Origin: Methanosarcina sp. MTP4
GTDB lineage: Archaea; Halobacteriota; Methanosarcinia; Methanosarcinales; Methanosarcinaceae
NCBI RefSeq assembly: GCF_000970045.1
Contig: NZ_CP009505.1
Span: forward strand, 2,294,001-2,358,000
Direction of reading: 5' to 3'
Length of the DNA stretch: 64,000 nucleotides
Position numbers and translations under genes: made by a program. The notes below the pieces were generated by a model. It ran no database searches and had not been told where the DNA came from. It saw only the letters and a list, made by a program, of their open reading frames with translations. Below, one piece after another: positions 1 to 64,000 of this stretch (the first letter of the stretch is position 1; each line of letters opens with the position of its first letter).

Positions 1-2106
1 TTAACAACTTTCCTGGAAGGCGCTTCTTACTCCTACAATTCCGTGCTGGCTTTTTCGATATTTGACCTGGCCGAATACGGTCCGAATAACCCTGTGCACA
101 TACTGCCCCATTTTTTCCTGACAATCCTCGTATATCTTATATTCTCAGGGTTCCTTTATGAGCAGTTAAAGTTTATGGCAAACAAACAGGCGGGAGACTA
201 TTATTATGGAGCAGGCAAATATGCCGAAGCAAGTGAACGCTACGGACTTGTGGAAAATCAGTTAAGCGGGAAGCTATATACGAAAATTCATCCTTTTCCC
301 CCACCATTTTTTTTAAGGTATTACCTGGCCTACGGGGACAGTAAGTTCAGGGCAGGGAAGCCCGAAAGCCAGAGAATATCCGAAAACCGGAGAATACTCG
401 AAGCCTCCGCACTTCTGGATAAGGCCTTAAGCTATGCACAGGAGTTTCCCAATTCATACCTGTGGAAAATATTTTACACAAAGGGCCTTCTCGAAGCGGA
501 GACGCAAAACCTCCGGAGAAGCTATGAAAATTACAAAAAGGCGATAGATGCGATCGAAAACCTTCGGGGAAGCATAAAAATCCCCGAAAGGAGAGGAGAC
601 TTTTTCGAAAACAAGATCGAAGTTTACAAAAAAATGGTTTCCACCTGCCTGGAACTGGAAAAATACGAAGAGGCTTTCGAGTATGCGGAAAAAGCCAAAG
701 GAAGGGTCTTTCTCGACATGCTGGATTCTGCCAAACTCAACCTGAAAGCCAGTCCCGAACTGAAAGAAAAAGAAGCCGAGTACGTCAGAAAAATAAAGGA
801 GCTCCAGCTAAAAGGCGGGACAAGGACCAGAATGGGCGCCCTGGATTCCGAACTGGAAGGAGTCTGCAAGGAATACGATGAATTCCTTCTAAAAATAAAG
901 GAAGAAGACCCGGAGTATTATGCCATAAAAACAAGCGGAGTAACAAACATTGAAACAGTACAGCGCTGCCTGGAGGAAAACGAAGTTGTACTGGAATTCT
1001 TCATTGCGGAAAAAGCAATCCTGTTCATAATCCAGAAGGAAAACTTTAAGGTAAAGGTCCTCCCGACAGCTGTGGACACCCTCCATGAAAAAATAGTGGA
1101 TTTCCGGAAAAGGATCGAAGCCGAAAGGATGGAACTCAGAAAACATGAGGCAGAGAAAGAGGAAGAGAGCAAAACCGATTCAACGGGATCAGGGAGCGAA
1201 ACAGGGTCAAAAGAAGGCCAGGAAAAGAAAAAGCTAAGGCGCCTGAAATTTGTAGCCCGGGACCTTTACCGGGATCTGGTGAAACCCTGGGAGGATGAAT
1301 TACAATCCGGACCCTGTGATGACTTAGCCTGCGTGGAATCTGTCTGCGATGAATCAGTCTACGATGAATTAGCCAGCAATGAATTAGCCTGTAGTGAATT
1401 AGCCAGCAGAGAATTGATCATTATTCCTCACGGCATTTTGCACTATCTTCCTTTCAATGCCCTGCACGATGGGAAGAAATGGTTCATCGAAAAGTACGAA
1501 ATAAGGTTTTTGCAAAATGCTTCGATCCTTGAACTGCTGGCAAAAAAGAAGGTTAACAGCCAGAAAGCTCTTGTTGTCGGGAACCCCACTTCAAACCTGG
1601 AGTACGCCGAAAGCGAGGCTTTGAGCATTGCCGAAAAATTGAATACAAAAGCCCTTATTCGGGACGAAGCTACAAAAACTTCGGTCCTGGAAGAGTTAGG
1701 GAAAAAGGGTATAATCCATCTTGCATGCCATGCAAAGTTTATCGAAAAAGCTTCCAGGCTATCCCACCTGGTCTTTGCCGACGGCAATCTCTTTGTGACG
1801 GAGATCTACAACCTCGAACTTGAAACGGACCTTGTTGCCCTGTCGGCCTGCGAATCCGGCCTTGGAAGCCTTGATAACGGAGATGAAGTCGAAAGTATGA
1901 CCCGCGCCTTCATGCGTGCCGGGGCTCAGACTGTTATTTCATCCCTCTGGAGCGCTTATGATAAAAGTACAGAGAGCCTGTTTTTAATATTTTATGAAAA
2001 AGAAGGGAGCAAAGTACGGAGGTTAAGGGAATCACAGCTTGATTTGATGGAAACTTACGAACATCCCTATTACTGGGCTCTATTCGAATTGTTCGGAGAA
2101 AAATGA
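1..2106 (+). CDS. TPR and CHAT-domain (caspase-like peptidase) protein, 5' end outside window
   Basis: The frame is open from the first base, so the true start lies upstream; the first start-like codon in the window is GTG at 43. Counting from it (687 residues), a hydrophobic stretch near residues 20-37 is followed by TPR-like helical pairs (about 45-230), a charged helical region, a Ser/Gly/Glu linker, and a C-terminal CHAT domain (about 450-687). The caspase-type dyad is visible as His563 in HLACHA and Cys603 in SACESG. CHAT proteins are known as proteases in prokaryotic signalling and defence, often paired with separate sensors or substrates. A Cys/Glu/Leu-rich stretch before the catalytic domain is encoded by in-frame short repeats (1316-1420). 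It converges on the next gene with a 19 bp gap. Family is firm; substrate is unknown. Confidence 0.85.
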   Translation, partial: LTTFLEGASYSYNSVLAFSIFDLAEYGPNNPVHILPHFFLTILVYLIFSGFLYEQLKFMANKQAGDYYYGAGKYAEASERYGLVENQLSGKLYTKIHPFPPPFFLRYYLAYGDSKFRAGKPESQRISENRRILEASALLDKALSYAQEFPNSYLWKIFYTKGLLEAETQNLRRSYENYKKAIDAIENLRGSIKIPERRGDFFENKIEVYKKMVSTCLELEKYEEAFEYAEKAKGRVFLDMLDSAKLNLKASPELKEKEAEYVRKIKELQLKGGTRTRMGALDSELEGVCKEYDEFLLKIKEEDPEYYAIKTSGVTNIETVQRCLEENEVVLEFFIAEKAILFIIQKENFKVKVLPTAVDTLHEKIVDFRKRIEAERMELRKHEAEKEEESKTDSTGSGSETGSKEGQEKKKLRRLKFVARDLYRDLVKPWEDELQSGPCDDLACVESVCDESVYDELASNELACSELASRELIIIPHGILHYLPFNALHDGKKWFIEKYEIRFLQNASILELLAKKKVNSQKALVVGNPTSNLEYAESEALSIAEKLNTKALIRDEATKTSVLEELGKKGIIHLACHAKFIEKASRLSHLVFADGNLFVTEIYNLELETDLVALSACESGLGSLDNGDEVESMTRAFMRAGAQTVISSLWSAYDKSTESLFLIFYEKEGSKVRRLRESQLDLMETYEHPYYWALFELFGEK

Positions 2107-2125
2107 AACGGTTTTTGTTTAGCCC

Positions 2126-2917
2126 TTAGTTCCTTAGCCGGACATTTTCGCCATCTATCGATAATTTCTCCTCGTTTTCCAGGTCCGATAAAGCGTCCAT
2201 AAATTCCCCGTAAGCGATATCCTGAAGATCCGGTGCTTCGTTCAACCTATCTCTCAGCTCTTTGAGGGACAGGCTTCCCTCTTTGGCAAGCAAACCAAGT
2301 ATCGATTTTGTGAGCAGTTCCGAAAGCCCGTCTCCGGTCATGTCTTTCTCGTCCTGGTATTCCTCCTGACCCTCCAAATCAGTGTATTTTGAACCTCTTA
2401 CCGCTGCCACAGGCGGGTTATTGGTTATCATCGAACCGGAAACAAAACTTGAGCCGGGCTTCTGGATCTCCGGGAGCTTAGGAGATTCAGGAAGTTTGGG
2501 AGATTCAGGAAACTCATAGAGTTCAGGGGAGCAATCGGAATTCCGGGAATCGGGTTCGGAAAAAAAAGCGTTTAAAAAATCAGTGTAAAAGTGTTCCAGA
2601 GAGTGATTATTCAACTGTTTCCGGATTTCCTCAAGTACTTCCGAAAGGTCAGGGTCCTCTTCCCGATAACTATATGCCTCTGCCAGAAGGGAATTTTTAA
2701 TCTGCTTTACTCCGGGTTCATCTCTTTCTTCTTCAGCTCTTTTCAGTTCGCTTTCCAGAATTTCGAAGCGTGAGATGTCCTGCACTTTAAAGGTGTCAAC
2801 CAGATCTCCCAGGAATTCATAGAATAGATCCAGCTGCCCGTTTTGTTTCGCATGCTGCTTCCACCTGTAAACCACATCAAACGGGATCCTCCCCATAAAG
2901 AGCTCATCATAATCCAT
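2126..2917 (-). CDS. Hypothetical acidic protein with C-terminal winged-helix-like domain
   Basis: A 263-residue protein I do not recognise. Residues 1-125 are predicted helical and charged. A Pro/Ser/Glu linker near 130-150 carries a tandem PESPKL repeat, and the last 65 residues look like a small winged helix (ILGLLAKEGSLSLKELRDRL followed by a beta-hairpin-like end). It lies 18 bp downstream of the 500-residue gene on the same strand, so the two are probably one transcript. Its C-terminal end almost meets the CHAT gene coming from the other side. The winged helix could bind DNA or act as a protein contact module. There are no catalytic motifs. Whether it works with the CHAT protein or with the AAA cluster cannot be told from sequence alone. 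Confidence 0.7.
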   Translation of the reverse strand: MDYDELFMGRIPFDVVYRWKQHAKQNGQLDLFYEFLGDLVDTFKVQDISRFEILESELKRAEEERDEPGVKQIKNSLLAEAYSYREEDPDLSEVLEEIRKQLNNHSLEHFYTDFLNAFFSEPDSRNSDCSPELYEFPESPKLPESPKLPEIQKPGSSFVSGSMITNNPPVAAVRGSKYTDLEGQEEYQDEKDMTGDGLSELLTKSILGLLAKEGSLSLKELRDRLNEAPDLQDIAYGEFMDALSDLENEEKLSIDGENVRLRN

Positions 2918-2935
2918 ATTACCACTTTCTTTCCA

Positions 2936-4438
2936 TCAATTCAGGTTCTTAAATACTTCATATTTTGCCTCTACGACACAGCGCCTTTGTTTTCCCGTTT
3001 CCTCCTTAGGCCGTATTTCGAGCGGTGCCAGGAACTTTCCGGGCCTGTACATTACCTTTTCAAGCAGTTGAATACGCTCACCTCTGCTTTCCATACTGCA
3101 CCCTCCTTCCCGGTCACAGATCAGGTTAAGGTCCAGAACTGCCCCGTACCCGTACTTTTTCTGAATTAGTTCCCTGACCTCAATGTCCCCAATCTCCAGG
3201 TCTTTGATCAGGCCAAAACAGTTGAAATACACTTCCAATTCCCCTTTATTTTGCTCCTTTATGTTACGCTCCCCTTTATCCTTCCCTTTTTTATCTTTCC
3301 CCCTTCTATCCGTATATCTTCCTTCCTGAACCCATCCATCCTGATACTCTCCATTCTGGCCCCCTTTATCCTGCAACCCATTCTTCCAGCCTCTTTCATA
3401 AGAAGCGATTCCTTCTCCACATTCGACCTGAATTAATTTCTCTATTAGTTTTCTCCTTTCTTCCAGGTCCGTAAGTTTGACCGTTAGCAAAAAACCGAGT
3501 TCCTTACTTATGCTCCCGTACCAGGGGCAGGTTCTCCTGGATTCGATATCCCTGAGCAAACTGACCAGGCAAACGCCCATGGGAGTGAGTTCCAGGAACT
3601 CCTCCCCATCTTCATAAACAAGAGCAAGAACTCCACTTTGAAACCCTTTTCTTAGCGTTTCGTAAAACTTGCCGGGGTCTTCCTCATATCCCGTACCTGC
3701 ACAAACAGCTCTCTGCCTAGTTTTTTCTTGAAAGAAGCTGTTCATTATTACCGAGGCTAGCAAGGGCTTTGTGTAAGGGTTAATGCCCTGAAGAGCATCC
3801 CTGATGTTTCCGATGCTTTCGGGACTCATGCTGTTCAAATTAACTCTCTTCGGGTTTTGGGCTCTTTTTTCACGGAAATCCCCGGACATGATGAAGTGAA
3901 GGGAATAATCAGCTTTTTGCTCGATTGTTCTACTTATGCTTCCGAAACCGTCAGGAAAATTAAAATGTCCCAGAGCCTGTTCCAGAGCAGACCCGGATTT
4001 TTTTCTGTATGCTCTGCTGCATTCAACAAACTCTTTTTTATTCCCCCTGTTATCATAAAGAGCCGTACAAAATTCTTTTAACTCGATTTCCTGATTTAAT
4101 TCGGAAAATTTGTACAATTTTTTTATAAGTTTTTTCCCTAAAAAGGATATCTCTACAGCTTTGAAAAAACGATGGACTCTGCTATCATCCTTCAAATTGG
4201 AGGAAACCGGATAGTAAATGGGAACGGCAAGGTTCAATCCATACAGGTTATCAATCACGGCATTAAGGTCCCCGAATGTTTCCTCCCTGTGGCCCCTTTC
4301 AAAGCGGCTTATAATATCTCTATTTCGGAAGAGCCCCTCTTCATAGGACACATCATAAAGTATTTTTAATACCTCGATGTGGTTGCTTTTTGCCAGGGAA
4401 ACCCAAAGAGAGTTACCGAAATCGCTTTGAAAATACAT
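2936..4438 (-). CDS. Hypothetical protein with charged low-complexity insert
   Basis: About 500 residues, family not recognised. The ATG at 4438 is chosen; a GTG 18 bases upstream (4456) is an alternative and neither has a strong ribosome site. The N-terminal ~110 residues are mixed helix/strand and could be a winged-helix-like region. The middle is soluble alpha/beta. Near residues 370-410 there is a very polar insert rich in Gly, Lys, Asp and Gln (for example KDKKGKDKGERN), typical of an unstructured linker, before a compact C-terminal domain. A 270-base AT-rich spacer separates it from the AAA ATPase gene upstream, so it may have its own promoter. With the 263-residue gene it forms a two-gene unit. 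Confidence 0.7.
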   Translation of the reverse strand: MYFQSDFGNSLWVSLAKSNHIEVLKILYDVSYEEGLFRNRDIISRFERGHREETFGDLNAVIDNLYGLNLAVPIYYPVSSNLKDDSRVHRFFKAVEISFLGKKLIKKLYKFSELNQEIELKEFCTALYDNRGNKKEFVECSRAYRKKSGSALEQALGHFNFPDGFGSISRTIEQKADYSLHFIMSGDFREKRAQNPKRVNLNSMSPESIGNIRDALQGINPYTKPLLASVIMNSFFQEKTRQRAVCAGTGYEEDPGKFYETLRKGFQSGVLALVYEDGEEFLELTPMGVCLVSLLRDIESRRTCPWYGSISKELGFLLTVKLTDLEERRKLIEKLIQVECGEGIASYERGWKNGLQDKGGQNGEYQDGWVQEGRYTDRRGKDKKGKDKGERNIKEQNKGELEVYFNCFGLIKDLEIGDIEVRELIQKKYGYGAVLDLNLICDREGGCSMESRGERIQLLEKVMYRPGKFLAPLEIRPKEETGKQRRCVVEAKYEVFKNLN

Positions 4439-4726
4439 AGTTAACCCTGAGTACACTGGATATTATTTATTACATTGATATATTACCCATTGATATTCAA
4501 AAATTAATATCTGTTGGTCACCTCCTGAGCAGCCGATTGTCTCTCTCAAAATGCATAAACAGAAAACGCCGAATAATAAAAATATTTAATAAATGTAAAT
4601 TATTCAATAAATACAAACTGTTTTCGGGTGGAGCTGAATTAAAACTTATTGTAAAAGGTCCCGGAACCAGAGCCTATTGCAACCCGTTCTATAAAGACAA
4701 GTTCTGGCTCCCACCGGGTTTACTTC

Positions 4727-5986
4727 TTACTTTTGTCCTATCGTTTCCGAAAGCCTCCTGCTCTCTTCTGAAAACGCCTGCAGGAGATCATCCAGGCAGA
4801 TCTGAGGCCTGTCATTTTTACCTATCAACCGGATCCTGCTGCTGATCGCCGAATCTCCTTTAAGGAACCTCTCAACCGCAAGATCGCTTGCCCTTACCAC
4901 GGCTCTTTCAAGGTCCCTGCCCGTAAAAGCGTAAAGCTTCCCGTTTCTGGAACAAAATTCCGGCTCCGTTGTCCGGACGGCTTTTTCGATATCACTGTCA
5001 TCAACGGCACAGTGCTGAGGTGCGGTCTTCAGAAGGGATTTTACGATCCCGCATCTTACTGAAAAGTCAGGGAGAGGGATGTTAACCATTTTAACTCTGG
5101 TCTTGAAAGCAGTGTCGATGTCTTCTTCCCTGTTGGTGGCAAAGAGCATGATGAGGCGGTCTGTCCCGAACTGCAGGGACTGCACGCCGTCCATGAACTG
5201 GAGAATTTCCGCCATAAGGGCGACAGAGGCTTCATGGGGGTTCTTTGCCCGGGAAGGTACCAGGTGGTCTACTTCATCAATGAAAAGAAGAACTTTTTTC
5301 TCGCTCTCTTTACAGAGTTCCCCTGCCTGCTTGAAGATGCTCTGCATACGGGCCGCAGACTCCCCGTACCCGCTTGAGCGGATCTGGGCCGCATCAACTG
5401 CAATGAAATCAGCCTCCATTCTTTGTGCAAGGGCTTTTGCAACCGTGGTTTTTCCCGTCCCCGAGGGACCCGCAAGGAGGATGTACTGCTTGTGGTTTTT
5501 ATAGCAGGGCATCTCGGGAAACCTGAGCCTGCGGGTATAGAATTTCTCGATATCATCCACGACCTTTCCGGCAGTCCCGTGGATATTGATTTTTTCTCCA
5601 AGAGGCACCCTGAAACTCTCGATCGGAACCATACGGGCAGATTCTTCACTGGAGCTTACCTTTTCCGCTCCGTATCCCGATGAAAGCTGGCTCAAAAACC
5701 TGTATATCTCGTCATCGTTTTTCTCGTTTGCAAGGAGTTTCTGGATTGAAACAAGCTTATTCTGGACAGACCTGCTTTTTGATTCCGCAAGCAGCCTGTC
5801 AACCTGGATCCTGAAGAACCGGTCCCTGCACAACAAAAAATTCGGTATGTCACCTTTTTCAACGTAACGGTTCAGCTCCTCCCACGTTTCGTTCACCAGG
5901 TTTTTTTCCTGAGGAGCAGGCGAAAGCACCTTGCGGTTCAAGCCGGAGTTCATAAGCCTCCTGTTCATTAAAGCTAGCTCTGACAT
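4727..5986 (-). CDS. Classical AAA+ ATPase (Vps4/spastin/katanin-like architecture)
   Basis: A 419-residue single-ring AAA+ ATPase. ATG at 5986 is preceded by GAGAGGTG at good spacing; the GTG at 5998 lies in that ribosome site. The N-terminal ~130 residues are helical and charged, with no domain I can name. The AAA core follows: Walker A GPSGTGKT at 173-180, a GYGES segment resembling pore loop 1 near 206, Walker B LLFIDEVD at 233-240, sensor-1 FATNR at 282-286, and a likely arginine finger in FKTRV (Arg297). A lid and a C-terminal helix (LDDLLQAFSEESRR) resemble the end of meiotic-clade AAA proteins. Such enzymes pull apart or thread protein assemblies. It follows two helical proteins and a membrane protein, which are its likely partners or substrates. 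Confidence 0.88.
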   Translation of the reverse strand: MSELALMNRRLMNSGLNRKVLSPAPQEKNLVNETWEELNRYVEKGDIPNFLLCRDRFFRIQVDRLLAESKSRSVQNKLVSIQKLLANEKNDDEIYRFLSQLSSGYGAEKVSSSEESARMVPIESFRVPLGEKINIHGTAGKVVDDIEKFYTRRLRFPEMPCYKNHKQYILLAGPSGTGKTTVAKALAQRMEADFIAVDAAQIRSSGYGESAARMQSIFKQAGELCKESEKKVLLFIDEVDHLVPSRAKNPHEASVALMAEILQFMDGVQSLQFGTDRLIMLFATNREEDIDTAFKTRVKMVNIPLPDFSVRCGIVKSLLKTAPQHCAVDDSDIEKAVRTTEPEFCSRNGKLYAFTGRDLERAVVRASDLAVERFLKGDSAISSRIRLIGKNDRPQICLDDLLQAFSEESRRLSETIGQK

Positions 5987-6049
5987 TCTGGAAAACACCT
6001 CTCTGGATTTATGAAAAAATTAAATTTCGTTTTTTTCGGCAGGAATAGT

Positions 6050-6910
6050 TCAGTACATCTCCTTCAGTCCGCTTGAATCCGTTTCCGCATGAAGGTGGGA
6101 ATTCAACCTTACTTTGAGCTGGTCTATCTGTTTTGAGCGGATGTCCTCAAACTCAGGTTCGTCAACCCGTCTCAAGACTTCCTCATAGCCCAGGAGGTCG
6201 GTTGCCTGAAGCTCGGACCTGTTGAGGAGTTTTTCCGCGGTCTCCGAAAGAGCCCTGTTGATCTCTTTTTCATCATATGAGCTTCCGTCTTCCAGAAGGT
6301 CCATGTCTATACTTTCGAGTGCCTCAAGGAATTCGGCAAGGTAGTCCTCATTTAATTCTTCCCCATCTTTTATTATGTCGTGCCTGTTTTTCAGCTCATC
6401 GATGATCATTTCAATCAACTGGACGTTGGCATCGGCATTACAGTAGACCCCATAACACCTGTTCAACCGCTTCTCCGAAAACGAGGCTTTTTTCAGGGAT
6501 TCTTCCGCTTTCCTGGCAACTTTTCTCCGCAGTCTCCGGGTCTTTGGCTCACTGCAACTTTCAGTCGTATCGTCAAGGGCTTTAAGGCATTTTTCGGCTT
6601 CTGCGATCAGGGAATCATAGTCCGCCTCGGCTGACTCTGCCAGGCGCCCGTACTTATGTTTCCGCTTTTCATAGTGCCGTTTCTTATCTCCCATGAGACG
6701 AGTTTTCTCCTCAATGCTCTGCAACTTTTCGAATCTGACCTGCTCTCCCGAAAGCTTAAGCCGACTGTTCCCGTAGCCGTCATCAGGCCAGTTTTTCCCC
6801 GGGTTTTTCCCGGGATAGCTTTCCTCTCTACCCTTGCTTTTGTCCTGTTGAAGCCTTACGCCCAGGGCTTCAACATATTTTCCCATCTTTACAGGTATCG
6901 ATAAAGACAC
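6050..6910 (-). CDS. Charged alpha-helical (coiled-coil) protein linked to AAA+ ATPase
   Basis: 286 residues, family not recognised. GTG at 6910 is the start, with GGAGGG about nine bases before it. The sequence is nearly all predicted helix and highly charged. A basic, Lys/Arg-rich first half (roughly 60-150, with KKRHYEKRKHKYGRL and TRRLRRKVARKAEESLKK) is followed by an acidic second half (roughly 185-260). The basic-then-acidic helical layout superficially recalls ESCRT-III and PspA-like proteins acted on by Vps4-type ATPases, but I see no diagnostic motif, so this is only a hypothesis. It sits 51 bp (to the chosen ATG, 63 bp) upstream of the AAA gene and 12 bp downstream of the 216-residue gene, which indicates co-transcription. 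Confidence 0.72.
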   Translation of the reverse strand: MSLSIPVKMGKYVEALGVRLQQDKSKGREESYPGKNPGKNWPDDGYGNSRLKLSGEQVRFEKLQSIEEKTRLMGDKKRHYEKRKHKYGRLAESAEADYDSLIAEAEKCLKALDDTTESCSEPKTRRLRRKVARKAEESLKKASFSEKRLNRCYGVYCNADANVQLIEMIIDELKNRHDIIKDGEELNEDYLAEFLEALESIDMDLLEDGSSYDEKEINRALSETAEKLLNRSELQATDLLGYEEVLRRVDEPEFEDIRSKQIDQLKVRLNSHLHAETDSSGLKEMY

Positions 6911-6922
6911 TTCAGGCCCTCC

Positions 6923-7573
6923 TTAAATTTTAATCCCGTTAATTTCCTTTGAATTCGCTTCAAAGTCCCTGATCATGTTTCCTATCCTGTCCTTAACCGT
7001 TCTCAGGTCATTTTCAGTGATCTCTTCGGCAGCCAGGCTTTTTTCTTTAATCTGCGTTTCCCGGATTACTTTTTCAACATCCATCAGCTTCTCCGCATCC
7101 AGTAAAAGGGAATTTAACAGCTGCGTCGAACAGAGTGAAATTTCTTCAAAGCGGCATCTGTCTTTATGTGTAATTGACCCGAAGCGGCTTTTGTTCAACC
7201 TTACGAGCCTGTCCATTTCCTCAATCACGAGCGGCATTTCCGTGAAAACGAAATGGTAATTGCCAATGAAGTGCTTGCGTTCCAAAACCGGCACTTTGAA
7301 ACGGAGCATCAAAGCTTTTCCATAATCCCGGGAAGAACTGAAATAATGTTCAAGGTCAAGTTCCCGATCCCTGCCCTGGCTTCTCATTTCCCCGTTTTTG
7401 AGGACTTTTTGCTTGAAAGCTTCCTCCTTCCTTTCCAGTTCGCATATCTGCGAGTAGGCTTCCTGAAGCACTGCTTTTGAAAAGAAAAACCTCATTTTTA
7501 CCGAATCGGAGATTTTTTCGGGGGTATTTATTTTAGAACCTATCCAGGCCCGGGATTCCCTATTGACATTCAT
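6923..7573 (-). CDS. Alpha-helical protein, second coiled-coil component of AAA cluster
   Basis: 216 residues, family not recognised. ATG at 7573 has GGAGGATC directly upstream. Residues about 35-75 and 110-200 are predicted long amphipathic helices with many Glu, Lys and Arg residues. There is no membrane segment, signal peptide or catalytic motif. It lies 14 bp downstream of the small membrane protein gene and 12 bp upstream of the other helical protein gene, so all four genes down to the AAA ATPase read as one operon. By position it is probably a structural or adaptor part of a complex handled by the ATPase. Confidence 0.7.
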   Translation of the reverse strand: MNVNRESRAWIGSKINTPEKISDSVKMRFFFSKAVLQEAYSQICELERKEEAFKQKVLKNGEMRSQGRDRELDLEHYFSSSRDYGKALMLRFKVPVLERKHFIGNYHFVFTEMPLVIEEMDRLVRLNKSRFGSITHKDRCRFEEISLCSTQLLNSLLLDAEKLMDVEKVIRETQIKEKSLAAEEITENDLRTVKDRIGNMIRDFEANSKEINGIKI

Positions 7574-7587
7574 CTTGATCCTCCCGG

Positions 7588-7998
7588 TTACCAGTCAACT
7601 TCTTTTCCGAGCTTGCTCCGCATCATATAGTATGCCAGGGCCCCGACAATGAAAGAGGCGATCGGGTGGTTTTGCATATAGGTAATCAGTTCAAAAAGGA
7701 AATCCCGAACCCAGTAAATTATGTTATAGCACGCAAGCCTGATACCAAACTCAAAGTCAAGGACCCTGTTAAATATCAAAACGGAATCCGGATCTATTGA
7801 GCCCAGGGCCGACCTGCAGCCAGGTATAAAAGGTTGAAACCTGTGCCTGATTTCAACATACCCAGCTGCAAGAGCCAGCAGTACAGCTGTGTATATTCCC
7901 AGGATTTTTAGTCGATTCCCGGGGGAGTAACAAAACCCTTCTTTATCTTTCCCGGACATAACAATCTTTAGATCTCCATGAATTTCACTGAGTGACAT
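7588..7998 (-). CDS. Small membrane protein, first gene of AAA/helical-protein operon
   Basis: 136 residues; ATG at 7998 is preceded by GAGGAG. It has a clear hydrophobic segment near residues 32-48 (GIYTAVLLALAAGYVEI) and another near 108-126 (PIASFIVGALAYYMM). Between them is a region with weaker hydrophobicity (about 75-105). The N-terminal ~28 residues are polar and the C-terminus ends in a short basic tail. No known family is recognised. As first gene of the unit 7998-4727 it could anchor the helical proteins and the AAA+ ATPase at the membrane; this is inferred from position only. Confidence 0.65.
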   Translation of the reverse strand: MSLSEIHGDLKIVMSGKDKEGFCYSPGNRLKILGIYTAVLLALAAGYVEIRHRFQPFIPGCRSALGSIDPDSVLIFNRVLDFEFGIRLACYNIIYWVRDFLFELITYMQNHPIASFIVGALAYYMMRSKLGKEVDW

Positions 7999-8331
7999 AG
8001 CAGTCTCCTCCTTACAAACAAGACCTCCACTTAATTTTAAGGGTCAGTTTGAACATATTATGACTGAATTTCGATATTTATCAAGCACCGTTTCAATGCT
8101 CCTGTTCAATGCTCCTGATGACCTTCCTGCGAACCTGAGGAGAGCATAAAATCCAGCCCTGCCTTCCTTTTACTTAGAAAGTCTTCAATTATTTTTATTG
8201 TCTTCAATTATTTTTACTTCCCTATCATCAAGATGCAGCAAATTTTGCCCATTGAATCTCGGGTAACAATTTCACAAATTTGAAACCTCCTGATCCACGC
8301 TTTAAGATACAAGTCTAATTTTGAAAGAGTC

Positions 8332-8447
8332 GTTATACATAGTGTGTCTCCATCCCTTTCGGGAATTCCTCAAAGTTCATTTTTACCATTGAGAAAACTT
8401 TCATACATAGTGTGTCCCCAGACTTTTCGGAACCTCTTCAAGCTGCA
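8332..8447. repeat. Two copies of a ~48 bp motif
   Basis: The motif ATACATAGTGTGTC-CC occurs at 8336-8352 and 8403-8419. In both copies it is followed by a related pyrimidine-rich stretch containing TTTCGG and then CCTC.TCAA or TCCTCAAA. The copies start 67 bp apart. No coding function is evident. They may be remnants of an insertion or a duplicated regulatory segment. Confidence 0.5.
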
Positions 8448-8508
8448 CGGATAGGATTTCAATCGCACGAAAAAAATTGATTACTGAAAAAAAGGCAGAA
8501 AAGGCCAA

Positions 8509-8555
8509 ACCTTTCCCCGGGGAAAGGTGGGGCAGTTTATTTAAATTCAGGGTAA
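8509..8555. repeat. 47 bp repeat, copy 1, containing an 18 bp perfect palindrome
   Basis: This 47 bp segment is matched at 42 of 47 positions by 12240-12286, in the same orientation. Here it contains the perfect palindrome CCTTTCCCCGGGGAAAGG (8510-8527), followed by TGGGGCAGTTTAT and TTCAGGG. The palindrome is imperfect in the other copy. The two copies bracket the secreted protein and the beta-lactamase-fold lipoprotein genes. Confidence 0.7.
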
Positions 8556-8757
8556 AAAACGTAGTTGCTTTTTTTCACCAAGCGTGCTGAGAATTGTAGC
8601 AATCAAAAAACGTTTGCGGATATCTAAACCGAAAGCTTTGTTTATTTATTCCTGCCAATACACATTCCTTCATATTTTTTATGGCCAGTGTGATTGCCTC
8701 AAAGGCAATTTGGCATCCGTGATCAAGGTCAGGTTTAAGTCTTTGATCGCAATTCAC
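8547..8757 (-). pseudogene. Frameshifted protein remnant, family unknown
   Basis: On the minus strand a frame from 8757 encodes AFEAITLAIKNMKECVLAGI and then loses sense. A second frame takes over near 8638 with KAFGLDIRKRFLIATILSTL and ends at a TGA at 8547-8549, inside the 47 bp repeat. The joined peptide has a protein-like amphipathic composition, which suggests the 3' end of a decayed gene. I cannot name the family. Confidence 0.3.
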
Positions 8758-9542
8758 TGGTTAGTTTTCGCATGGCTTCGAAGAGCCGAAATAAGTACAA
8801 CCTTCCTATCCAGGGGAATGACAGGGTTAATAGGCAAATATGGATACTGTGAAAATTAATTTAATTTATTTATGCCTGTTATTCACGGAATATCATGTTC
8901 GTTTTCTTAAATGCCACTCTCTTAACAAAATTGATTTAAAACCTATATGAATAACTATTTATTAGATCTATATAGGTATAAGTGTATAACACTAATAGAT
9001 AGTTTATTAAAATTAATATGATCGTCTAATCATATACAAATAAAATTACAATTTATGATTAAAAATCATCTATTGGTGCTGAAAATTAGTTGCGCGCATC
9101 TAACGTACAAATCCATATTTTTAGTTTATTAAAATAAGGATTTGACGCTATCTTAACACTTTTAGTTCATTTTATATGCTAAAAATACACATTTATAATT
9201 AAAAATCTTATGCAGAAGCTTGATTATAAGTTTAATTTTAATTTTAAAGTTTGAAAACTATTTTTCAGGAAAAATACGGCTTGATAAAGTTTTAAATTCC
9301 ATTCAAAATCAGCGATTTTACCCTGCTTGTAAGAATGTTTATATAGTTAATCGACTAAGAAAAAATTGGAAAACTTTGAGAGTTGGGGACTGGCATATCC
9401 TTCAAATGGACATGCATATAATATTTTGACTGTTGCCATTATAGATTGAAATGTAGCAGTATTGTTTGTTCTCAAGCCTCAAAATAAAACCAGAGATCCC
9501 ATATAAATATAAAACTTGAACAAAAATTGAAAGGTGTGATGA

Positions 9543-10043
9543 ATGAAGACATTGAAGAAATTGCTCGCGCTGTCAATTGTTTTACTGGCAACGATCCCGC
9601 TCGCTTCGGCAGATACGACGGTCGCCCTGCTGGCCAGCCAGACGCTTGATGTTGGAATGGTAAACGCTACATGTGACGGAACTAACCTCTCCGTAAAATA
9701 TACAACAGAAGACGGATGGACCTTAAACGAAACCCACCTTGCCATCGTAGGTGACCCCGGTGAAATCCCGGCAACAAAGAAAGGAAACCCGGCCCCCGGT
9801 CAGTTCGAATATGCAGAAGAACACGCCCCCGGAGTAACGGAATTTACCTATACCATTCCTCTTGCAGACCTGGGCCTTGAAGCGGGAAGTCCCGTATATA
9901 TCGCAGCCCATGCAGCCGTGCAGCAAGAGGTAGAGGTAGATGAAGAAATAACACTTCTTGAAGAAGGTGCATGGGGTGCAGGCGACCGTTTCATCCCGAA
10001 AGGAAACTGGGCCACGTATTTCGAATATGAAATTCCAGTTTAA
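9543..10043 (+). CDS. Small secreted protein
   Basis: 166 residues; ATG at 9543 with AAAGGTG upstream. Residues 1-23 form a signal peptide (basic MKTLKK start, hydrophobic core, ending ASA). The mature part is acidic and predicted mostly beta, with motifs such as EDGWTLNETHLAIV near residues 57-70, and ends with an aromatic WGAGDRF...GNWATYFEY segment. No cysteine pair except a lone Cys near 43, no membrane anchor and no catalytic motif are seen. It is likely exported to the cell surface or medium. I recognise the general type from Methanosarcina secreted proteins but not a named family. It is transcribed alone, convergent with the lipoprotein gene at 10461. Confidence 0.75.
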   Translation: MKTLKKLLALSIVLLATIPLASADTTVALLASQTLDVGMVNATCDGTNLSVKYTTEDGWTLNETHLAIVGDPGEIPATKKGNPAPGQFEYAEEHAPGVTEFTYTIPLADLGLEAGSPVYIAAHAAVQQEVEVDEEITLLEEGAWGAGDRFIPKGNWATYFEYEIPV

Positions 10044-10460
10044 ATCCCGAGTTCCCCCGACCCGACCCCCCTGAACCCTTAAACTAGGGAAAAGCCACAA
10101 GTGCACAGGAAGAGCTTACCCGGGGCATCGAGGCTCTCATGTTACAGGAAAAAAGACCCGCCGCTGCTTTGAACCCCTGGGTTATGTAATATACCCCACC
10201 ATTACAGAAGCTCTCCTGCATGCTTCACTGCATGAAAACGATAAACAAAATACAAAGGGACCGGATTCCAGAAACCAAAAACTCCAGAACTATGAATTCA
10301 GGTCCCTTTTTTCCCATCTTCAATATTTTGTCGCCGAGAACGCATTTTTGCGCCAAAATTACAGGCAGACGGTGAAGACGATTGGATAGCTTTTCAATTA
10401 AATACGATGTTAAGTGGTTCAGTCGAGTCCTGTTGACTGTTCCTGTTCACTGCCCCTCCT
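10044..10460. other. Spacer between convergent genes
   Basis: Roughly 400 bases with no credible reading frame on either strand and no strong hairpin that I could identify. It should contain the transcription ends of both neighbours. Confidence 0.4.
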
Positions 10461-12077
10461 TCACTGTTCCTGTTCATTGCCGCTTTCCTCAAGCCTGCCG
10501 CTAAATGTTACACCTCCAAGCCCTGTCAGCTCTTGAATTTGAAGCGTAACCCCATCGGCTTCAAAGGTCATGTTTACCTGGTAGTTGTTAATATTGGAGA
10601 CCTCATTGTAATAGAGAACGAATTCTGTGTCTGTTTTCCAGAACCCCTTCAGGGCCAGAGGTCCGAACTCCCCCCCGGGAGATATGCGGTAAACATTATC
10701 CAGCCCTACCGGAAGCACCTGCTGGTCCCCTTCCAGGGAGAGGGTGAGAATTGCTTCCTCCTGCCCCGGAAAACTCATGGAGATGCTATTGATGCCAAAG
10801 GGGTTGGGTTCAAATACATACGTTTTACCTGAGATTTCCGCTGCCATCTCCGGCAACGGAGGTACGGGTTCGGGATCAGGGGGGTTTGTGGCAGCCGTTA
10901 TTTTGTCCTGAAGCCGTCCATAGGCTTCCGGGTTTTCCGGCAGGGCCTGGTCCGACTGCAGAGCTGCAAGAAGGAAGGGAGAAAGATCTCCGGGCTCAAA
11001 ACCTCCGCCTGTGGTCACGACTACAATGTTTTTTTCGGGCCAGACAGAAACCCGCTGGCCTCCACGTCCCTTTGCTTCGTAAAGCCCGGTGATATTGCCT
11101 GAAACCCACCACTGGTACCCATATCCTTCTCCTTCGCCCAGGGAAACCTGCTTTTGAGTCGATCTATTCACCCATTCTGCCGGCACTACCTGTTCCCCTT
11201 CCCAGGCACCTTCATTCAGGTAGAGGTACCCCAGCCTGGCCATATCCGGGGGAGCCAAACGCAGGTCACCCCAGCCGTGGTTGTTCCCCTGAGGGTCGGA
11301 AGGCCAGCTTACGTTCCAGATGCCGAGAGGGCCAAAAAGACTTTCATTGGCATAGTCCAGTTCGCTCATGCCGGTTGTCTCCCGGATGATCCCTGACAGG
11401 AGATGCGAGTTGCAGCTGCAGTAAACGAAACGGGTGCCCGGTTCTTCTGCCATGGGCAGGTCAAGCGTAAACTGGACCCAATCCGGGCTCTCCCTCATCT
11501 GAGAGAGCGTGGTTTCAACAGGATAGTTGATGCACTCAAAACCCGATCTCATGGTAAGAAGGTCTTCAAGAGTTATTGCCTCCTTCCTCGAATCAAGATT
11601 TTCCACGCTCCGTTCCGGGAAGAATTCCAGGACGGGCTGATCGACACCTGCTATGTGCCCCTCGGAGATGGCGATGCCGGTCAGGGTTGATGTGAAACTT
11701 TTGGTAACGGAAGCGGTATCATGTATGGAACCCTCTGCAAAAGGATAAAAGTAAGCATCCGTCACGACGTAGCCGTTCCTTATGAGCAGCAAACTGTGAA
11801 TGTTAACTTCCTCTTCCCGGATGTAATCCAGCGTCTCAGCCAGTTTTTCCGAGTCTATCCCCTGCTGCTCCGGAGTTGATGTCCGCCAGTCCTCAGTTGG
11901 CCAGTATGCTGCTGGTTCTGTGACTGGTTCTGTAACTGGCTCCGTGACTGGTTCTGTAACTGGCTCCGTGACTGGTTCTGTGCCTGACTCGGGCGTTTCA
12001 ACGCAACCAGCGGCTGCGAGCAGGACCACCATAAGAGCCAGTAATCCAAGAAATTTCGAATTCTTTGCGTTCCCCAT
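10461..12077 (-). CDS. Lipoprotein of serine beta-lactamase / D-Ala-D-Ala peptidase (S12) fold
   Basis: 538 residues. A lipoprotein-type signal ends in LLAAAGC (Cys25), so the protein should be membrane-anchored outside the cell. A TEPV repeat linker (about 33-55) leads to a beta-lactamase-family domain (about 65-395). The motifs are in the expected order: SVTK at 123-126 (nucleophile Ser123), Tyr219-Cys-Ser as the second motif, and a GRGGQ segment near 337 where KTG/HTG-like residues sit. A C-terminal beta-rich domain of ~130 residues follows, as in many S12 esterase-like proteins. The family covers esterases and peptidases as well as beta-lactamases; in an archaeon without murein an esterase or peptidase role is more plausible. 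The linker is encoded by repeated 18-24 bp DNA units. Confidence 0.88.
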   Translation of the reverse strand: MGNAKNSKFLGLLALMVVLLAAAGCVETPESGTEPVTEPVTEPVTEPVTEPVTEPAAYWPTEDWRTSTPEQQGIDSEKLAETLDYIREEEVNIHSLLLIRNGYVVTDAYFYPFAEGSIHDTASVTKSFTSTLTGIAISEGHIAGVDQPVLEFFPERSVENLDSRKEAITLEDLLTMRSGFECINYPVETTLSQMRESPDWVQFTLDLPMAEEPGTRFVYCSCNSHLLSGIIRETTGMSELDYANESLFGPLGIWNVSWPSDPQGNNHGWGDLRLAPPDMARLGYLYLNEGAWEGEQVVPAEWVNRSTQKQVSLGEGEGYGYQWWVSGNITGLYEAKGRGGQRVSVWPEKNIVVVTTGGGFEPGDLSPFLLAALQSDQALPENPEAYGRLQDKITAATNPPDPEPVPPLPEMAAEISGKTYVFEPNPFGINSISMSFPGQEEAILTLSLEGDQQVLPVGLDNVYRISPGGEFGPLALKGFWKTDTEFVLYYNEVSNINNYQVNMTFEADGVTLQIQELTGLGGVTFSGRLEESGNEQEQ

Positions 12078-12239
12078 AACTTCTACCCCCTCGTAATGAA
12101 GCTCAAAGCATGATGCCTGATTCTTTTGAATTCAGCTTCCAACAAGCCTGATTCCCCATAAAAATAGCGGCAATATACTTTGAATTTCTGGCAATATATT
12201 TCTTAAATATATATTGTGGATTTTATCCATAAAAACCAG

Positions 12240-12286
12240 ACCTTTACCCGGGGAAAAGTGGGGCAGTTTATCTAATTTCAGGGCAA
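12240..12286. repeat. 47 bp repeat, copy 2, upstream of MerR-type gene
   Basis: Direct repeat of 8509-8555 with five differences. It includes ACCCGGGGAAAAGTGGGGCA and ends 17 bases before the ATG of the MerR/GyrI gene, so it could serve as its leader or operator. Here the palindrome is imperfect (CCTTTACCCGGGGAAAAG). Confidence 0.7.
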
Positions 12287-12303
12287 TTAAGGGATTGAGC
12301 AAG

Positions 12304-13161
12304 ATGCCAATCGATCAGATCCCAATCGGAAAGTTTTCCTTCATGACCCGCCTCACGCAAAAAGCACTCCGCCTCTATGACCGGAAAGGGCTGCTTGTTC
12401 CGGAAGCAAAAGATTCCTTTTCCGGCTACCGTTACTACACGGTTGCCCAGGTCGAGAGGGGGATGACGATCAAAACTCTCGCATACCTGGGTTTTTCCCT
12501 GGACGAGATTGCCGTACTTCTGGATGCGGAAGGCACGGGAAACTGTGAGGTCATTGAAGCCTGCTTCAAAAAGAGGCTTGAGAACATCCGGCTGGAGATC
12601 GGGCAGCTGCAGAAAATCGAAGGCATTTTGCAGGGCGCCTGCAAGCAAGACGGAAAAATACTGGAGTTATTCAAGATGTCAGTAACAGATCCCGTTATAA
12701 AGGAAGTCCCTGAAATGCGCGTAATAAGCAAGCGTGAAAAGGGCGTTTATGCCGTAACGATCGGAAAACTCATAGGCGAACTCTGTGCCTGCGTGGACAG
12801 CCCCGAAAACCGTCGGAACCGCGTAAAAGTTACAGGCCCTGTCATGTTTCTCTGCCATGACGAAGAATACAAAGAAGAGGATGCCGATATCGAAGTCGCC
12901 CTCCCGGTCTCGGGCAGGATCTCGGTGGAAGACCCGAAAATGGAAGTCAGGACCCTCCCCGGCATCCGGGCGATTTCCGTGGTCTACAGGGGACCATACC
13001 AGGGTGTCGAAGCCGGATATTCCCGGATTTTTGCCTACGCCGCCGAAAAAGACCTGGAACCCCTGGGACATTTCGGCCCGAGCAGGGAACTGTACTTTAA
13101 CGACCCTGCCGAAGTCCCGGAAGAAGAACTGATGACAGAGGTTCAGCTCCCGGTTAAATGA
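12304..13161 (+). CDS. MerR-type transcriptional regulator with GyrI-like ligand-binding domain
   Basis: 285 residues from ATG 12304. An in-frame GTG 90 bases earlier would translate through the 47 bp repeat and is rejected. The N-terminal ~75 residues are a MerR winged helix (IGKFSFMTRLTQKALRLYDR, then GYRYYT), followed by a dimerisation helix (about 80-120). The C-terminal ~155 residues are a GyrI/AraC-effector-binding fold ending in ELYFNDP...ELMTEVQLPV. Such regulators (BmrR class) bind lipophilic cations or other small molecules and activate efflux or metabolic genes by distorting the promoter. The nicotianamine synthase-like gene converges on it from 14133. No obvious divergent target gene is present. 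A tandem repeat starts within its last codons. Confidence 0.88.
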   Translation: MPIDQIPIGKFSFMTRLTQKALRLYDRKGLLVPEAKDSFSGYRYYTVAQVERGMTIKTLAYLGFSLDEIAVLLDAEGTGNCEVIEACFKKRLENIRLEIGQLQKIEGILQGACKQDGKILELFKMSVTDPVIKEVPEMRVISKREKGVYAVTIGKLIGELCACVDSPENRRNRVKVTGPVMFLCHDEEYKEEDADIEVALPVSGRISVEDPKMEVRTLPGIRAISVVYRGPYQGVEAGYSRIFAYAAEKDLEPLGHFGPSRELYFNDPAEVPEEELMTEVQLPVK

Positions 13162-13223
13162 GCTCTGCAGGTTAAGTGAACTCTGCCGATTAAGTGAACT
13201 CTGCCAGTTAGGTGGGCTCTGTC
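13152..13223. repeat. 18 bp tandem repeat, 4 copies, spanning a stop codon
   Basis: Four units of 18 bp (13152, 13170, 13188, 13206), consensus GGTTAAGTGAACTCTGCC. The first unit contains the last codons and stop (13159-13161) of the MerR/GyrI gene. Confidence 0.9.
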
Positions 13224-13263
13224 GGGGAAAAAATTCAATAGATTAAACTGTGCCGGCACATTT

Positions 13264-14133
13264 TTACCTTTTTTTCTCCAGAAACACAACGGTGTTATAG
13301 ACCGGAGGCTCGGGATGTACCCTTTCCTGTTCCTCGAAACCCTCAGGCAGGTCAAAGAGGCAGCTCCCGTTCAGCAGTTTCCTGAGCCCTTTTTCGTAAA
13401 TCCTGCACGAAATCCTGCTCCCGACAGGCATGACCTCCAGAAGGTGCCCGAAAATTTCCTTTTTGGGTTCTGCCTGGGCAGCCACCATCAGGGCTTTGAC
13501 CCCGGAATCGGGCCCTGGCACGAAATCCTTACCATCCAGGGAGAAATGGTTTCCGTTGAGTATGTTTATATCTTCCGAAAGCCCGAGCTTTTCCAGGACT
13601 CTTTTTGACATATAGGCCCGTGTGGAATTCTGCTCTATCCCGATGCTCTTTACCCCGTACTGCCTGAAAAAAACAATCAGGGTAAGGGGAAGCGGCCCGC
13701 TCCCGAGGAAGGCAACCCTGTCCCCGGCTTTTAGCCCGAGCCCTTCGTATTCCGTGCGGACAAGCTTGAGGTAATTCCCGTAAAAAGGAAACTGCTCAAG
13801 GACGTCCCAGGGTGATTCGTCTGCAAGGACTTCATTAGCATGTTCGGTTTCGAGTTTTACGGTGTAAAGGTTCCTGAACCTGATGATGTCGGTAAAAATC
13901 GGTTCGAGTTCTTCCTTTTGCAAAATCTCCAGGGCGGTTTTATCGTCCATCTCCAATGTGATCAGGGAGTCCAGTTTCCCAAACAGTTCCCCGTTTCGCT
14001 CCGAAGGCCCGTACAGGATTTCTTCATCGGACAAATTCCTGATATCCCGGTGCAAACCGAGAATTTCTTCAATAATATATTCTGGAGAAAGCTCCAGACC
14101 CTCAATACCTGCAATAGCCATTCCAATCCCCAT
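13264..14133 (-). CDS. Nicotianamine synthase-like methyltransferase-fold protein
   Basis: 289 residues; ATG at 14133, with a second ATG at 14121 possible. The family signature is visible: FPFYGNYLKLVRTE near residues 115-128 and the nucleotide-binding loop VAFLGSGPLPLTLIV near 139-153, both hallmarks of plant and archaeal nicotianamine synthases, with a Rossmann-type core to the C-terminus. Plant enzymes join three aminocarboxypropyl units of S-adenosylmethionine into nicotianamine; the characterised archaeal enzyme makes a related longer product. A metal-chelating (Ni, Fe, Zn) role is therefore likely, which suits a methanogen with high nickel demand. It is a single gene, facing a MerR/GyrI regulator. 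The exact product cannot be read from sequence. Confidence 0.85.
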   Translation of the reverse strand: MGIGMAIAGIEGLELSPEYIIEEILGLHRDIRNLSDEEILYGPSERNGELFGKLDSLITLEMDDKTALEILQKEELEPIFTDIIRFRNLYTVKLETEHANEVLADESPWDVLEQFPFYGNYLKLVRTEYEGLGLKAGDRVAFLGSGPLPLTLIVFFRQYGVKSIGIEQNSTRAYMSKRVLEKLGLSEDINILNGNHFSLDGKDFVPGPDSGVKALMVAAQAEPKKEIFGHLLEVMPVGSRISCRIYEKGLRKLLNGSCLFDLPEGFEEQERVHPEPPVYNTVVFLEKKR

Positions 14134-14229
14134 TAGTATTTGGGTGCTCTGTAATATAATGCTGTTGAAAATTTCTTAAATAAAATATAAAAAAAGGTTA
14201 ATGTGCAGCTTCCAGGTTCATGAAAAAGT

Positions 14230-14304
14230 TTGCCTACAAAAAGTGCTTACAAAAAGCTTGCTTACAAAAAGTGCTTACAAAAAGCTTGCTTACAAAAAGC
14301 ATGC
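14230..14304. repeat. 28 bp tandem repeat, 2.7 copies
   Basis: Unit TTGCTTACAAAAAGTGCTTACAAAAAGC at 14230, 14258 and a partial at 14286. Each unit is itself two GCTTACAAAAAG half-units. It lies in the spacer between the nicotianamine synthase-like and radical SAM genes, about 80 bp upstream of the latter's start. Confidence 0.88.
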
Positions 14305-14386
14305 AGTTTAATAGGCAGGAATATTCACATTAATAGAGAAAAAAATTAATGTTGTTTCCCTTCTTCAGTAGTTTGGACGTATTGAA

Positions 14387-15439
14387 ATGTCAGAACTTGA
14401 AAACTGTGAACTCTGCGAATGGCGCTGCGGTGTAAACCGCCTTGCAGGAGAGCGGGGAGTCTGCCGGGTAGGCAGCCCTGAAGTCGCTGCAACAAGCCTT
14501 TCCGGAACCCTGAAAAGCTATTCCGTAACCCTGCTCGGCTGCTGTTACCGCTGCCTGCACTGCAACGCTTACCGCATCTCCCAGTACCCGGACCCTCTCT
14601 GGTGGTACGGCAGGCATATCAGCCCCGAAGAACTGGTTTCTGATGCTGAAACCAGGATCAGGGCATACGGAGAGTCTGTATACAGCAGGTCTGCTTGCAG
14701 CGATTCAGGAAAAGAGTTCAAAGAAAAGTTAGAAATCGACAAGATAAGCTTCACGGGAGGCGACCCGATCATACACCTCCCCTACATAGAAGAAGTAGCC
14801 GGAGTCCTCCGGAAAAGGGGTTCGAAACTCGGGGTAGGGCTTGCTACCGGCGGTTTTTGCACTTCCGAATCAATGGAAAGGATTGCAGGGATTTGCAGCA
14901 GCATCACGCTTGAGATAAAGGCTTTTGATGACGAGGTGCACCGCGCACTTACCGGGGCACCCGTAGAGCCCGTGCTCAGGAACGCCTCCTACCTTGCAGA
15001 AAATGCCAGGGAAAAGATCCGCGTCTTCAGGACAGTAGCTATCCCCGGCATGACCGATAAGCAGGTCGTAAAGATTGCGGAATACATTGCAGCCCTTGAC
15101 CCCGAAATTCCCTACCGACTAATAGGGTTCAGGCCGAATTTCGTGCTGTACTACCATCCCGGGCCGGAAAAAGAGATGATGGAAAGGCTCGCGGAAAAGT
15201 GCAGGGATGCCGGGCTTAAAGACGTAGCCTGGAGCGGGTATTACCCTGAAGCTTATCCCGAGGGGATTGAAAGAAAGGCAGAGATACTGGAGAAACGCTA
15301 TTCAGGAAACCAAGAAGCAGGGCTCACCGCTGCCTACGCCCTGGATACGGGCTGCCCGACCCACCCCAGGAACTGCGGGGAGTGTGAACTTCGGGACAAC
15401 TGCCCAGCGACCCTTCGTGAGCCCTGGAACCGGCGTTAA
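14387..15439 (+). CDS. Radical SAM protein, pyruvate formate-lyase-activase-like
   Basis: 350 residues. A Cys-rich head has Cys7, Cys10, Cys14 and Cys26, a pattern seen in PflA-like radical SAM proteins that carry or resemble an extra metal site. The radical SAM motif C-x3-C-x2-C is at Cys52, Cys56 and Cys59 in LGCCYRCLHC. FTGGDP near 124-129 is the glycine-rich SAM-binding motif. The C-terminal tail has four more cysteines (CPTHPRNCGECELRDNCPA), suggesting another Fe-S or zinc site. Radical SAM enzymes cleave S-adenosylmethionine to make a radical; the substrate here is unknown. A glycyl-radical partner enzyme is not encoded nearby. It is transcribed alone and converges on the membrane protein gene at 15467. 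Confidence 0.86.
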   Translation: MSELENCELCEWRCGVNRLAGERGVCRVGSPEVAATSLSGTLKSYSVTLLGCCYRCLHCNAYRISQYPDPLWWYGRHISPEELVSDAETRIRAYGESVYSRSACSDSGKEFKEKLEIDKISFTGGDPIIHLPYIEEVAGVLRKRGSKLGVGLATGGFCTSESMERIAGICSSITLEIKAFDDEVHRALTGAPVEPVLRNASYLAENAREKIRVFRTVAIPGMTDKQVVKIAEYIAALDPEIPYRLIGFRPNFVLYYHPGPEKEMMERLAEKCRDAGLKDVAWSGYYPEAYPEGIERKAEILEKRYSGNQEAGLTAAYALDTGCPTHPRNCGECELRDNCPATLREPWNRR

Positions 15440-15466
15440 GGGAAAGCAGCTTTTGAAATTATTCCT

Positions 15467-16279
15467 TTAGCGGTATTTTTCCACATACCAGCCTACCACA
15501 GGCGGGACCCAGCAAAGGTTGGCAGCAATGGTTTCAAGGGCTGTGTAGGTCTGCGTGGTCGGGCTGAAACCCAGGAACCTGGCCCCCAGCAGCCCGAGGG
15601 GGACAAGCGTGATAACCGCAAGGCTTGCCAGCATCACAGGATGGCGAAAGTACTTCCCAAAAGCGGCATTCCAGGAACCTTCCCTCTTTTTCAGGAAAAG
15701 CATCCCTGAAATGTTAGCCCCGATCTGGTCGCTCAGGGCATAGAAATAGGGGATATAAAAACCCTGGACTCCGTACACGTCCACTCCTGCCAGCCGGCTT
15801 CCCAAGTCTATGAACCAGGGGATTGCAAGCCCGAACAGTTTTCCCCAGCCGTAGGCTTCCGCCATTGTCCCTTCGGCCTTCCGGAAGCGCTGTTTCACGG
15901 AATAAATGCCTTCAAAAATGCTTTCCCCTTCTCCTGCCAGCGTCCGGACCAGCCACTGCCCAACCGGGCTTCTTTGATACCCCTGCCAGTCCAGGAAAAC
16001 CCCCGCCAGAAGCCCGATAATGTAGCCGGGGAGAGTGTATTTGATCAGTTCGGAGAATTCCTCCCCTTCAAGAGCTTTTTCATCAAGTTCATCTCCCTCA
16101 GAGGCTTCTTCATCAAGTTCATCTCTCTCAGAGGCTTTTTCATCAAGGGCTTCTTCTTCAAGAGCTTCCTCGTTTTCTATCTCCGGGGATTTTTCTCCTT
16201 TCTTAAAGGTTGCTTCTCTCCCCCCGGAACTTTTGTCACTTTCAGTCCCCACTCTTTCCTCCCTCGGTTTTTTATTCAC
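15467..16279 (-). CDS. Membrane protein with acidic repeat N-terminus
   Basis: Up to 270 residues. GTG at 16279 has no ribosome site; a GTG at 16252 preceded by GGGAGGAAA is a better-supported alternative. The first ~75 residues are Glu/Asp-rich with a repeated [10 protein letters not shown]-like unit encoded by a visible DNA repeat (16070-16150). The rest has about four hydrophobic segments (near 83-98, 143-160, 212-232 and 245-262) and conserved-looking aromatic/Gly residues. No signal peptide precedes the acidic part, so it is probably cytoplasmic. Family and function are not recognised. Confidence 0.68.
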
Positions 16280-16376
16280 TGTAAATTAATTCATATACAC
16301 TTAAAGCCGGAACGTGTTTTTATCAGGTTCAGGAAACACATTTAAACAGTAGGATCAAATATGCATTCGAGAATAT

Positions 16377-17192
16377 ATGAAATCTTTTGAGTGCAGGACC
16401 ATTGACATAGCCCCCACGCTTTCAAAGCTACTGGAAATACCCATGGTCCCGCCTACTGGCAGGCCGATTCCCGAGGTAATGGGTTTTGTAAAAGGAAAAA
16501 GCTGCAAAAGAGCGGTTATAATCATCGTTGACAGCCTGGGCTACTCCCTGTACAGGCACTTCTCTTCGATAATGAAAAATACAGGGGAGCTTGCCGAAAA
16601 AGGGCTCCTATTCAAATGCAAGTCCCCGGCAACCCATACATCCCCGGCGATTGCATCCATTTTCACAGGATACTTTCCGGAAGAGCACGGGATCTATTCA
16701 ACCGGAGACATCTACGTTGAAAGAACAAAAGACCCTGAAAATCCCAAACTGAAAAGCATCATGGAGTGGGCGTACCAGGCAGGGAAAAAAGCTTCAGCCG
16801 TGATCGAATCAGAAGGAGCCGAGAGTTTCAGGGGAAGGATAAAAGATTATTACGGGGTACCCAATTCCGAAGACATCCTGGACTATGACCGAAAAATAAC
16901 GGGATATGCAGTGCAGTCCCTTCAGGAAAAACCCGATATCCTGGCCGTACACCTGCGGGCTCTTGACCGCTTTTCCCACAGGGCCGAAAGCTGGGCAGAA
17001 ATGAAAAAAGCGGCAAAGGCTGTTGACAAAAATTTAGGAGAAATTTTTTCAGCTTCCGAAAAAGGCACAATTTTCTTCATCTGTGGAGACCACGCCGTCC
17101 ACGGAGGAGAAAAATGGTTGAAAGGTGCCACAAAGGAAGCACTTGAAAATCACCGGAATAACCTTGTGGCACTTATAGTCGGCTGCTACTAA
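16377..17192 (+). CDS. Alkaline-phosphatase-superfamily phosphodiesterase/phosphatase-like protein
   Basis: 271 residues, no signal peptide, so probably cytoplasmic. Metal-site signatures of the alkaline phosphatase/nucleotide pyrophosphatase fold appear in order: VIIIVDSLGY (metal-binding Asp near 52), THTSPAIASIFTG (nucleophile Thr or Ser near 86-90), HLRALDRFSHR (Asp/His near 193-199), and CGDHAVHGGEKW (Asp-His near 237-238 and a following His). The overall length is short for a secreted sulfatase but normal for the archaeal cytoplasmic group. The substrate is unknown; phosphate esters or phosphodiesters are the general choices. It sits alone between two minus-strand genes. Confidence 0.82.
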   Translation: MKSFECRTIDIAPTLSKLLEIPMVPPTGRPIPEVMGFVKGKSCKRAVIIIVDSLGYSLYRHFSSIMKNTGELAEKGLLFKCKSPATHTSPAIASIFTGYFPEEHGIYSTGDIYVERTKDPENPKLKSIMEWAYQAGKKASAVIESEGAESFRGRIKDYYGVPNSEDILDYDRKITGYAVQSLQEKPDILAVHLRALDRFSHRAESWAEMKKAAKAVDKNLGEIFSASEKGTIFFICGDHAVHGGEKWLKGATKEALENHRNNLVALIVGCY

Positions 17193-17214
17193 GAAAGTTT
17201 AAGCCTTTTTTACT

Positions 17215-19218
17215 TTATTTGTTCTTTTTGCCTCTATTCACCACGTAGACCGCGGAAACCAACCCGATCGCTGCAAAAGGCAGTACAAAACCGGGAATTT
17301 GTCCTCCATCTTCTTCCTCGGAGCCTGAAGCCTCCACATTATTTGCCATGTCACTCTGTACTTTCAGGGCTTTATACTCGTCGGACTTCTCGGAGTTTTC
17401 TCCCGGAGAATTCGAACCGGAAGCAAGATCAGATTCCCCGACAGGTTCCAGTTTTTCCTTGCGGATAATCTTTGCACTTCCTACCCCACTACCTCCACGG
17501 TGAGAGCTTGAAACCGAGCTTTCAGAATCCCCGGTTTCCCCGGAATCTCCAGCATCACCGGAGTCCCCTGTATCACCTGAAACATCGGCAACTTCCACTG
17601 TGATGAAATCGATTTTTTCCGTTGAGTTGCTGCCGTTTCCGTTACTTACCGTCAGGTTAACTGTGTAGTTACCTGCACTTTCGTAAGTGTATACGGGATT
17701 TTCCGAGGCATCATCGACATCCCCGTCCCCGTCAAAGTCCCAGGCCCAGGAGTCGGCGTTCTCGGAGAGGTCAATGAACTGCACCGTAAAGGGAGCTTCT
17801 CCGGAAGTGACGTTGGAACTGAAGTTCGCAATAGGGAAGACGGGATCAGATGGTTCGGAAGGTGCCAGAACCTCTATTGTAGCAAGTTCCCAATCCGTGC
17901 CGTTTTCGTTGCTCACAGTCAGGTTGACGTTATAGTTCCCTGGATCCGTGTATGTATGTGTTGGGTTTTGCACATTTGACTGACTGCTATCTCCAAAGTC
18001 CCAGAGCCAGGTCGTTGCATTTTCAGAACAGTCGGTGAAATTAACCATCAGCCAGTCCATTTCAACCTCGAATGCTGCGACAGGTTTGATCGGAAATACA
18101 GGATTGATTGGAGATTCTGCAGTATCAACTGTTATCTCCTGAGTTGCGATGTCATTAAGGGTTCCGTTGATCGCTTTTAACGTTACCGTGTACGTCTCTG
18201 CTTCAGTGTATTCATATGTTGGAGAGGGATCATTAAAAGTTTCAAATATACCGTCTCCATCAAGATCCCATTCAATGCTTGTTGCATTTTCCGAATTGTC
18301 CGTGAAAGTAACCGTCAGAGGAGCAGGACCTAAATCATGATCAACTGTAAAAGCTGCAACAGGTTGATATGGAGCAGGCGTTTCTGGAGTAACTGGCGGT
18401 TCATCCGATTCAAAACCAGAGTTCATCAACGGCCTGTAGTCGCGATTCTTGTTGTCAATTGCGTAAGGTGTGTCTCCGATGCCGTCCTCAGGATTTACAT
18501 CTTCCCCTTTATAGTCACTCCAGTAGTTACCAAAGGTGGTGATATTGAACTTATTACTATTCTTCCTGTTGTCTTCGGCGTTTATCGTATTGTTGAAGGA
18601 GTTGTTATAAATCAGGTTATCAGTCGAAATCTGCATCTTTATACCACAGTCATTGGAACGTACCAGATTGTAAGTCAGCAGGTTATTATCCGATTTAAAC
18701 AGGTTGATTCCAACGCCATTGTTTGAGACCTCATTGTTTTTTACAGTGAAGTCTTTGACAGTGTTAAGATTAATTCCAATATCGGTGTTTGTTACATTGT
18801 TGTTTTCAATGACGCAGTTGTTGATATTGGAATTAAGACAGATCCCGTGTACATCACTATTGTTATTATTGAAGTAATCCTTTGTCGTCGCGTTCACAGA
18901 AACGGAAAATCCGTCTATTGTTGCGTTATTGGCGATTACCTGGATTACATCAGCACAGTAGGTAGTCCCGACGATGAAAGTTTCATCCGGACCGGCCTCA
19001 GACCTCAATGTCAAATTGTCTTTGTTGATCTCAACGTATCGATAGTAGATCCCGGGTTTAACCGTTATTATATCGCCTTCAGACGCATCGTTCAAAGCAC
19101 GCTGAATCGATTGCCCGGGATGCACAACAGTTTCCATAGCTGAGCCTGAGCCTGGAGCTATCGCAAAAATTAAAAAAAACAATGATAGACAGGCAATTAT
19201 TTTAGCTTTAGTTACCAC
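17215..19218 (-). CDS. Surface protein: NosD-like beta-helix, three PKD domains, C-terminal anchor
   Basis: 667 residues; GTG start at 19218 with GGGGG upstream. A signal peptide (1-27) precedes a right-handed parallel beta-helix of the NosD type (about 30-265: many N-N-x-I/V-x-N repeats, then YWSDYKGEDVN and DGIGDTPYAI). Three PKD domains follow (about 288-370, 380-452, 458-545), each with a W-D/A-W-D-F-D-type core such as WDLDGDG, WLWDFGD and WAWDFDGDGD. A Ser/Gly/Asp/Glu-rich stalk leads to a C-terminal hydrophobic helix beginning IPGFVLPFAA and ending with basic residues, resembling a PGF-CTERM archaeosortase signal. It should sit in the S-layer as an adhesion or matrix protein. Confidence 0.9.
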   Translation of the reverse strand: MVTKAKIIACLSLFFLIFAIAPGSGSAMETVVHPGQSIQRALNDASEGDIITVKPGIYYRYVEINKDNLTLRSEAGPDETFIVGTTYCADVIQVIANNATIDGFSVSVNATTKDYFNNNNSDVHGICLNSNINNCVIENNNVTNTDIGINLNTVKDFTVKNNEVSNNGVGINLFKSDNNLLTYNLVRSNDCGIKMQISTDNLIYNNSFNNTINAEDNRKNSNKFNITTFGNYWSDYKGEDVNPEDGIGDTPYAIDNKNRDYRPLMNSGFESDEPPVTPETPAPYQPVAAFTVDHDLGPAPLTVTFTDNSENATSIEWDLDGDGIFETFNDPSPTYEYTEAETYTVTLKAINGTLNDIATQEITVDTAESPINPVFPIKPVAAFEVEMDWLMVNFTDCSENATTWLWDFGDSSQSNVQNPTHTYTDPGNYNVNLTVSNENGTDWELATIEVLAPSEPSDPVFPIANFSSNVTSGEAPFTVQFIDLSENADSWAWDFDGDGDVDDASENPVYTYESAGNYTVNLTVSNGNGSNSTEKIDFITVEVADVSGDTGDSGDAGDSGETGDSESSVSSSHRGGSGVGSAKIIRKEKLEPVGESDLASGSNSPGENSEKSDEYKALKVQSDMANNVEASGSEEEDGGQIPGFVLPFAAIGLVSAVYVVNRGKKNK

Positions 19219-20071
19219 TACATAACCCCCATTAGATTTTGATATAGACTAATATTAAAGGTATTAAATTTCGTTAGATATAAACATGTGGATTTGAATA
19301 AATATAATATAATAGATATTAAAAACGGCATCGGGATGGAATAAATGAAAAAACATAAAAGAATGAATATTCAAAATTAAAAAATTAAAGAGTTATAGTA
19401 TAATATTTGCTTAACCCATAAGTGAAACAGATTTGAATCAACCAGATGCTCTGGATTTTTGGGTTTTTCAACAAAAATTAAGAGTATTTTTCAGAAGCAG
19501 CATTAAAACAAAATTGAGAATCTTCAGCCTGAATTAATTGGATACTTTTATTTACACTTCCGTTTTTATCAGGAAGTGAAAATCATAGAATTATTAAAGA
19601 AATATAAAATTTTGAGATAAAACTTCCAATTAATTTGAACTCATGAGATGTATAAAGCTTTTTGACTGCGGACTCTGAAATAAGCCTCAGAGCTTCAAAA
19701 TTTCAGTACATAGTCATAAACTCTTTAGTCATAAAATCTTCAGTATTGTCCATTTACCGGGCAAGTGGATTTCGCAGAAAAATTCGCATAGAGACATAAT
19801 CCTGCATAGAAGTGCAATCCTGTATAGGCGCAACCCCGCATAGAGGTGCAATCCTGATAGGAATGTAAAATTAACTTTTTATGGAGAGGGAAAAGGGGGA
19901 ATGAATCATAATCAAATTAATAAGAATTTATTATTGTCACATTTATACTGGTCCTGCCGTAAAGTGTACATCCCATATCAATGGCGTACAGGTACCCCGG
20001 AAGGGGGCAAAGGTTTTTCAACAATCCTTTAATTAAAACTCCTATAAATCCAAGCTGGAGAAGATACTAGC
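19219..20071. other. Divergent promoter spacer, AT-rich
   Basis: About 850 bases between the divergent surface-protein and cupin-regulator genes. No reading frame is credible. It is AT-rich on the left, contains a degenerate tandem array at 19786-19855, and should carry both promoters. Confidence 0.45.
19786..19855. repeat. Degenerate 18 bp tandem repeat, 4 copies
   Basis: Units near GCATAGAGGTGCAATCCT at 19786, 19804, 19822 (16 bp variant) and 19838. No palindrome or coding use is apparent. Confidence 0.75.
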
Positions 20072-20626
20072 ATGCAGGAAAAAATCAAGGAAATCGCAGC
20101 CCGCGTCCATGAAATGCGGGAATTGTCCGAGATCTCAATAGAAAAAATGGTAGAGTATCTGCAGATCCCGGAAGAAACCTACAAAAACTACGAAAGCGGA
20201 GAAGAGGATATCCCGGCAAGTGTCCTTTTTGAGATTGCACACAAGATGCAGGTGGACATGGCTACTCTCCTGACCGGGGAAGAGCCGCGGATGAACATCT
20301 TTACCGTTACCCGAGAGGGAAAAGGGGTCAGTGTGGAGAGGAGGAAGCAGTATAAGTACCAGAACCTCGCCGAGAAGTTCATCCACAAAAAGGCAGAGTT
20401 TTTCATCGTCACTGTCGAACCCAAACCCGAGGGGACAAAGCCCGGGACTAACTCCCACCCAGGGCAGGAGTTCAACTACCTGCTGGAAGGAAGCCTGAAA
20501 GTATATATCCACAACAACGAAATCGTCCTGAAAGAAGGAGACTCAATCTACTTTGACTCCAACTACGAACACGCCATGGAAGCCCTGGAAGGAAAGCCTG
20601 CAAAGTTCCTTGCCGTGATCATATAA
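20072..20626 (+). CDS. Cro/CI-type HTH regulator with cupin sensor domain
   Basis: 184 residues. Residues about 8-70 form a helix-turn-helix of the XRE type ([20 protein letters not shown]). Residues about 110-184 form a cupin with [19 protein letters not shown] and the second motif [14 protein letters not shown]. This domain order is common in regulators that sense small carboxylates or amino-acid-related ligands. It is 160 bp upstream of the acyl-CoA synthetase gene on the same strand and is a plausible controller of the acyl-CoA synthetase/ferredoxin oxidoreductase group. Auto-regulation is likely but not shown. Confidence 0.9.
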
Positions 20627-20785
20627 AAACGTCCGAGAATCAAAATTGATCAATAAAGGATGATAATCCGATACACCAATAAACAAAATTGATTCAAGAA
20701 TCAAAATTGATTCCGAACCGCGACCCTGAAAACCACAGCATAGCACGGAAAGCAATAACAGAAAGCAATTAGACAGGTGTCCGAA

Positions 20786-22456
20786 ATGACTTCCTTACTC
20801 AGCCGATTTGTTCCAAAAACCGATTTTGAATCCTACGAGGATTTCCACGAAAACTTCAGGATCATCGTTCCTGAAAACTTCAACTTTGCCTACGATGTCG
20901 TGGATGAATACGCAAAAGACTTCCCTGAAAAACGCGCCATGATCTGGTGTAACGACGAAGGGGAAGAAAAAATCTTCACCTTCAAAGACCTCAAGTATTA
21001 CAGCGACAAAGCTGCAAATTTCTTTGCGAAGCACGGAGTCGGGAAAGGCGACTACGTGATGCTTACCCTGAAAAGCCGCTATGAGTTCTGGTTCTGCATC
21101 CTTGGGCTGCACAAGCTCGGAGCCATAGCCGTGCCTGCAACCCACATGCTCAAAACCCAGGACATTGTCTACAGGATCGAAAAAGCCGGGCTCAAGATGA
21201 TCGTCTGCATCTCCGAGGACGGAGTCCCGGAACAGGTTGACGAAGCCCATGCAGAATGTGGGAATGTCCCCCTCGGGAAAGCCGTGGTCGGCGGGAAAAG
21301 CCGGGAAGGGTGGATTGATTTCAGGAAAGAACTGGAGGTAACTTCCCCCGACTTCGAGCGCCCCACCGGCGAAGCCGCAACAAAAGAAGACATCTGCCTT
21401 GTCTACTTCTCCTCGGGGACTGCTGGCTTCCCGAAAATGGTAGAACACGACCATACCTACTCCCTGGGGCACATCCTTACCGCCCGCTACTGGCAAAATG
21501 TGGAAGATGACGGACTGCACTACACGGTTGCAGACAGCGGCTGGGGAAAATGCGTCTGGGGAAAACTCTACGGCCAGTGGATTGCAGGGTGCGCTGTTTT
21601 TGTCTATGACTACGACCGTTTCGATGCAAAGCACATGCTGGAAAAAGCCTCAAAATACGGGGTCACCACTTTCTGCGCCCCTCCCACAATCTACCGTTTC
21701 CTGATTAAAGAAGACCTGAGCCAGTATGACTTTGGCACCCTTACCTATGCCGTGGTCGCAGGAGAGCCCCTGAACCCCGAAGTTTTCAACCGCTTCCTGG
21801 AATTCACAGGGATCAAGCTCATGGAAGGTTTCGGGCAGACCGAAACAGTAGTTACTATCGCAACCTTCCCCTGGATGGAACCGAAACCCGGATCAATCGG
21901 AAAACCCACTCCCGGCTTCAAGATCGAACTGATGGACAGGGAAGGAAACCTCTGTGATGTGGGAGAAGAAGGCGAAATCGTCATCAATACGAAAGAAGGA
22001 AAACCCGTAGGGCTCTTTGTCCACTACGGAAAAGACCAAAAAAGAACTCAGGAGACCTGGCACGACGGCTACTACCACACCGGAGACATGGCCTGGATGG
22101 ATGAGGACGGGTACCTCTGGTTTGTCGGCAGGGGCGACGACATTATAAAGACATCCGGGTACAAGGTCGGGCCCTTTGAAGTAGAAAGTGCCCTTATCCA
22201 GCACCCCGCAGTGCTCGAATGTGCTATCACCGGGGCTCCTGACCCTGTGCGGGGACAGGTCATCAAGGCAACCATCGTGCTAACGAAAGGTCACACGGCC
22301 GGGGAAGAGCTCAAGAAAGAGCTGCAGGAACACGTAAAGAAAGTCACTGCCCCCTACAAGTACCCGAGGATCGTGGAATTCGTGGAGGAACTCCCGAAGA
22401 CCATCAGCGGAAAAATCCGCAGGGTAGAAATCCGTGATAAGGATCAGAATCAATAA
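20786..22456 (+). CDS. AMP-forming acyl-CoA synthetase (acetyl-CoA-synthetase-like, medium or branched chain)
   Basis: 556 residues from ATG 20786, which has AGGTG at the right distance; the in-frame GTG at 20777 lies within that ribosome site. Adenylate-forming motifs are present: [15 protein letters not shown] (P-loop) near 210-224, EGFGQTET near 350, YHTGDMAW near 430, [20 protein letters not shown] near 447-466, and the C-terminal catalytic lysine in [10 protein letters not shown]. It converts a carboxylic acid, ATP and CoA to acyl-CoA, AMP and pyrophosphate. A homologue from M. acetivorans is known to prefer medium or branched acids such as 2-methylbutyrate. The ferredoxin oxidoreductase genes that follow fit branched-chain acyl metabolism. 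Confidence 0.92.
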
Positions 22457-22476
22457 AAATAACAACGGTTATAATG

Positions 22477-22527
22477 CAGTCAGGAATACAGTCAGGAACA
22501 CAGTCAGGAACACAGTCAGGAACACAG
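22477..22527. repeat. 12 bp tandem repeat, 4.25 copies
   Basis: CAGTCAGGAACA repeated at 22477, 22489, 22501 and 22513, plus CAG. It starts 20 bp after the stop codon of the acyl-CoA synthetase gene. The remainder of the spacer to 22894 holds no credible gene. Confidence 0.9.
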
Positions 22528-22894
22528 CCCGCTTAAGAGGACCGGTCAGGTTTGCCGGATATTCAAAAGGAAACTTTCTCGAAGGAAAAGGCATAAGTAC
22601 CCTGATATCTTCCTCTGAAATGTTATGGCCTCGGATTTTTTCGGGGCTGCGTTCCCTGATTATAATCAAGTTTTTCCATTTATTTAATCCCGATAAATGG
22701 CAGGCTCTCCATTCTTTCACGAAAATTGATGATCTCAAAAAAGGGACTAAAAGTCCTGTATTGGCAACTGAGTCCAATCCGGGACTGAAAGTCCATAGAA
22801 GAAAACGGAAAAATGGACCTGAGAGCAGAAAATGGACAGAGAAACATCGAGGAGCCCTGTCAGTATCCAGAATTAAAACAATATGAGGTCCGCT

Positions 22895-23143
22895 ATGTCA
22901 AAAAGTGATAAAAAAGAACCGTACCCTGTTATCAACATCCTTGAATGCAAAGCCTGCGGCCGCTGCCTCCTGGCATGCCCGAAGGGCGTGCTTTCCATGA
23001 GTGAGGAGCTGAACGAACGCGGGTACCACTATGTGGTATACAAGGGCGAGGGCTGCTCCGGATGTGCGAACTGTTTCTACACCTGCCCTGAACCCCTGGC
23101 AATCGAAATTCACATCCCTCTAAAGGAGGAAAAGGCCGAATAA
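22895..23143 (+). CDS. vorC: 2-oxoacid:ferredoxin oxidoreductase, ferredoxin-like (delta) subunit
   Basis: 82 residues from ATG 22895, chosen because GAGGT lies just upstream; the in-frame ATG at 22883 overlaps that site. Two [4Fe-4S] motifs are present, [14 protein letters not shown] and [14 protein letters not shown]. It carries electrons from the thiamine-diphosphate centre to external ferredoxin. It is the first gene of a tight three-gene set, 20 bp before the alpha-type subunit gene. The 2-oxoisovalerate (Vor) assignment rests on the gene set and domain order and is not certain against 2-oxoglutarate (Kor) relatives. Confidence 0.9.
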
Positions 23144-23163
23144 GGCAGGAGGAGGTATAAAAG

Positions 23164-24219
23164 ATGGCAACACAACTCATAAAAGGCAACTCCGCTGTAA
23201 TCGTCGGGGCACTTTACGCCGGATGCGACTGTTTCTTCGGATACCCCATCACGCCGGCAAGTGAAATCCTGCACGATGCGTCCAAATATTTCCCGAAAAT
23301 AGGCAGGAAATTCGTCCAGGCCGAGTCCGAAGAAGCCGCAATCAACATGGTCTTCGGTGGAGCATCAGCCGGTCACAGGGTTATGACCTCTTCCTCCGGA
23401 CCCGGGATCAGCCTGATGCAGGAAGGGATGTCCTACCTGGCAGGCGCGGAACTTCCCTGTGTGGTGGTGGACATCATGAGGGCAGGCCCGGGGCTCGGGA
23501 ACATCGGTCCCGAACAGGGGGACTACAACCAGGTCGTAAAAGGAGGAGGACACGGAAACTACCAGAATATCGTGCTTGCCCCGAACTCCGTGCAGGAAAT
23601 GTGCGACATGACCATGAAAGCTTTCGAGCTTGCCTTCAAATACCGGAACCCGGCAGTGGTCCTGGCCGACGGGGTGCTCGGGCAGATGATCGAGTCCCTG
23701 GAATTCCCGACAGAAGCTATTGTTCCCGAAATAGATACTTCCTGGGCAGTCAACGGCACAGCCGAAACAAGGCCGAACCTGGTCACTTCGATTTTCCTGG
23801 ACTTCAACGAGCTTGGGCAGTTTAACGAAAAGCTGCAGGCAAAATACGAACTGATCAAGCAAAACGAGGTTGACTACGAGGAATACCTGACAGACGATGC
23901 CAGAGTCGTCCTGGTCTCATACGGGATCAGCAGCAGGATCTGCAGGTCTGCCGTGGACCTTGCCAGAAAGGAAGGCCTCAAGGTAGGGCTCTTCAGGCCA
24001 AAGACTCTCTTCCCCTTCCCCGGGGCGCAGTTAAAAGTCCTGGCTGAAAAAGGTTGCTCTTTCATCTCAGTGGAGATGAGCAATGGACAGATGGTAGACG
24101 ACATCAGGCTTGCCATCGGCTGCTCACAGCCCGTGGAACTTGTAAACCGCATGGGAGGAAACCTGATCACCCTTGACCAGGTAATGGACAAAATCAGAAA
24201 ACTTGCAGGAGAGGCATGA
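23164..24219 (+). CDS. vorB: 2-oxoacid:ferredoxin oxidoreductase, VorB-type subunit (pyrimidine-binding domain)
   Basis: 351 residues. The N-terminus ([20 protein letters not shown]) is the hallmark of the alpha-type domain of KorA/VorB proteins, followed by the E-A-I-N-M/S-S-S-G-P-G segment and, from about 255, the transketolase C-terminal-like domain ([10 protein letters not shown]). No separate gamma domain is attached; that domain is fused in the next gene. Its stop overlaps the ATG of the next gene by four bases, so translation is coupled. The complex oxidises branched-chain 2-oxoacids to acyl-CoA and CO2 with ferredoxin reduction, or runs in reverse for biosynthesis. Confidence 0.92.
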
Positions 24220-25661
24220 AAATGGCAGCAAAAATCATAGGCGATGAAAAGGTAATCAAAAGGCCTGACGCCCTGTATGCGGAATTCACCCGGAAGGGTG
24301 GAGCCGCTCCCACAGCCACCCACTACTGCCCCGGCTGCGGGCACGGGGTCTTGCATAAGCTCATTGCCGAGGCCATTGACGACCTCGGGGTCCAGGACAG
24401 GACCGTCATGATCAGTCCTGTGGGCTGTGCAGTCTTTGCTTACTATTATTTTGATGCAGGCAACATCCAGGTCGCCCATGGCCGCGCTCCTGCGGTCGGG
24501 ACCGGGGTTTCCAGGGCTGAGGATAACGCTGTGGTCATTTCCTACCAGGGTGACGGCGACCTTGCCTCAATCGGCCTGAACGAGACCCTCCAGGCGGCAA
24601 ACCGGGGCGAAAAACTTGCTGTTTTTTTCGTGAACAACACCGTCTACGGCATGACCGGCGGACAGATGGCTCCCACGACCCTGATCGGTGAAAAAACCAC
24701 CACCTGCCCCGAAGGCCGGGACCCCCGCTTTGCAGGCTATCCGCTCCACATGTGCGAGCTCCTTGACAACCTGAAAGCCCCGGTCTTTATCGAGAGGGTG
24801 TCGGTTTCAGACATTTCCCACATCAGGAAAGCCCGCAAGGCCATCCGGAAAGCCATGGAGATCCAGCGCGACGGCAAAGGTTACGCCTTTGTGGAAGTGC
24901 TTGCCGCCTGCCCGACTAACCTGAAGATGGACGCCGAACAGGCTATCGAGTTCATCAATGAGGAGATGGAAAAGGAATTCCCGCTCAAGAACTTCAGGGA
25001 CAACTCCGAAGAAGCAAAACCCCTCGACCGCGGGACCAGCGACTTCACAAAGGAAACTCTGGACAAGCTCTACGGCATTGAAGCCGAAGCCGAGGAAATC
25101 CCCCCCAGGACAGATTTTACCCCTGTCCAGACCAAGATTGCAGGTTTCGGAGGTCAGGGCGTCCTGAGCATGGGCCTGATCCTTGCCCAGGCAGGAGTAA
25201 AGGCAGACCTCAACGCCTCCTGGTTCCCCTCCTACGGTCCGGAACAGCGCGGAGGGACTTCAAACTGCTCGGTTGTGATTTCCGGTCAGCCCATCGGCTC
25301 TCCAACAGTCTACACCCCGGACATCCTGATCGCCATGAACCGCCCCTCCCTTGAAAAGTTCGAAGGGGCCGTAAGAGAAGGCGGGACCATCCTCTACGAC
25401 GCCACCATCGGGGAGGTCGAAACCCCCGCAGGTGTCAAAGCCGTCGCAGTCCCTTCAACCGAAAAAGCCAAAGAAGCCGGGGACGAAAGGGCAGCCAACT
25501 CCTTCATGCTCGGAGTCCTCCTGGGCCTCGGCGTAACCGGCCTCGAAGATGAAGCCTTCAAGGAAGCCATTGCCGAAAACTTCCCGGGAAAGCCCAAAGT
25601 CATTGCTTTCAACCAGCAGGTCCTGGAAGCCGGGGCAAAGTGGGCAAAGGAAAACGCTTGA
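24216..25661 (+). CDS. vorA: 2-oxoacid:ferredoxin oxidoreductase, fused TPP-binding and gamma domains (VorA type)
   Basis: 481 residues. The first ~260 residues are the thiamine-diphosphate domain: HYCPGCGHG near 30, SPVGCAVF near 68, the TPP/Mg motif [16 protein letters not shown] near 111-126, and [11 protein letters not shown] near 141-151. After a linker, residues about 300-481 are the gamma domain ([19 protein letters not shown], then [13 protein letters not shown]). A fused beta-gamma arrangement together with a separate VorB-type subunit and ferredoxin matches methanogen Vor proteins, which act on branched 2-oxoacids from valine, leucine and isoleucine. Methanosarcina may use it in either direction. 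Confidence 0.92.
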
Positions 25662-26559
25662 GGAAAAATAGTTTATTTCAAATTTAAGACAGGTGGATGA
25701 AATACAAATTCATCCACCCAGACTACTTTTTTGCTTTTATCAATTCATGGAATTTAACCGTTTTTTAATAACGCTGTTAAGCAAAAATTAAAATAGTTAC
25801 ATTCAATCAGTAATATGAAGAGCGGTATATAGTCAGATCATCACCTCTCATTCTCGCATATGCCGTTCTTTCCTTAAATTTATGTAAACCCACCGCTTTT
25901 TTTTCATTATTCCATTTTTACGCCCAGACCGCGATTTTGGAAGGGACCAAAAGTGGAAAATCGATTGAATTGAAGGAATATGAGGGTCGGTTTTTGTAGA
26001 ACTTCGAAAGTCAAGTTGCTGCCTGGAATCAGAAAGATCTATGATTTTTCTTTTAGTCGCAATGAAAGCGAAACAGTACGAGGTCCGTTTCGCTGCGTTC
26101 AAGCGGACTTAAAGCCATAGCAGCAGTTTTTACCGTGACCCGTGGTTATTTACCCAGGTGAAAGCGAGACTGAAGCAGGAAAAGTCGGGGAACAGAAACC
26201 AAAAATAATCGCCTGAACTCCCGAAGATATCGCAAAAATCCTGACAAGCAAGCGTATCCGCCTGCTTCGGGTAATTTGGGAAAAGAAACCGGAATCTTAT
26301 TTTGAATATTTGGAATTATATCTGGCTTCACTATGAGGCTATAAAAGACAATAACGGAACATATTGATATTTTCTTCATATCCCTTTTGCTGATCAGCTA
26401 CTTTTTTCCTGACCTATTTTTCTGCTACCCTCAAAAATGGATATTATTATATTAAATAATATAAAAATAAATCACGTTTATTCGAAGAATTAAAGGATTT
26501 TTAATCCTTTTTTGAAATTCAAGGAATAAGAGTCCCATATTTTGATAGAGGTAAGGGCT
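25662..26559. other. 0.9 kb spacer with pseudogene remnant
   Basis: No intact gene. It contains a decayed HTH-protein remnant (26142-26336) and a segment (26113-26185) that resembles 39782-39860. The last 120 bases are AT-rich with TATA-like sequence ahead of the next gene. Confidence 0.5.
26142..26336 (+). pseudogene. Remnant of HVO_A0114-like winged-helix DNA-binding protein
   Basis: The frame reads ...GEQKPKIIA, then a TGA at 26214-26216, then TPEDIAKILTSKRIRLLRVI and WEKKPES, ending at TGA 26334-26336. The order PKI-x-hydrophobic, then E-x-L/I-A-x-x-L-T-x-x-R-x-x-L-L-x-x-I, then KPES is what I know from the small archaeal HVO_A0114-type DNA-binding proteins, often antitoxin partners. The in-frame stop, the lack of a start and the abrupt end after the first helices indicate a dead copy. 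I found no recognisable toxin gene beside it. Confidence 0.5.
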
Positions 26560-27159
26560 ATGGGGGAGAAAGAAAATTCAAACGCAGAAACCAGGGTACG
26601 GGAGAACATCGAAGGACTGTGTGAAAATAATTATGAGTTAATAAAAAGTGAAATCGTCTCTGCCATAATAAACGGGGTCGAAGAAGGAGTGAAAGAAGGG
26701 GTTAAAAACGGAATTATAAGCGGGCTGGATGAATGTTTTGATACCGGACTCCCGAACATCGGAGGCATCGGAATAAAAAATGCAAGAGATATCCTGGAAG
26801 AAGTGGCTTCGGAAACTGCCAAAAATAAGGTGAAGGACCGCATAAAAAGTAAAACCTGCCCCATTCTGGAACGCCGGGGGGACAGGTTCTGTGAGAGGAT
26901 ATTGAATGAAATAGAAGAAGAAAGTGAAGGAGTTCCCGAGGCGGAACTGGACATAATACGAGCCCTGAATATTGAGGAAGTTTGTAAGGACAAAGCAAAC
27001 GAAATCAAGCAGGAGATTGAGGCAAAATTGCCACAAAATTTCGTAGCGCTTGCTCTATTCGACGGGATGCTGGAAACAATAGCCGAATGTATGGTTGAAG
27101 ACGTTGAAAGCTGCAGCGAAAAAATCCAGGAGGCTGCCAGGCATAGCAGGTCCGTTTAA
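26560..27159 (+). CDS. Hypothetical soluble alpha-helical protein
   Basis: 199 residues from ATG 26560, which has GAGGT a few bases upstream; upstream TTG/ATA codons are less likely. The protein is acidic and nearly all helical, with a Gly-spaced segment (IINGVEEGVKEGVKNGIISG near 42-61) and three or four cysteines (near 66, 105, 115, 150). There are no membrane segments. No known family is recognised. It is 34 bp upstream of the BACON membrane protein gene; their cytoplasmic parts have similar Glu/Lys-rich helical character, so they may interact. Confidence 0.7.
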   Translation: MGEKENSNAETRVRENIEGLCENNYELIKSEIVSAIINGVEEGVKEGVKNGIISGLDECFDTGLPNIGGIGIKNARDILEEVASETAKNKVKDRIKSKTCPILERRGDRFCERILNEIEEESEGVPEAELDIIRALNIEEVCKDKANEIKQEIEAKLPQNFVALALFDGMLETIAECMVEDVESCSEKIQEAARHSRSV

Positions 27160-27193
27160 ACGGGAGGTCCATTTGAGCTGGTGAGGGGAGATT

Positions 27194-28297
27194 ATGGGGG
27201 GCAATCAGGACAATGAAGAAATCAAAGAACAAGTTGAAGACCTTGCAAAAGAAATAACGCAAAAGTATGTCCGGGAGCTCAATTCAGAGGCACTTAAAAA
27301 AGCCTTAAAAAACAAAACCAGGAATTTGAGTGAGAAAGAAACAAAAAAGTTAGAAAACCAGCTTAAAGACCTGACTAACGAGGAGAAACTCTCCAGGTTC
27401 AAAGAAGCCTCCGATGAAATCGTAAAAGGTATCCTTGACGGCAACATAACGGGTGAAAAAGCAATCGAGCAAATAAGTGGAGTACTTGAAAAACCTTTAA
27501 AAATAAAAATATCACTTCCGGGCAGAGCAGCACTTTCTTTTAAAAACATACCTCTGACTGTAAAAATAGCAATTTACATACTGATTCCCTTTATAGTCGC
27601 CACGGCCCTTTGTATTATGCCCTCACTATCGGTATCCGAAGGTGACATGAGCTTTAACCTTGCAGAAGGGGAATCCGATTCGGATCAATTCCAAATATCA
27701 AATCCCGGAGCCGGAGTTCTGTTATGGACGACAAGCTCGGACCAGCCATGGATAAACCTGAGCCCGAAAAGAGGAGCAAATACGTGCAACGTTATTGTTC
27801 AGGTTGATGCGGAGGATATGGAAGAAGGGACGTACGAAGGAACCATTACCATAGAATCGCCTGCAGGAACGGAACAGTGCCCGGTCTACCTGTCGGTGGA
27901 ACCTTTAACTGAAAGTCGGGATCCTATTTTGGCCGTTGATCCGGACCCACTATATTTTAACTTCAGTTTGATAAAGAGGGAATCAAAAAAGGAATTAGAG
28001 ATATCAAATGTCGGAGAGGAAACCCTCGAGTGGGAAGCGAGTGCCGATAAACCATGGATAAACCTGAGCCCGGAAAGTGGAACAAATTCAGGCACAGTAA
28101 CAGTTGAGGTTCAAGTGGATAAGCTGGATTCCGGAATCCATGAAGGAAATATTACAATAAACTCAAACGGAGGAATTAAGGTGGTCAATTTATACTTGAT
28201 TGATATTATATATCGGAATCAATACATATTGATAATCTGGGAAAAACCTGTTCCTTTTACTCTACCTGATAATCTTCATGAAAACATAACTCCCTAA
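27194..28297 (+). CDS. Single-pass membrane protein with two extracellular BACON domains
   Basis: 367 residues; ATG 27194 with GAGGGGAG upstream. The first ~110 residues are a charged helical cytoplasmic region, followed by one membrane helix (about 121-142, LTVKIAIYILIPFIVATALC). Outside are two BACON-type beta-sandwich repeats (about 155-240 and 250-335), each with the diagnostic PWINLSP segment followed by G-x-x-G-T/N and V-x-V. BACON domains in Bacteroidetes are linked to carbohydrate or mucin binding; in archaea they occur in surface proteins with unknown ligands. With the preceding helical protein it may form a signal-relay or tethering pair. The last 25 residues are hydrophobic/aromatic and do not look like an anchor. 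Confidence 0.82.
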   Translation: MGGNQDNEEIKEQVEDLAKEITQKYVRELNSEALKKALKNKTRNLSEKETKKLENQLKDLTNEEKLSRFKEASDEIVKGILDGNITGEKAIEQISGVLEKPLKIKISLPGRAALSFKNIPLTVKIAIYILIPFIVATALCIMPSLSVSEGDMSFNLAEGESDSDQFQISNPGAGVLLWTTSSDQPWINLSPKRGANTCNVIVQVDAEDMEEGTYEGTITIESPAGTEQCPVYLSVEPLTESRDPILAVDPDPLYFNFSLIKRESKKELEISNVGEETLEWEASADKPWINLSPESGTNSGTVTVEVQVDKLDSGIHEGNITINSNGGIKVVNLYLIDIIYRNQYILIIWEKPVPFTLPDNLHENITP

Positions 28298-28479
28298 CTC
28301 CATGTCTCGTAAGAAATATGCCACTTTAGATCCCCAAGCACTTTTTTTCAAAACAGAGCACTCTTTTTTAAAGCAGGAAAGACTTAAGGCTAACAAATAC
28401 GGTCAAATTTTTAACCCTCACATAAATCCTAAAATTCATGACACAGAAAAAACTGTAAAAAATTCCTTTCTTCTATACA

Positions 28480-29334
28480 ATGGTGGTCTTTTTGTCTTCA
28501 AAACCTAGCCGTGAAACTTTTATCAGGTCTCTTGTGGACCTTCTCAGAAAAGCGGAAACCGGACTTTCCGATGATGTTGTAAATGCTATCAAAAAAGCCG
28601 AGGCCAGTGAGGAAAACCCTGTTGCAAAGTCCCAGCTCCAGGCAATCTTGAAAAACATCGAAATTGCCGAAACCCACGGAGTTCCCATCTGCCAGGACAC
28701 AGGCATCCTGATCTTTTTTGTGGAGCTTGGAAGCGAGTTCCATGCAGGGTTTGATCTTGAAGCTGCAATCCGGGAAGCATCCGCCCTTGCAACAAAGGAA
28801 ATCCCGCTCCGCCCCAACGCCGTGGACCCCCTGACCCGGAAAAATAGCGGGGACAATACTGGAAACGGGATCCCGGACATCAACTGGAAACTTGTGCCGG
28901 GAAAGCAGCTGAAAATCACGGTTGCCCCCAAAGGTGCGGGTTCGGAAAATATGAGCGCTCTTCGGATGCTGAACCCCACTGAAGTGGGAAGTATCAAGAA
29001 ATTCGTGCTCGAAACAGTAACAAGCGCTGGCGGGATGCCCTGCCCTCCCCTTACTCTCGGGATAGGGATCGGAGGCTCTTTTGACAAATCTGCCAGGCTT
29101 GCAAAAGAAGCTCTTCTGGAACCCCTTGACATTCCCATGAACGAGTTTGAAGAGGAAATCCTGGAAGCCGTAAACACCCTTGGAATCGGGTGCATGGGGC
29201 TAGGGGGAAGCACAACCGCCCTTGCAGTCCACGTAAGAACCGCCCACTGCCACACGGCTTCCCTTCCTGTTGCGCTGAACATCCAGTGCTGGGCAAACCG
29301 GCACGCTTCAATCGTATTCAGGGGGGATGAATAA
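28480..29334 (+). CDS. fumA: Fumarate hydratase class I, alpha subunit (iron-sulfur)
   Basis: 284 residues; ATG 28480 kept, although GTG 28483 or TTG 28492 are possible. It matches the N-terminal half of class I fumarases and tartrate dehydratases: [18 protein letters not shown] near 67-84 with an Fe-S ligand Cys, [16 protein letters not shown] near 187-202, and [19 protein letters not shown] near 230-248 with another ligand Cys. It interconverts fumarate and malate with an oxygen-sensitive [4Fe-4S] cluster; in Methanosarcina this serves the partial oxidative TCA branch. The stop overlaps the start of the beta-subunit gene by one base. Confidence 0.92.
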
Positions 29335-29963
29335 TGGAGTGGCACCTGAAGACCCCGCTGAGCCCGGAGGACGTCAAAAAGCTCGAAACCGGGGACATAG
29401 TCTATATCTCCGGAGAGATCCTGACAGCCCGGGACGAAGCCCATGCCCGCATCCTGGAATTTGCGGAAAAAGGAGAAGAGCTTCCTTTCTCCCTGGAAGG
29501 AGCGGTAATCTACCACTGCGGCCCCCTCATACAGCAAATAGGGGAAGGAAAAGACGAAGAGGAAAAAGAAAGAGAAGAAGGGGAGGAAGGGAAGCGGGGA
29601 TGGAAAGTGGTCTCAGCCGGCCCCACCACCAGCGGCAGGATGTCAAAGATGACCCCTCCGCTCCTGGAAACCCACAACGTGCGGGCAGTCATCGGGAAAG
29701 GCGGGATGAAAAATGTATCCGAAGCCATGAAAGACAAATGTGTCTATCTTGCCTACACCGGAGGTTGTGCAGCCCTTGCCGCCGAACTGATAAAGGAAGT
29801 AAAAACCGTCCACTGGCTTGACCTGGGGATGCCCGAAGCTGTCTGGGTCCTGAAAGTCGAGGAGTTCGGCCCTCTTATCGTGGGGATTGATTCTAAAGGC
29901 AGGGACATATTTACGGAAGTAAGGGAAAAGGCTGAAAAAGTGCTTGCAGAGATGGAAAACTGA
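29334..29963 (+). CDS. fumB: Fumarate hydratase class I, beta subunit
   Basis: 209 residues, overlapping the alpha gene by one base. Family features are [23 protein letters not shown] at the N-terminus (first 20 residues of this motif diagnostic), then [18 protein letters not shown] near 102 and VIGKGGMKN near 121. Between YHCGPLIQQ and [14 protein letters not shown] there is an unusual acidic stretch, about residues 70-90, composed mainly of Glu, Lys and Gly. The usual family sequence is shorter here. It forms the substrate-binding partner of the alpha subunit. Confidence 0.92.
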
Positions 29964-30054
29964 AAAAGTGTTCTTGGAATTAAAAACTAAAAAGTGATTG
30001 CAGAAATAAAAACTGAAAAAATCCTTTCAGGAATGAAAAAACCGAATTAAAAAG

Positions 30055-30077
30055 TTGAGCTCAAAGCCTGAGCTCAA
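30055..30077. terminator. Hairpin between fumarase and efflux pump genes
   Basis: TTGAGCTC (30055-30062), a 7-base loop, then GAGCTCAA (30070-30077), followed by a T-rich run toward 30088 on the plus strand. It lies between two convergent genes and could end both transcripts. Confidence 0.55.
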
Positions 30078-30085
30078 ACCAATTT

Positions 30086-31687
30086 TTATTCTTCTTTAGG
30101 CACAAGGATTTCAGGCGGCAGGAAGATCGAGACGATTATGCCGAATATTGTGACGATCACCAGCCCCAATAAGGTAGTTCTTATCCCCTTAATACGGGCT
30201 ATTTCGTTTATCCTCAGGATTTCTTCGCCAAGGTCAGGGGGGACACCTTCCAGGGCGGCCTGCAGTTCTTCGTCGCTCAAAAATTGCACATTCTCTTCTA
30301 CCGCAGATACCAGGTCGGGCTTGAGGTCCTCCGGAATGGCAGTACTGTCATCGATTAAGGTAATGGCTCCTACTGCCAGGCCTGCAACCAGGAGAGAGCC
30401 CATCAGCGCAGTCCCGATGGCCATGCCCAGGTTCTGGGAAGTGCCCATCAGGGCAGCCGTCTCGCTGGTCCTTTCGGGAACTACCTGAGAAAGCACGAGG
30501 TTCATTACCTGGGACGCTATGAGCCCCCCGCCTATACCTACCAGGGCAAACCCGGTCATAAGACCAAGCCCTCTGACCTCCACGTCAATGGTTGCGATAG
30601 CCAGGAAAAGCCCTGCGAGAAGTATGACCAGTCCCACCTGGATAATGCGTTTCGGGGCAATGAAGATAGAGAGCCGGGATGCCGTTAGCGAGGCGATTAA
30701 AAGCGGTATGGAAAGAGGCAGGTAGACAAAGCCTGTCTGCATCGCGTTCAAGCCCAGGACGATCTGAAGGAAGAGGGCTATGCTGAACAGGAAACCTCCG
30801 AAAAGGAGGGTCTGGACCAGCTGGATGAAGATTCCCGATGTGACCCTGCGGTCCCTGAGCACGTCGAGCCTTACGAGAGGCATTCCCCCACTGCTAATGA
30901 CATGGCGTTCCCAGGCGGCAAAGCCCAGCAGGATAACGACTCCTGCTACAATGAATACGGGGGTTGGGGAAAGGCCGAACGGGGAAATTTCAATCCCTGC
31001 TATGGAGAAAGTCTGACGTGCTTCCCACCAGCCGTAAGTCCCTGCCAGCAATATGCCAAAAACGATAAGCCCCATCCCCAGCGCGGAGAGTATAGACCCG
31101 ATTACATCCAGCTTCGGTTCTTCTCCGGCCTCGAGAGGTGCGTCCAGGATAGCCCGGCTTAATGCCAGGACAATGATTACCACCACCACTTCTCCGGCAA
31201 AGGCAAGCCGCCAGGTGTATACAGTTGTCAGCCAGCCTCCTATAATGGGCCCGAGGGCAATTCCGCTTGCAACGACTCCCCCAAGTATTCCATAAGCTAT
31301 GGCACGGTCCTCACCTTTGTAGTTTGAGGTCACGAGGGTCTGGATAGCAGGCATGACAAGGGTTGCCCCAAGCCCTTCAAGGATCGACCAGCCCACGAAC
31401 AGTACAGCTATTGTCGGGCTGATTGCCGTCAGAAACGACCCCACCCCATATATCACCAGTCCGAGCCTGAATGCCCGTTTTCTCCCGATGATATCCCCTA
31501 TCTTTCCCCCTGTGATCATCAGGGATGCCATAACAAGTGCATACAGGGTAATGGCACCCTGGACAGTGGTCACGTCCGTATTGAAGTCACTGATAAGTGC
31601 CGAAATCGAGACGTTCATGATTGTCGTGTCAATAACGAGCACGAACATTGCAAGCGTGAGTGCGACAAGTACGATCTTTCTCTCCAT
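30086..31687 (-). CDS. Major facilitator drug efflux pump, DHA2 (EmrB/QacA) type
   Basis: 533 residues with about 14 membrane helices. Family motifs are FVLVIDTTIMNVSISAL in helix 1 (motif D1), GGKIGDIIGRKRAFRLGL (motif A) near 59-77, and GLGATLVMPAIQTL after helix 4 (motif B-like). A ~60-residue polar stretch between the last two helices faces one side. The family exports hydrophobic drugs, dyes or organic acids using the proton gradient. No regulator is adjacent; two small membrane protein genes lie upstream on the same strand with 200-230 bp gaps. The substrate is unknown. Confidence 0.9.
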   Translation of the reverse strand: MERKIVLVALTLAMFVLVIDTTIMNVSISALISDFNTDVTTVQGAITLYALVMASLMITGGKIGDIIGRKRAFRLGLVIYGVGSFLTAISPTIAVLFVGWSILEGLGATLVMPAIQTLVTSNYKGEDRAIAYGILGGVVASGIALGPIIGGWLTTVYTWRLAFAGEVVVVIIVLALSRAILDAPLEAGEEPKLDVIGSILSALGMGLIVFGILLAGTYGWWEARQTFSIAGIEISPFGLSPTPVFIVAGVVILLGFAAWERHVISSGGMPLVRLDVLRDRRVTSGIFIQLVQTLLFGGFLFSIALFLQIVLGLNAMQTGFVYLPLSIPLLIASLTASRLSIFIAPKRIIQVGLVILLAGLFLAIATIDVEVRGLGLMTGFALVGIGGGLIASQVMNLVLSQVVPERTSETAALMGTSQNLGMAIGTALMGSLLVAGLAVGAITLIDDSTAIPEDLKPDLVSAVEENVQFLSDEELQAALEGVPPDLGEEILRINEIARIKGIRTTLLGLVIVTIFGIIVSIFLPPEILVPKEE

Positions 31688-31883
31688 GTTACAGCCTCTG
31701 CTAAAGGGAAATAAGGTTCGATCTCACCGGCCCTGAAGCAAAGGACCCACTCCCAACAATTCTGCTGACTAACCTTTGACTGAAGACTGACTGCCCGGAA
31801 ACCCCCCGATAATTGAAGCCAGAGCAGGCTATCGGGAGACTTTTTCACCAGTTTCGGTTTTTTCCTTTTCAATCCGTTCCACT

Positions 31884-32264
31884 TCAATCCGTTCCGAATG
31901 CACTCCTTACCCCGGGCAGCATGATGTATACAAGAAGGAGACCGTTCAGGATGACTGAAACGTTGATATCATACCATGTACCTCCGGTGATTAGCACCAC
32001 AAAGTCTATACAGAGGTTGAAGACAACGATAACAGCCAGGAATAGCCAGGCCTGCGGGTCCACATTCCAGAGCATCCCGGTAAGCCACGCCCATACGTAA
32101 GCCAGCAGGCCGTACAGAAACGCATACCAAAGGTTGAAAACGCGGACATCAAGCGGTCCCAGGAAGGGTAAAAATCCCAGGAACCGAATCATTATGATAC
32201 CATTGATCACTGCCAGAAGGGCAGCCCCAATGGCCAGAATAGTTACACCTATAGGTCTTTCCAT
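31884..32264 (-). CDS. Small four-helix membrane protein
   Basis: 126 residues from ATG 32264, which has GGGGGA at the right distance; a TTG two codons upstream is rejected. Four hydrophobic segments cover most of the chain (PIGVTILAIGAALLAVINGI, then near 47-68, 73-95 and 100-118), with Trp and Tyr residues at the borders. No catalytic or metal-binding motif is present. Function unknown. It lies between the HdeD-like gene and the efflux pump gene, all on the minus strand. Confidence 0.75.
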   Translation of the reverse strand: MERPIGVTILAIGAALLAVINGIIMIRFLGFLPFLGPLDVRVFNLWYAFLYGLLAYVWAWLTGMLWNVDPQAWLFLAVIVVFNLCIDFVVLITGGTWYDINVSVILNGLLLVYIMLPGVRSAFGTD

Positions 32265-32496
32265 GTTCAAATCCCCCTATTAGTATCTCTTTTATTCTCC
32301 AGATCATCTCTCTTTATTCTGATCTAATTAATTCTCCGGGTCCTAGGTAAGATACCGAAGCCTTCTAACAGAGTGTAAACAACGTTTTAAATGGCAAATC
32401 CGTCTTATGCCAGAGCTCCTGATACCTCCTAATGATTGTTGAAAGGGAAAAAATTCCCTTTCATCTCACAGGATGCACACGGTTCGTGACCCTTTT

Positions 32497-33045
32497 TCAG
32501 GAACGCATTTTGAATCCTATGATAAGTGCCCCGATTCCCCCGGCAACAAGGAAGAGCCCGTATAACCACGGCAGAGCCAGGGTTCCGGCCAGCGGGTCGC
32601 TTAGCAGGAGTATCCCGATGATCAGGGTCAGGACTCCTAGGATTCCCACCCCCCAACCCCCTCCTTTAAGGCCCCAGGCGATTTTGATAGCTCCGCTTAT
32701 GACAGCCCATACTCCAAGAATTATAACGAATAATGCTAGAACTACAAAGGGGCTGAGGATAGGGTACATCAGGACAAGGGCTCCGGCAATGATGCTCAGG
32801 ACACCCGAAAGCAGCTTCCAGAACCAATCATCCCTGTTAAACAACACCCCTATAATCGAAATAATTCCGCCCAAAAGCCAGAAGATGGCCAGGATCCTCA
32901 GGAGTACGATGGTGGTAATCCCCGGACTGTACAGGAGGAATATGCCGATAATAATGGCAACAATTCCTTCCAGGATAACTAACCACCACGGTGCCTCCAG
33001 GGCTTCATACCCTGTACCATAGTCAGCAGCAGTTGATTGTTCCAT
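32497..33045 (-). CDS. HdeD/DUF308 family membrane protein
   Basis: 182 residues from ATG 33045, preceded by TTGGAGGTGG; an upstream in-frame start would add 21 residues before this strong ribosome site and is rejected. Six membrane helices arranged as three similar hairpins, with the recurring G-I/V-x-x-I-x-x-G-I-x-x-L/I-x-x-P pattern (EGIVAIIIGIFLLYSPG, then GVLSIIAGALVLMYP, then VLTLIIGILLLSDP), are typical of HdeD. In Escherichia coli HdeD is tied to acid resistance at high cell density. The archaeal role is unknown but envelope stress is a fair guess. Confidence 0.88.
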   Translation of the reverse strand: MEQSTAADYGTGYEALEAPWWLVILEGIVAIIIGIFLLYSPGITTIVLLRILAIFWLLGGIISIIGVLFNRDDWFWKLLSGVLSIIAGALVLMYPILSPFVVLALFVIILGVWAVISGAIKIAWGLKGGGWGVGILGVLTLIIGILLLSDPLAGTLALPWLYGLFLVAGGIGALIIGFKMRS

Positions 33046-33416
33046 ATATTCCACCTCCAAAATTCTATTCAGTGCCTCAACGTCAATACTGTCCTCTGCC
33101 CGGCGCAAATACGGAGGTGGCTATAAGAAACACCATTTTGTCTTAAACAGTAAATTCCCCACCCCAGGGTAAAGCACATACAGGCCAGGCCGGAGTCAAA
33201 GAGAATACATCGTCTTTCCCCACTTCCAAAGACGGACACGTTCTTCTGCCGGGCAATGCATTGGTGAAAAAAACACTAATGTAATCACAACTTGTCTCCA
33301 CCTCACAGCTCGTCCCCGAGAATCCTCCGTTTTTGGGACAAACCCTTTGAGAAAGGTGACGGTTTGCGAAAGATAGCAATTCCACCTTTAAAGACACCTG
33401 GCATGACGCAGGCGGC

Positions 33417-33468
33417 AATGAAATTCTTCAATGAAATTCTTCAATGAAATTCTTCAATGAAATTCTTC
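33417..33468. repeat. 13 bp tandem repeat, 4 copies
   Basis: AATGAAATTCTTC repeated exactly at 33417, 33430, 33443 and 33456. Confidence 0.92.
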
Positions 33469-33950
33469 AGTCATATCACTAAATCGATATGGAGACCGGT
33501 TTTTACTTAAACACCTGTTTCGATTAAACATTTCCACATCCGGTCGGACTCGGTGTAGTGATATTATTAAATATATATAAATTATAATATATAAACTCGT
33601 TCATTTTTAAATATCAAAAAAAAAATCTCTGTTCATAGACCAGTTTACTTTCAAATGTAGAAAACCCCTTCTGTTTTATCCTGAAATAATTTCGCCTAAC
33701 CTGCTCAAATATTCTAATTTTTTCACATCCTCACAACCCTAATAACATAACATTGATTCTGAATTTCACTTCAACGGGCAGTCTATTCCGGAACGTATCC
33801 ACTGCCTGACAGATCCCCGTAATTTTGACTTCCATAACAGCTCTTTTGCAACAAGCCTTTTAAAACAAATGACCGATTCAGTTCAATGTCGTTGATTCGA
33901 AGTCGTTTTGCTAATGCAAAAATGGATAAACCAGAAAACAGCTAAACAAA

Positions 33951-34045
33951 GAAATGAATAGAAACAGGAAATGAATAGAAACAGGAAATGAATAGAAACA
34001 GGAAATGAATAGAAACAGGAAATGAATAGAAACAGGAAATGAATA
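33951..34045. repeat. 17 bp tandem repeat, 5.6 copies, just upstream of tsr3
   Basis: GAAATGAATAGAAACAG repeats at 33951, 33968, 33985, 34002 and 34019 with a partial sixth copy, ending about 35 bp before the Tsr3 start codon. The array is in the leader or promoter of that gene. Confidence 0.92.
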
Positions 34046-34079
34046 AAACCTATAACTTCCACATTCCAGAGGATAACCG

Positions 34080-34601
34080 ATGAATTCAATAAAGCCCCGG
34101 GACATTCCCCTTTACATCTACCACGCAGGACAGTGCAACCCTAAAAAATGCACAGGCAAAAAAATGGCCCGCTTTGAGCTTGCCCGCCTTTTTGAGAAAA
34201 TATCAAAACTACCTCGCTCGGCAATTCTCCTTGACCCATTTGCCGAAAAAGCCATATCTCCGGCTGACAGCACGGAAAAGGGAATAATCGTGCTTGACTG
34301 CTCCTGGGAAGAAGTCGAGAGGGTTTTTCCCGAACTTGAAAAGCTGAACCTCCAGCACCGGGCCCTTCCCTACCTGCTTGCGGGAAACCCGGTAAACTTC
34401 GGAAGACCTTTCAAGCTCAACTCAGCCGAGGCTTTTGCAGCAGCCCTCTATATTCTGGGGCATAAGGAGCAGGCTGAAAAAGTCCTTTCTAAATTTAACT
34501 GGGGACACAGTTTCCTGGAATTGAACCATGAACCTCTAGAGGATTATTCGAAAGCAAAAAACAGCAGTGAAATAGTGAGAATCCAGAGCTATTACATATA
34601 A
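34080..34601 (+). CDS. tsr3: Tsr3-type rRNA aminocarboxypropyltransferase (DUF367)
   Basis: 173 residues; ATG 34080 with GAGGA upstream. Signature segments are [20 protein letters not shown] near 12-31, [15 protein letters not shown] near 49-63, [11 protein letters not shown] near 69-79, and [20 protein letters not shown] near 92-111. Tsr3 transfers the 3-amino-3-carboxypropyl group of S-adenosylmethionine to a modified pseudouridine in helix 31 of small-subunit rRNA, late in ribosome assembly. It is a housekeeping archaeal and eukaryotic enzyme of normal length. It is flanked on both sides by short tandem arrays, one starting three bases after its stop. Confidence 0.93.
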
Positions 34602-34603
34602 CC

Positions 34604-34684
34604 ATTTCTCAAAAACAATTTCTCAAAAACAATTTCTCAAAAACAATTTCTCAAAAACAATTTCTCAAAAACAATTTCTCAAAC
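34604..34684. repeat. 14 bp tandem repeat, 5.8 copies, directly after tsr3 stop
   Basis: ATTTCTCAAAAACA repeats at 34604, 34618, 34632, 34646 and 34660 and a partial at 34674. The array fills the gap between the tsr3 stop (34601) and the ribosome site of the next gene. Confidence 0.92.
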
Positions 34685-34708
34685 TCAGGTAAAGGAGCGT
34701 TATTATTT

Positions 34709-35185
34709 ATGGTCACCGGGATCCAAAAACAGATCGGAGTCATCGGGGCAGGCGCCTGCAGTGAGGAAGTGGAATCCAATGCGGAAGCTGTGGGCAGGGA
34801 AATTGCCAGGAAGGGAGCTTTGCTCCTCTGCGGGGGACTCGGGGGAGTTATGGAAGCTGCGTCTCGCGGGGCAAAAAAGGAAGGAGGGACGACCCTCGGG
34901 GTCCTTCCAGGAATCCGGAGAGAAGATGCAAATCCCTGGATCGACGTTGCTATCCTGAGCGGGATGGGACACGCCAGGAACGCGCTGATAGCCCAGTCTT
35001 CGGACGCCCTGATAGCCGTGGGCGGGGAGTACGGGACTCTCTCGGAAATTGCGCTCGGCCTGAAGATGGGAAAGCCGGTGGTCGTACTTGAATCAAAGTG
35101 GAAAATCGAAGGGACGCAGCGGGCGAAAAACCCGAAAGAAGCCGTTGAAACCGCTTTCAGGCTGATAGAGGAAAGAACCGGGTGA
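34709..35185 (+). CDS. SLOG/LOG-like nucleotide-binding protein (TIGR00725 type)
   Basis: 158 residues; ATG 34709 with AAAGGAG upstream. Rossmann-type motifs are IGVIGAGACSEEV at the start, LLLCGGLGGVMEAASRGAKK near 38-57 (GGxGGxMxA), LGVLPG near 63, GMGHARNALIAQSSDALIAV near 85-104, and GGEYGTLSEIALGLK near 106-120 (the PGGxGTxxE analogue). Relatives bind nucleotides or, in LOG enzymes, cleave phosphoribose from nucleotide monophosphates; molybdenum cofactor carrier proteins are another branch. Which activity applies here is not clear. It probably shares a transcript with tsr3. Confidence 0.85.
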   Translation: MVTGIQKQIGVIGAGACSEEVESNAEAVGREIARKGALLLCGGLGGVMEAASRGAKKEGGTTLGVLPGIRREDANPWIDVAILSGMGHARNALIAQSSDALIAVGGEYGTLSEIALGLKMGKPVVVLESKWKIEGTQRAKNPKEAVETAFRLIEERTG

Positions 35186-35461
35186 ATAATCAAGGATAAG
35201 GGACTATGGCTGAAGGAGAGGAGATGGAGGGAAAGAGCGCACAGGGAATCACAGCACATAAATTTTGGATGTATGAAGGCTATTGAGCCCGATTTTTCTC
35301 GGAAAAGTTCAACAGTTTATTATAAAATCCAATCCAAAAATTTATATTCAAGAAGGAAACTCAAGAAATAAAGAACCATTCTACAGTCAAACGGAGATTA
35401 ATTTCGGGGTACGCTGACATTTCAGCAAAAAAATATATAAAAAATTATACTGGAGTTTCAA

Positions 35462-37717
35462 ATGCATCTTATCGTAACGGAAAAGAATATCGCGGCGAGG
35501 AGGATAGCCGCAATCCTGGCACCGAAAAGCCCTAAAAAAGAAAGGGTCAGCGGAGTGGATACCTACCAGTACGAAATAGTTACCGGCAAGAATAAGCAGG
35601 AAACTATTGTCATCGGGCTTTCCGGGCACATAGTCGGGATTGATTTTCCAAAGGAATACAACAACTGGCAGAAGGTCGATGCAAAAGACCTGATAGGTGC
35701 CGACATCATAACGACTCCCATTAACAGGAAGATCGTGGCCGCCCTGAGGAAGCTCGGGAAAGAAGCCGGAAAGGTTACAATTGCCACTGACTATGACCGG
35801 GAAGGGGAACTGATCGGAGTCGAAGCTCTCAATATCATAAAAAAGGTGAGCCCTGACATCGGTTTTGACAGGGTCCGCTACAGCGCCATTACCCCGAAAG
35901 CCATTGAAGATGCATTTTCAAACCCTACTCCTGTGGACTTCAACCTAGCAGATGCCGGGCATTCCAGGCAGGTCATCGACCTGGTCTGGGGTGCAGCCCT
36001 GACCCGCTACATATCCCTTGCCGCAGGCAGGCTCGGGAGGATGTTCCTGTCCGTAGGCAGGGTCCAGTCCCCAACCCTCTCCCTGATCGTGGACAGGGAA
36101 AAAGAGAGGGAAGCCTTTGTCTCCACCCCTTACTGGGAAATCCATGCCGAACTCGAAAACGGCAAAAAAGAAACTTTTCCCGCCCAGCACGCGACCCGGC
36201 GCTTCCTGGAGAAAGAGGAAGCTGACAGGGTCTTTGCAAAACTTGGAAAAAAGGCAACCGTGCAGGAAATAGAAAGGGGAAACCGGCTCGACCAGCCCCC
36301 TACTCCATTTAATACCACGGGCTTCATCAGCGCTGCAAACGCAATAGGGCTTACTCCCTCAAACGCTATGCGCATAGCCGAATCCCTCTATACAAACGGG
36401 TACATCTCATATCCCAGGACCGACAACACAGTCTATCCCGAAACCCTGGACCTCAGGGCCCAGATCGAAATTTTCACGGAAGGGCCCTTCCAGGAGTACG
36501 CAAACGCCTTGCTGGCGAAAAAGGAGCTCAAGCCCACCCGTGGGAAAAAGGAAACTACCGACCACCCCCCGATTTACCCGGCTTCCCTTGCAAAGGAATC
36601 GGAGCTGAAAGAGGACGAATGGAAGGTCTACGGACTGGTGGTCAGGCGCTTTTTTGCAACCTTTGCCGAGCCCAGCGAATGGGAGACCCTGCGCATAAAG
36701 CTTGACATAAACGAAGAAGAGTTCAAGGCAAGCGGGGCAAGGCTTGTTGTCCCTGGCTGGAGATGGTACTACGACTACAACAAGCCCGAAGACAGGCTGC
36801 TCCCTGAACTTTCGGAAGGGGAAACCCTGAAAGTGGCAAAGAAGGAGATGCTCGACAAGGAGACCCAGCCTCCCGGTCGCTACGGGCAGGGGCGCCTGAT
36901 CAACATGATGGAAGAGCTCGGGCTCGGGACGAAAGCCACCAGGCACGAGATCATCAGCAAGCTCTATTCCAGGGCTTATATCCACGGGACCCAGGTCCAG
37001 CCCACGAAGACCTCTTTTGCCGTCATGGATACCCTTGAGAAATATTCCCCGACGATCACCAAACCCGACATGACCCAGATCCTTGAGGAAAACATGGACA
37101 GGATCGCCGAAGGTAAGATCTCGGAAGCCGAAGTCCTTGAGGAATCGAGAGAGATGTTAAAAGAGGTCTTTTCGGAACTGGAAAAGAACCGGGACAAAGT
37201 TGTGGAATCCCTGCAGGCAGGGCTCCGGGAAGACAAGATCATCGGTAACTGTCCTGACTGCGGAAACGAGATAATGGTCCGCCGTTCTAAGCGGGGAGGC
37301 CGTTTCATAGGCTGCAGTAACTACCCGGACTGCACTTTTTCCCTGCCCCTGCCCAGGAGCGGGCAGATTGTGGTTACGGATAAGATTTGCAAGGAGCACG
37401 GAATACACCACCTCCGCATAGTCAATTATGGAAAACGCCCCTGGGACCTTGGCTGTCCCCAGTGCAATTTCATTGAATGGCAGAAGGCAAAACAGGAAGA
37501 ACAGGACAAAATCCCCGATCAAGAACGCCCGAAATCCATCAAGGAAATCAACGGGGTCGGGAAGGTTACGGCAGAAAAACTCGGGGAAGCGGGGATCTCA
37601 ACCGTCGAAGACCTGATCAAAGCCAATCCTTTCGAACTTGCGAAAGTTACCAATATCAGCATAAAGAAGATCAAAAACTGGCAGGTAACCTGCGGGGCAG
37701 CTATTGAAAGCTGCTGA
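35462..37717 (+). CDS. topA: DNA topoisomerase I (type IA)
   Basis: 751 residues. The TOPRIM domain opens at residue 1 (MHLIVTEKNIAARRIAAIL) and carries the acidic DYDREGELIGVEAL near 107. The catalytic tyrosine is Tyr317 in GYISYPRTDN. A zinc ribbon follows near 597 (CPDCGNEIMVRRSKRGGRFI then CSNYPDC), then a second, weaker Cys/His finger (CKEHGIHH...CPQC). The C-terminus is a helix-hairpin-helix pair (INGVGKVTAEKLGEAGIS) that should help DNA binding. The enzyme relaxes negative supercoils by single-strand passage. Length and order are normal for euryarchaeal TopA. It may be co-transcribed with the beta-CASP gene 304 bp downstream, though that gap argues for a separate promoter. Confidence 0.94.
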   Translation: MHLIVTEKNIAARRIAAILAPKSPKKERVSGVDTYQYEIVTGKNKQETIVIGLSGHIVGIDFPKEYNNWQKVDAKDLIGADIITTPINRKIVAALRKLGKEAGKVTIATDYDREGELIGVEALNIIKKVSPDIGFDRVRYSAITPKAIEDAFSNPTPVDFNLADAGHSRQVIDLVWGAALTRYISLAAGRLGRMFLSVGRVQSPTLSLIVDREKEREAFVSTPYWEIHAELENGKKETFPAQHATRRFLEKEEADRVFAKLGKKATVQEIERGNRLDQPPTPFNTTGFISAANAIGLTPSNAMRIAESLYTNGYISYPRTDNTVYPETLDLRAQIEIFTEGPFQEYANALLAKKELKPTRGKKETTDHPPIYPASLAKESELKEDEWKVYGLVVRRFFATFAEPSEWETLRIKLDINEEEFKASGARLVVPGWRWYYDYNKPEDRLLPELSEGETLKVAKKEMLDKETQPPGRYGQGRLINMMEELGLGTKATRHEIISKLYSRAYIHGTQVQPTKTSFAVMDTLEKYSPTITKPDMTQILEENMDRIAEGKISEAEVLEESREMLKEVFSELEKNRDKVVESLQAGLREDKIIGNCPDCGNEIMVRRSKRGGRFIGCSNYPDCTFSLPLPRSGQIVVTDKICKEHGIHHLRIVNYGKRPWDLGCPQCNFIEWQKAKQEEQDKIPDQERPKSIKEINGVGKVTAEKLGEAGISTVEDLIKANPFELAKVTNISIKKIKNWQVTCGAAIESC

Positions 37718-38021
37718 ACCCGCCCAACCTGTAGAAATCGTAAAACTGTAGAAAGCTGCTGGCTTATTGAAAATAAATTTTGGGCTGGCAGAAACTTCTG
37801 AATTTTTATAAAGCAGAGTGCCCGGTACAAAATTGCCGGAAGCTTCCAAAATCCCGGTAAAACCTTCTTCTGTCAGATACTTATTTATAAAATTCAGTCT
37901 TTTTTCAACTGGTAGAAAAGCCCGAAACAGAAAGGAAAGCTTCTTTATTTCACAGGGCTTATTACCAAATTTCAATATTTTTTTTAATAAGTTTTTAATA
38001 AGTTTTCAAGGAGTTGGAATA

Positions 38022-39275
38022 TTGGAGTTTAGTTTTAAAGGCGGATGCAGGGAAGTCGGACGTTCAGGTTTACTCGTCAATGAGGAGGTCCTGCTCGATT
38101 ACGGAATTAAGGCAGGGGATATCCCCGAATACCCCCAGAACGGTATGGAACCCAAAAGCGTGCTTATTTCCCACGGGCACCTGGACCACTGCGGGGCAGT
38201 CCCGAACCTCATGTACATGAACCCGGAAGTCTTCATGACCCCGCCGACTGCGGAGTTTACCGGGCTTCTGGGGAGAGATACCCTAAAACTTGCGGAAAGG
38301 ACCCTCTCGGGCGTGGCCCCCTTTGACCCTGACGACCTGCAAAAGCTCTCCCGCTCCATCCAGAAGACCGACACGGGGACGGAATTCATGACCCATGGTT
38401 ACAAAGCCCGTTTCTATGGGGCAGGGCACATCCCCGGGGCTTCGGGCATTTACCTGGAATCCGAAGCAGGAGAAAGTCTTTTTTATACGGGTGATTTCAG
38501 TCTTCAGGCCACAAGGCTGGTTCCGGGAGCTGAAAAGTTCCCGAAAGCCGACACCCTCATACTCGAAAGTACCTATTTCGGGGAAGAACATACCCCTCGC
38601 AAAGAAACCGAGGAACGTTTCATCGAATCCGTCTGGGAAACCCTGGACATGGGGGGAACAGCTATTATCCCGGCCTTTGCCATCGGCAGGACCCAGGAAA
38701 TCCTTATGCTTCTGGACGCCCACGGGATCCACGCTTATGTGGACGGGATGGGAAAGGATGTATACAAAATCCTCAAAAAATATCCCGAATACCTGAAAAA
38801 CCCCAGACTCCTTGACCAGGCCTTCGATAATGCCACGCCCGTAAAGCCGAGTAAAAGGGCGGAGATCCTTAAAGAACCCTCAGTAATCGTCACCACCGCC
38901 GGTATGCTGAACGGGGGGCCCGTGCTCTACTACCTGAGCAAGCTCCATAAAGACCCGAACTCAAAAATCCTGCTTACCGGCTACCAGGTAGAAGGCACAA
39001 ACGGAAGGATGGCCGTGGAAAACGGGATCATCGAAAACAACGGAACTGTCCTGTCCCTGAAACCGAAACTTGAACAGTACGACTTTTCAGCCCACAGCGG
39101 AGACTCCGAACTGAAACAGGTTGTAACGAAGTTCTGCAAAAAGGGCACGGAAAGGGTCTTTGTAATGCACGGGGACAAAACCGAAGCCTTTGCCCGGTGG
39201 ATATCAGAGGAAATCTCAGAGGAAACCGGTGTGGAAGCCTATGCCCCTGCAAACGGAGAATCCTTTAGTTTTTAA
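38022..39275 (+). CDS. Metallo-beta-lactamase/beta-CASP ribonuclease-like protein (aCPSF2-type)
   Basis: 417 residues starting at TTG 38022, chosen because AAGGAG lies at 38008-38013 and because the family begins directly with EFSFKGGCREVGRSG. A longer frame (from 37818) would add 68 AT-rich, low-quality residues. Metal motifs are SHGHLDHCG near 50-58 (motif 2), a His in GAGHIPGASG near 135, and YTGDFS near 155 (motif 4). Beta-CASP motifs are ILESTYFG, PAFAIGRTQEIL near 222, and the late His motifs FSAHSGD and MHGDK. No KH domains are attached, unlike aCPSF1. The family cuts or trims RNA (endo- or 5'-exonuclease); the substrate here is unknown. Confidence 0.9.
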   Translation: MEFSFKGGCREVGRSGLLVNEEVLLDYGIKAGDIPEYPQNGMEPKSVLISHGHLDHCGAVPNLMYMNPEVFMTPPTAEFTGLLGRDTLKLAERTLSGVAPFDPDDLQKLSRSIQKTDTGTEFMTHGYKARFYGAGHIPGASGIYLESEAGESLFYTGDFSLQATRLVPGAEKFPKADTLILESTYFGEEHTPRKETEERFIESVWETLDMGGTAIIPAFAIGRTQEILMLLDAHGIHAYVDGMGKDVYKILKKYPEYLKNPRLLDQAFDNATPVKPSKRAEILKEPSVIVTTAGMLNGGPVLYYLSKLHKDPNSKILLTGYQVEGTNGRMAVENGIIENNGTVLSLKPKLEQYDFSAHSGDSELKQVVTKFCKKGTERVFVMHGDKTEAFARWISEEISEETGVEAYAPANGESFSF

Positions 39276-39436
39276 AAAAACATATAGGCATTGAATCATT
39301 GAAGAATAGTTTGGTCTGAATAACGATGCAAAGTTAGTATAATAAATATGCAACGTAAAATCAATCATAAGCTTTAATAAGGATCAAAACACTTGGAAAA
39401 AACAGATACTTGCTCCGAAAGTATTGGACAAGTTAT

Positions 39437-39536
39437 GTGATGAATAAGTATATGATAGGGGCCTTGTTCCCTTTTCGCGGCTCCCTATCGATGATCCAAC
39501 CCCATGAAATTGAGAGGAAACCCTTAAACTCTCAAT
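39437..39536 (+). ncRNA. Candidate structured RNA with two hairpins (strand uncertain)
   Basis: GATAGGGGCC (39454-39463) pairs with GGCTCCCTATC (39479-39489), giving ten base pairs with one bulged A and a 15-base loop. ATTGAGAG (39509-39516) pairs perfectly with CTCTCAAT (39529-39536) across a 12-base loop. A GTGATGA box-C-like motif lies at 39437-39443, but I see no matching CTGA box, so a C/D guide RNA is not supported. The stems are palindromic, so the strand cannot be decided from pairing. It may be a small regulatory RNA or part of a long untranslated region. Confidence 0.35.
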
Positions 39537-40053
39537 CTTCACATCTGTTCTTATGCCATGCGAGTATATATCACAACCGATCTTAATTATTTAATATAAT
39601 TAAAATGTTTTATATACATTGTATTTTTTAACCACGTCATGATTTTTAATGGCGGTAAATATTTAGTTAGCTTTGAAATTTTTGCTCGGTTGAAAAGCAT
39701 CCCGGAAGCCGATTTTTCGTCTATAGTCCCGAGCTATTTCTGAAATCTGTTAAACAACCGGGGACACATATTTCCAAGCTTAAGTAAGGCCAGAGCAGCG
39801 TTATTACCGTCTCCCGTGGTTATTTCTCCGAGCGTCAGCGAGGCCTGCCCGCTAAAACTGCCATGAGTGAGAAGAGTGAACAAAAAAAGAATTAACCGCC
39901 ATTTTCAACACTTATTTTTTATTTTTTGCTAGTCAGGGGCAGCTGCGTGCACTTCGCCGAAGCAAACTTAAACCAACAATTCCAATAATTTTTCAGATCA
40001 GGGCTGTTATGTCTTACAAATTGCTTCTTCTTTTTCATTTCAGTCATGGAAAA

Positions 40054-40081
40054 GCCGGTCAGCAAGCTGACCGGTGAGAGC
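40054..40081. repeat. 28 bp hairpin repeat, left copy
   Basis: GCCGGTCAGCAAGCTGACCGG (first 20 bases form the hairpin) followed by TGAGAGC. CCGGTCAGC pairs with GCTGACCGG around a 2-base loop. The whole 28 bp occurs exactly inverted at 41091-41118, so the DUF2148 gene and its long tandem array are enclosed by an inverted pair about 1 kb apart. Confidence 0.85.
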
Positions 40082-40209
40082 CCCGTTTCTTAGAAGCCAA
40101 TAGATCCCTGCTGCTATCCTATTTACCAGAACAAAAAGAAGAACTCCGGACCCGGGGCTTTCCAAGACCCACGAAACCCTTAAGCCTGAAAAACCCCAAT
40201 AATCCGTGC

Positions 40210-40755
40210 ATGATCCTGAATCCTGAATCCGAAGTGCTCGAAACGCTCGCAAAAAGCATCCTCCTGGCTGCCAGGACCGCCCCGAAAGCCAAAGGAGTTG
40301 ACGATATAGTAACAGCCCTGGTGGAAGCCGAAGATATCGAAGTTCTTGCCTCTACAATGGAAAAACTCGCCGACGAGAAAGGCGAAGGCTTCGCCTTCCT
40401 GAAAAGGGACGCAGGCAACCTCAGGAATGCCGGAGCTGCGGTCCTGATAGGGGTCAAAGCCAGCGGGGCTGCAGGCTTAAATTGCGGAGCCTGCGGTTTT
40501 TCGACCTGCAAAGAGATGCTTGCACAGCAAAAAGTAGAAGAAGAATTCAAAGGTCCCAACTGCATGTTCAAGTACGCCGACCTCGGAATCGCGGTGGGAT
40601 CAGCCGTTGCCAGGGCAAAAGACCTTTGCATTGACAACCGGGTAATGTACACCGTCGGAGCAGCCGCCAGGGTTTCGGGGCTTCTGGACGCCGACGTGGC
40701 TTTAGGAATTCCCCTGAGCGTGACGGGGAAGAACGTTTTCTTTGATAGAAAGTAA
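40210..40755 (+). CDS. DUF2148 ferredoxin-domain protein
   Basis: 181 residues. The N-terminal ~75 residues are helical. The DUF2148 core carries a Cys set NCGACGFSTC near 94-103 and another Cys in FKGPNCMFK near 118, probably binding an Fe-S cluster, followed by a Gly/Ala-rich helix region (GIAVGSAVARAKDLCIDNRV). The family is widespread in anaerobes and methanogens with unknown function; the Cys motif points to electron transfer or redox sensing. It is transcribed alone and bracketed by an inverted 28 bp hairpin repeat, with a 19 bp tandem array starting 20 bp after its stop. Confidence 0.88.
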   Translation: MILNPESEVLETLAKSILLAARTAPKAKGVDDIVTALVEAEDIEVLASTMEKLADEKGEGFAFLKRDAGNLRNAGAAVLIGVKASGAAGLNCGACGFSTCKEMLAQQKVEEEFKGPNCMFKYADLGIAVGSAVARAKDLCIDNRVMYTVGAAARVSGLLDADVALGIPLSVTGKNVFFDRK

Positions 40756-40774
40756 GCGTTTTTTAGTTCCTTTT

Positions 40775-40993
40775 ACTTTTTTTATCAATTTTTACTTTTT
40801 TTATCAATTTTTACTTTTTTTATCAATTTTTACTTTTTTTATCAATTTTTACTTTTTTTATCAATTTTTACTTTTTTTATCAATTTTTACTTTTTTTATC
40901 AATTTTTACTTTTTTTATCAATTTTTACTTTTTTTATCAATTTTTACTTTTTTTATCAATTTTTACTTTTTTTATCAATTTTTACTTTTTTTT
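40775..40993. repeat. 19 bp tandem repeat, 11 exact copies
   Basis: ACTTTTTTTATCAATTTTT repeats exactly 11 times from 40775 to 40983, followed by a partial copy. Because 19 is not a multiple of three, any frame through it cycles among three peptide phases. It is the largest array in the window. Confidence 0.95.
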
Positions 40994-41090
40994 CGGATCT
41001 GTCTTTGTTTCAGCCTGTCGGGTTTCCTGCGGAATAGCAGTATATTGATTCCGAAATCCGTGCCATTTTGATCTTTTTTTGGGTACCGGC

Positions 41091-41118
41091 GCTCTCACCG
41101 GTCAGCTTGCTGACCGGC
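41091..41118. repeat. 28 bp hairpin repeat, right copy (inverted)
   Basis: Exact reverse complement of 40054-40081. It contains CCGGTCAGC-TT-GCTGACCGG, followed by a short T run (CCTTTTCT), so read on the plus strand it resembles an intrinsic terminator for the DUF2148 transcript. Confidence 0.85.
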
Positions 41119-41216
41119 CTTTTCTAAAAATGATATTTGATAATTTAGTTCAAGCACAGAAGCATTTTGAATTTAAAGATGAATCTGGAAAAGAGTATCC
41201 TGATGGATAAAAAGTA

Positions 41217-41363
41217 TATTTGAATAACTGTAAGAGGTATTTGGATAACTGTAATAGGTATTTGAATGACTGTAAAATATATTTGAGTAACTTTAAGAGG
41301 TATTTGAATAACTTTGATGGGTATCTAAATAACTTTAATAGGCATTTGAATTACCAAAAAAGA
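41217..41363. repeat. 21 bp imperfect tandem repeat, ~6.5 copies, open in one frame
   Basis: Units near TATTTGAATAACTTTAAGAGG at 41217, 41238, 41259, 41280, 41301 and 41322, with a partial after. In the plus frame of 41217 it is open and encodes heptads of the form YLNNFxR until TAG at 41364-41366. A TAA at 41208-41210 separates it from a 26-codon frame beginning at ATG 41130 (MIFDNLVQAQKHFEF and so on). Confidence 0.8.
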
Positions 41364-41710
41364 TAGCCGAATGACTATTGAGAGCAACGGGAGAACTAAG
41401 AATGTCGTATAATGCCAGAACTGCTTATTTCCCTTTTTTGGGTTTTAGAATCAGCTTTCTTTGCGCCAATTTCCTGAAATAGCCGCACTTCGTGCGGGGG
41501 GCAAAAGCGGTTTGATAAGGCATTCAGGCTGCACTGGTTTTGATAATATCCATTAAAAACCGGTTCCCTTTTGCCATAAATATTCAAAAACCCGCGGCTC
41601 ACCCCATTTCCAGGCCCCGGGAGCAGCCCACGGGCGCACCAGCGGCCGGTCTTCGCCAAAAACTGATGGGTCTTTGCTTCCATCAACTTTGGAAAAGTTG
41701 GAGAGAGCTT

Positions 41711-43699
41711 TTAAATCAACCCTCTCCTCCGTTCACTCCTGTACTCATCGAAGATGCTCTGCAGTTCGTCTTCTTTGGCTTTCTGCCGCTTTGTTTCGGC
41801 TTCTGTTTCCCATTCGGCAATAGCCGTTTTCAGGACTTCAGGCTCGACCATGGCAAAGTCGTCAGCCCTTTCAAGGGGCACGTTTTTCAGGACAGGGACA
41901 CCCCCTTTGAAGAAAGTGCCCTCGGCTGCGTGGGAGATGTCTTCAGGGATAAGGACTGCTCTTACCCCGGCTTCCACCAGGATCTGGGCAGTGGCTGTCC
42001 CGCCTCCGCTGGGGTTTTCCAGGAAGACGACATCTCCTTCTTTCAGGCCGTAGTGTTCCTTTGTTTCGGCAATGGATTCTTTTGTAAAGGCAGAGATGAC
42101 CTTGACGGGGGTGCCTTCCCCCCGGACTTCCATTTTCTGGATTTTCCGGAGCTTCTTGCTCCTCCGGCGCAGGTCTTTCAGGGTCCTGTTTTTCCTGACC
42201 AATTCCCTTTTGAGGTTCTCGATGGTGCTTTCCCTGATCCTGAGCTCTTTTTCCTTCCGGACTTCCATGTAGGCTTCTTTTTTGAAATCTCTCAGCCTTG
42301 ACTCAAGCTTTGAGATCTTCCTGTCCTTGGCAGCAGCCTCCCGCTTTAACTCTCTCACGTATTCCTGGAGGTTCCGGATCTGTTCGCCCTGCTGCTGGAC
42401 TGTTTCCCTCATTTTCCGGAGCGATTCTTCAAGAGCCATATCCTCGGGCTTTCCGGGAAGCTCTGGGGCCTTTTTGGGCTTTTTCCTGGCCTGGGCCTGG
42501 ACTTGCACCTTTTCAACGGCAGCTTCAATCGAATCTCCCCGGATTACCCAGAGCTTGATCATTTCGAGGTCGGCCCCCCCAGGGGCTTTCTTTTCAATCC
42601 GGGAAAAGACGTTCCTGTAGCTTTTATAGGTGAGGAGGGCTGCGGTTAGCGCGTCCCTCTCATGGTCGTTGGAGTAGCCAAAAGGCTTTCCAAGGGCAAT
42701 TTTCTCCTCGGCAGAGACTTCAGTCCCCGGGCTTGCAGGCGCAGCGTTAAAGCTTCTCCTGATCTTTTCGACCGAACCCGGCATTGGGGCCACGTCACTG
42801 GCAATAACGGCGGGTTTCCCGTATTCGGCAATCAGCTTGACGACCTCGTCGGGGGCTATTCCCCGGAAACTTTTCAAAAAGAGGAGGTCCCCGTCCAGGG
42901 AGAGGATAGCTATGCCTACGGTGGTCCCGGGGTCAATCCCCACGATCGTGAAATGCCGTCTGGACTGTTTTTGCTTGAGGGGGATGTAGCGGATCCTGTC
43001 CCGTTCCACATTCTTTACGCTTACCTGTGCATCGCTGCTGACCATCGGGTGTATTGGAATCTCTCCGCGTTTTGCATATACGGTGAACTCGGACCTTACA
43101 TAGCCTCCGAATCCCTTTACGTTCACGACTTCAAACCTGATTCCCTTTTCCCGGGAAAGTCTCTTCAGGATGTCCTCGATTTCCCGGCTCCGCTGCTGAA
43201 CAAACCCATGGACCTTTCTTCGGTAGCGGTTCTGGCTCCAGCCCCCCCGGCCAAGGGAACGTGCCCTGCTGACCTTGATCTTTGTCATGTCTTCAAAAAG
43301 GGAGACCACATGCCCGACTCCCAGCTCAGCCAGGCGAGCACAGGTTTCGGCTTCCTCGTTCGGGTTTGTCGGGTCAAAGGAAATTCCGTGCTTTTTCCCA
43401 AGCCGGACAAGGGGTTCGGGGTGCAGCCCGCCCGTAACCTGGACGAGCTTTACGCCGTCAGGAAGGCGGTTCATAATGGAAATAAGCTCTTTTCGGTCCG
43501 CAGCCAGCTCAAAGATATTGTCCACGGCAATTATCTCCGGCCGGTCCTTAAGAACCATATTCAGGACCTTCTGGCGGCGGAGCATGGTATGATGGGTAAT
43601 TTCCCCATCTCTGAGGACTGCCAGGGCATACCTGGGGAGCTCTTTCGCTCGCGGTGAGCCCCTGGCAATGTCAATTCCATAGATAATCCTGTTTTGCAT
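41711..43699 (-). CDS. DUF460 archaeal RNase H-fold protein with coiled coil
   Basis: 662 residues from ATG 43699, with AGGTG at 43703-43707 as ribosome site; the in-frame GTG at 43705 lies inside that site. Two ribonuclease-H-like halves are visible: the N-terminal YGIDIARGSP near 7-16 and a second VGIDPGTTVGIAIL near 253-266, the latter typical of RuvC/YqgF-like folds, with later acidic residues (ASDVAPMPG, NDHERDALTAAL). A long coiled coil (about 430-555) and a C-terminal domain (about 560-662) follow. The family is archaea-wide and of unknown function, presumably acting on nucleic acid. It is a single gene, followed on the same strand only after the spacer. Confidence 0.9.
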   Translation of the reverse strand: MQNRIIYGIDIARGSPRAKELPRYALAVLRDGEITHHTMLRRQKVLNMVLKDRPEIIAVDNIFELAADRKELISIMNRLPDGVKLVQVTGGLHPEPLVRLGKKHGISFDPTNPNEEAETCARLAELGVGHVVSLFEDMTKIKVSRARSLGRGGWSQNRYRRKVHGFVQQRSREIEDILKRLSREKGIRFEVVNVKGFGGYVRSEFTVYAKRGEIPIHPMVSSDAQVSVKNVERDRIRYIPLKQKQSRRHFTIVGIDPGTTVGIAILSLDGDLLFLKSFRGIAPDEVVKLIAEYGKPAVIASDVAPMPGSVEKIRRSFNAAPASPGTEVSAEEKIALGKPFGYSNDHERDALTAALLTYKSYRNVFSRIEKKAPGGADLEMIKLWVIRGDSIEAAVEKVQVQAQARKKPKKAPELPGKPEDMALEESLRKMRETVQQQGEQIRNLQEYVRELKREAAAKDRKISKLESRLRDFKKEAYMEVRKEKELRIRESTIENLKRELVRKNRTLKDLRRRSKKLRKIQKMEVRGEGTPVKVISAFTKESIAETKEHYGLKEGDVVFLENPSGGGTATAQILVEAGVRAVLIPEDISHAAEGTFFKGGVPVLKNVPLERADDFAMVEPEVLKTAIAEWETEAETKRQKAKEDELQSIFDEYRSERRRGLI

Positions 43700-43855
43700 G
43701 GACACCTATATATTATTTTTCAGAGAATATATATTTAACTGTGAAATACGGCTATTTCATTTGTCTATAAGTATCAATTGGGCCCATTAACCTGAAAAAA
43801 CGAAGGGCAAGGAGATAAGGAGTCTTTCCGCTTTCAGTAATTTACTATTCGAAGG

Positions 43856-44899
43856 TCATCCCCGCATATCTTCTTTGAAATCTTCTTCGAAATCTTCTTC
43901 TTCAAAGTCATCCCCGAAATCTTCTTCAAGGTCAGCTTCAGTTTCAGTTCCGATCTCTTCTCCAGCCTCACCTGAAATCTCTTTTCCTGCTTCATCTCCA
44001 GCCTTGGATTCCCATTCACTCTTAATTTCCCTGAGAACCTCCTCAAGGTCCCTTTTTGTCCCGTATTTTTTGTAAAAGTGGTTCAGGACATTGGAAACAT
44101 CCCTTTCCAGCAGTTCATCTGCGTGAGGATGGTCAGGGGTGACATACTGGGGCCAGTCGATTAGCTGGACACAGTCTTCGGCAACGAAGATATTATACTC
44201 ACTTAGGTCAGCGTGGATTATTCCGAGGGAGTAGGTTAGCTTTACCTGGCGGAGGATTTCGTCCAGGTACCATTCCGGATCCAGGACCTTCGTCTTTGAG
44301 AGGATGCTCCCCTTTGCCAGTTCCATTACAATAGCGTGCCGGTTCTGGTCAATTGGTTTTGGGATGGAAACCTTCGGATAAAGGGTGGTCATGATCCCGT
44401 ATTCCCGCTGGGCTGCCAGGCGGGCGGCATAAATCCAGGAAAAGTGTTCCCTTTCTCCCAGGTGATCGCGGACCCTTCTGACCTGCTTGAAACTGGTCCT
44501 CCCTTCCCGGTGGAACTTGATGATGACCGGAATAGGCTCCCCTATTGCCAGTTCAGGCTCCTTTATCGCCTCGAAGATCACGGACTCTTTCCCTACCCCA
44601 ACCTCATCTCCGATGGCACTGATGCTTTTCCTCTTAACGAAAGTGTTGAGAGCCAGGGCATCGTAACCCTCGAAATAGATCTGGTAGCCCTCATAAGGCT
44701 GGAAAGTCCTGACAACCAGATTATTCCTGACAAGCTTCTTCAGCCTGTAGTCCAGTTTTTCAGAGGGCAACTTGGTATATTTGTTCAGGTCTTCCGCGGG
44801 CACCCACTCGAAATGCTTCATACCCATTTCGACACCCGTCAGGACCCTGAAATCCTTTTTATCAAGCTCCCTGAAAACCCTTAGTACTTCGTTGATCAT
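43856..44899 (-). CDS. rio2: RIO2-type atypical protein kinase
   Basis: 347 residues. The N-terminal winged helix specific to RIO2 (about 1-85) is followed by the RIO kinase domain: GVGKESVIFEA (flexible phosphate loop) near 101, IIKFHREGRTSF (catalytic Lys and specificity loop) near 126, IIHADLSEYNIF near 227 (catalytic Asp), and VQLIDWPQYV (metal-binding Asp) near 243. The last ~50 residues are extremely acidic with repeated EEDFEEDF units, encoded by repeated DNA (43860-43930). RIO2 works as an ATPase or kinase in maturation of the small ribosomal subunit. Confidence 0.94.
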   Translation of the reverse strand: MINEVLRVFRELDKKDFRVLTGVEMGMKHFEWVPAEDLNKYTKLPSEKLDYRLKKLVRNNLVVRTFQPYEGYQIYFEGYDALALNTFVKRKSISAIGDEVGVGKESVIFEAIKEPELAIGEPIPVIIKFHREGRTSFKQVRRVRDHLGEREHFSWIYAARLAAQREYGIMTTLYPKVSIPKPIDQNRHAIVMELAKGSILSKTKVLDPEWYLDEILRQVKLTYSLGIIHADLSEYNIFVAEDCVQLIDWPQYVTPDHPHADELLERDVSNVLNHFYKKYGTKRDLEEVLREIKSEWESKAGDEAGKEISGEAGEEIGTETEADLEEDFGDDFEEEDFEEDFKEDMRG

Positions 44900-45049
44900 T
44901 CTCTAGTAAATATAACCCTCGGTATTTAAATAATAGGGCAACGGCTCACCCGGAATCCGGAAAATACTGTTAGCCTGAAAAGCCGTTAACCGGAAAATCC
45001 TTTATCCAGAAAAGCCGTTAGCCAAAAAATATTGCCACCCATGATCCCC

Positions 45050-45550
45050 TCATCCGAGCAGTTTGAGCATTTCCCGCCCGAAAGCATGAAGATCGAACGG
45101 GTGTCTTGAAGTCACGAGGTTTCCGTCAACGACCACCTCACTGTCCTCATAAAGGGCTCCGGAGGCTATCAGGTCATCCCTTATCCCGATCCAGCAGGTT
45201 GCCCTGCGTCCTTTTATTACCCCCGCTGAAATCAGCACCTGGGGGCCGTGGCAGATTGCGGCTACAGGCTTGTTTTCCCTGAAAAAGGATCTCGTGATCT
45301 CAAGGGCGGCTTTATCAAGCCGGATTTTTTCCGGACCTTTGCCTCCGGACAGCACAAGGATATCGTACCCTGAGGGAATAACTTCCTTAAAGGCAAGGTC
45401 CGCATCGATTTCATAGCCGTGCTTGCCCCGGATTGTTCCCCTTTCCATCGACACCACATGAACAATGATTCCTTCTTCTTTCAGACGGCTATAAGGATAG
45501 AAAAGTTCCAGGTCTTCAAACCCGTCAGCTCCGAATATAAGCGCTTTCAA
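45050..45550 (-). CDS. DJ-1/PfpI family protein
   Basis: 167 residues starting at TTG 45550, preceded by GGGGGGA; the family begins LKALIFGADGFEDLELFYP, which supports this start over one 17 codons earlier. The nucleophile-elbow Cys is in AAICHGPQVLISAGV near 97-111, with Glu in GFEDLEL near 12 as the usual partner. The length matches class I amidotransferase-like PfpI proteins. Members act as deglycases, proteases or chaperones, often under oxidative or carbonyl stress. It lies 168 bp downstream of the methionine gamma-lyase gene on the same strand; a shared transcript is possible. Confidence 0.88.
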   Translation of the reverse strand: MKALIFGADGFEDLELFYPYSRLKEEGIIVHVVSMERGTIRGKHGYEIDADLAFKEVIPSGYDILVLSGGKGPEKIRLDKAALEITRSFFRENKPVAAICHGPQVLISAGVIKGRRATCWIGIRDDLIASGALYEDSEVVVDGNLVTSRHPFDLHAFGREMLKLLG

Positions 45551-45718
45551 TAAAAATCCCCCCTGTTTAAGAATCTTCCCTGCGTGCAGGAACTTCCTCA
45601 CTTCAAGATTTTCCCCCTGTACAGGAATGTCTCCTGAACAGGAATTTCCCGATAAAAGATAGGTTTCCCGTAAGATATACCTATCTTATCCGGAAAACGG
45701 CGGAGGTAAAAGACCGGC

Positions 45719-46903
45719 TCAGATCTTCTCCAGCGCCTGCTCAAGGTCCGCAATTATATCTTCCGGCTCCTCAATCCCGACCGAGATCCGGACCAGTTCA
45801 TCCGTGATACACACACTTTTCCTTATTTCACAGGGAACACAGGCATGAGTCATCGAAGCCGGGTGCTGGATCAGGGTATCGGTAGCCCCCAGGCTCACGG
45901 CAAGGGAACAGAGCCTGACGCTGTCCATTAACCTGCGCCCGGCTTCAAGCCCGCCCCGTACCCCAAAGGAGATCATGCCGCTGTACCCGCTCATCTGCTT
46001 TTTTGCGATCAGGTGCTGCGGGTGGCTGGGAAGCCCGGGATACCTTACCCACTCGACCCCGGGGTGGGACTCAAGGAATTCGGCAACTTCCAGGGCATTT
46101 TCAGCGTGCTTTTCCATCCTGAGGTGCAGGGTCTTCAGGCCCCGGATGCAGAGCCATGCCTCATGGGGACCCATGATCCCCCCGGTGTACCCGACAACAG
46201 GAGCAAGGCAGCTCATGAAATCCTTGCTCCCGACAACGACCCCTCCCAGCAGGTCGGCATGTCCTCCTATGTACTTGGTGCAGCTGCTCAGGGAGACGTC
46301 CGCCCCAAGCTCCAGAGGCTTCTGGAAATAAGGTGTTGAAAACGTATTGTCAACAACGCAAAGGGCTCCGTGTTCCCTGGCCATGCAGGCGATTTCCCCT
46401 ATGTCGCAGACGGTCATGGTGGGGTTTGCCGGCGTTTCCAGAAAGACCATTTTCGTGTTTTCTTTGAAAGCTGCTCTTACTTTGTCCAGGTCAGAGGTAT
46501 CAATGAAGCTCACTTTTATGCCCAGCCGCGGAAGGACCGTCAGAAAGAGGCTGTAGGTGCAGCCGTACACCACGTCAGTTGAGATCAGGTGGTCCCCCTG
46601 TTTCAGGTGGCCGAGGACAAGCGCCGTAATTGCAGCCATGCCTGAGGCAAAGGTCTGCCCGGCTTCCCCGCCCTCAAGGTCCGCAACCTTTTCGGCAAGT
46701 GCGGCATGGGTAGGCGTGTTGGGGGGAATCCGGGTATACACATATCCTGCTTCTTCCCCTGCAAACCTTGCTGCCCCCTGTTCGGTGTTCTCAAAAACGA
46801 AAGTTGACGTCTGGAATATCGGAGTCGTGTGCGCCCCGTAAACCGGGTCCGGCTTTTCTCCCGAATGCACGCATCTGGTCCCGAACTTCATTTCTCTTTC
46901 CAT
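45719..46903 (-). CDS. PLP-dependent methionine gamma-lyase (Cys/Met metabolism family)
   Basis: 394 residues from ATG 46903; an earlier in-frame start adds 18 residues and is less likely. The PLP lysine is Lys210 in SLSSCTKYIGGHAD, the phosphate-binding YVYTR is near 54-58, and the cofactor-stacking region is SGMAAITAL near 87. Cys115 in VVYGCTYSLF sits where methionine gamma-lyases have a diagnostic cysteine and cystathionine gamma-synthases do not, and the PLP lysine number matches that alignment. The reaction would be methionine to methanethiol, 2-oxobutyrate and ammonia; O-acetylhomoserine sulfhydrylase is the main alternative. Methanethiol is a known methanogenic substrate precursor in Methanosarcina. 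Confidence 0.88.
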   Translation of the reverse strand: MEREMKFGTRCVHSGEKPDPVYGAHTTPIFQTSTFVFENTEQGAARFAGEEAGYVYTRIPPNTPTHAALAEKVADLEGGEAGQTFASGMAAITALVLGHLKQGDHLISTDVVYGCTYSLFLTVLPRLGIKVSFIDTSDLDKVRAAFKENTKMVFLETPANPTMTVCDIGEIACMAREHGALCVVDNTFSTPYFQKPLELGADVSLSSCTKYIGGHADLLGGVVVGSKDFMSCLAPVVGYTGGIMGPHEAWLCIRGLKTLHLRMEKHAENALEVAEFLESHPGVEWVRYPGLPSHPQHLIAKKQMSGYSGMISFGVRGGLEAGRRLMDSVRLCSLAVSLGATDTLIQHPASMTHACVPCEIRKSVCITDELVRISVGIEEPEDIIADLEQALEKI

Positions 46904-47204
46904 TTTCCCAAAAACCCCCTGTAAAAAATATGTACGGGAAATTATCTGTGCTCCCACTAATTATTTGTTTGGAAGGCATAGCCGGGAAATAGGAGAACCA
47001 TAAAACTAATTTAGTAAAGATAGGTTGTTTTCAGCGGGTTCCGTCAGAAATCTTAAAAAATATAATACACTATATAGCCTGAGTACAACCTGAATATGAT
47101 CCCGGTGTGACCTGCGGTAAACAATGATAACACAGCGGAAACATACAGAAAGCACAAAAAGTGGCGGCTCAGAGTCACAATAAAACGTTAAGGGATGACC
47201 CTAA

Positions 47205-48407
47205 GTGATCAGATCAATACTTGATAATGACCTTTACAAGTTTACAATGCAGATGGCAGTACTGGAACTCTTCCCCGGGGCGGAGGCCGAGTATCGCTTT
47301 ATCAACCGGGGAACGCAGCGTTTTACCGAAGGCTTTGTCGAAGAACTCAGGAGAACCGTAGACGAAGATATCTCCGAACTCACGCTTACGGAGGAAGAAT
47401 ACCACTGGCTCGGGAAACATTGCCCTTACCTGAAGCCCATGTACCTCGAATACCTCAAGAACTTCCGCTTCAAGCCGGAAGAGGTTACAATCTGTCTTAC
47501 GGAAGACAGGAACCTTGACATGCGGATCAAAGGGCCCTGGCACAGTACCATCCTCTGGGAAATCGTACTCATGGCTGCAGTTTCCGAACTGTACTTCAGC
47601 ACGATAGAAACAAGCTGGAACGGGAACGGGGAATCGGAAATATCCGAATCCGTCCTTGCAGCCTACGGGGACAAGGTCCTTAAAATCGGAAAAGCCCTGG
47701 AAGAAAACAACTGCCTCTTTGCAGAATTCGGGACCCGCCGTAGGCGGAGTTTCGAAATCCATGACCAGGCCATGGAGAGCCTGGCCGGGATAAAAACCCT
47801 TACAGGCACAAGCAACGTCTATTTCGCGAAAAAATACGGCATGAAAGCCATCGGAACCGTAGGGCATGAATGGATCATGGGAACCTCGGCCCTTGTGGGG
47901 CTTCGTTATGCCAACCGTTTTTCCCTTGAAAACTGGGAGGAAGTCTTCAAAGGCGACCTCGGGATAGCGCTTACCGACACCTTTGGCTCGGATGCCTTTT
48001 TCAAGGACTTTGACCTGAAACTCTCAAAACTCTACGACGGAGTTCGGCACGACAGCGGAGACCCCATAACCTTCGTGGACAGGGTTATTGCCCACTACAA
48101 AAAACTGGGCATCGGCCCCATGAAAAAAGTGGTGGTTTTCAGCGACGCCCTCAACGCCGAAACCGCAATCAATATCAGGAAATACTGTGAAGGCAAAATC
48201 AATTGCAGTTTCGGGATAGGGACCAACCTTACCAACAACTCCGATTTCTTCCGGAAAAGCCCCCCCCTGAACATGGTCATCAAGCTGAACGGAATCAACG
48301 GTATCCCGGTAGTGAAACTCAGCGACTCCCCGGAAAAAGAAACTGGAGAACGAGACGCCCTGAGAGTAGCAAACTATATTTGTGGAAGAAAAGGGCTGGA
48401 CGACTAA
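47205..48407 (+). CDS. pncB: Nicotinate phosphoribosyltransferase
   Basis: 400 residues; GTG start at 47205 with AGGGATGA upstream. Family motifs are [20 protein letters not shown] near 5-24, [17 protein letters not shown] near 174-190 (catalytic His near 187), [12 protein letters not shown] near 203, [10 protein letters not shown] near 219, and [11 protein letters not shown] near 277-287. It joins nicotinate to phosphoribosyl pyrophosphate, usually with ATP hydrolysis, in NAD salvage. Length and motifs are normal for the bacterial/archaeal PncB group. It stands alone; the downstream carbonic anhydrase gene converges on it. Confidence 0.93.
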
Positions 48408-48529
48408 AAACCTTAGGAAGGGAAAGGCCAAAGCCCCATCCAGGGCTGTGAAAAAAGAAAAAGCCGTTTTTCTTCGGACATCCTGATTTTTTGATCGAAT
48501 TGCAGGAGGGGGATGCCCGGGGAGTTTAA

Positions 48530-49425
<896 letters not shown>

Positions 49426-49594
49426 CAGAAACCTCCATTCACTTTGTCAAGAAAGTAAAATATATAGAGTTTACTATTTATATTTGAAAAAAGAGAAAAT
49501 AATAAATGTGAGGTGAATTAATTTTGAGAAAAATAACAAAAAAATGGGAAATCAAAAGGACATAAAAGGCCCTGGATGATGAAGTGAGGCGGAT

Positions 49595-50092
49595 TCATAT
49601 TATATCTAAATTCTCTTGAAATTTTCTTTCGATTTCCTTTCTTTCCTTTCTGGCGGCGACAGTATCCATTATCCGGGCCACGATGTAAGCAACGAGCCCA
49701 CCTGTCAAAAGAGCGACTGCCAGATAGAAATAATACGATTTTCTCGAATTATTTCTCTTCCTTAAATAATCAAGTCCCCATGCAAAGAAAAGTGTCAATA
49801 ATGGTATTGAGAAAAGGTATATCCATGTGCCATGATGATATTTGAGATAGTATATGATTAAAAGTGCCATATAATGTAGAGATACGATTGTGTTCCTCTG
49901 AATTTCAATTCTAAAATTACAGCTCTTATTAAGATAATTAAGTCCCCATTCAAAGAAAAATGTCCATAATGCTGCTAAAACAATAAAGATCCATGTCTCG
50001 TGGGGGTATTTAGTAACGATATAGTTTACGATTAAAAACCCCATGTAATGTAGAGCTAAGATTGTGTTTCTCTGGAATCTCATTACGACCAT
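49595..50092 (-). CDS. Membrane protein with internal duplication
   Basis: 165 residues; ATG 50092, or ATG 50083. Two ~50-residue segments are clearly duplicated: residues about 6-55 (FQRNTILALHYMGFL ... FFFEWGLNYLNK) and about 64-112 (IQRNTIVSLHYMALL ... LFFAWGLDYLRK), each with two membrane helices. A fifth hydrophobic helix (YYFYLAVALLTGGLVAYIVA) and a basic/acidic amphipathic tail follow. The tandem duplication is the main feature; the family is not recognised. It is AT-richer than its neighbours. It is divergent from the acetyltransferase gene at 50372. Confidence 0.72.
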   Translation of the reverse strand: MVVMRFQRNTILALHYMGFLIVNYIVTKYPHETWIFIVLAALWTFFFEWGLNYLNKSCNFRIEIQRNTIVSLHYMALLIIYYLKYHHGTWIYLFSIPLLTLFFAWGLDYLRKRNNSRKSYYFYLAVALLTGGLVAYIVARIMDTVAARKERKEIERKFQENLDII

Positions 50093-50371
50093 GGATAAAA
50101 TTAATTACGTGCGTACTTATAAAATATATCAAAAAAGAAGGGCATATATAAACCGATTATATAATTTGTTCAGTCACTTTGACCCAGGCTCTTCACTCCA
50201 TATTGTTGCCAATCAATGGAATTCAGCAGGGAGCCAGGAAAAATCACGAAATTGACGCCGCGTTTACAGGCTTCAAGCAGGTTGAAAGATCACAGTTTAA
50301 CCCTTATTTCTCCATTTTTGTCTTTCACTTCGGGGAATTTAAATATCATAATAAATTTAAATTGCTAGTAC

Positions 50372-50773
50372 ATGGGCATGAGGTATTCCGATAACAAAAA
50401 TCTCGAAAGAGAACAGCTTGTTTCCCTTTTTACGTCTGTTGAATGGGAATCGGCAAAGTATCCGCAGGAACTGCAGTTAGCAATTGCAAACTCGCACTCC
50501 GTTTATACAGCATGGGATGGAGACAAATTAGTTGGGCTTATGAACGCTTTGTCTGATGGAGTTATGACAGTTTATTATCACTATCTTTTAGTCAGGCCAG
50601 AGTATCACAAGCAAAGAATAGGTGCAACCCTCGTAAGAATGATGACTGATAAATATTCCGGATGCCGAACACAGGTTGTAATTTCATATTCAAGCCAGGT
50701 TAATTTTTATAAGAATTGTGGTTTCACCGTTGGTGATGATGAGATTCCCCTATTTATTTCAGATTTAGTATAA
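50372..50773 (+). CDS. GNAT-family N-acetyltransferase
   Basis: 133 residues; ATG 50372 or 50378. The order of GNAT motifs is visible: a beta-strand VYTAWDGDKLVGLMNALSDG near 44-63, LLVRPEYHKQRIGATLVRMM near 72-91 (acetyl-CoA phosphate loop, here Q/R-x-x-x-I/G-x-T form), and SYSSQVNFYKNCGFTVGDDE near 107-126 (NFYxxCGF). It transfers an acetyl group from acetyl-CoA to an unknown amine. There is no partner toxin or antitoxin gene beside it. Confidence 0.87.
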   Translation: MGMRYSDNKNLEREQLVSLFTSVEWESAKYPQELQLAIANSHSVYTAWDGDKLVGLMNALSDGVMTVYYHYLLVRPEYHKQRIGATLVRMMTDKYSGCRTQVVISYSSQVNFYKNCGFTVGDDEIPLFISDLV

Positions 50774-51485
50774 TTATGTTCAGACTCTACAACCGAGAAA
50801 AACAGCAATGTACTCAGACCTGAAAAAAGAAATACTTCCCATGGCCTTGGAAATCATTCTTCATTCAAGGTTTTACAGGAATGCCCCCGCCAAATTGAAA
50901 TTCATCTGACCCACGGGTAATGACGAGGGCTATTTTCTTGTTGCCCTAATTTCCTGGCAGCTTTTCCGAGCCCTTTGAGACTTTATCGTTGAGACTTATT
51001 TTAGAGCCCACTTTAATTATAGTCCCGAACGCAAATATTTACACTTACATTATAACCACGGAAGACACGGAAAGCACGGAAGGATTGTGCCCCTATTTCC
51101 TTTATTCCGTATTTTCCGGGCTTTCTGTGTTAAACTTTCACTTGAGATTGGGGGGAATTTGGATCCTTGACTATAAATCCGGTCAGGAACATATGAATAT
51201 AAAAGTTTTTATGCTGCTAAATACAATACAATAGAAATATATTATCATTCAATTGGTCAGGGTTGTACAGTTTTTCAGATAGGTAATAACTTTTCAGATT
51301 TGAAACATAAACACAGGACTATGAAAATTATTTCATTGCAAGTGCTGCATGTACAGCCCGGAAGCAAAACCCCACATTTAATAAAAATATTTGAATTTAT
51401 TGGTGTAAGTTTATAAATTTTAAGAACAATTTAGAATGAGAAAAATTAATCCGGTGAATTTTCGTCACATGGGGGTGGAAGGAAA
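50774..51485. other. 0.7 kb spacer upstream of HEAT-repeat gene
   Basis: No credible gene. A short purine-rich direct repeat (CACGGAA/CACGGAAAGCACGGAAGG, 51057-51081) of a kind common in many genomes is present. The right part is AT-rich and probably holds the promoter of the HEAT-repeat gene. Confidence 0.45.
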
Positions 51486-53828
51486 ATGGAAGCTAGAACC
51501 AAAAATCTGGTAAAGAAGTTGGAACGCTCGGTTTTTGCAGGAAACAGGGCTGCTGCGGCAGAGGAGTTAGGGAAAATAGGAGATCCGGGTGCGGTCCCTG
51601 CCCTGATTAATGCCCTCGGGCACAGCAACCCTAAGGTAAGGGAAGCTGCGGTAGAGGCTCTGGGAAAAATCGGTAGTCCCGGAGCAGTGCCGTGGATGAT
51701 CAAACTGCTTAACGATCCCGAAAAGTCTGTGAAAAAAGCTGTATTGAGCACTCTTGGAAAAATTGGGACACCTGAAGCAGTTTCGGGACTTGTTAATGCA
51801 CTCAATTATCCTGATAAGTTCACACAAAAAGAAGCCGTAAAAGCTTTAATAAAAATCGGCTCTTCAGAGGCGGTTTCAGGGCTTACGAAAGCCCTTGATA
51901 ACCCGGAAAATTTTGTAAGGAGAGCTTCGGTAATCGCTCTTGGAAAAATAGGCACAGAAGATGCTGTCCGGGGGCTGATAAAAGCCCTCGAGGATTCCGA
52001 TGACCAGGTAAGGCAGAAATCAGTAGAAGCCCTGGGGAAAATCGGTTCCTACGAAGCTGTTCCGAAACTCATGGAAACCCTCAAGGACTCCAAGCTTTCC
52101 GTGCAGGAGGCAGCGGCAAAAGCCCTTTGCATGATAATAGGGCCTGATATGCCGGTGCCCTTACTTATCAAGGTCTTCGAAGCCCCCAACAGGGACGTGA
52201 GAAAGGCCTCAATAGAAGCCCTCCGGTCCATAGAGACCACTGAAGCGGTTTCGGGCCTTGTAAGGGCACTCGATGATCCCGACTGGTACCTGCGCAACAG
52301 GGCTGTTGAACACCTGGGAGATATCGCTTCACCCGAGGCAGTTCTGGGCCTTGTTAAAGCCCTGGACCTCCATGAAAACGCCGTCCGGAAGGCAATAGCA
52401 GGCGTACTCGGAAGGATCGGGACCCCGGCATCTGTTTCAGGCCTTATCAAATGCCTCGAAGATTCTGACAGTTCGGTCAGGGAAGTAGCAGTAGTCGGCC
52501 TGGGAAGAATAGGTACGCAGGAAGCTGTTTCAGGACTTCTGAAAGCCCTGAAGGACTCCAAGAGTTCAGTGCGGGAAGCCTCGATATATGCTCTTGGGAC
52601 CCTGGGCACAAACGAAGCTGTTCCGGACCTGATAGCCGCCCTTGAAGACCCTGAGCCTTCAGTAAGAAAAACTGCAGTAGGTGCTCTTGAAAAAATCGGA
52701 ACACCTGATGCCATTTCAGGTCTTCATGACGCCCTCGACAATCCTGATGGGTCGGTGCGAAAGGCCGCAGCAAAAACTCTTGAAAAGATTGACAAATCAA
52801 ACACCGTAGAAGAACTGGGAAAAATCCTTGAAGACACCGGGAGTTCCGAAAGGGAAGCTGCCGCAGAAAGTCTCGGGAAAATCAGGACACCTTCCGCCGT
52901 TTCAGCCCTGATCCAGGCCCTTGAGGACTCCGACAGTTCCATGCGGGACGCCGCCAGAGCCGCTCTTCTGGAAACTATGGGAACGTCCAATTCGGTGCCC
53001 ATCCTCATCATGGGGCTCGACGCCCCGGATAAGGATGTGCGCAGCGCTTCGGTAGAAGGGCTCGAAAGAGTAGGCACAGCCGACACCTTACCCGGGCTCA
53101 TCAAAGCCCTCGATGACCCTGACTGGTATGTGGGAAGCACCGCAGTAAAAGCCCTCGAAAAGATCGGAACCGCTGACGTGGTCCCTGTTTTGAGAAACTG
53201 CCTGCGGGACGATGATTCCAACATCCGGATTGAGGCTGCAAGGGCTCTTGGGAATATAAATAATACGAGTTCTCTGGAAGAATTCGAATTTGTAATGGAA
53301 CTTGAAGAAGGAGGAGCAGGTGACGAAGCCGGAGTAAAAGCAGGAATACTGGCAGAAGAAGCCGGAGTAAAAGCAGGAATACTGGCAGAAGAAGCCAAAG
53401 TAGAAGCGGGAATAAGAGCAGAAGAAGGAGTAGGGGTAAAAGAAGAAGAAGAAGAAGAGGAAAAAAGAGTGGAAGAAGGAGCAGGGGTAGAAACGATAGG
53501 CGGATATCCGGAATGCAAACCCTGCACCGAATCAATCGGACCTGTGAGCTCCATAAACCCCGATTCCGATAACCCGGAAGATTGGATAGAAATCGGAGGG
53601 GAGCTTGATTATCCGGAAGCAATGGACTATTCCGACTCTTCAGTAGAAGCCGAAGTAGCTTCAATAACCGGAGAAACCGTAAAATCCGAAGCTTTCGGAA
53701 TGCCACACAAAAGAGGTTTCGAAGAAGAGGAAAAAGATATCCCGTCCTGTCCGGCCTGCTCAGCAACACTTGAACTTCCCTTTGAACCCAACTTCTGTCC
53801 ATTCTGCGGCGTGAGATTAAAAAAGTAA
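51486..53828 (+). CDS. HEAT-repeat (PBS-lyase type) scaffold protein with C-terminal zinc ribbon
   Basis: 780 residues; ATG 51486 with GGGGGTGGAAGG upstream. Eighteen consecutive HEAT repeats of ~31 residues (about 20-595) share the pattern A-x-x-A-L-x-x-I-G-x-x-x-A-V-x-x-L-I/x-x-A-L-x-D-x-D-x-x-V-R. Then comes an acidic, repetitive linker (about 600-680, with AGVKAGILAEE units from a 33 bp DNA repeat) and a terminal zinc ribbon with Cys pairs in CPACSATLELPF and FCPFCGVRL. The repeats are the type first seen in phycobilisome lyases but are used broadly as protein-binding scaffolds. The partner is unknown. No catalytic domain is present. Confidence 0.9.
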   Translation: MEARTKNLVKKLERSVFAGNRAAAAEELGKIGDPGAVPALINALGHSNPKVREAAVEALGKIGSPGAVPWMIKLLNDPEKSVKKAVLSTLGKIGTPEAVSGLVNALNYPDKFTQKEAVKALIKIGSSEAVSGLTKALDNPENFVRRASVIALGKIGTEDAVRGLIKALEDSDDQVRQKSVEALGKIGSYEAVPKLMETLKDSKLSVQEAAAKALCMIIGPDMPVPLLIKVFEAPNRDVRKASIEALRSIETTEAVSGLVRALDDPDWYLRNRAVEHLGDIASPEAVLGLVKALDLHENAVRKAIAGVLGRIGTPASVSGLIKCLEDSDSSVREVAVVGLGRIGTQEAVSGLLKALKDSKSSVREASIYALGTLGTNEAVPDLIAALEDPEPSVRKTAVGALEKIGTPDAISGLHDALDNPDGSVRKAAAKTLEKIDKSNTVEELGKILEDTGSSEREAAAESLGKIRTPSAVSALIQALEDSDSSMRDAARAALLETMGTSNSVPILIMGLDAPDKDVRSASVEGLERVGTADTLPGLIKALDDPDWYVGSTAVKALEKIGTADVVPVLRNCLRDDDSNIRIEAARALGNINNTSSLEEFEFVMELEEGGAGDEAGVKAGILAEEAGVKAGILAEEAKVEAGIRAEEGVGVKEEEEEEEKRVEEGAGVETIGGYPECKPCTESIGPVSSINPDSDNPEDWIEIGGELDYPEAMDYSDSSVEAEVASITGETVKSEAFGMPHKRGFEEEEKDIPSCPACSATLELPFEPNFCPFCGVRLKK

Positions 53829-53902
53829 ATTAAAGGCTCTTCAATAAAATTAAATAATCTTCAGAAACCCTTTATTATTTCACATCAAAATTCAGGGATA
53901 CC

Positions 53903-53920
53903 GGAAGGTTCAAACCTTCC
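53903..53920. terminator. Hairpin between convergent HEAT and secreted-protein genes
   Basis: GGAAGGTT (53903-53910), CA, AACCTTCC (53913-53920). This perfect 8 bp stem lies in the gap between two convergent genes; there is no long T run, so the terminator call is tentative. Confidence 0.5.
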
Positions 53921-54026
53921 ATCCCGGATAAATCTTCCAATTCAGGAAAAACTTGCCCACCCAAAAAGATGGGTAAACCATCCTCTTTTCACATTGGTTT
54001 TTGCTGGCCGTGTGTAATTTGAAGGC

Positions 54027-54710
54027 TTAGCTGAAAAGAGACTTTATGCTGTTGAGGAGCTGTCCAAAGAAACCTGCATTTTCGGATCCCGTTTCTTCGG
54101 TATTTCCTCTTTCAACAGTTCTTACGTCAGCATTTCCTTCTTCAGCGTTTTCTTCCATCTCGTCAGAGCTTTGTTCGCGCATTTTCCTTTCTTCAGGTAC
54201 TCCATCTTCTCCTGTCGCATTCCCATCTTTCACCTGGCTCCTGTTTTGCATCATCGCAGGGTCCTGCCCAGATCCGGCTTCAAAGCCCTGCTCAGGAGCT
54301 CCATCCCCATCTGGCCCCGAGTCCATCCCCTGTCCGACAGGTCCGAGCACGTCTTTCAACTCGTCAGAGGCTTCCTCAATTAAAGAATAAAGCTCGGTTC
54401 TTATCTCAAGCATTTCGGAATCTGTTTCGACGTCTTCAAGCTCTACCTTTACCAGTTCAAGTTCCGTTATGAGTTCTTCGGCCTCCTCGAGCAGATCTTC
54501 ATCAAAGTCCTCTTCTGAGTCCTCGAGGTTTTCTATCATGCTGGAGATTGACTCTATCATTCGGTTCTTCATCAAATCAAAGGCTTCTTCATCCGAAGCA
54601 AAAGGAGGTTCTGCTCTATCTTCCTCAGCAAATGCACTATTGGGAACTAAACAGAACAATATTAATAAAGTTGTAAACAGGGAAACTATTTTCATACCGG
54701 ATATCTTCAT
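54027..54710 (-). CDS. Secreted acidic helical protein
   Basis: 227 residues; ATG 54710 with AGGTGA upstream. A signal peptide (1-28) ends SAFA. Residues about 30-125 are acidic helix with Glu/Asp-rich coiled-coil character (MIESISSMIENLEDSEEDFD). The second half is Gly/Glu/Asp-rich and probably disordered, with a short hydrophobic end (GFFGQLLNSIKSLF). No family recognised. The layout (signal peptide, acidic helices, Met/Gly-rich tail) resembles the second secreted protein at 55262, so the two may be distant paralogues. Confidence 0.72.
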   Translation of the reverse strand: MKISGMKIVSLFTTLLILFCLVPNSAFAEEDRAEPPFASDEEAFDLMKNRMIESISSMIENLEDSEEDFDEDLLEEAEELITELELVKVELEDVETDSEMLEIRTELYSLIEEASDELKDVLGPVGQGMDSGPDGDGAPEQGFEAGSGQDPAMMQNRSQVKDGNATGEDGVPEERKMREQSSDEMEENAEEGNADVRTVERGNTEETGSENAGFFGQLLNSIKSLFS

Positions 54711-55261
54711 TAAATCACCTTTGGGCTTGTATCATCACCTTTAAGCCTGAGCACTCTGCGCCCTTCCGGGTCTCGCCGTACCGGACCGGGCGCAAATGCC
54801 GGAAGAGATGGAATTAAAACATTTTGAGGTCATAATTCCACCCCGGTTCCAGACACCCCTTGCAAGCGCTTTTGCCAGGCATTTCTGCCAGGATTTTTTG
54901 GTCTTGTAGGTCTGTTTCTGATGTGGTTTTTGTACAGGTTTTTTTAAAGAGGTGTTTCTAATGTGGTTTTTGTACAGGTTTTTCAAATGGGTTTTTTCTC
55001 TTTTGGGTTTTTCTCTTATGGGTTTTGTTGAAGGGTTCCCTCTTCTAATCTCAGGGGGATTTTTTGGGTTGGGTTTTTTCCATAGGGGTTTCATCGAGGG
55101 AAGTTAAGGTGGCTTATTTTAGGCATTTTTTTAGAGATTTTTCAGAGGTGGTAAACAGTTTATCCGGATATCAGCCTACTATCTGGATACCAGCTTACGG
55201 ATTTTATCCGGGGCACACAACCCTGGACTTGCTGATTATTTCAACGATAAGATTTCAAGGA
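54711..55261. other. Spacer with 31 bp direct duplication
   Basis: No credible gene. TGTTTCTGATGTGGTTTTTG at 54913 recurs with one change (TAATG for TGATG) at 54953, each continuing TACAGGTTTTT, so 31 bp are duplicated 40 bp apart. Further degenerate G/T-rich repeats follow to 55090. Confidence 0.6.
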
Positions 55262-56065
55262 TCAGGCTTCCGCTTCAGCCCGGGGCATCCTGACCTGCAT
55301 CTTCATGGAAGTACCGGGACCTTCACGTCCCATGGGGCCTCCCCTCTGCTTGATTCCGGCTTCTTCCCGGAAAGACTCCATGATTTCCCGTACAGACCCT
55401 CCTATTTCCTGGAGAGCTTCACGGTCTTCAGCACTGTCTACCTGCTCCTGAAGGGTAGTGAGGTCGGCAATGGTTGATGTCAGCAATTCATCGGTAACAT
55501 CTTCGTTTTCGATTTCCCCGAGGTTTTCCTGCATTTTTGTGAATTTTTCGATATCCCTTGCGATGGAGTCGCTCACCCCATCTTTTGCATGGGAGAGAGC
55601 TATTGCTTTGAGATCATCGAGGCTCGTTGCGTCTTCGATTTCGGAGTAAAGGGCTTCAAGTTCGGCGAGTTTCCCGGCATTGGCTTCAGCTCTTTCTTCA
55701 GCCTTTGCTGCGGCTTTCTCTTCATCCACACCTTCGGGGAGATCTTCCAGCTCCGGTATATCCGACATGTTGCTCATTCTCTCGATCTGCCGGTCAAGGC
55801 GTTCGAGCATTGCCGTCTGAATTTCAGAGAAATAGTCTTCATCTGCATAGTCCAGGGGTACCATTCCCATTCCGGACATCCCGGCAGGTCCCATTCCGGG
55901 TCCCATCTGGCCCATTCTTTCTTTCATCATGTTTCCGGGACCTGCCCGGGTCATTTCATCTGCCGAAATTTCATCTTCTGCGGCAAAGGCGCCTGATGGA
56001 ATAATACTTAAGACCATCAACACCACCGCAAAGCGGGCGATTGATTTTACTGAATTTGTTTTCAT
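55262..56065 (-). CDS. Secreted helical protein with Met/Gly-rich segment
   Basis: 267 residues; ATG 56065 with GGAGATA upstream. A signal peptide (1-28) ends GAFA. A Met/Gly/Pro-rich segment follows (about 38-70, MMKERMGQMGPGMGPAGMSG), then a long acidic helical region (about 75-235) with coiled-coil character. A second Met/Arg/Gly-rich stretch closes the protein. Met-rich exported segments can bind copper or silver in other proteins, but no established motif such as MxxM-H is present, so this is a guess. It is on the same strand as the 54027 gene, which it resembles in layout. Confidence 0.72.
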   Translation of the reverse strand: MKTNSVKSIARFAVVLMVLSIIPSGAFAAEDEISADEMTRAGPGNMMKERMGQMGPGMGPAGMSGMGMVPLDYADEDYFSEIQTAMLERLDRQIERMSNMSDIPELEDLPEGVDEEKAAAKAEERAEANAGKLAELEALYSEIEDATSLDDLKAIALSHAKDGVSDSIARDIEKFTKMQENLGEIENEDVTDELLTSTIADLTTLQEQVDSAEDREALQEIGGSVREIMESFREEAGIKQRGGPMGREGPGTSMKMQVRMPRAEAEA

Positions 56066-56691
56066 GATATATCTCCGTCAATTATCCTGTTATGTCATAC
56101 TCGTTGGATCGGGGCTCACTGACTTCTCGCCAGTTGACGATTTCTTGCCAGTTGACAATCCTCACATTGTCAGGCTTAAATATAAGTTTACTTTCAGAGA
56201 TAATGCTAAAAAAGGGGTTAAATTTACAAAATAAGCTTTAATAAATGATATGTTACTTAATTAAGCTTAATTAATACTTATAATTATATTTTAACCCCTA
56301 AAAAACCTTAATTTCCCAGCAAAGGATGAGCGGTCAGAAATACCCCCTGGTCCGAGAATATTTTCGTTGACCCCGAAAAACGCTTTTTTACCCAATCTTT
56401 ATAATAGCCTCCGCCAGCTTGCCTGGCGGCGCCTCCTAAAAAGAAATAAAAAAGAGATGTGAAAAAGGGCATTCGTAGACTGTAGCTTTTTCTTTTATAA
56501 TTGAACTCTTTTTCCTTTATTTGGGATTTTGAGGGTTGACTTTAAGGAATCAGGCAAAAAATCCGGAGTGTTTTTTATGCTGATTGGAAAAAATGGGCTT
56601 TTGAAGGGACTTTGCATTATCTGAAGCAGAACGCCAGGTCAGATAAACCGTTTACTCTGAATTGCGATATTTTTAAAACCACCTAATGTAA
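56066..56691. other. Spacer with a GC-rich hairpin
   Basis: About 600 bases without a gene. CCGCCAG (56411-56417), CTTGC, CTGGCGG (56423-56429) form a 7 bp hairpin. The left part should hold the promoter of the secreted protein gene reading left. Confidence 0.45.
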
Positions 56692-56757
56692 ATTCATCCT
56701 GTCTAAAAGGATAGTTTTATATACAATATGTATGGTATGTTTGACATGACGATGAAT
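56692..56757 (+). promoter_or_regulatory. Repeated promoter, copy A
   Basis: The segment contains CTGTCTAAAAGGATAG, then TTTTATATACAATATGTATG, then GACATGACGATGAAT and the ATG at 56758. It matches copies B (56980-57045) and C (59655-59726) almost base for base. TTTTATATA is a good archaeal TATA box. Confidence 0.8.
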
Positions 56758-56979
56758 ATGAGATTAAGTGGAGAAGTAAAAGAAGACGAAAGAGATTATC
56801 GAATTTCAGAAAAAGCCAGTCTTAGAACCTTCCAGATAATATTTATAGTCCAGGGATTTCTGTATGCGACTCTTGCCATTTTGGGCATTCAATTGCCAGC
56901 ACAGCCGGTAGTAGGAGCACTTTTTGCTATTACAGGAATCTCTTATGCGGGAATCTTTCAGTGGTACAAAAGAATGTAA
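56758..56979 (+). CDS. Internally deleted DUF2178-type membrane protein, copy A
   Basis: 73 residues if started at ATG 56758, the position equal to the start of the intact copy at 59727. In this copy the first ~55 codons of the intact protein (its first two membrane helices) are missing, and the start codon joins directly to RLSGEVKEDERDYRI. The rest is nearly identical to the intact copy, ending with two membrane helices. A start at 56728 would run through the promoter repeat and is rejected. It may be non-functional, or a two-helix variant. Confidence 0.6.
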   Translation: MRLSGEVKEDERDYRISEKASLRTFQIIFIVQGFLYATLAILGIQLPAQPVVGALFAITGISYAGIFQWYKRM

Positions 56980-57045
56980 ACATATCTTGTCTAAAAGAAT
57001 ATTTTTATATACAATATGTAATGTATGTTATACATGGTGATAAAT
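56980..57045 (+). promoter_or_regulatory. Repeated promoter, copy B
   Basis: Same layout as copies A and C: TTGTCTAAAAGAATAT, TTTTATATACAATATGTAAT, and GGTGATAAAT before ATG 57046. Here it drives an unrelated small membrane protein, so promoter and coding parts have been recombined. Confidence 0.8.
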
Positions 57046-57210
57046 ATGGACATGAGCTACAATGTTAGGAAAATAATTAGAATTATTGTTGCTGTTATTT
57101 GGGTAATTGGTGCAGCTATGTATGGGATGAAAGGGGATTATTTATTTTCAGGATTATTTGCATTAATAGGTATAGTGTTCTTAGTAAAAGGTTTAAAAAG
57201 TGAAAGGTAA
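57046..57210 (+). CDS. Small two-helix membrane protein
   Basis: 54 residues from ATG 57046, aligned with the start position of the other copies of this promoter. Two hydrophobic helices (IIRIIVAVIWVIGAAMYG near 10-27 and YLFSGLFALIGIVFLVKG near 32-49) separated by a short loop, with a basic C-terminus. It does not resemble the DUF2178 tail at sequence level. Function unknown; shared promoter with the DUF2178 genes suggests co-regulation. Confidence 0.65.
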   Translation: MDMSYNVRKIIRIIVAVIWVIGAAMYGMKGDYLFSGLFALIGIVFLVKGLKSER

Positions 57211-57226
57211 CCACTCAGGTTTTTGA

Positions 57227-57490
57227 ATATTTCCAATTGATGTAGTAAAATATGCGGGGCACCATCTTGATTTTCTTCATGTGAATGGGTGGTTGGAAAG
57301 AGCTGAAATTAAACGCAAGATGGAACCTCGAAGTCTTTTAATATCCAAGCCTGCAAAAAAGACAAAACCGGGAAGACCACCTAAAAAGTTCATAGAATTC
57401 GTTGATGGTATCCGATCAATTCTGAAAAGAGCAGTTGAGTTCTCGGAGATAAATCCACCTTCACCAAAAGAAGAAAGCAAAGATTTATGA
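57227..57490 (+). pseudogene. Reading-frame remnant, family unknown
   Basis: An open frame without an ATG encodes FPIDVVKYAGHHLDFLHVNG and continues through a basic KPAKKTKPGRPPKKF stretch, resembling an AT-hook, to TGA at 57488-57490. The lack of a start and of upstream promoter suggests a fragment; a GTG at 57281 would give 69 residues. I cannot assign a family. Confidence 0.3.
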
Positions 57491-57588
57491 AAATCTTGGA
57501 AGAGAAATTTGAAATGACCGGCTATAAAAGAAGTAAATATATCTATATTTCTTAAATCTGAGTGGTTACAGTTAAAGGAAGTAGTAAA

Positions 57589-58275
57589 ATGCTAAAAGTT
57601 AATAAATTATCTGCATGGTACAAAGAAGATAATATTATATTAAAAGAGATTACATTTCATTTGAAAAATAATACTGTAGTTGGATTATTGGGATTAAATG
57701 GAGCAGGGAAAACAACTTTGATTAATACGATATCAGGTGTACACAAAAGTTACAGTGTAAATGATTTAAAATATTATGGTAATGAAATTAAATTTGATGG
57801 TATAGAGTGGAAGGAACAGCGCTATACGGTTTTTACGGAAGAACAGGCTTTTACTTATTGGTCGTTCAGGGAGTACTTGCCTTTTGTTGCGAAGGTGTAT
57901 AAAAAGCAAATTGACTATTTACGTGTAGAAAAATTAATTAAAGGATTTGGCTTTGATAAATATAAGGACTATCCTATTAAAGATTTGTCAACAGGAAATC
58001 GTAAAAAGATATTTTTGATTACGGGATTTGCTTTGGAGTTGCCACTACTTATTTTAGATGAACCACTGGATGGATTAGATTACTTAGCATCAGAATTTCT
58101 CTATAAGGAAATAGTTGGATATAAGAAATATGGAACAGTACTGATGAGTTCACATATTGCAGAAAGTATAGAAAAAACTTGTGACGAAGTTCTTGTATTA
58201 AAAGAGGGAAAAATAAGGACAGAGAATTTATCAGAAATACAAGATATTCGTGCAGCCGTGGAAGGATGGTTGTAA
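57589..58275 (+). CDS. ABC transporter ATP-binding protein
   Basis: 228 residues from ATG 57589, with AAAGGAAG upstream. Walker A GLNGAGKTTLI near 38, a degenerate signature DLSTGNRKKIFL near 132 (STGNR in place of LSGGQ), Walker B PLLILDEPLDGLD near 147, and the switch His in MSSHIAES near 185 are all present. The gene is AT-rich with many AAA, ATT and TTA codons, unlike the flanking chromosome. Its stop is immediately followed by the start of the permease gene, so the two form one transporter, probably an exporter. The substrate is unknown; no precursor peptide or lantibiotic genes are seen. Confidence 0.88.
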   Translation: MLKVNKLSAWYKEDNIILKEITFHLKNNTVVGLLGLNGAGKTTLINTISGVHKSYSVNDLKYYGNEIKFDGIEWKEQRYTVFTEEQAFTYWSFREYLPFVAKVYKKQIDYLRVEKLIKGFGFDKYKDYPIKDLSTGNRKKIFLITGFALELPLLILDEPLDGLDYLASEFLYKEIVGYKKYGTVLMSSHIAESIEKTCDEVLVLKEGKIRTENLSEIQDIRAAVEGWL

Positions 58276-59436
58276 ATGCTCAGTAAAATCTTTTTTAAAG
58301 ATCTTGTAACGAAAAAAAAGGTTTTTAAATATTTGTTGGGAATGGTTTTATTTACAGTATTTGTTAAGCTTTTTTTAGCGGATTTTATTAAGCCTATTTT
58401 TCAAGAAGCATTTCTTCCCTGGATAACGTTTATTACAATATTTACATCTACTGCTTATACAATTTATACGTATTCACTGTTTGAAAAGGTAAAGACATAT
58501 ATAATGTTACCAATCAAAAAAAATCGATTTCTATTAGCTTTTACAATTGGAATGATAGGAATATCCTTTTTAGAGAGAGGGTCTTTTCTTATCATAGGAG
58601 CATTAATTTGTAGTAGTAGACCGATTTATAGCATCACAATAATTATATTGGTAGCGACGTGGTCAATTCTAATTAATATATGGGTGTTGCTTACAGTAAA
58701 CAACCATAAAAAAATTAACTGGATTATAATTGCAACTAATTTTATCATGATTTTTCTTGCATTTAATCTTATTTCTTCAGAAGTATTTCAATTATTGATA
58801 TTAGCAAGTGGGATTATAATTTGTTTTATTGAAATTTTACTACAGGACAGCATATCGATAGCTATAACACATATAGGGAAAAGAGGACTGGCAAAATTTC
58901 ATTTTGCAGGTAATTACTTTTTGAAGGTGATTGCCTATGAAAAAATCTATATTGTAAACTCCGTTATGTTAATAGTAATGATCTGTCTCTTATCTTTTAT
59001 GAAAGGAGATAATGTGATTATTTGGAGCCTTATATGGACAATAGGAGCTACCAATACTCCAGTACTAACTATGATGTCTTCTGATTTATATGTACGAAGG
59101 CAAGCTCAAATGTTCCCTGAATCAAATGTGAGCTTGTGGAAGATGTACTGTATATTTCTTATGGAATATTTCTTATTTATAAATGGATTGATTTGTGTTT
59201 TTTCTATATTTATAATCGGGAAAAATCCATGGATAACTATTCCAATTGCCTTAGTGCTTAGTGTTATAGAAGTAATTGGTGCTTATATTTTAGAGAAAAA
59301 GAAACCAATTCTTTATTGGCAGACTAAGCAAGAGCTATGGAAAAATCCTCGAAAATATATTTTATCAATTATTGTATTTTTACTAATAAGTAGTATCTAT
59401 TCGGCTACCTCAATTTTTGAGTTATTTTGCGTATAA
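58276..59436 (+). CDS. ABC transporter permease, ABC-2-like
   Basis: 386 residues with about ten hydrophobic segments spread along the chain, the first near 20-38 and the last near 362-382. The start codon follows the ATPase stop with no gap. No signal sequence or conserved catalytic motif is present. The two-gene ATPase-permease pair resembles bacterial exporters of peptides or drugs in length and AT-rich composition. It was probably acquired by transfer, perhaps from Firmicutes; a database comparison would be needed to confirm this. Confidence 0.82.
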   Translation: MLSKIFFKDLVTKKKVFKYLLGMVLFTVFVKLFLADFIKPIFQEAFLPWITFITIFTSTAYTIYTYSLFEKVKTYIMLPIKKNRFLLAFTIGMIGISFLERGSFLIIGALICSSRPIYSITIIILVATWSILINIWVLLTVNNHKKINWIIIATNFIMIFLAFNLISSEVFQLLILASGIIICFIEILLQDSISIAITHIGKRGLAKFHFAGNYFLKVIAYEKIYIVNSVMLIVMICLLSFMKGDNVIIWSLIWTIGATNTPVLTMMSSDLYVRRQAQMFPESNVSLWKMYCIFLMEYFLFINGLICVFSIFIIGKNPWITIPIALVLSVIEVIGAYILEKKKPILYWQTKQELWKNPRKYILSIIVFLLISSIYSATSIFELFCV

Positions 59437-59573
59437 ACTCAACATTTACTTTTTTCATAATAATTGAGCCTATTCCAAAATACTCCAAAACTCTTTAACT
59501 CAGCTTTCAAAGAAACAGTAAACACCCTTCTACTTTTATCGAAAAAACCTAAAACAGGGAGTTCACGAGAAAA

Positions 59574-59654
59574 TTGCCAGCACAGCCGGTAGTAGGAGCA
59601 CTTTTTGCTATCACAGGAATCTCTTATGCGGGAATCTTTCAGTTGTACAAATGA
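59574..59654 (+). pseudogene. C-terminal fragment of DUF2178 gene, copy between the ABC genes and the intact copy
   Basis: Encodes LPAQPVVGALFAITGISYAG then IFQLYK and stop (TGA 59652-59654), the same last 27 codons as the intact copy with few changes. The earlier part is absent: the sequence upstream is unrelated. This is the left-over end of a third DUF2178 gene, directly joined to promoter copy C. Confidence 0.85.
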
Positions 59655-59726
59655 ATGTAAATTCATCCCGTCTAAATGAATAGTTTTATATACAATATGT
59701 AATACATATTTGACATAGTGATAAAT
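59655..59726 (+). promoter_or_regulatory. Repeated promoter, copy C, with perfect operator-like palindrome
   Basis: CCGTCTAAATGAATAG, then TTTTATATA (TATA box), then AATATGTA (59694-59701), A, TACATATT (59703-59710), a perfect 8-1-8 palindrome between the TATA box and ATG 59727. Copies A and B keep the left arm but have weaker right arms. A repressor bound here would block initiation; the small Cro/CI-type protein encoded at 60133 is the obvious candidate. Confidence 0.75.
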
Positions 59727-60119
59727 ATGAAAGCTCAAGAAATTGCTTCGTTTACAATTGGAATCTTTTTGGTTACAATTGGGATTTATATATGGGTCTA
59801 TGAACCCATCTGGGTTTCAAGCATACATGGTGCCACGGGGGGATTAATAGTTGCTGGCGTTGCACTTATTTTAATAGCACTGTGGAAATACAAAATCAGA
59901 ATAAGTGGAGAAGTAAAGGAAGACGAAAGAGATTATCGAATTGCAGAAAAAGCCAGTTTCAAAACCTTCCAGATAATATTTATAGTCCAGGGATTTCTGT
60001 ATGCGACTCTTGGAATTTTGGACATTCAATTGCCAGCACAGCCGGTAGTAGGAGCACTTTTTGCTATTACAGGAATCTCTTATGCGGGAATCTTTTGGTT
60101 GTACAGAAGAAATATGTAA
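59727..60119 (+). CDS. DUF2178 four-helix membrane protein (intact copy)
   Basis: 130 residues from ATG 59727; a GTG three codons earlier is rejected by comparison with the other two copies. Four membrane helices: two in the first half (SFTIGIFLVTIGIYIWVY and GGLIVAGVALILIALW) and two after the charged linker SGEVKEDERDYRIAEKA. DUF2178 proteins are often next to a small HTH gene, as here (14 bp downstream). Function is unknown; a membrane sensor or anchor for the regulator is one idea. Confidence 0.85.
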   Translation: MKAQEIASFTIGIFLVTIGIYIWVYEPIWVSSIHGATGGLIVAGVALILIALWKYKIRISGEVKEDERDYRIAEKASFKTFQIIFIVQGFLYATLGILDIQLPAQPVVGALFAITGISYAGIFWLYRRNM

Positions 60120-60132
60120 AAGAGGAATGGTT

Positions 60133-60327
60133 ATGAAAAATAATATCAAAGTCTGGCGTGCTAAAAAAGATATTACCCAGGAAGAATTAGCTAAAAAAGT
60201 AGGTGTCACCAGACAGACCATCAATGCCATCGAAAGAGGAAAATATGATCCAAGTCTGGAACTGGCTTTCGGTCTTGCCCGCTTTTTTGACTGCATGATA
60301 GAAGATATTTTTTCTTATGAGAAATAA
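60133..60327 (+). CDS. Small Cro/CI-type (XRE) transcriptional regulator
   Basis: 64 residues; ATG 60133 with AGAGGAATGG upstream. A classical five-helix HTH: ITQEELAKKVGVTRQTINAI near 14-33 (recognition helix TRQTINAIERGKY), then PSLELAFGLARFFDCMIEDI. This compact type is common in bacteria and archaea next to DUF2178-like membrane proteins. It is co-transcribed with the DUF2178 gene and is the likely binder of the palindromic operator in promoters A, B and C. Confidence 0.9.
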   Translation: MKNNIKVWRAKKDITQEELAKKVGVTRQTINAIERGKYDPSLELAFGLARFFDCMIEDIFSYEK

Positions 60328-60812
60328 AATTTCAGGCAGAGGTCATAAAATAGTTCCCATGCAAAATAGAGACCCGGATACTCACAAAATTTGAACCCGG
60401 AATACAAATATGCCAGATAATAAGTTACAAAAAAATTCTAAGGGATATAATTCCCCAAAATACAAAATTTAAGGATTATAAAGCATTAATTTCTAAAATA
60501 TTCTGCTATAAAGTTTTAATATGAAATATAACGCTTAAATTGAACTAAAAAAGTAAGTATGCTTTTATGTTTAAACCCGAATACTGCACCTGTCATCAGG
60601 GACACCCGAACAGCACCCTCCCATCCGGAACAATTGAGTATAAAAAAAGTACTGCGCAATCCCCGCTGTACGAATGAAACACATCACAACATCGACCTGC
60701 AAAACAAACGCTGCCGGGTGTCCCTGAAAGGCATATCCCCCCTCGGGAAGAGCTTTTTTAACAGAATCAGAAACATTAGAAATATTGGAAACATTAGACG
60801 GAGACACAGAAA
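60328..60812. other. Spacer, AT-rich then GC-normal
   Basis: About 480 bases between the small regulator and the next regulator gene. It is AT-rich to about 60545. Frames after 60559 have poor composition; no gene is supported. A short ATTAGAAATATTGGAAACATTAG repeat-like stretch lies just ahead of the next start. Confidence 0.45.
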
Positions 60813-61253
60813 ATGCTTTATGACCTGAAGAAGGAACTGATGGGAGATAAACTGATGGGGGATAAACTGCCGGAAGAAAAACTATTAATCCTGCCACTTT
60901 CCGAAGATTCCAGGAAAATTGCCAGGATCCTTTCGAACGAAACCTCGACCAGGGTTCTGAAACTGCTGGAGAAAAGGTACATGTCGGCAGGTGATATTGC
61001 AGAGGAACTTGACGTGCGCCTGAATACCCTGAAGTACAACCTTGACTCTCTTCTCGAAGTCGGGCTTATCAGGGTCAGGCAGGTAAAGTGGAGCCGGAAG
61101 GGGAGAGAAATAAAGGTCTACGAAGCCGTGGAAAAAGTAATCATCCTCCTTCCGGGGAAAAAGAACCCGGATGTTTCTTTCATCTTCACAGTTTTCAGGC
61201 AACTCCGCCAGGAAAGTTTTGAAGGCGCAAAAATCCCAGGAGAATGGGCCTGA
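60813..61253 (+). CDS. Winged-helix transcriptional regulator (ArsR-like)
   Basis: 146 residues; ATG 60813 with GGAG upstream. A short acidic/basic head with a repeated MGDKL unit precedes an ArsR/MarR-like winged helix (about 37-118): ILSNETSTRVLKLLEKRYMS, then AGDIAEELDVRLNTLKYNLD as the HTH, then VGLIRVRQVKWSRKGREIKV as the wing. A short C-terminal segment follows. The HTH plus wing layout fits DNA binding. It lies just upstream of the lipoprotein gene and the membrane winged-helix gene on the same strand, but with gaps of 154 and 100 bp. Confidence 0.85.
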   Translation: MLYDLKKELMGDKLMGDKLPEEKLLILPLSEDSRKIARILSNETSTRVLKLLEKRYMSAGDIAEELDVRLNTLKYNLDSLLEVGLIRVRQVKWSRKGREIKVYEAVEKVIILLPGKKNPDVSFIFTVFRQLRQESFEGAKIPGEWA

Positions 61254-61407
61254 GCCTTTTTTCATCTCTCGCACAACATTGCCGCGAAGAACGCTTTCTA
61301 AAAATATCCTGATATCCTGAAATCAGGGCAAATATTAAAATATAAGAACACTAATAAAAAATATATCTCAAGCTGTTTAATTTTCTTCCCGGAGGACGTG
61401 AACCCGC

Positions 61408-62484
61408 ATGAAATTCAAATACTTACTCCTGCTTCTTATCCTGGCGGGAATGATTGTTACAAGCGGCTGCATGGATGCGGAAGCGCAGCCCTTAATCTAT
61501 AAAGCTCCCGCAAACCTGTACAGGAGCATCTTTTTCCCGTATGCGGGACTCCTGAACCAGGAAGGTCCTGAAATTCCGGGAGGATACCAGTATCCCTATG
61601 ATTCTTCATATACGGAAAGGCCGCCTTCAGGGAATGTGAATCATGAAAATCCTTTGCAGGGATCTCCCAGTTCCCTGAGGGATGCAACAGCCCTTCTCGA
61701 CAGCAATATCGATAAAGCGGAAGACATTGCCATGCGGATTGAGTTAGGGATTAAGTACTTCCAGGCAGACGGACAGGACATCGGCAGGCTTCAGGAGCTC
61801 TTTGAGGAATACACCCGCCTGATCGAAGAGGCTAAACAGTACAGGGAACTTGCCGATTCGGCTGCCGGAGAAGAAAACGACTATGTGACCCAGAGGGAAC
61901 ATCTGGTCCGCTCTCAGGAAAGCATGATGCAGGCAAACCTCGTGCTGAAAAAAATATTTGAAGAATTTCAGCACCTGATGCCGGGAAGCGCAAGAATCAA
62001 CGAAATAGACAGGCTCAGTGCCGAAGGGAGCGGAAAGGCAGTCCTTTCGGGCAGTTTCACCCTCAATATGCACCTTGAAAACGGAGTACTGGCTGTACTG
62101 GAGCTATCCCCCGACTCTGCGGTCTACATTAAAGGGGCTTACAGATTCGAAGAGCAGACAGAAGACCACCATACCGTGTTCCTCTACTATATACAGTCGG
62201 CAGACATTGAAATTCCGGGTTCCCGAAAAGCGGTTTTGCTCAACGCCGAAAACATATCCCTTACTGCAAGCGAAGGAAAAGGACAGGCAACATTCTTCGG
62301 TAACGGCACCTATACCATTGAAGATGCCGGTGGGATGAAGGAAGAAGAAAAAATATGGGCAAACTCCCCGGCTGAGATGAATATCATGAATTCCAAACCG
62401 GGACCCGATAGAATGACTCCCACCGGGCTGAGGGACGGAAGGACCGGAATGCACCGAATCGACCAAGGTTATACCTCCCGGTGA
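61408..62484 (+). CDS. Lipoprotein, function unknown
   Basis: 358 residues; ATG 61408 with GGAGGACG upstream. A lipoprotein-type signal ends VTSGC (Cys21), so the protein is anchored on the outer face of the membrane. The middle (about 80-200) is helical with coiled-coil character (LIEEAKQYRELADSAAGEEN). A beta-rich C-terminal half (about 205-320) carries repeated strand patterns (GKAVLSGSFTLNMHLENGVL, GQATFFGNGTYTI). The final 40 residues are polar. I recognise no family. It precedes the membrane winged-helix gene and may act with it as a surface receptor pair. Confidence 0.72.
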   Translation: MKFKYLLLLLILAGMIVTSGCMDAEAQPLIYKAPANLYRSIFFPYAGLLNQEGPEIPGGYQYPYDSSYTERPPSGNVNHENPLQGSPSSLRDATALLDSNIDKAEDIAMRIELGIKYFQADGQDIGRLQELFEEYTRLIEEAKQYRELADSAAGEENDYVTQREHLVRSQESMMQANLVLKKIFEEFQHLMPGSARINEIDRLSAEGSGKAVLSGSFTLNMHLENGVLAVLELSPDSAVYIKGAYRFEEQTEDHHTVFLYYIQSADIEIPGSRKAVLLNAENISLTASEGKGQATFFGNGTYTIEDAGGMKEEEKIWANSPAEMNIMNSKPGPDRMTPTGLRDGRTGMHRIDQGYTSR

Positions 62485-62584
62485 ACAGCCAGCAAAAAGC
62501 CAGAAAAAGCCAGCAGAGCAAAAAAGGTTAAAAGGATAAGGATAAGCTATAATCCAGACCAGAATTCCGAGTTTCCTGATTACC

Positions 62585-63718
62585 ATGAATTTGAGGTTTT
62601 ACATCATCTGCATTGCCGCCGCACTCATGTTCGCAGCCCCTGCTACAGCAGCAGACAGCCCCGCCACAATCCACGGGGTAGTTTACGGCTGGGACACCTT
62701 CGAACCCCTGGACAACGCCGTGGTCGAGGTGAACTCCATACCTTCCCAGTCCATGGTGGCAAAATACGGCGTCTATTCCTTCGAACTGGCTCCCGGAGCT
62801 TACACTATCAAAGCCGGCTATTACCAGAACGGCACCCTCAGCTACTCAGCAGAAGAACCCATAACAGTTGAAAGCGAAGGAAACTACGTCCTCGACCTCC
62901 TTCTCCTCCCCGTCTATTCCGAAGAACTTATGGACAGCCAATCATCCGGCACAGGCGAATTGTCCGAAATCCCGGTAACCGAAACCGAAAGCCAATCATC
63001 AGGTCTCGAGACTGCAGAACCGGATTCAGCTTCTGAATCAGAAGCGAATTCCGAATCGGAATCGGAAGTGGACACAGAAGAAGACGGAATTTCAGCCCGC
63101 GAAAGTTCAGCTTCGGCTTCTTCATCTCTGAATACAACTCACCTGTTTGCAGCCTTCATGCTCATTCTTCTGCTTGTAGGAGGATACCAGTTCTCCCTGA
63201 AGCAAAAAAGCGGAGAGAAAAAGCCGGCGGCAGAAGAAAAAGCAGGGGAAAGGCAGATCCATTCAAGAGTTTCAGTAACATCCCCGGCGCCTGAACCAGC
63301 GGTAGGGCAGACGGCAAAGCTGGAAACAAAGGCAGCAGCAGAGAAGGCGCCAAAGCCGGATGAAAAAACAGCGGCAGAACCGGCAGTAAAACCAATAACA
63401 GAACCTGAATCCGAAATTCATGAAAACACTGAAGGATCGGCTGAAGAGCCCGGTGAAGAACCTGCCGAAAAATCCGAAGAAAAAGAAGATACCTCTACCC
63501 CGAAAAAACCCCTACCCCTCCCGGCCGACCTTCAGGATATTATGGACATAATCCGGGTCCAGGGAGGCAGGATCACCCAGAAAGAGCTTCGCAGCAGGCT
63601 GAAGTATTCGGAAGGAAAGGTCAGCCTCATGCTTACCGACCTTGAAAGGAGAGGGCTGGTAGAGAAATTTAAAAGAGGGAGAGGGAACGTGGTTATAATT
63701 AAAGACGGGAAACGTTAA
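62585..63718 (+). CDS. Membrane-spanning protein with extracellular Ig/carboxypeptidase-regulatory-like domain and cytoplasmic winged helix
   Basis: 377 residues. Signal peptide (1-22, ending ATA), then a carboxypeptidase-regulatory-like beta-sandwich (about 24-112: GVVYGWDTFEPLDNAVVEVN, then GVYSFELAPGAYTIKAGYYQ). A Ser/Glu-rich stalk follows, then a membrane helix near 181-198 (HLFAAFMLILLLVGGYQF) and a long Lys/Glu/Pro-rich cytoplasmic linker. The C-terminal ~65 residues form a winged helix (QDIMDIIRVQGGRITQKELR, then SRLKYSEGKVSLMLTDLERRG). The layout is that of an archaeal one-component membrane regulator: ligand outside, DNA-binding domain inside. Ligand and targets are unknown. Confidence 0.86.
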   Translation: MNLRFYIICIAAALMFAAPATAADSPATIHGVVYGWDTFEPLDNAVVEVNSIPSQSMVAKYGVYSFELAPGAYTIKAGYYQNGTLSYSAEEPITVESEGNYVLDLLLLPVYSEELMDSQSSGTGELSEIPVTETESQSSGLETAEPDSASESEANSESESEVDTEEDGISARESSASASSSLNTTHLFAAFMLILLLVGGYQFSLKQKSGEKKPAAEEKAGERQIHSRVSVTSPAPEPAVGQTAKLETKAAAEKAPKPDEKTAAEPAVKPITEPESEIHENTEGSAEEPGEEPAEKSEEKEDTSTPKKPLPLPADLQDIMDIIRVQGGRITQKELRSRLKYSEGKVSLMLTDLERRGLVEKFKRGRGNVVIIKDGKR

Positions 63719-63787
63719 GGGCTCTATTTTGCAGGTTTCCCTCCAAACTTTATTTAAATTTGAATTCCTGGGACTGAAGACCTTCTC

Positions 63788-63931
63788 ATGGTCCCTGGCA
63801 ACCTCATCCTCATATACACAGCAGCCCTCTCCCTTGCTTTCGGAAACGGGATCATGTGGCCCTGTGTCATCTCAATCCTCTGGAACACCGGAAGAAACAT
63901 GACTCTTGCAAAAATTCGTGAAAAGCGATGA
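63788..63931 (+). pseudogene. 47-codon fragment resembling part of a major-facilitator transporter
   Basis: ATG 63788 to TGA 63929-63931 encodes MVPGNLILIYTAALSLAFGN and then GIMWPCVISILWNTGR with a basic tail. The GN-G-x-x-x-P pattern in a hydrophobic helix is what a middle or late helix of a major-facilitator permease looks like. Nothing recognisable precedes or follows it, so it is probably a remnant rather than a functional small protein. The window ends 69 bases later. Confidence 0.3.
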
Positions 63932-64000
63932 AAAAAGTACTGAAAAAATGCTTAAAAATGGGTCGGTAGAAATCCTGTAATATTACTTAAAATGGCCCTG

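What the first reader, a model, noticed from the sequence alone, without database searches (positions are those of the whole stretch)
2126..7998. Unexplained AAA+ ATPase cluster with two helical proteins and a membrane protein, beside a CHAT protease-like gene
Four tightly spaced genes (7998 to 4727; gaps of 14, 12 and about 60 bp) encode a small membrane protein, two charged helical proteins and a classical AAA+ ATPase with intact Walker A, Walker B, sensor-1 and arginine finger. Two further unknown proteins follow on the same strand, one with a winged-helix end, and the last meets a TPR-CHAT protease-like gene tail to tail. None of the five non-ATPase proteins matches a family I know. An ATPase that remodels helical filaments at the membrane, or a defence or stress module with a caspase-like effector, would both fit. 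The sequence shows only gene order and motifs; function is inference.
Basis: partly seen in the sequence, partly recalled or inferred. Interest (0 to 1): 0.65.

Follow-up and report, generated by a model that had tools for sequence, protein, structure and literature searches.

The report
Strain-specific AAA ATPase and CHAT-protease island
An 11-kilobase gene island, present in one archaeon and missing from the same spot in its three nearest available relatives, combines a membrane-bound caspase-like protease gene with an unusual ATPase and five proteins that match almost nothing known; it is probably a defence or cell-death module, but that function is untested.

Summary
In detail: six same-strand genes (7998 to 2126), four tightly spaced, one a classical AAA+ ATPase, meet a CHAT protease gene tail to tail. 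The CHAT gene is larger than the window shows: 1,204 aa, starting 1.5 kb before the window, with about nine membrane-like segments, a CHAT domain (E 1.9e-52) and an intact His/Cys pair. New: all seven genes lie in one 11.2-kb segment (window about -2262 to 8901). Two congeners have only about 170-190 bp of unrelated sequence there; a third has about 10 kb of other genes. So it is an accessory island at a variable site. No relative of the five non-ATPase proteins, nor a full-length relative of the ATPase, was found in 238 genomes of the class or 393 of the phylum. The PspA/Snf7 (ESCRT-III) idea failed the sequence-profile tests. The ATPase is very divergent: best single-domain match fidgetin-like 1, tree position unresolved. 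F ends in a confident MCM4-like winged helix. Best reading: a strain-specific conflict or cell-death island in which the ATPase complex controls a membrane CHAT protease. That functional link is inference (confidence about 0.4); independent passengers are nearly as likely.

The parts
7588..7998 (-). Gene A: 136-aa small membrane protein (one clear TM segment, residues 30-48; others possible)
   Evidence: ORF and GGAGG site; hydropathy; no family match
6923..7573 (-). Gene B: 216-aa charged protein, predicted all-helical at low confidence
   Evidence: no family match; not PspA
6050..6910 (-). Gene C: 286-aa charged protein (39% charged residues), predicted all-helical at low confidence
   Evidence: no family match; not PspA
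4727..5998 (-). Gene D: 423-aa single-domain classical AAA+ ATPase with a unique N-terminal region of about 165 aa
   Evidence: Pfam AAA 1.7e-28; motifs; best single-domain match FIGNL1; tree place unresolved
2936..4456 (-). Gene E: 506-aa protein of unknown family, separated from D by 270 bp (possibly its own promoter)
   Evidence: no family match
2126..2917 (-). Gene F: 263-aa protein with a C-terminal MCM4-like winged-helix domain (about residues 200-260)
   Evidence: Pfam MCM4_WHD 1.6e-5 / 1.1e-6; AF2 pLDDT 84-90; Foldseek top matches MCM4 and cullin WHB, E 0.05 or more
1..2106 (+). Last 702 codons (stop included) of a 1,204-aa membrane protein with weak TPR and a C-terminal CHAT protease domain; the gene starts at window -1508 (L043:1493)
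   Evidence: Pfam CHAT 1.9e-52; nine TM-like segments, His1080 and Cys1120
1..8901 (.). Part inside the window of an 11.2-kb accessory island (window -2262 to 8901) missing at the syntenic site in G001, G002 and G003
8665..8910 (.). Degenerate dispersed repeat at the right edge of the island, also present in G001 and G003

Best explanation
This is a strain-specific conflict (defence or cell-death) island. Shown: seven genes in two convergent units form one block that is present here and absent at the same site in three congeners; one unit encodes a membrane-embedded CHAT (caspase-like) protease with its catalytic pair, the other an AAA+ ATPase, a small membrane protein, two charged proteins (probably helical) and two further proteins, one ending in a winged helix. 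Inferred: the ATPase forms a ring that, through its unique N-terminal region, handles B and C as partners or substrates and is held at the membrane by A; E and F are sensing or regulating parts that bind nucleic acid or protein; on a trigger the ATPase remodels the complex and frees the CHAT protease, which cleaves host proteins and stops or kills the affected cell.
For: Single 11.2-kb block with the seven genes and little else, absent in three congeners, two with an empty site; CHAT domain with intact His/Cys; convergent genes 19 bp apart; AAA with secondary similarity to defence AAA models TRIP13 and IetA (7e-17, 1e-15), though these scores are generic for AAA; ORFan, fast-diverging proteins, as is usual for conflict systems described in PMC7159879, which combine AAA+ switches, peptidases and membrane parts; intact reading frames with host-like codon usage.
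Against: The pairing of CHAT and A-F is seen only once; none of the 15 closest CHAT loci examined encodes a relative of A-F. No recognised defence genes beside it. The variable site takes unrelated cargo in G001. PADLOC has no match for the CHAT protein. No functional data.
Confidence: 0.4

Rival explanations
1. Two independent accessory units share one variable site: a stand-alone membrane TPR-CHAT protein and an unrelated AAA operon, without a functional link.
For: Convergent, not co-transcribed genes; the site takes different cargo in G001; CHAT relatives elsewhere occur without relatives of A-F in the stretches examined; E and F are set off from A-D by 270 bp.
Against: The block as a whole is present or absent in the four genomes; little else is in the block.
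Confidence: 0.3
2. A membrane-remodelling machine that works like ESCRT-III/Vps4 or PspA: the ATPase takes apart filaments of B and C at the membrane, with A as anchor.
For: Gene make-up (membrane protein, two charged helical-looking proteins, single-domain AAA, winged-helix protein) parallels the Asgard Snf7-Vps4-ESCRT-II neighbourhoods described in PMC11237479; best single-domain match of D is FIGNL1, of the clade that also holds Vps4, spastin and katanin; CdvC is the top NCBIfam model, far under its cut-off (88.5 of 650 bits).
Against: B and C match neither Snf7 nor PspA models, hhalign to PspA 0.0-0.1%; D has no MIT or Vps4_C match; tree unresolved; no confident fold.
Confidence: 0.15
3. 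Remnant of an integrated plasmid or virus whose replication or packaging proteins include the AAA ATPase and an MCM-type winged-helix protein.
For: Block of ORFan genes with sharp edges at a variable site; MCM-type winged helix in F; dispersed repeats near both edges.
Against: No integrase, primase, capsid or partition gene recognised; no relatives in viral contigs, phages or plasmids; host-like codon usage; no tRNA in the window.
Confidence: 0.1

Closest known systems
CHAT-domain (caspase-like) proteases, Pfam PF12770, e.g. TPR-CHAT Csx29 of craspase (PMC10028731, PMC11089037)
   Same: CHAT domain at E 1.9e-52 with the His/Cys pair, weak TPR region
   Different: Multi-pass membrane N-terminal half; no Cas7-11 or other CRISPR part beside it; instead an AAA operon
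Meiotic-clade AAA ATPases (fidgetin-like 1, spastin, katanin, Vps4/CdvC)
   Same: Single classical AAA domain; best single-domain match FIGNL1; no PG(R) step after sensor 1
   Different: No MIT and no Vps4_C match; very long branch; tree position unsupported
TRIP13/Pch2 of CBASS and IetA of IetAS
   Same: AAA similarity (PADLOC 7e-17 and 1e-15); extra residues before Walker B as in TRIP13
   Different: TRIP13 is the weakest of the references by single-domain score (32-44 bits); no HORMA, cyclase or IetS match in the neighbours
MoxR-vWA ternary and related NTP-dependent conflict systems (PMC7159879)
   Same: AAA+ switch, peptidase effector, membrane proximity, rapid divergence
   Different: No MoxR, vWA, VMAP or effector-associated domain detected
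PspA/Snf7 (ESCRT-III) systems with Vps4-type ATPases (PMC11237479)
   Same: Similar gene make-up on paper: charged helical proteins, AAA, membrane and winged-helix proteins
   Different: No sequence or profile match of B or C to PspA/Snf7

Membership tests
ESCRT/Cdv system | ESCRT-III (Snf7/CdvB) or PspA family protein | tested here: not met
   No Pfam match for B or C at E up to 10; PspA search of the genome finds one gene elsewhere; hhalign 0.0-0.1%. Fold likeness beyond sequence not resolved.
ESCRT/Cdv system | Vps4-type ATPase with MIT and Vps4_C domains | tested here: not met
   N- and C-terminal pieces of D give no MIT or Vps4_C match; CdvC model 88.5 of 650 bits.
Meiotic-clade AAA ATPase | Groups with Vps4/fidgetin in a tree | tested here: inconclusive
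   Long branch, unresolved; AU test does not reject (p 0.38) but does not support.
CHAT protease | CHAT domain with catalytic His and Cys | tested here: met
   Pfam 1.9e-52; His1080 and Cys1120 read from the sequence. Activity not tested.
CBASS with TRIP13 | TRIP13 ATPase with HORMA and cyclase neighbours | tested here: not met
   No HORMA or cyclase match in A-C, E, F; TRIP13 grouping neither supported nor rejected (p 0.39).
IetAS | IetA ATPase over its cut-off plus IetS subtilase | tested here: not met
   IteA/IetA model 48.6 of 510 bits in NCBIfam; no subtilase gene in the block.
MoxR-vWA ternary conflict systems | MoxR AAA plus vWA protein | tested here: not met
   No vWA or MoxR match as best family in any of the seven proteins.
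Anti-virus defence system | Protection against a virus or plasmid | not testable with these tools
   Needs an experiment.

The most novel reading that the evidence does not exclude
A new type of archaeal conflict system in which a fidgetin-like AAA ATPase that remodels helical partners at the membrane directly controls a multi-pass membrane CHAT protease, with winged-helix sensor or regulator proteins.
Probability: 0.15. Interest if true: 0.8.

Novelty: new variant of a known kind. Interest (0 to 1): 0.5.

Why it matters
If the link between the ATPase operon and the CHAT protease is real, it would add an ATPase-gated, caspase-like system to archaea and bear on how AAA remodelling machines and caspase-like proteases came to work together. 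At the least it marks a variable chromosomal site in this genus that takes up different accessory cargo, and five protein families without known relatives.

Tried and rejected
Relatives by single-sequence search: AAA in 112 family and 393 phylum genomes at E 1e-24, a peptide-pattern scan of the species genomes (only near-identical relatives would be caught), viral contigs for D, E, C, B, F, plasmids and phages: nothing beyond generic AAA. A joined query of all non-AAA parts in the class and phylum found only itself plus chance-level hits (best E 0.003). An apparent bacterial lead (Nostoc plasmid AAA in a gas-vesicle cluster) covers only 68% of D at 27% and has unrelated neighbours. The closest Methanosarcinales AAA relatives (about 475 aa, 42-44% over the domain only) sit in unrelated surroundings. 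phrog_3757 (3.5e-27) proved to be a general PAN/Cdc48-like profile that hits every genome. Structure prediction of joined B-C and E-F without alignments gave mean pLDDT 38 and 40; apart from F's winged helix nothing can be read from them, so the B-C model was not searched against structure libraries. Genes B to F happen to share one reading frame, so stop read-through was considered: their stops are TAA and TGA, none TAG, so a pyrrolysine fusion is not suggested. Limits: at most two first-look candidates per genome were scored, four, so a weak relative could be missed; only three congeners are held.

Full report
What is there. A, B and C have strong ribosome-binding sites and gaps of 14 and 12 bp; C to D is 51 bp, D to E 270 bp, E to F 18 bp. 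Codon usage supports all six as genes of this host. The last gene, F, ends 19 bp from the end of a plus-strand CHAT gene. The window cuts that gene: fetched from the genome it encodes 1,204 aa, with nine TM-like segments in the first 555 residues, a weak TPR match and a C-terminal CHAT domain (1.9e-52) that keeps His1080 and Cys1120.

An accessory island. A DNA search of the three available congeners and a local comparison show the flanks on both sides aligned at about 80-97% identity, but the block between window -2263 and 8902 is missing in G002 and G003, which have about 170-190 bp of unrelated AT-rich sequence there. G001 carries about 10 kb of other genes between the same neighbourhoods, including a metallophosphoesterase and a 2,018-aa protein with TSP3 and NHL repeats. 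G002 is the nearest of the three by left-flank identity (94-97%) and lacks the block, so a gain in this lineage is the simplest reading; loss cannot be excluded with four genomes. The left edge lies at the stop codon of a hydrolase gene, next to a dispersed repeat with more than ten further copies in the genome; the right edge carries another degenerate repeat. No integrase, no tRNA and no clean target duplication were seen.

No relatives. Outside the AAA domain and F's winged helix no family matches were found in Pfam, NCBIfam, PADLOC, PHROGs or PDB sequences. Whole-genome searches found no relative of A, B, C, E, F or of D's N-terminal region in 238 genomes of the class and only chance-level hits in 393 of the phylum (three of these hits join F's winged helix to frames of about 950-980 aa, perhaps MCM proteins, not followed up). 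There are no paralogues in the own genome at E 0.001. Gene-order conservation therefore could not be tested. The 15 stretches around the closest CHAT relatives encode no relative of A-F.

The ATPase. D is a classical AAA protein but very divergent (Pfam 100 bits). Two-domain Cdc48 proteins top the PDB list only because two domains are summed; by single domain the best match is fidgetin-like 1 (86-88 bits) against 65-70 for the VAT domains and Vps4 and 32-44 for TRIP13/Pch2. D shares with fidgetin and Vps4 the lack of the PG(R) step after sensor 1, and with TRIP13 extra residues before Walker B. In a 23-row tree D has a very long branch (3.66) and no supported place; neither grouping with Vps4 and fidgetin (p-AU 0.38) nor with TRIP13/Pch2 (0.39) is rejected.

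The ESCRT/PspA test. B and C match neither Snf7 nor PspA models in Pfam; the genome's own PspA gene is elsewhere; hhalign against eleven PspA relatives gives 0.0-0.1% for B and C. D has neither a MIT nor a Vps4_C match. Single-sequence AlphaFold models are mostly below pLDDT 50; they agree with B and C being helical, no more. Membership in the ESCRT system is not met at the level tested; a distant likeness of fold cannot be excluded.

How it may work. Shown: a membrane protease gene and an ATPase operon side by side on one accessory block. Inferred: the ATPase with B, C and A forms a membrane-linked machine, E and F sense or regulate, and the CHAT protease is the effector. The general pattern of AAA+ switches coupled to peptidases near the membrane is known from described conflict systems (PMC7159879), and CHAT proteases are known effectors (PMC10028731, PMC11089037), but this set of genes fits none of those systems by the features tested. 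The main weakness is that the pairing is seen once, in a site that also accepts unrelated cargo; independent passengers remain nearly as likely (0.3).

Verdict. A real, strain-specific block with five proteins of unknown family, a divergent ATPase and a membrane CHAT protease; no functional proof. Interest 0.5.

Noticed in passing
L041:15776-16052 (window -2225 to -1949); another copy begins at window 63981: Dispersed intergenic repeat of about 200-280 bp with a GC-rich stem-loop-like core, more than ten further copies in the genome and several in G003; no Rfam family at gathering score.
   Followed up: partly
L066:1625-11555 (G001): The same variable site in a congener holds about 10 kb of other genes: a metallophosphoesterase, a membrane protein, a short ORF resembling a transposase remnant (no Pfam match) and a 2,018-aa TSP3/NHL-repeat protein.
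   Followed up: partly
window 8335-8441: Two direct repeats of 39 nt (79% alike, 68 bp apart) upstream of gene A, possibly regulatory.
   Followed up: no
window 2126-7573: Genes B to F all lie in the same reading frame although separate stops end each of them; probably chance (about 1 in 81).
   Followed up: partly
window 56001-60000: Stretch of low G+C (0.31-0.34 against about 0.45-0.52 elsewhere) with G-rich skew.
   Followed up: no
L010-L015: A family of about 475-aa single-AAA proteins with a distinct N-terminal half occurs in several genera of the family and shares 42-44% identity with D over the AAA core only.
   Followed up: partly
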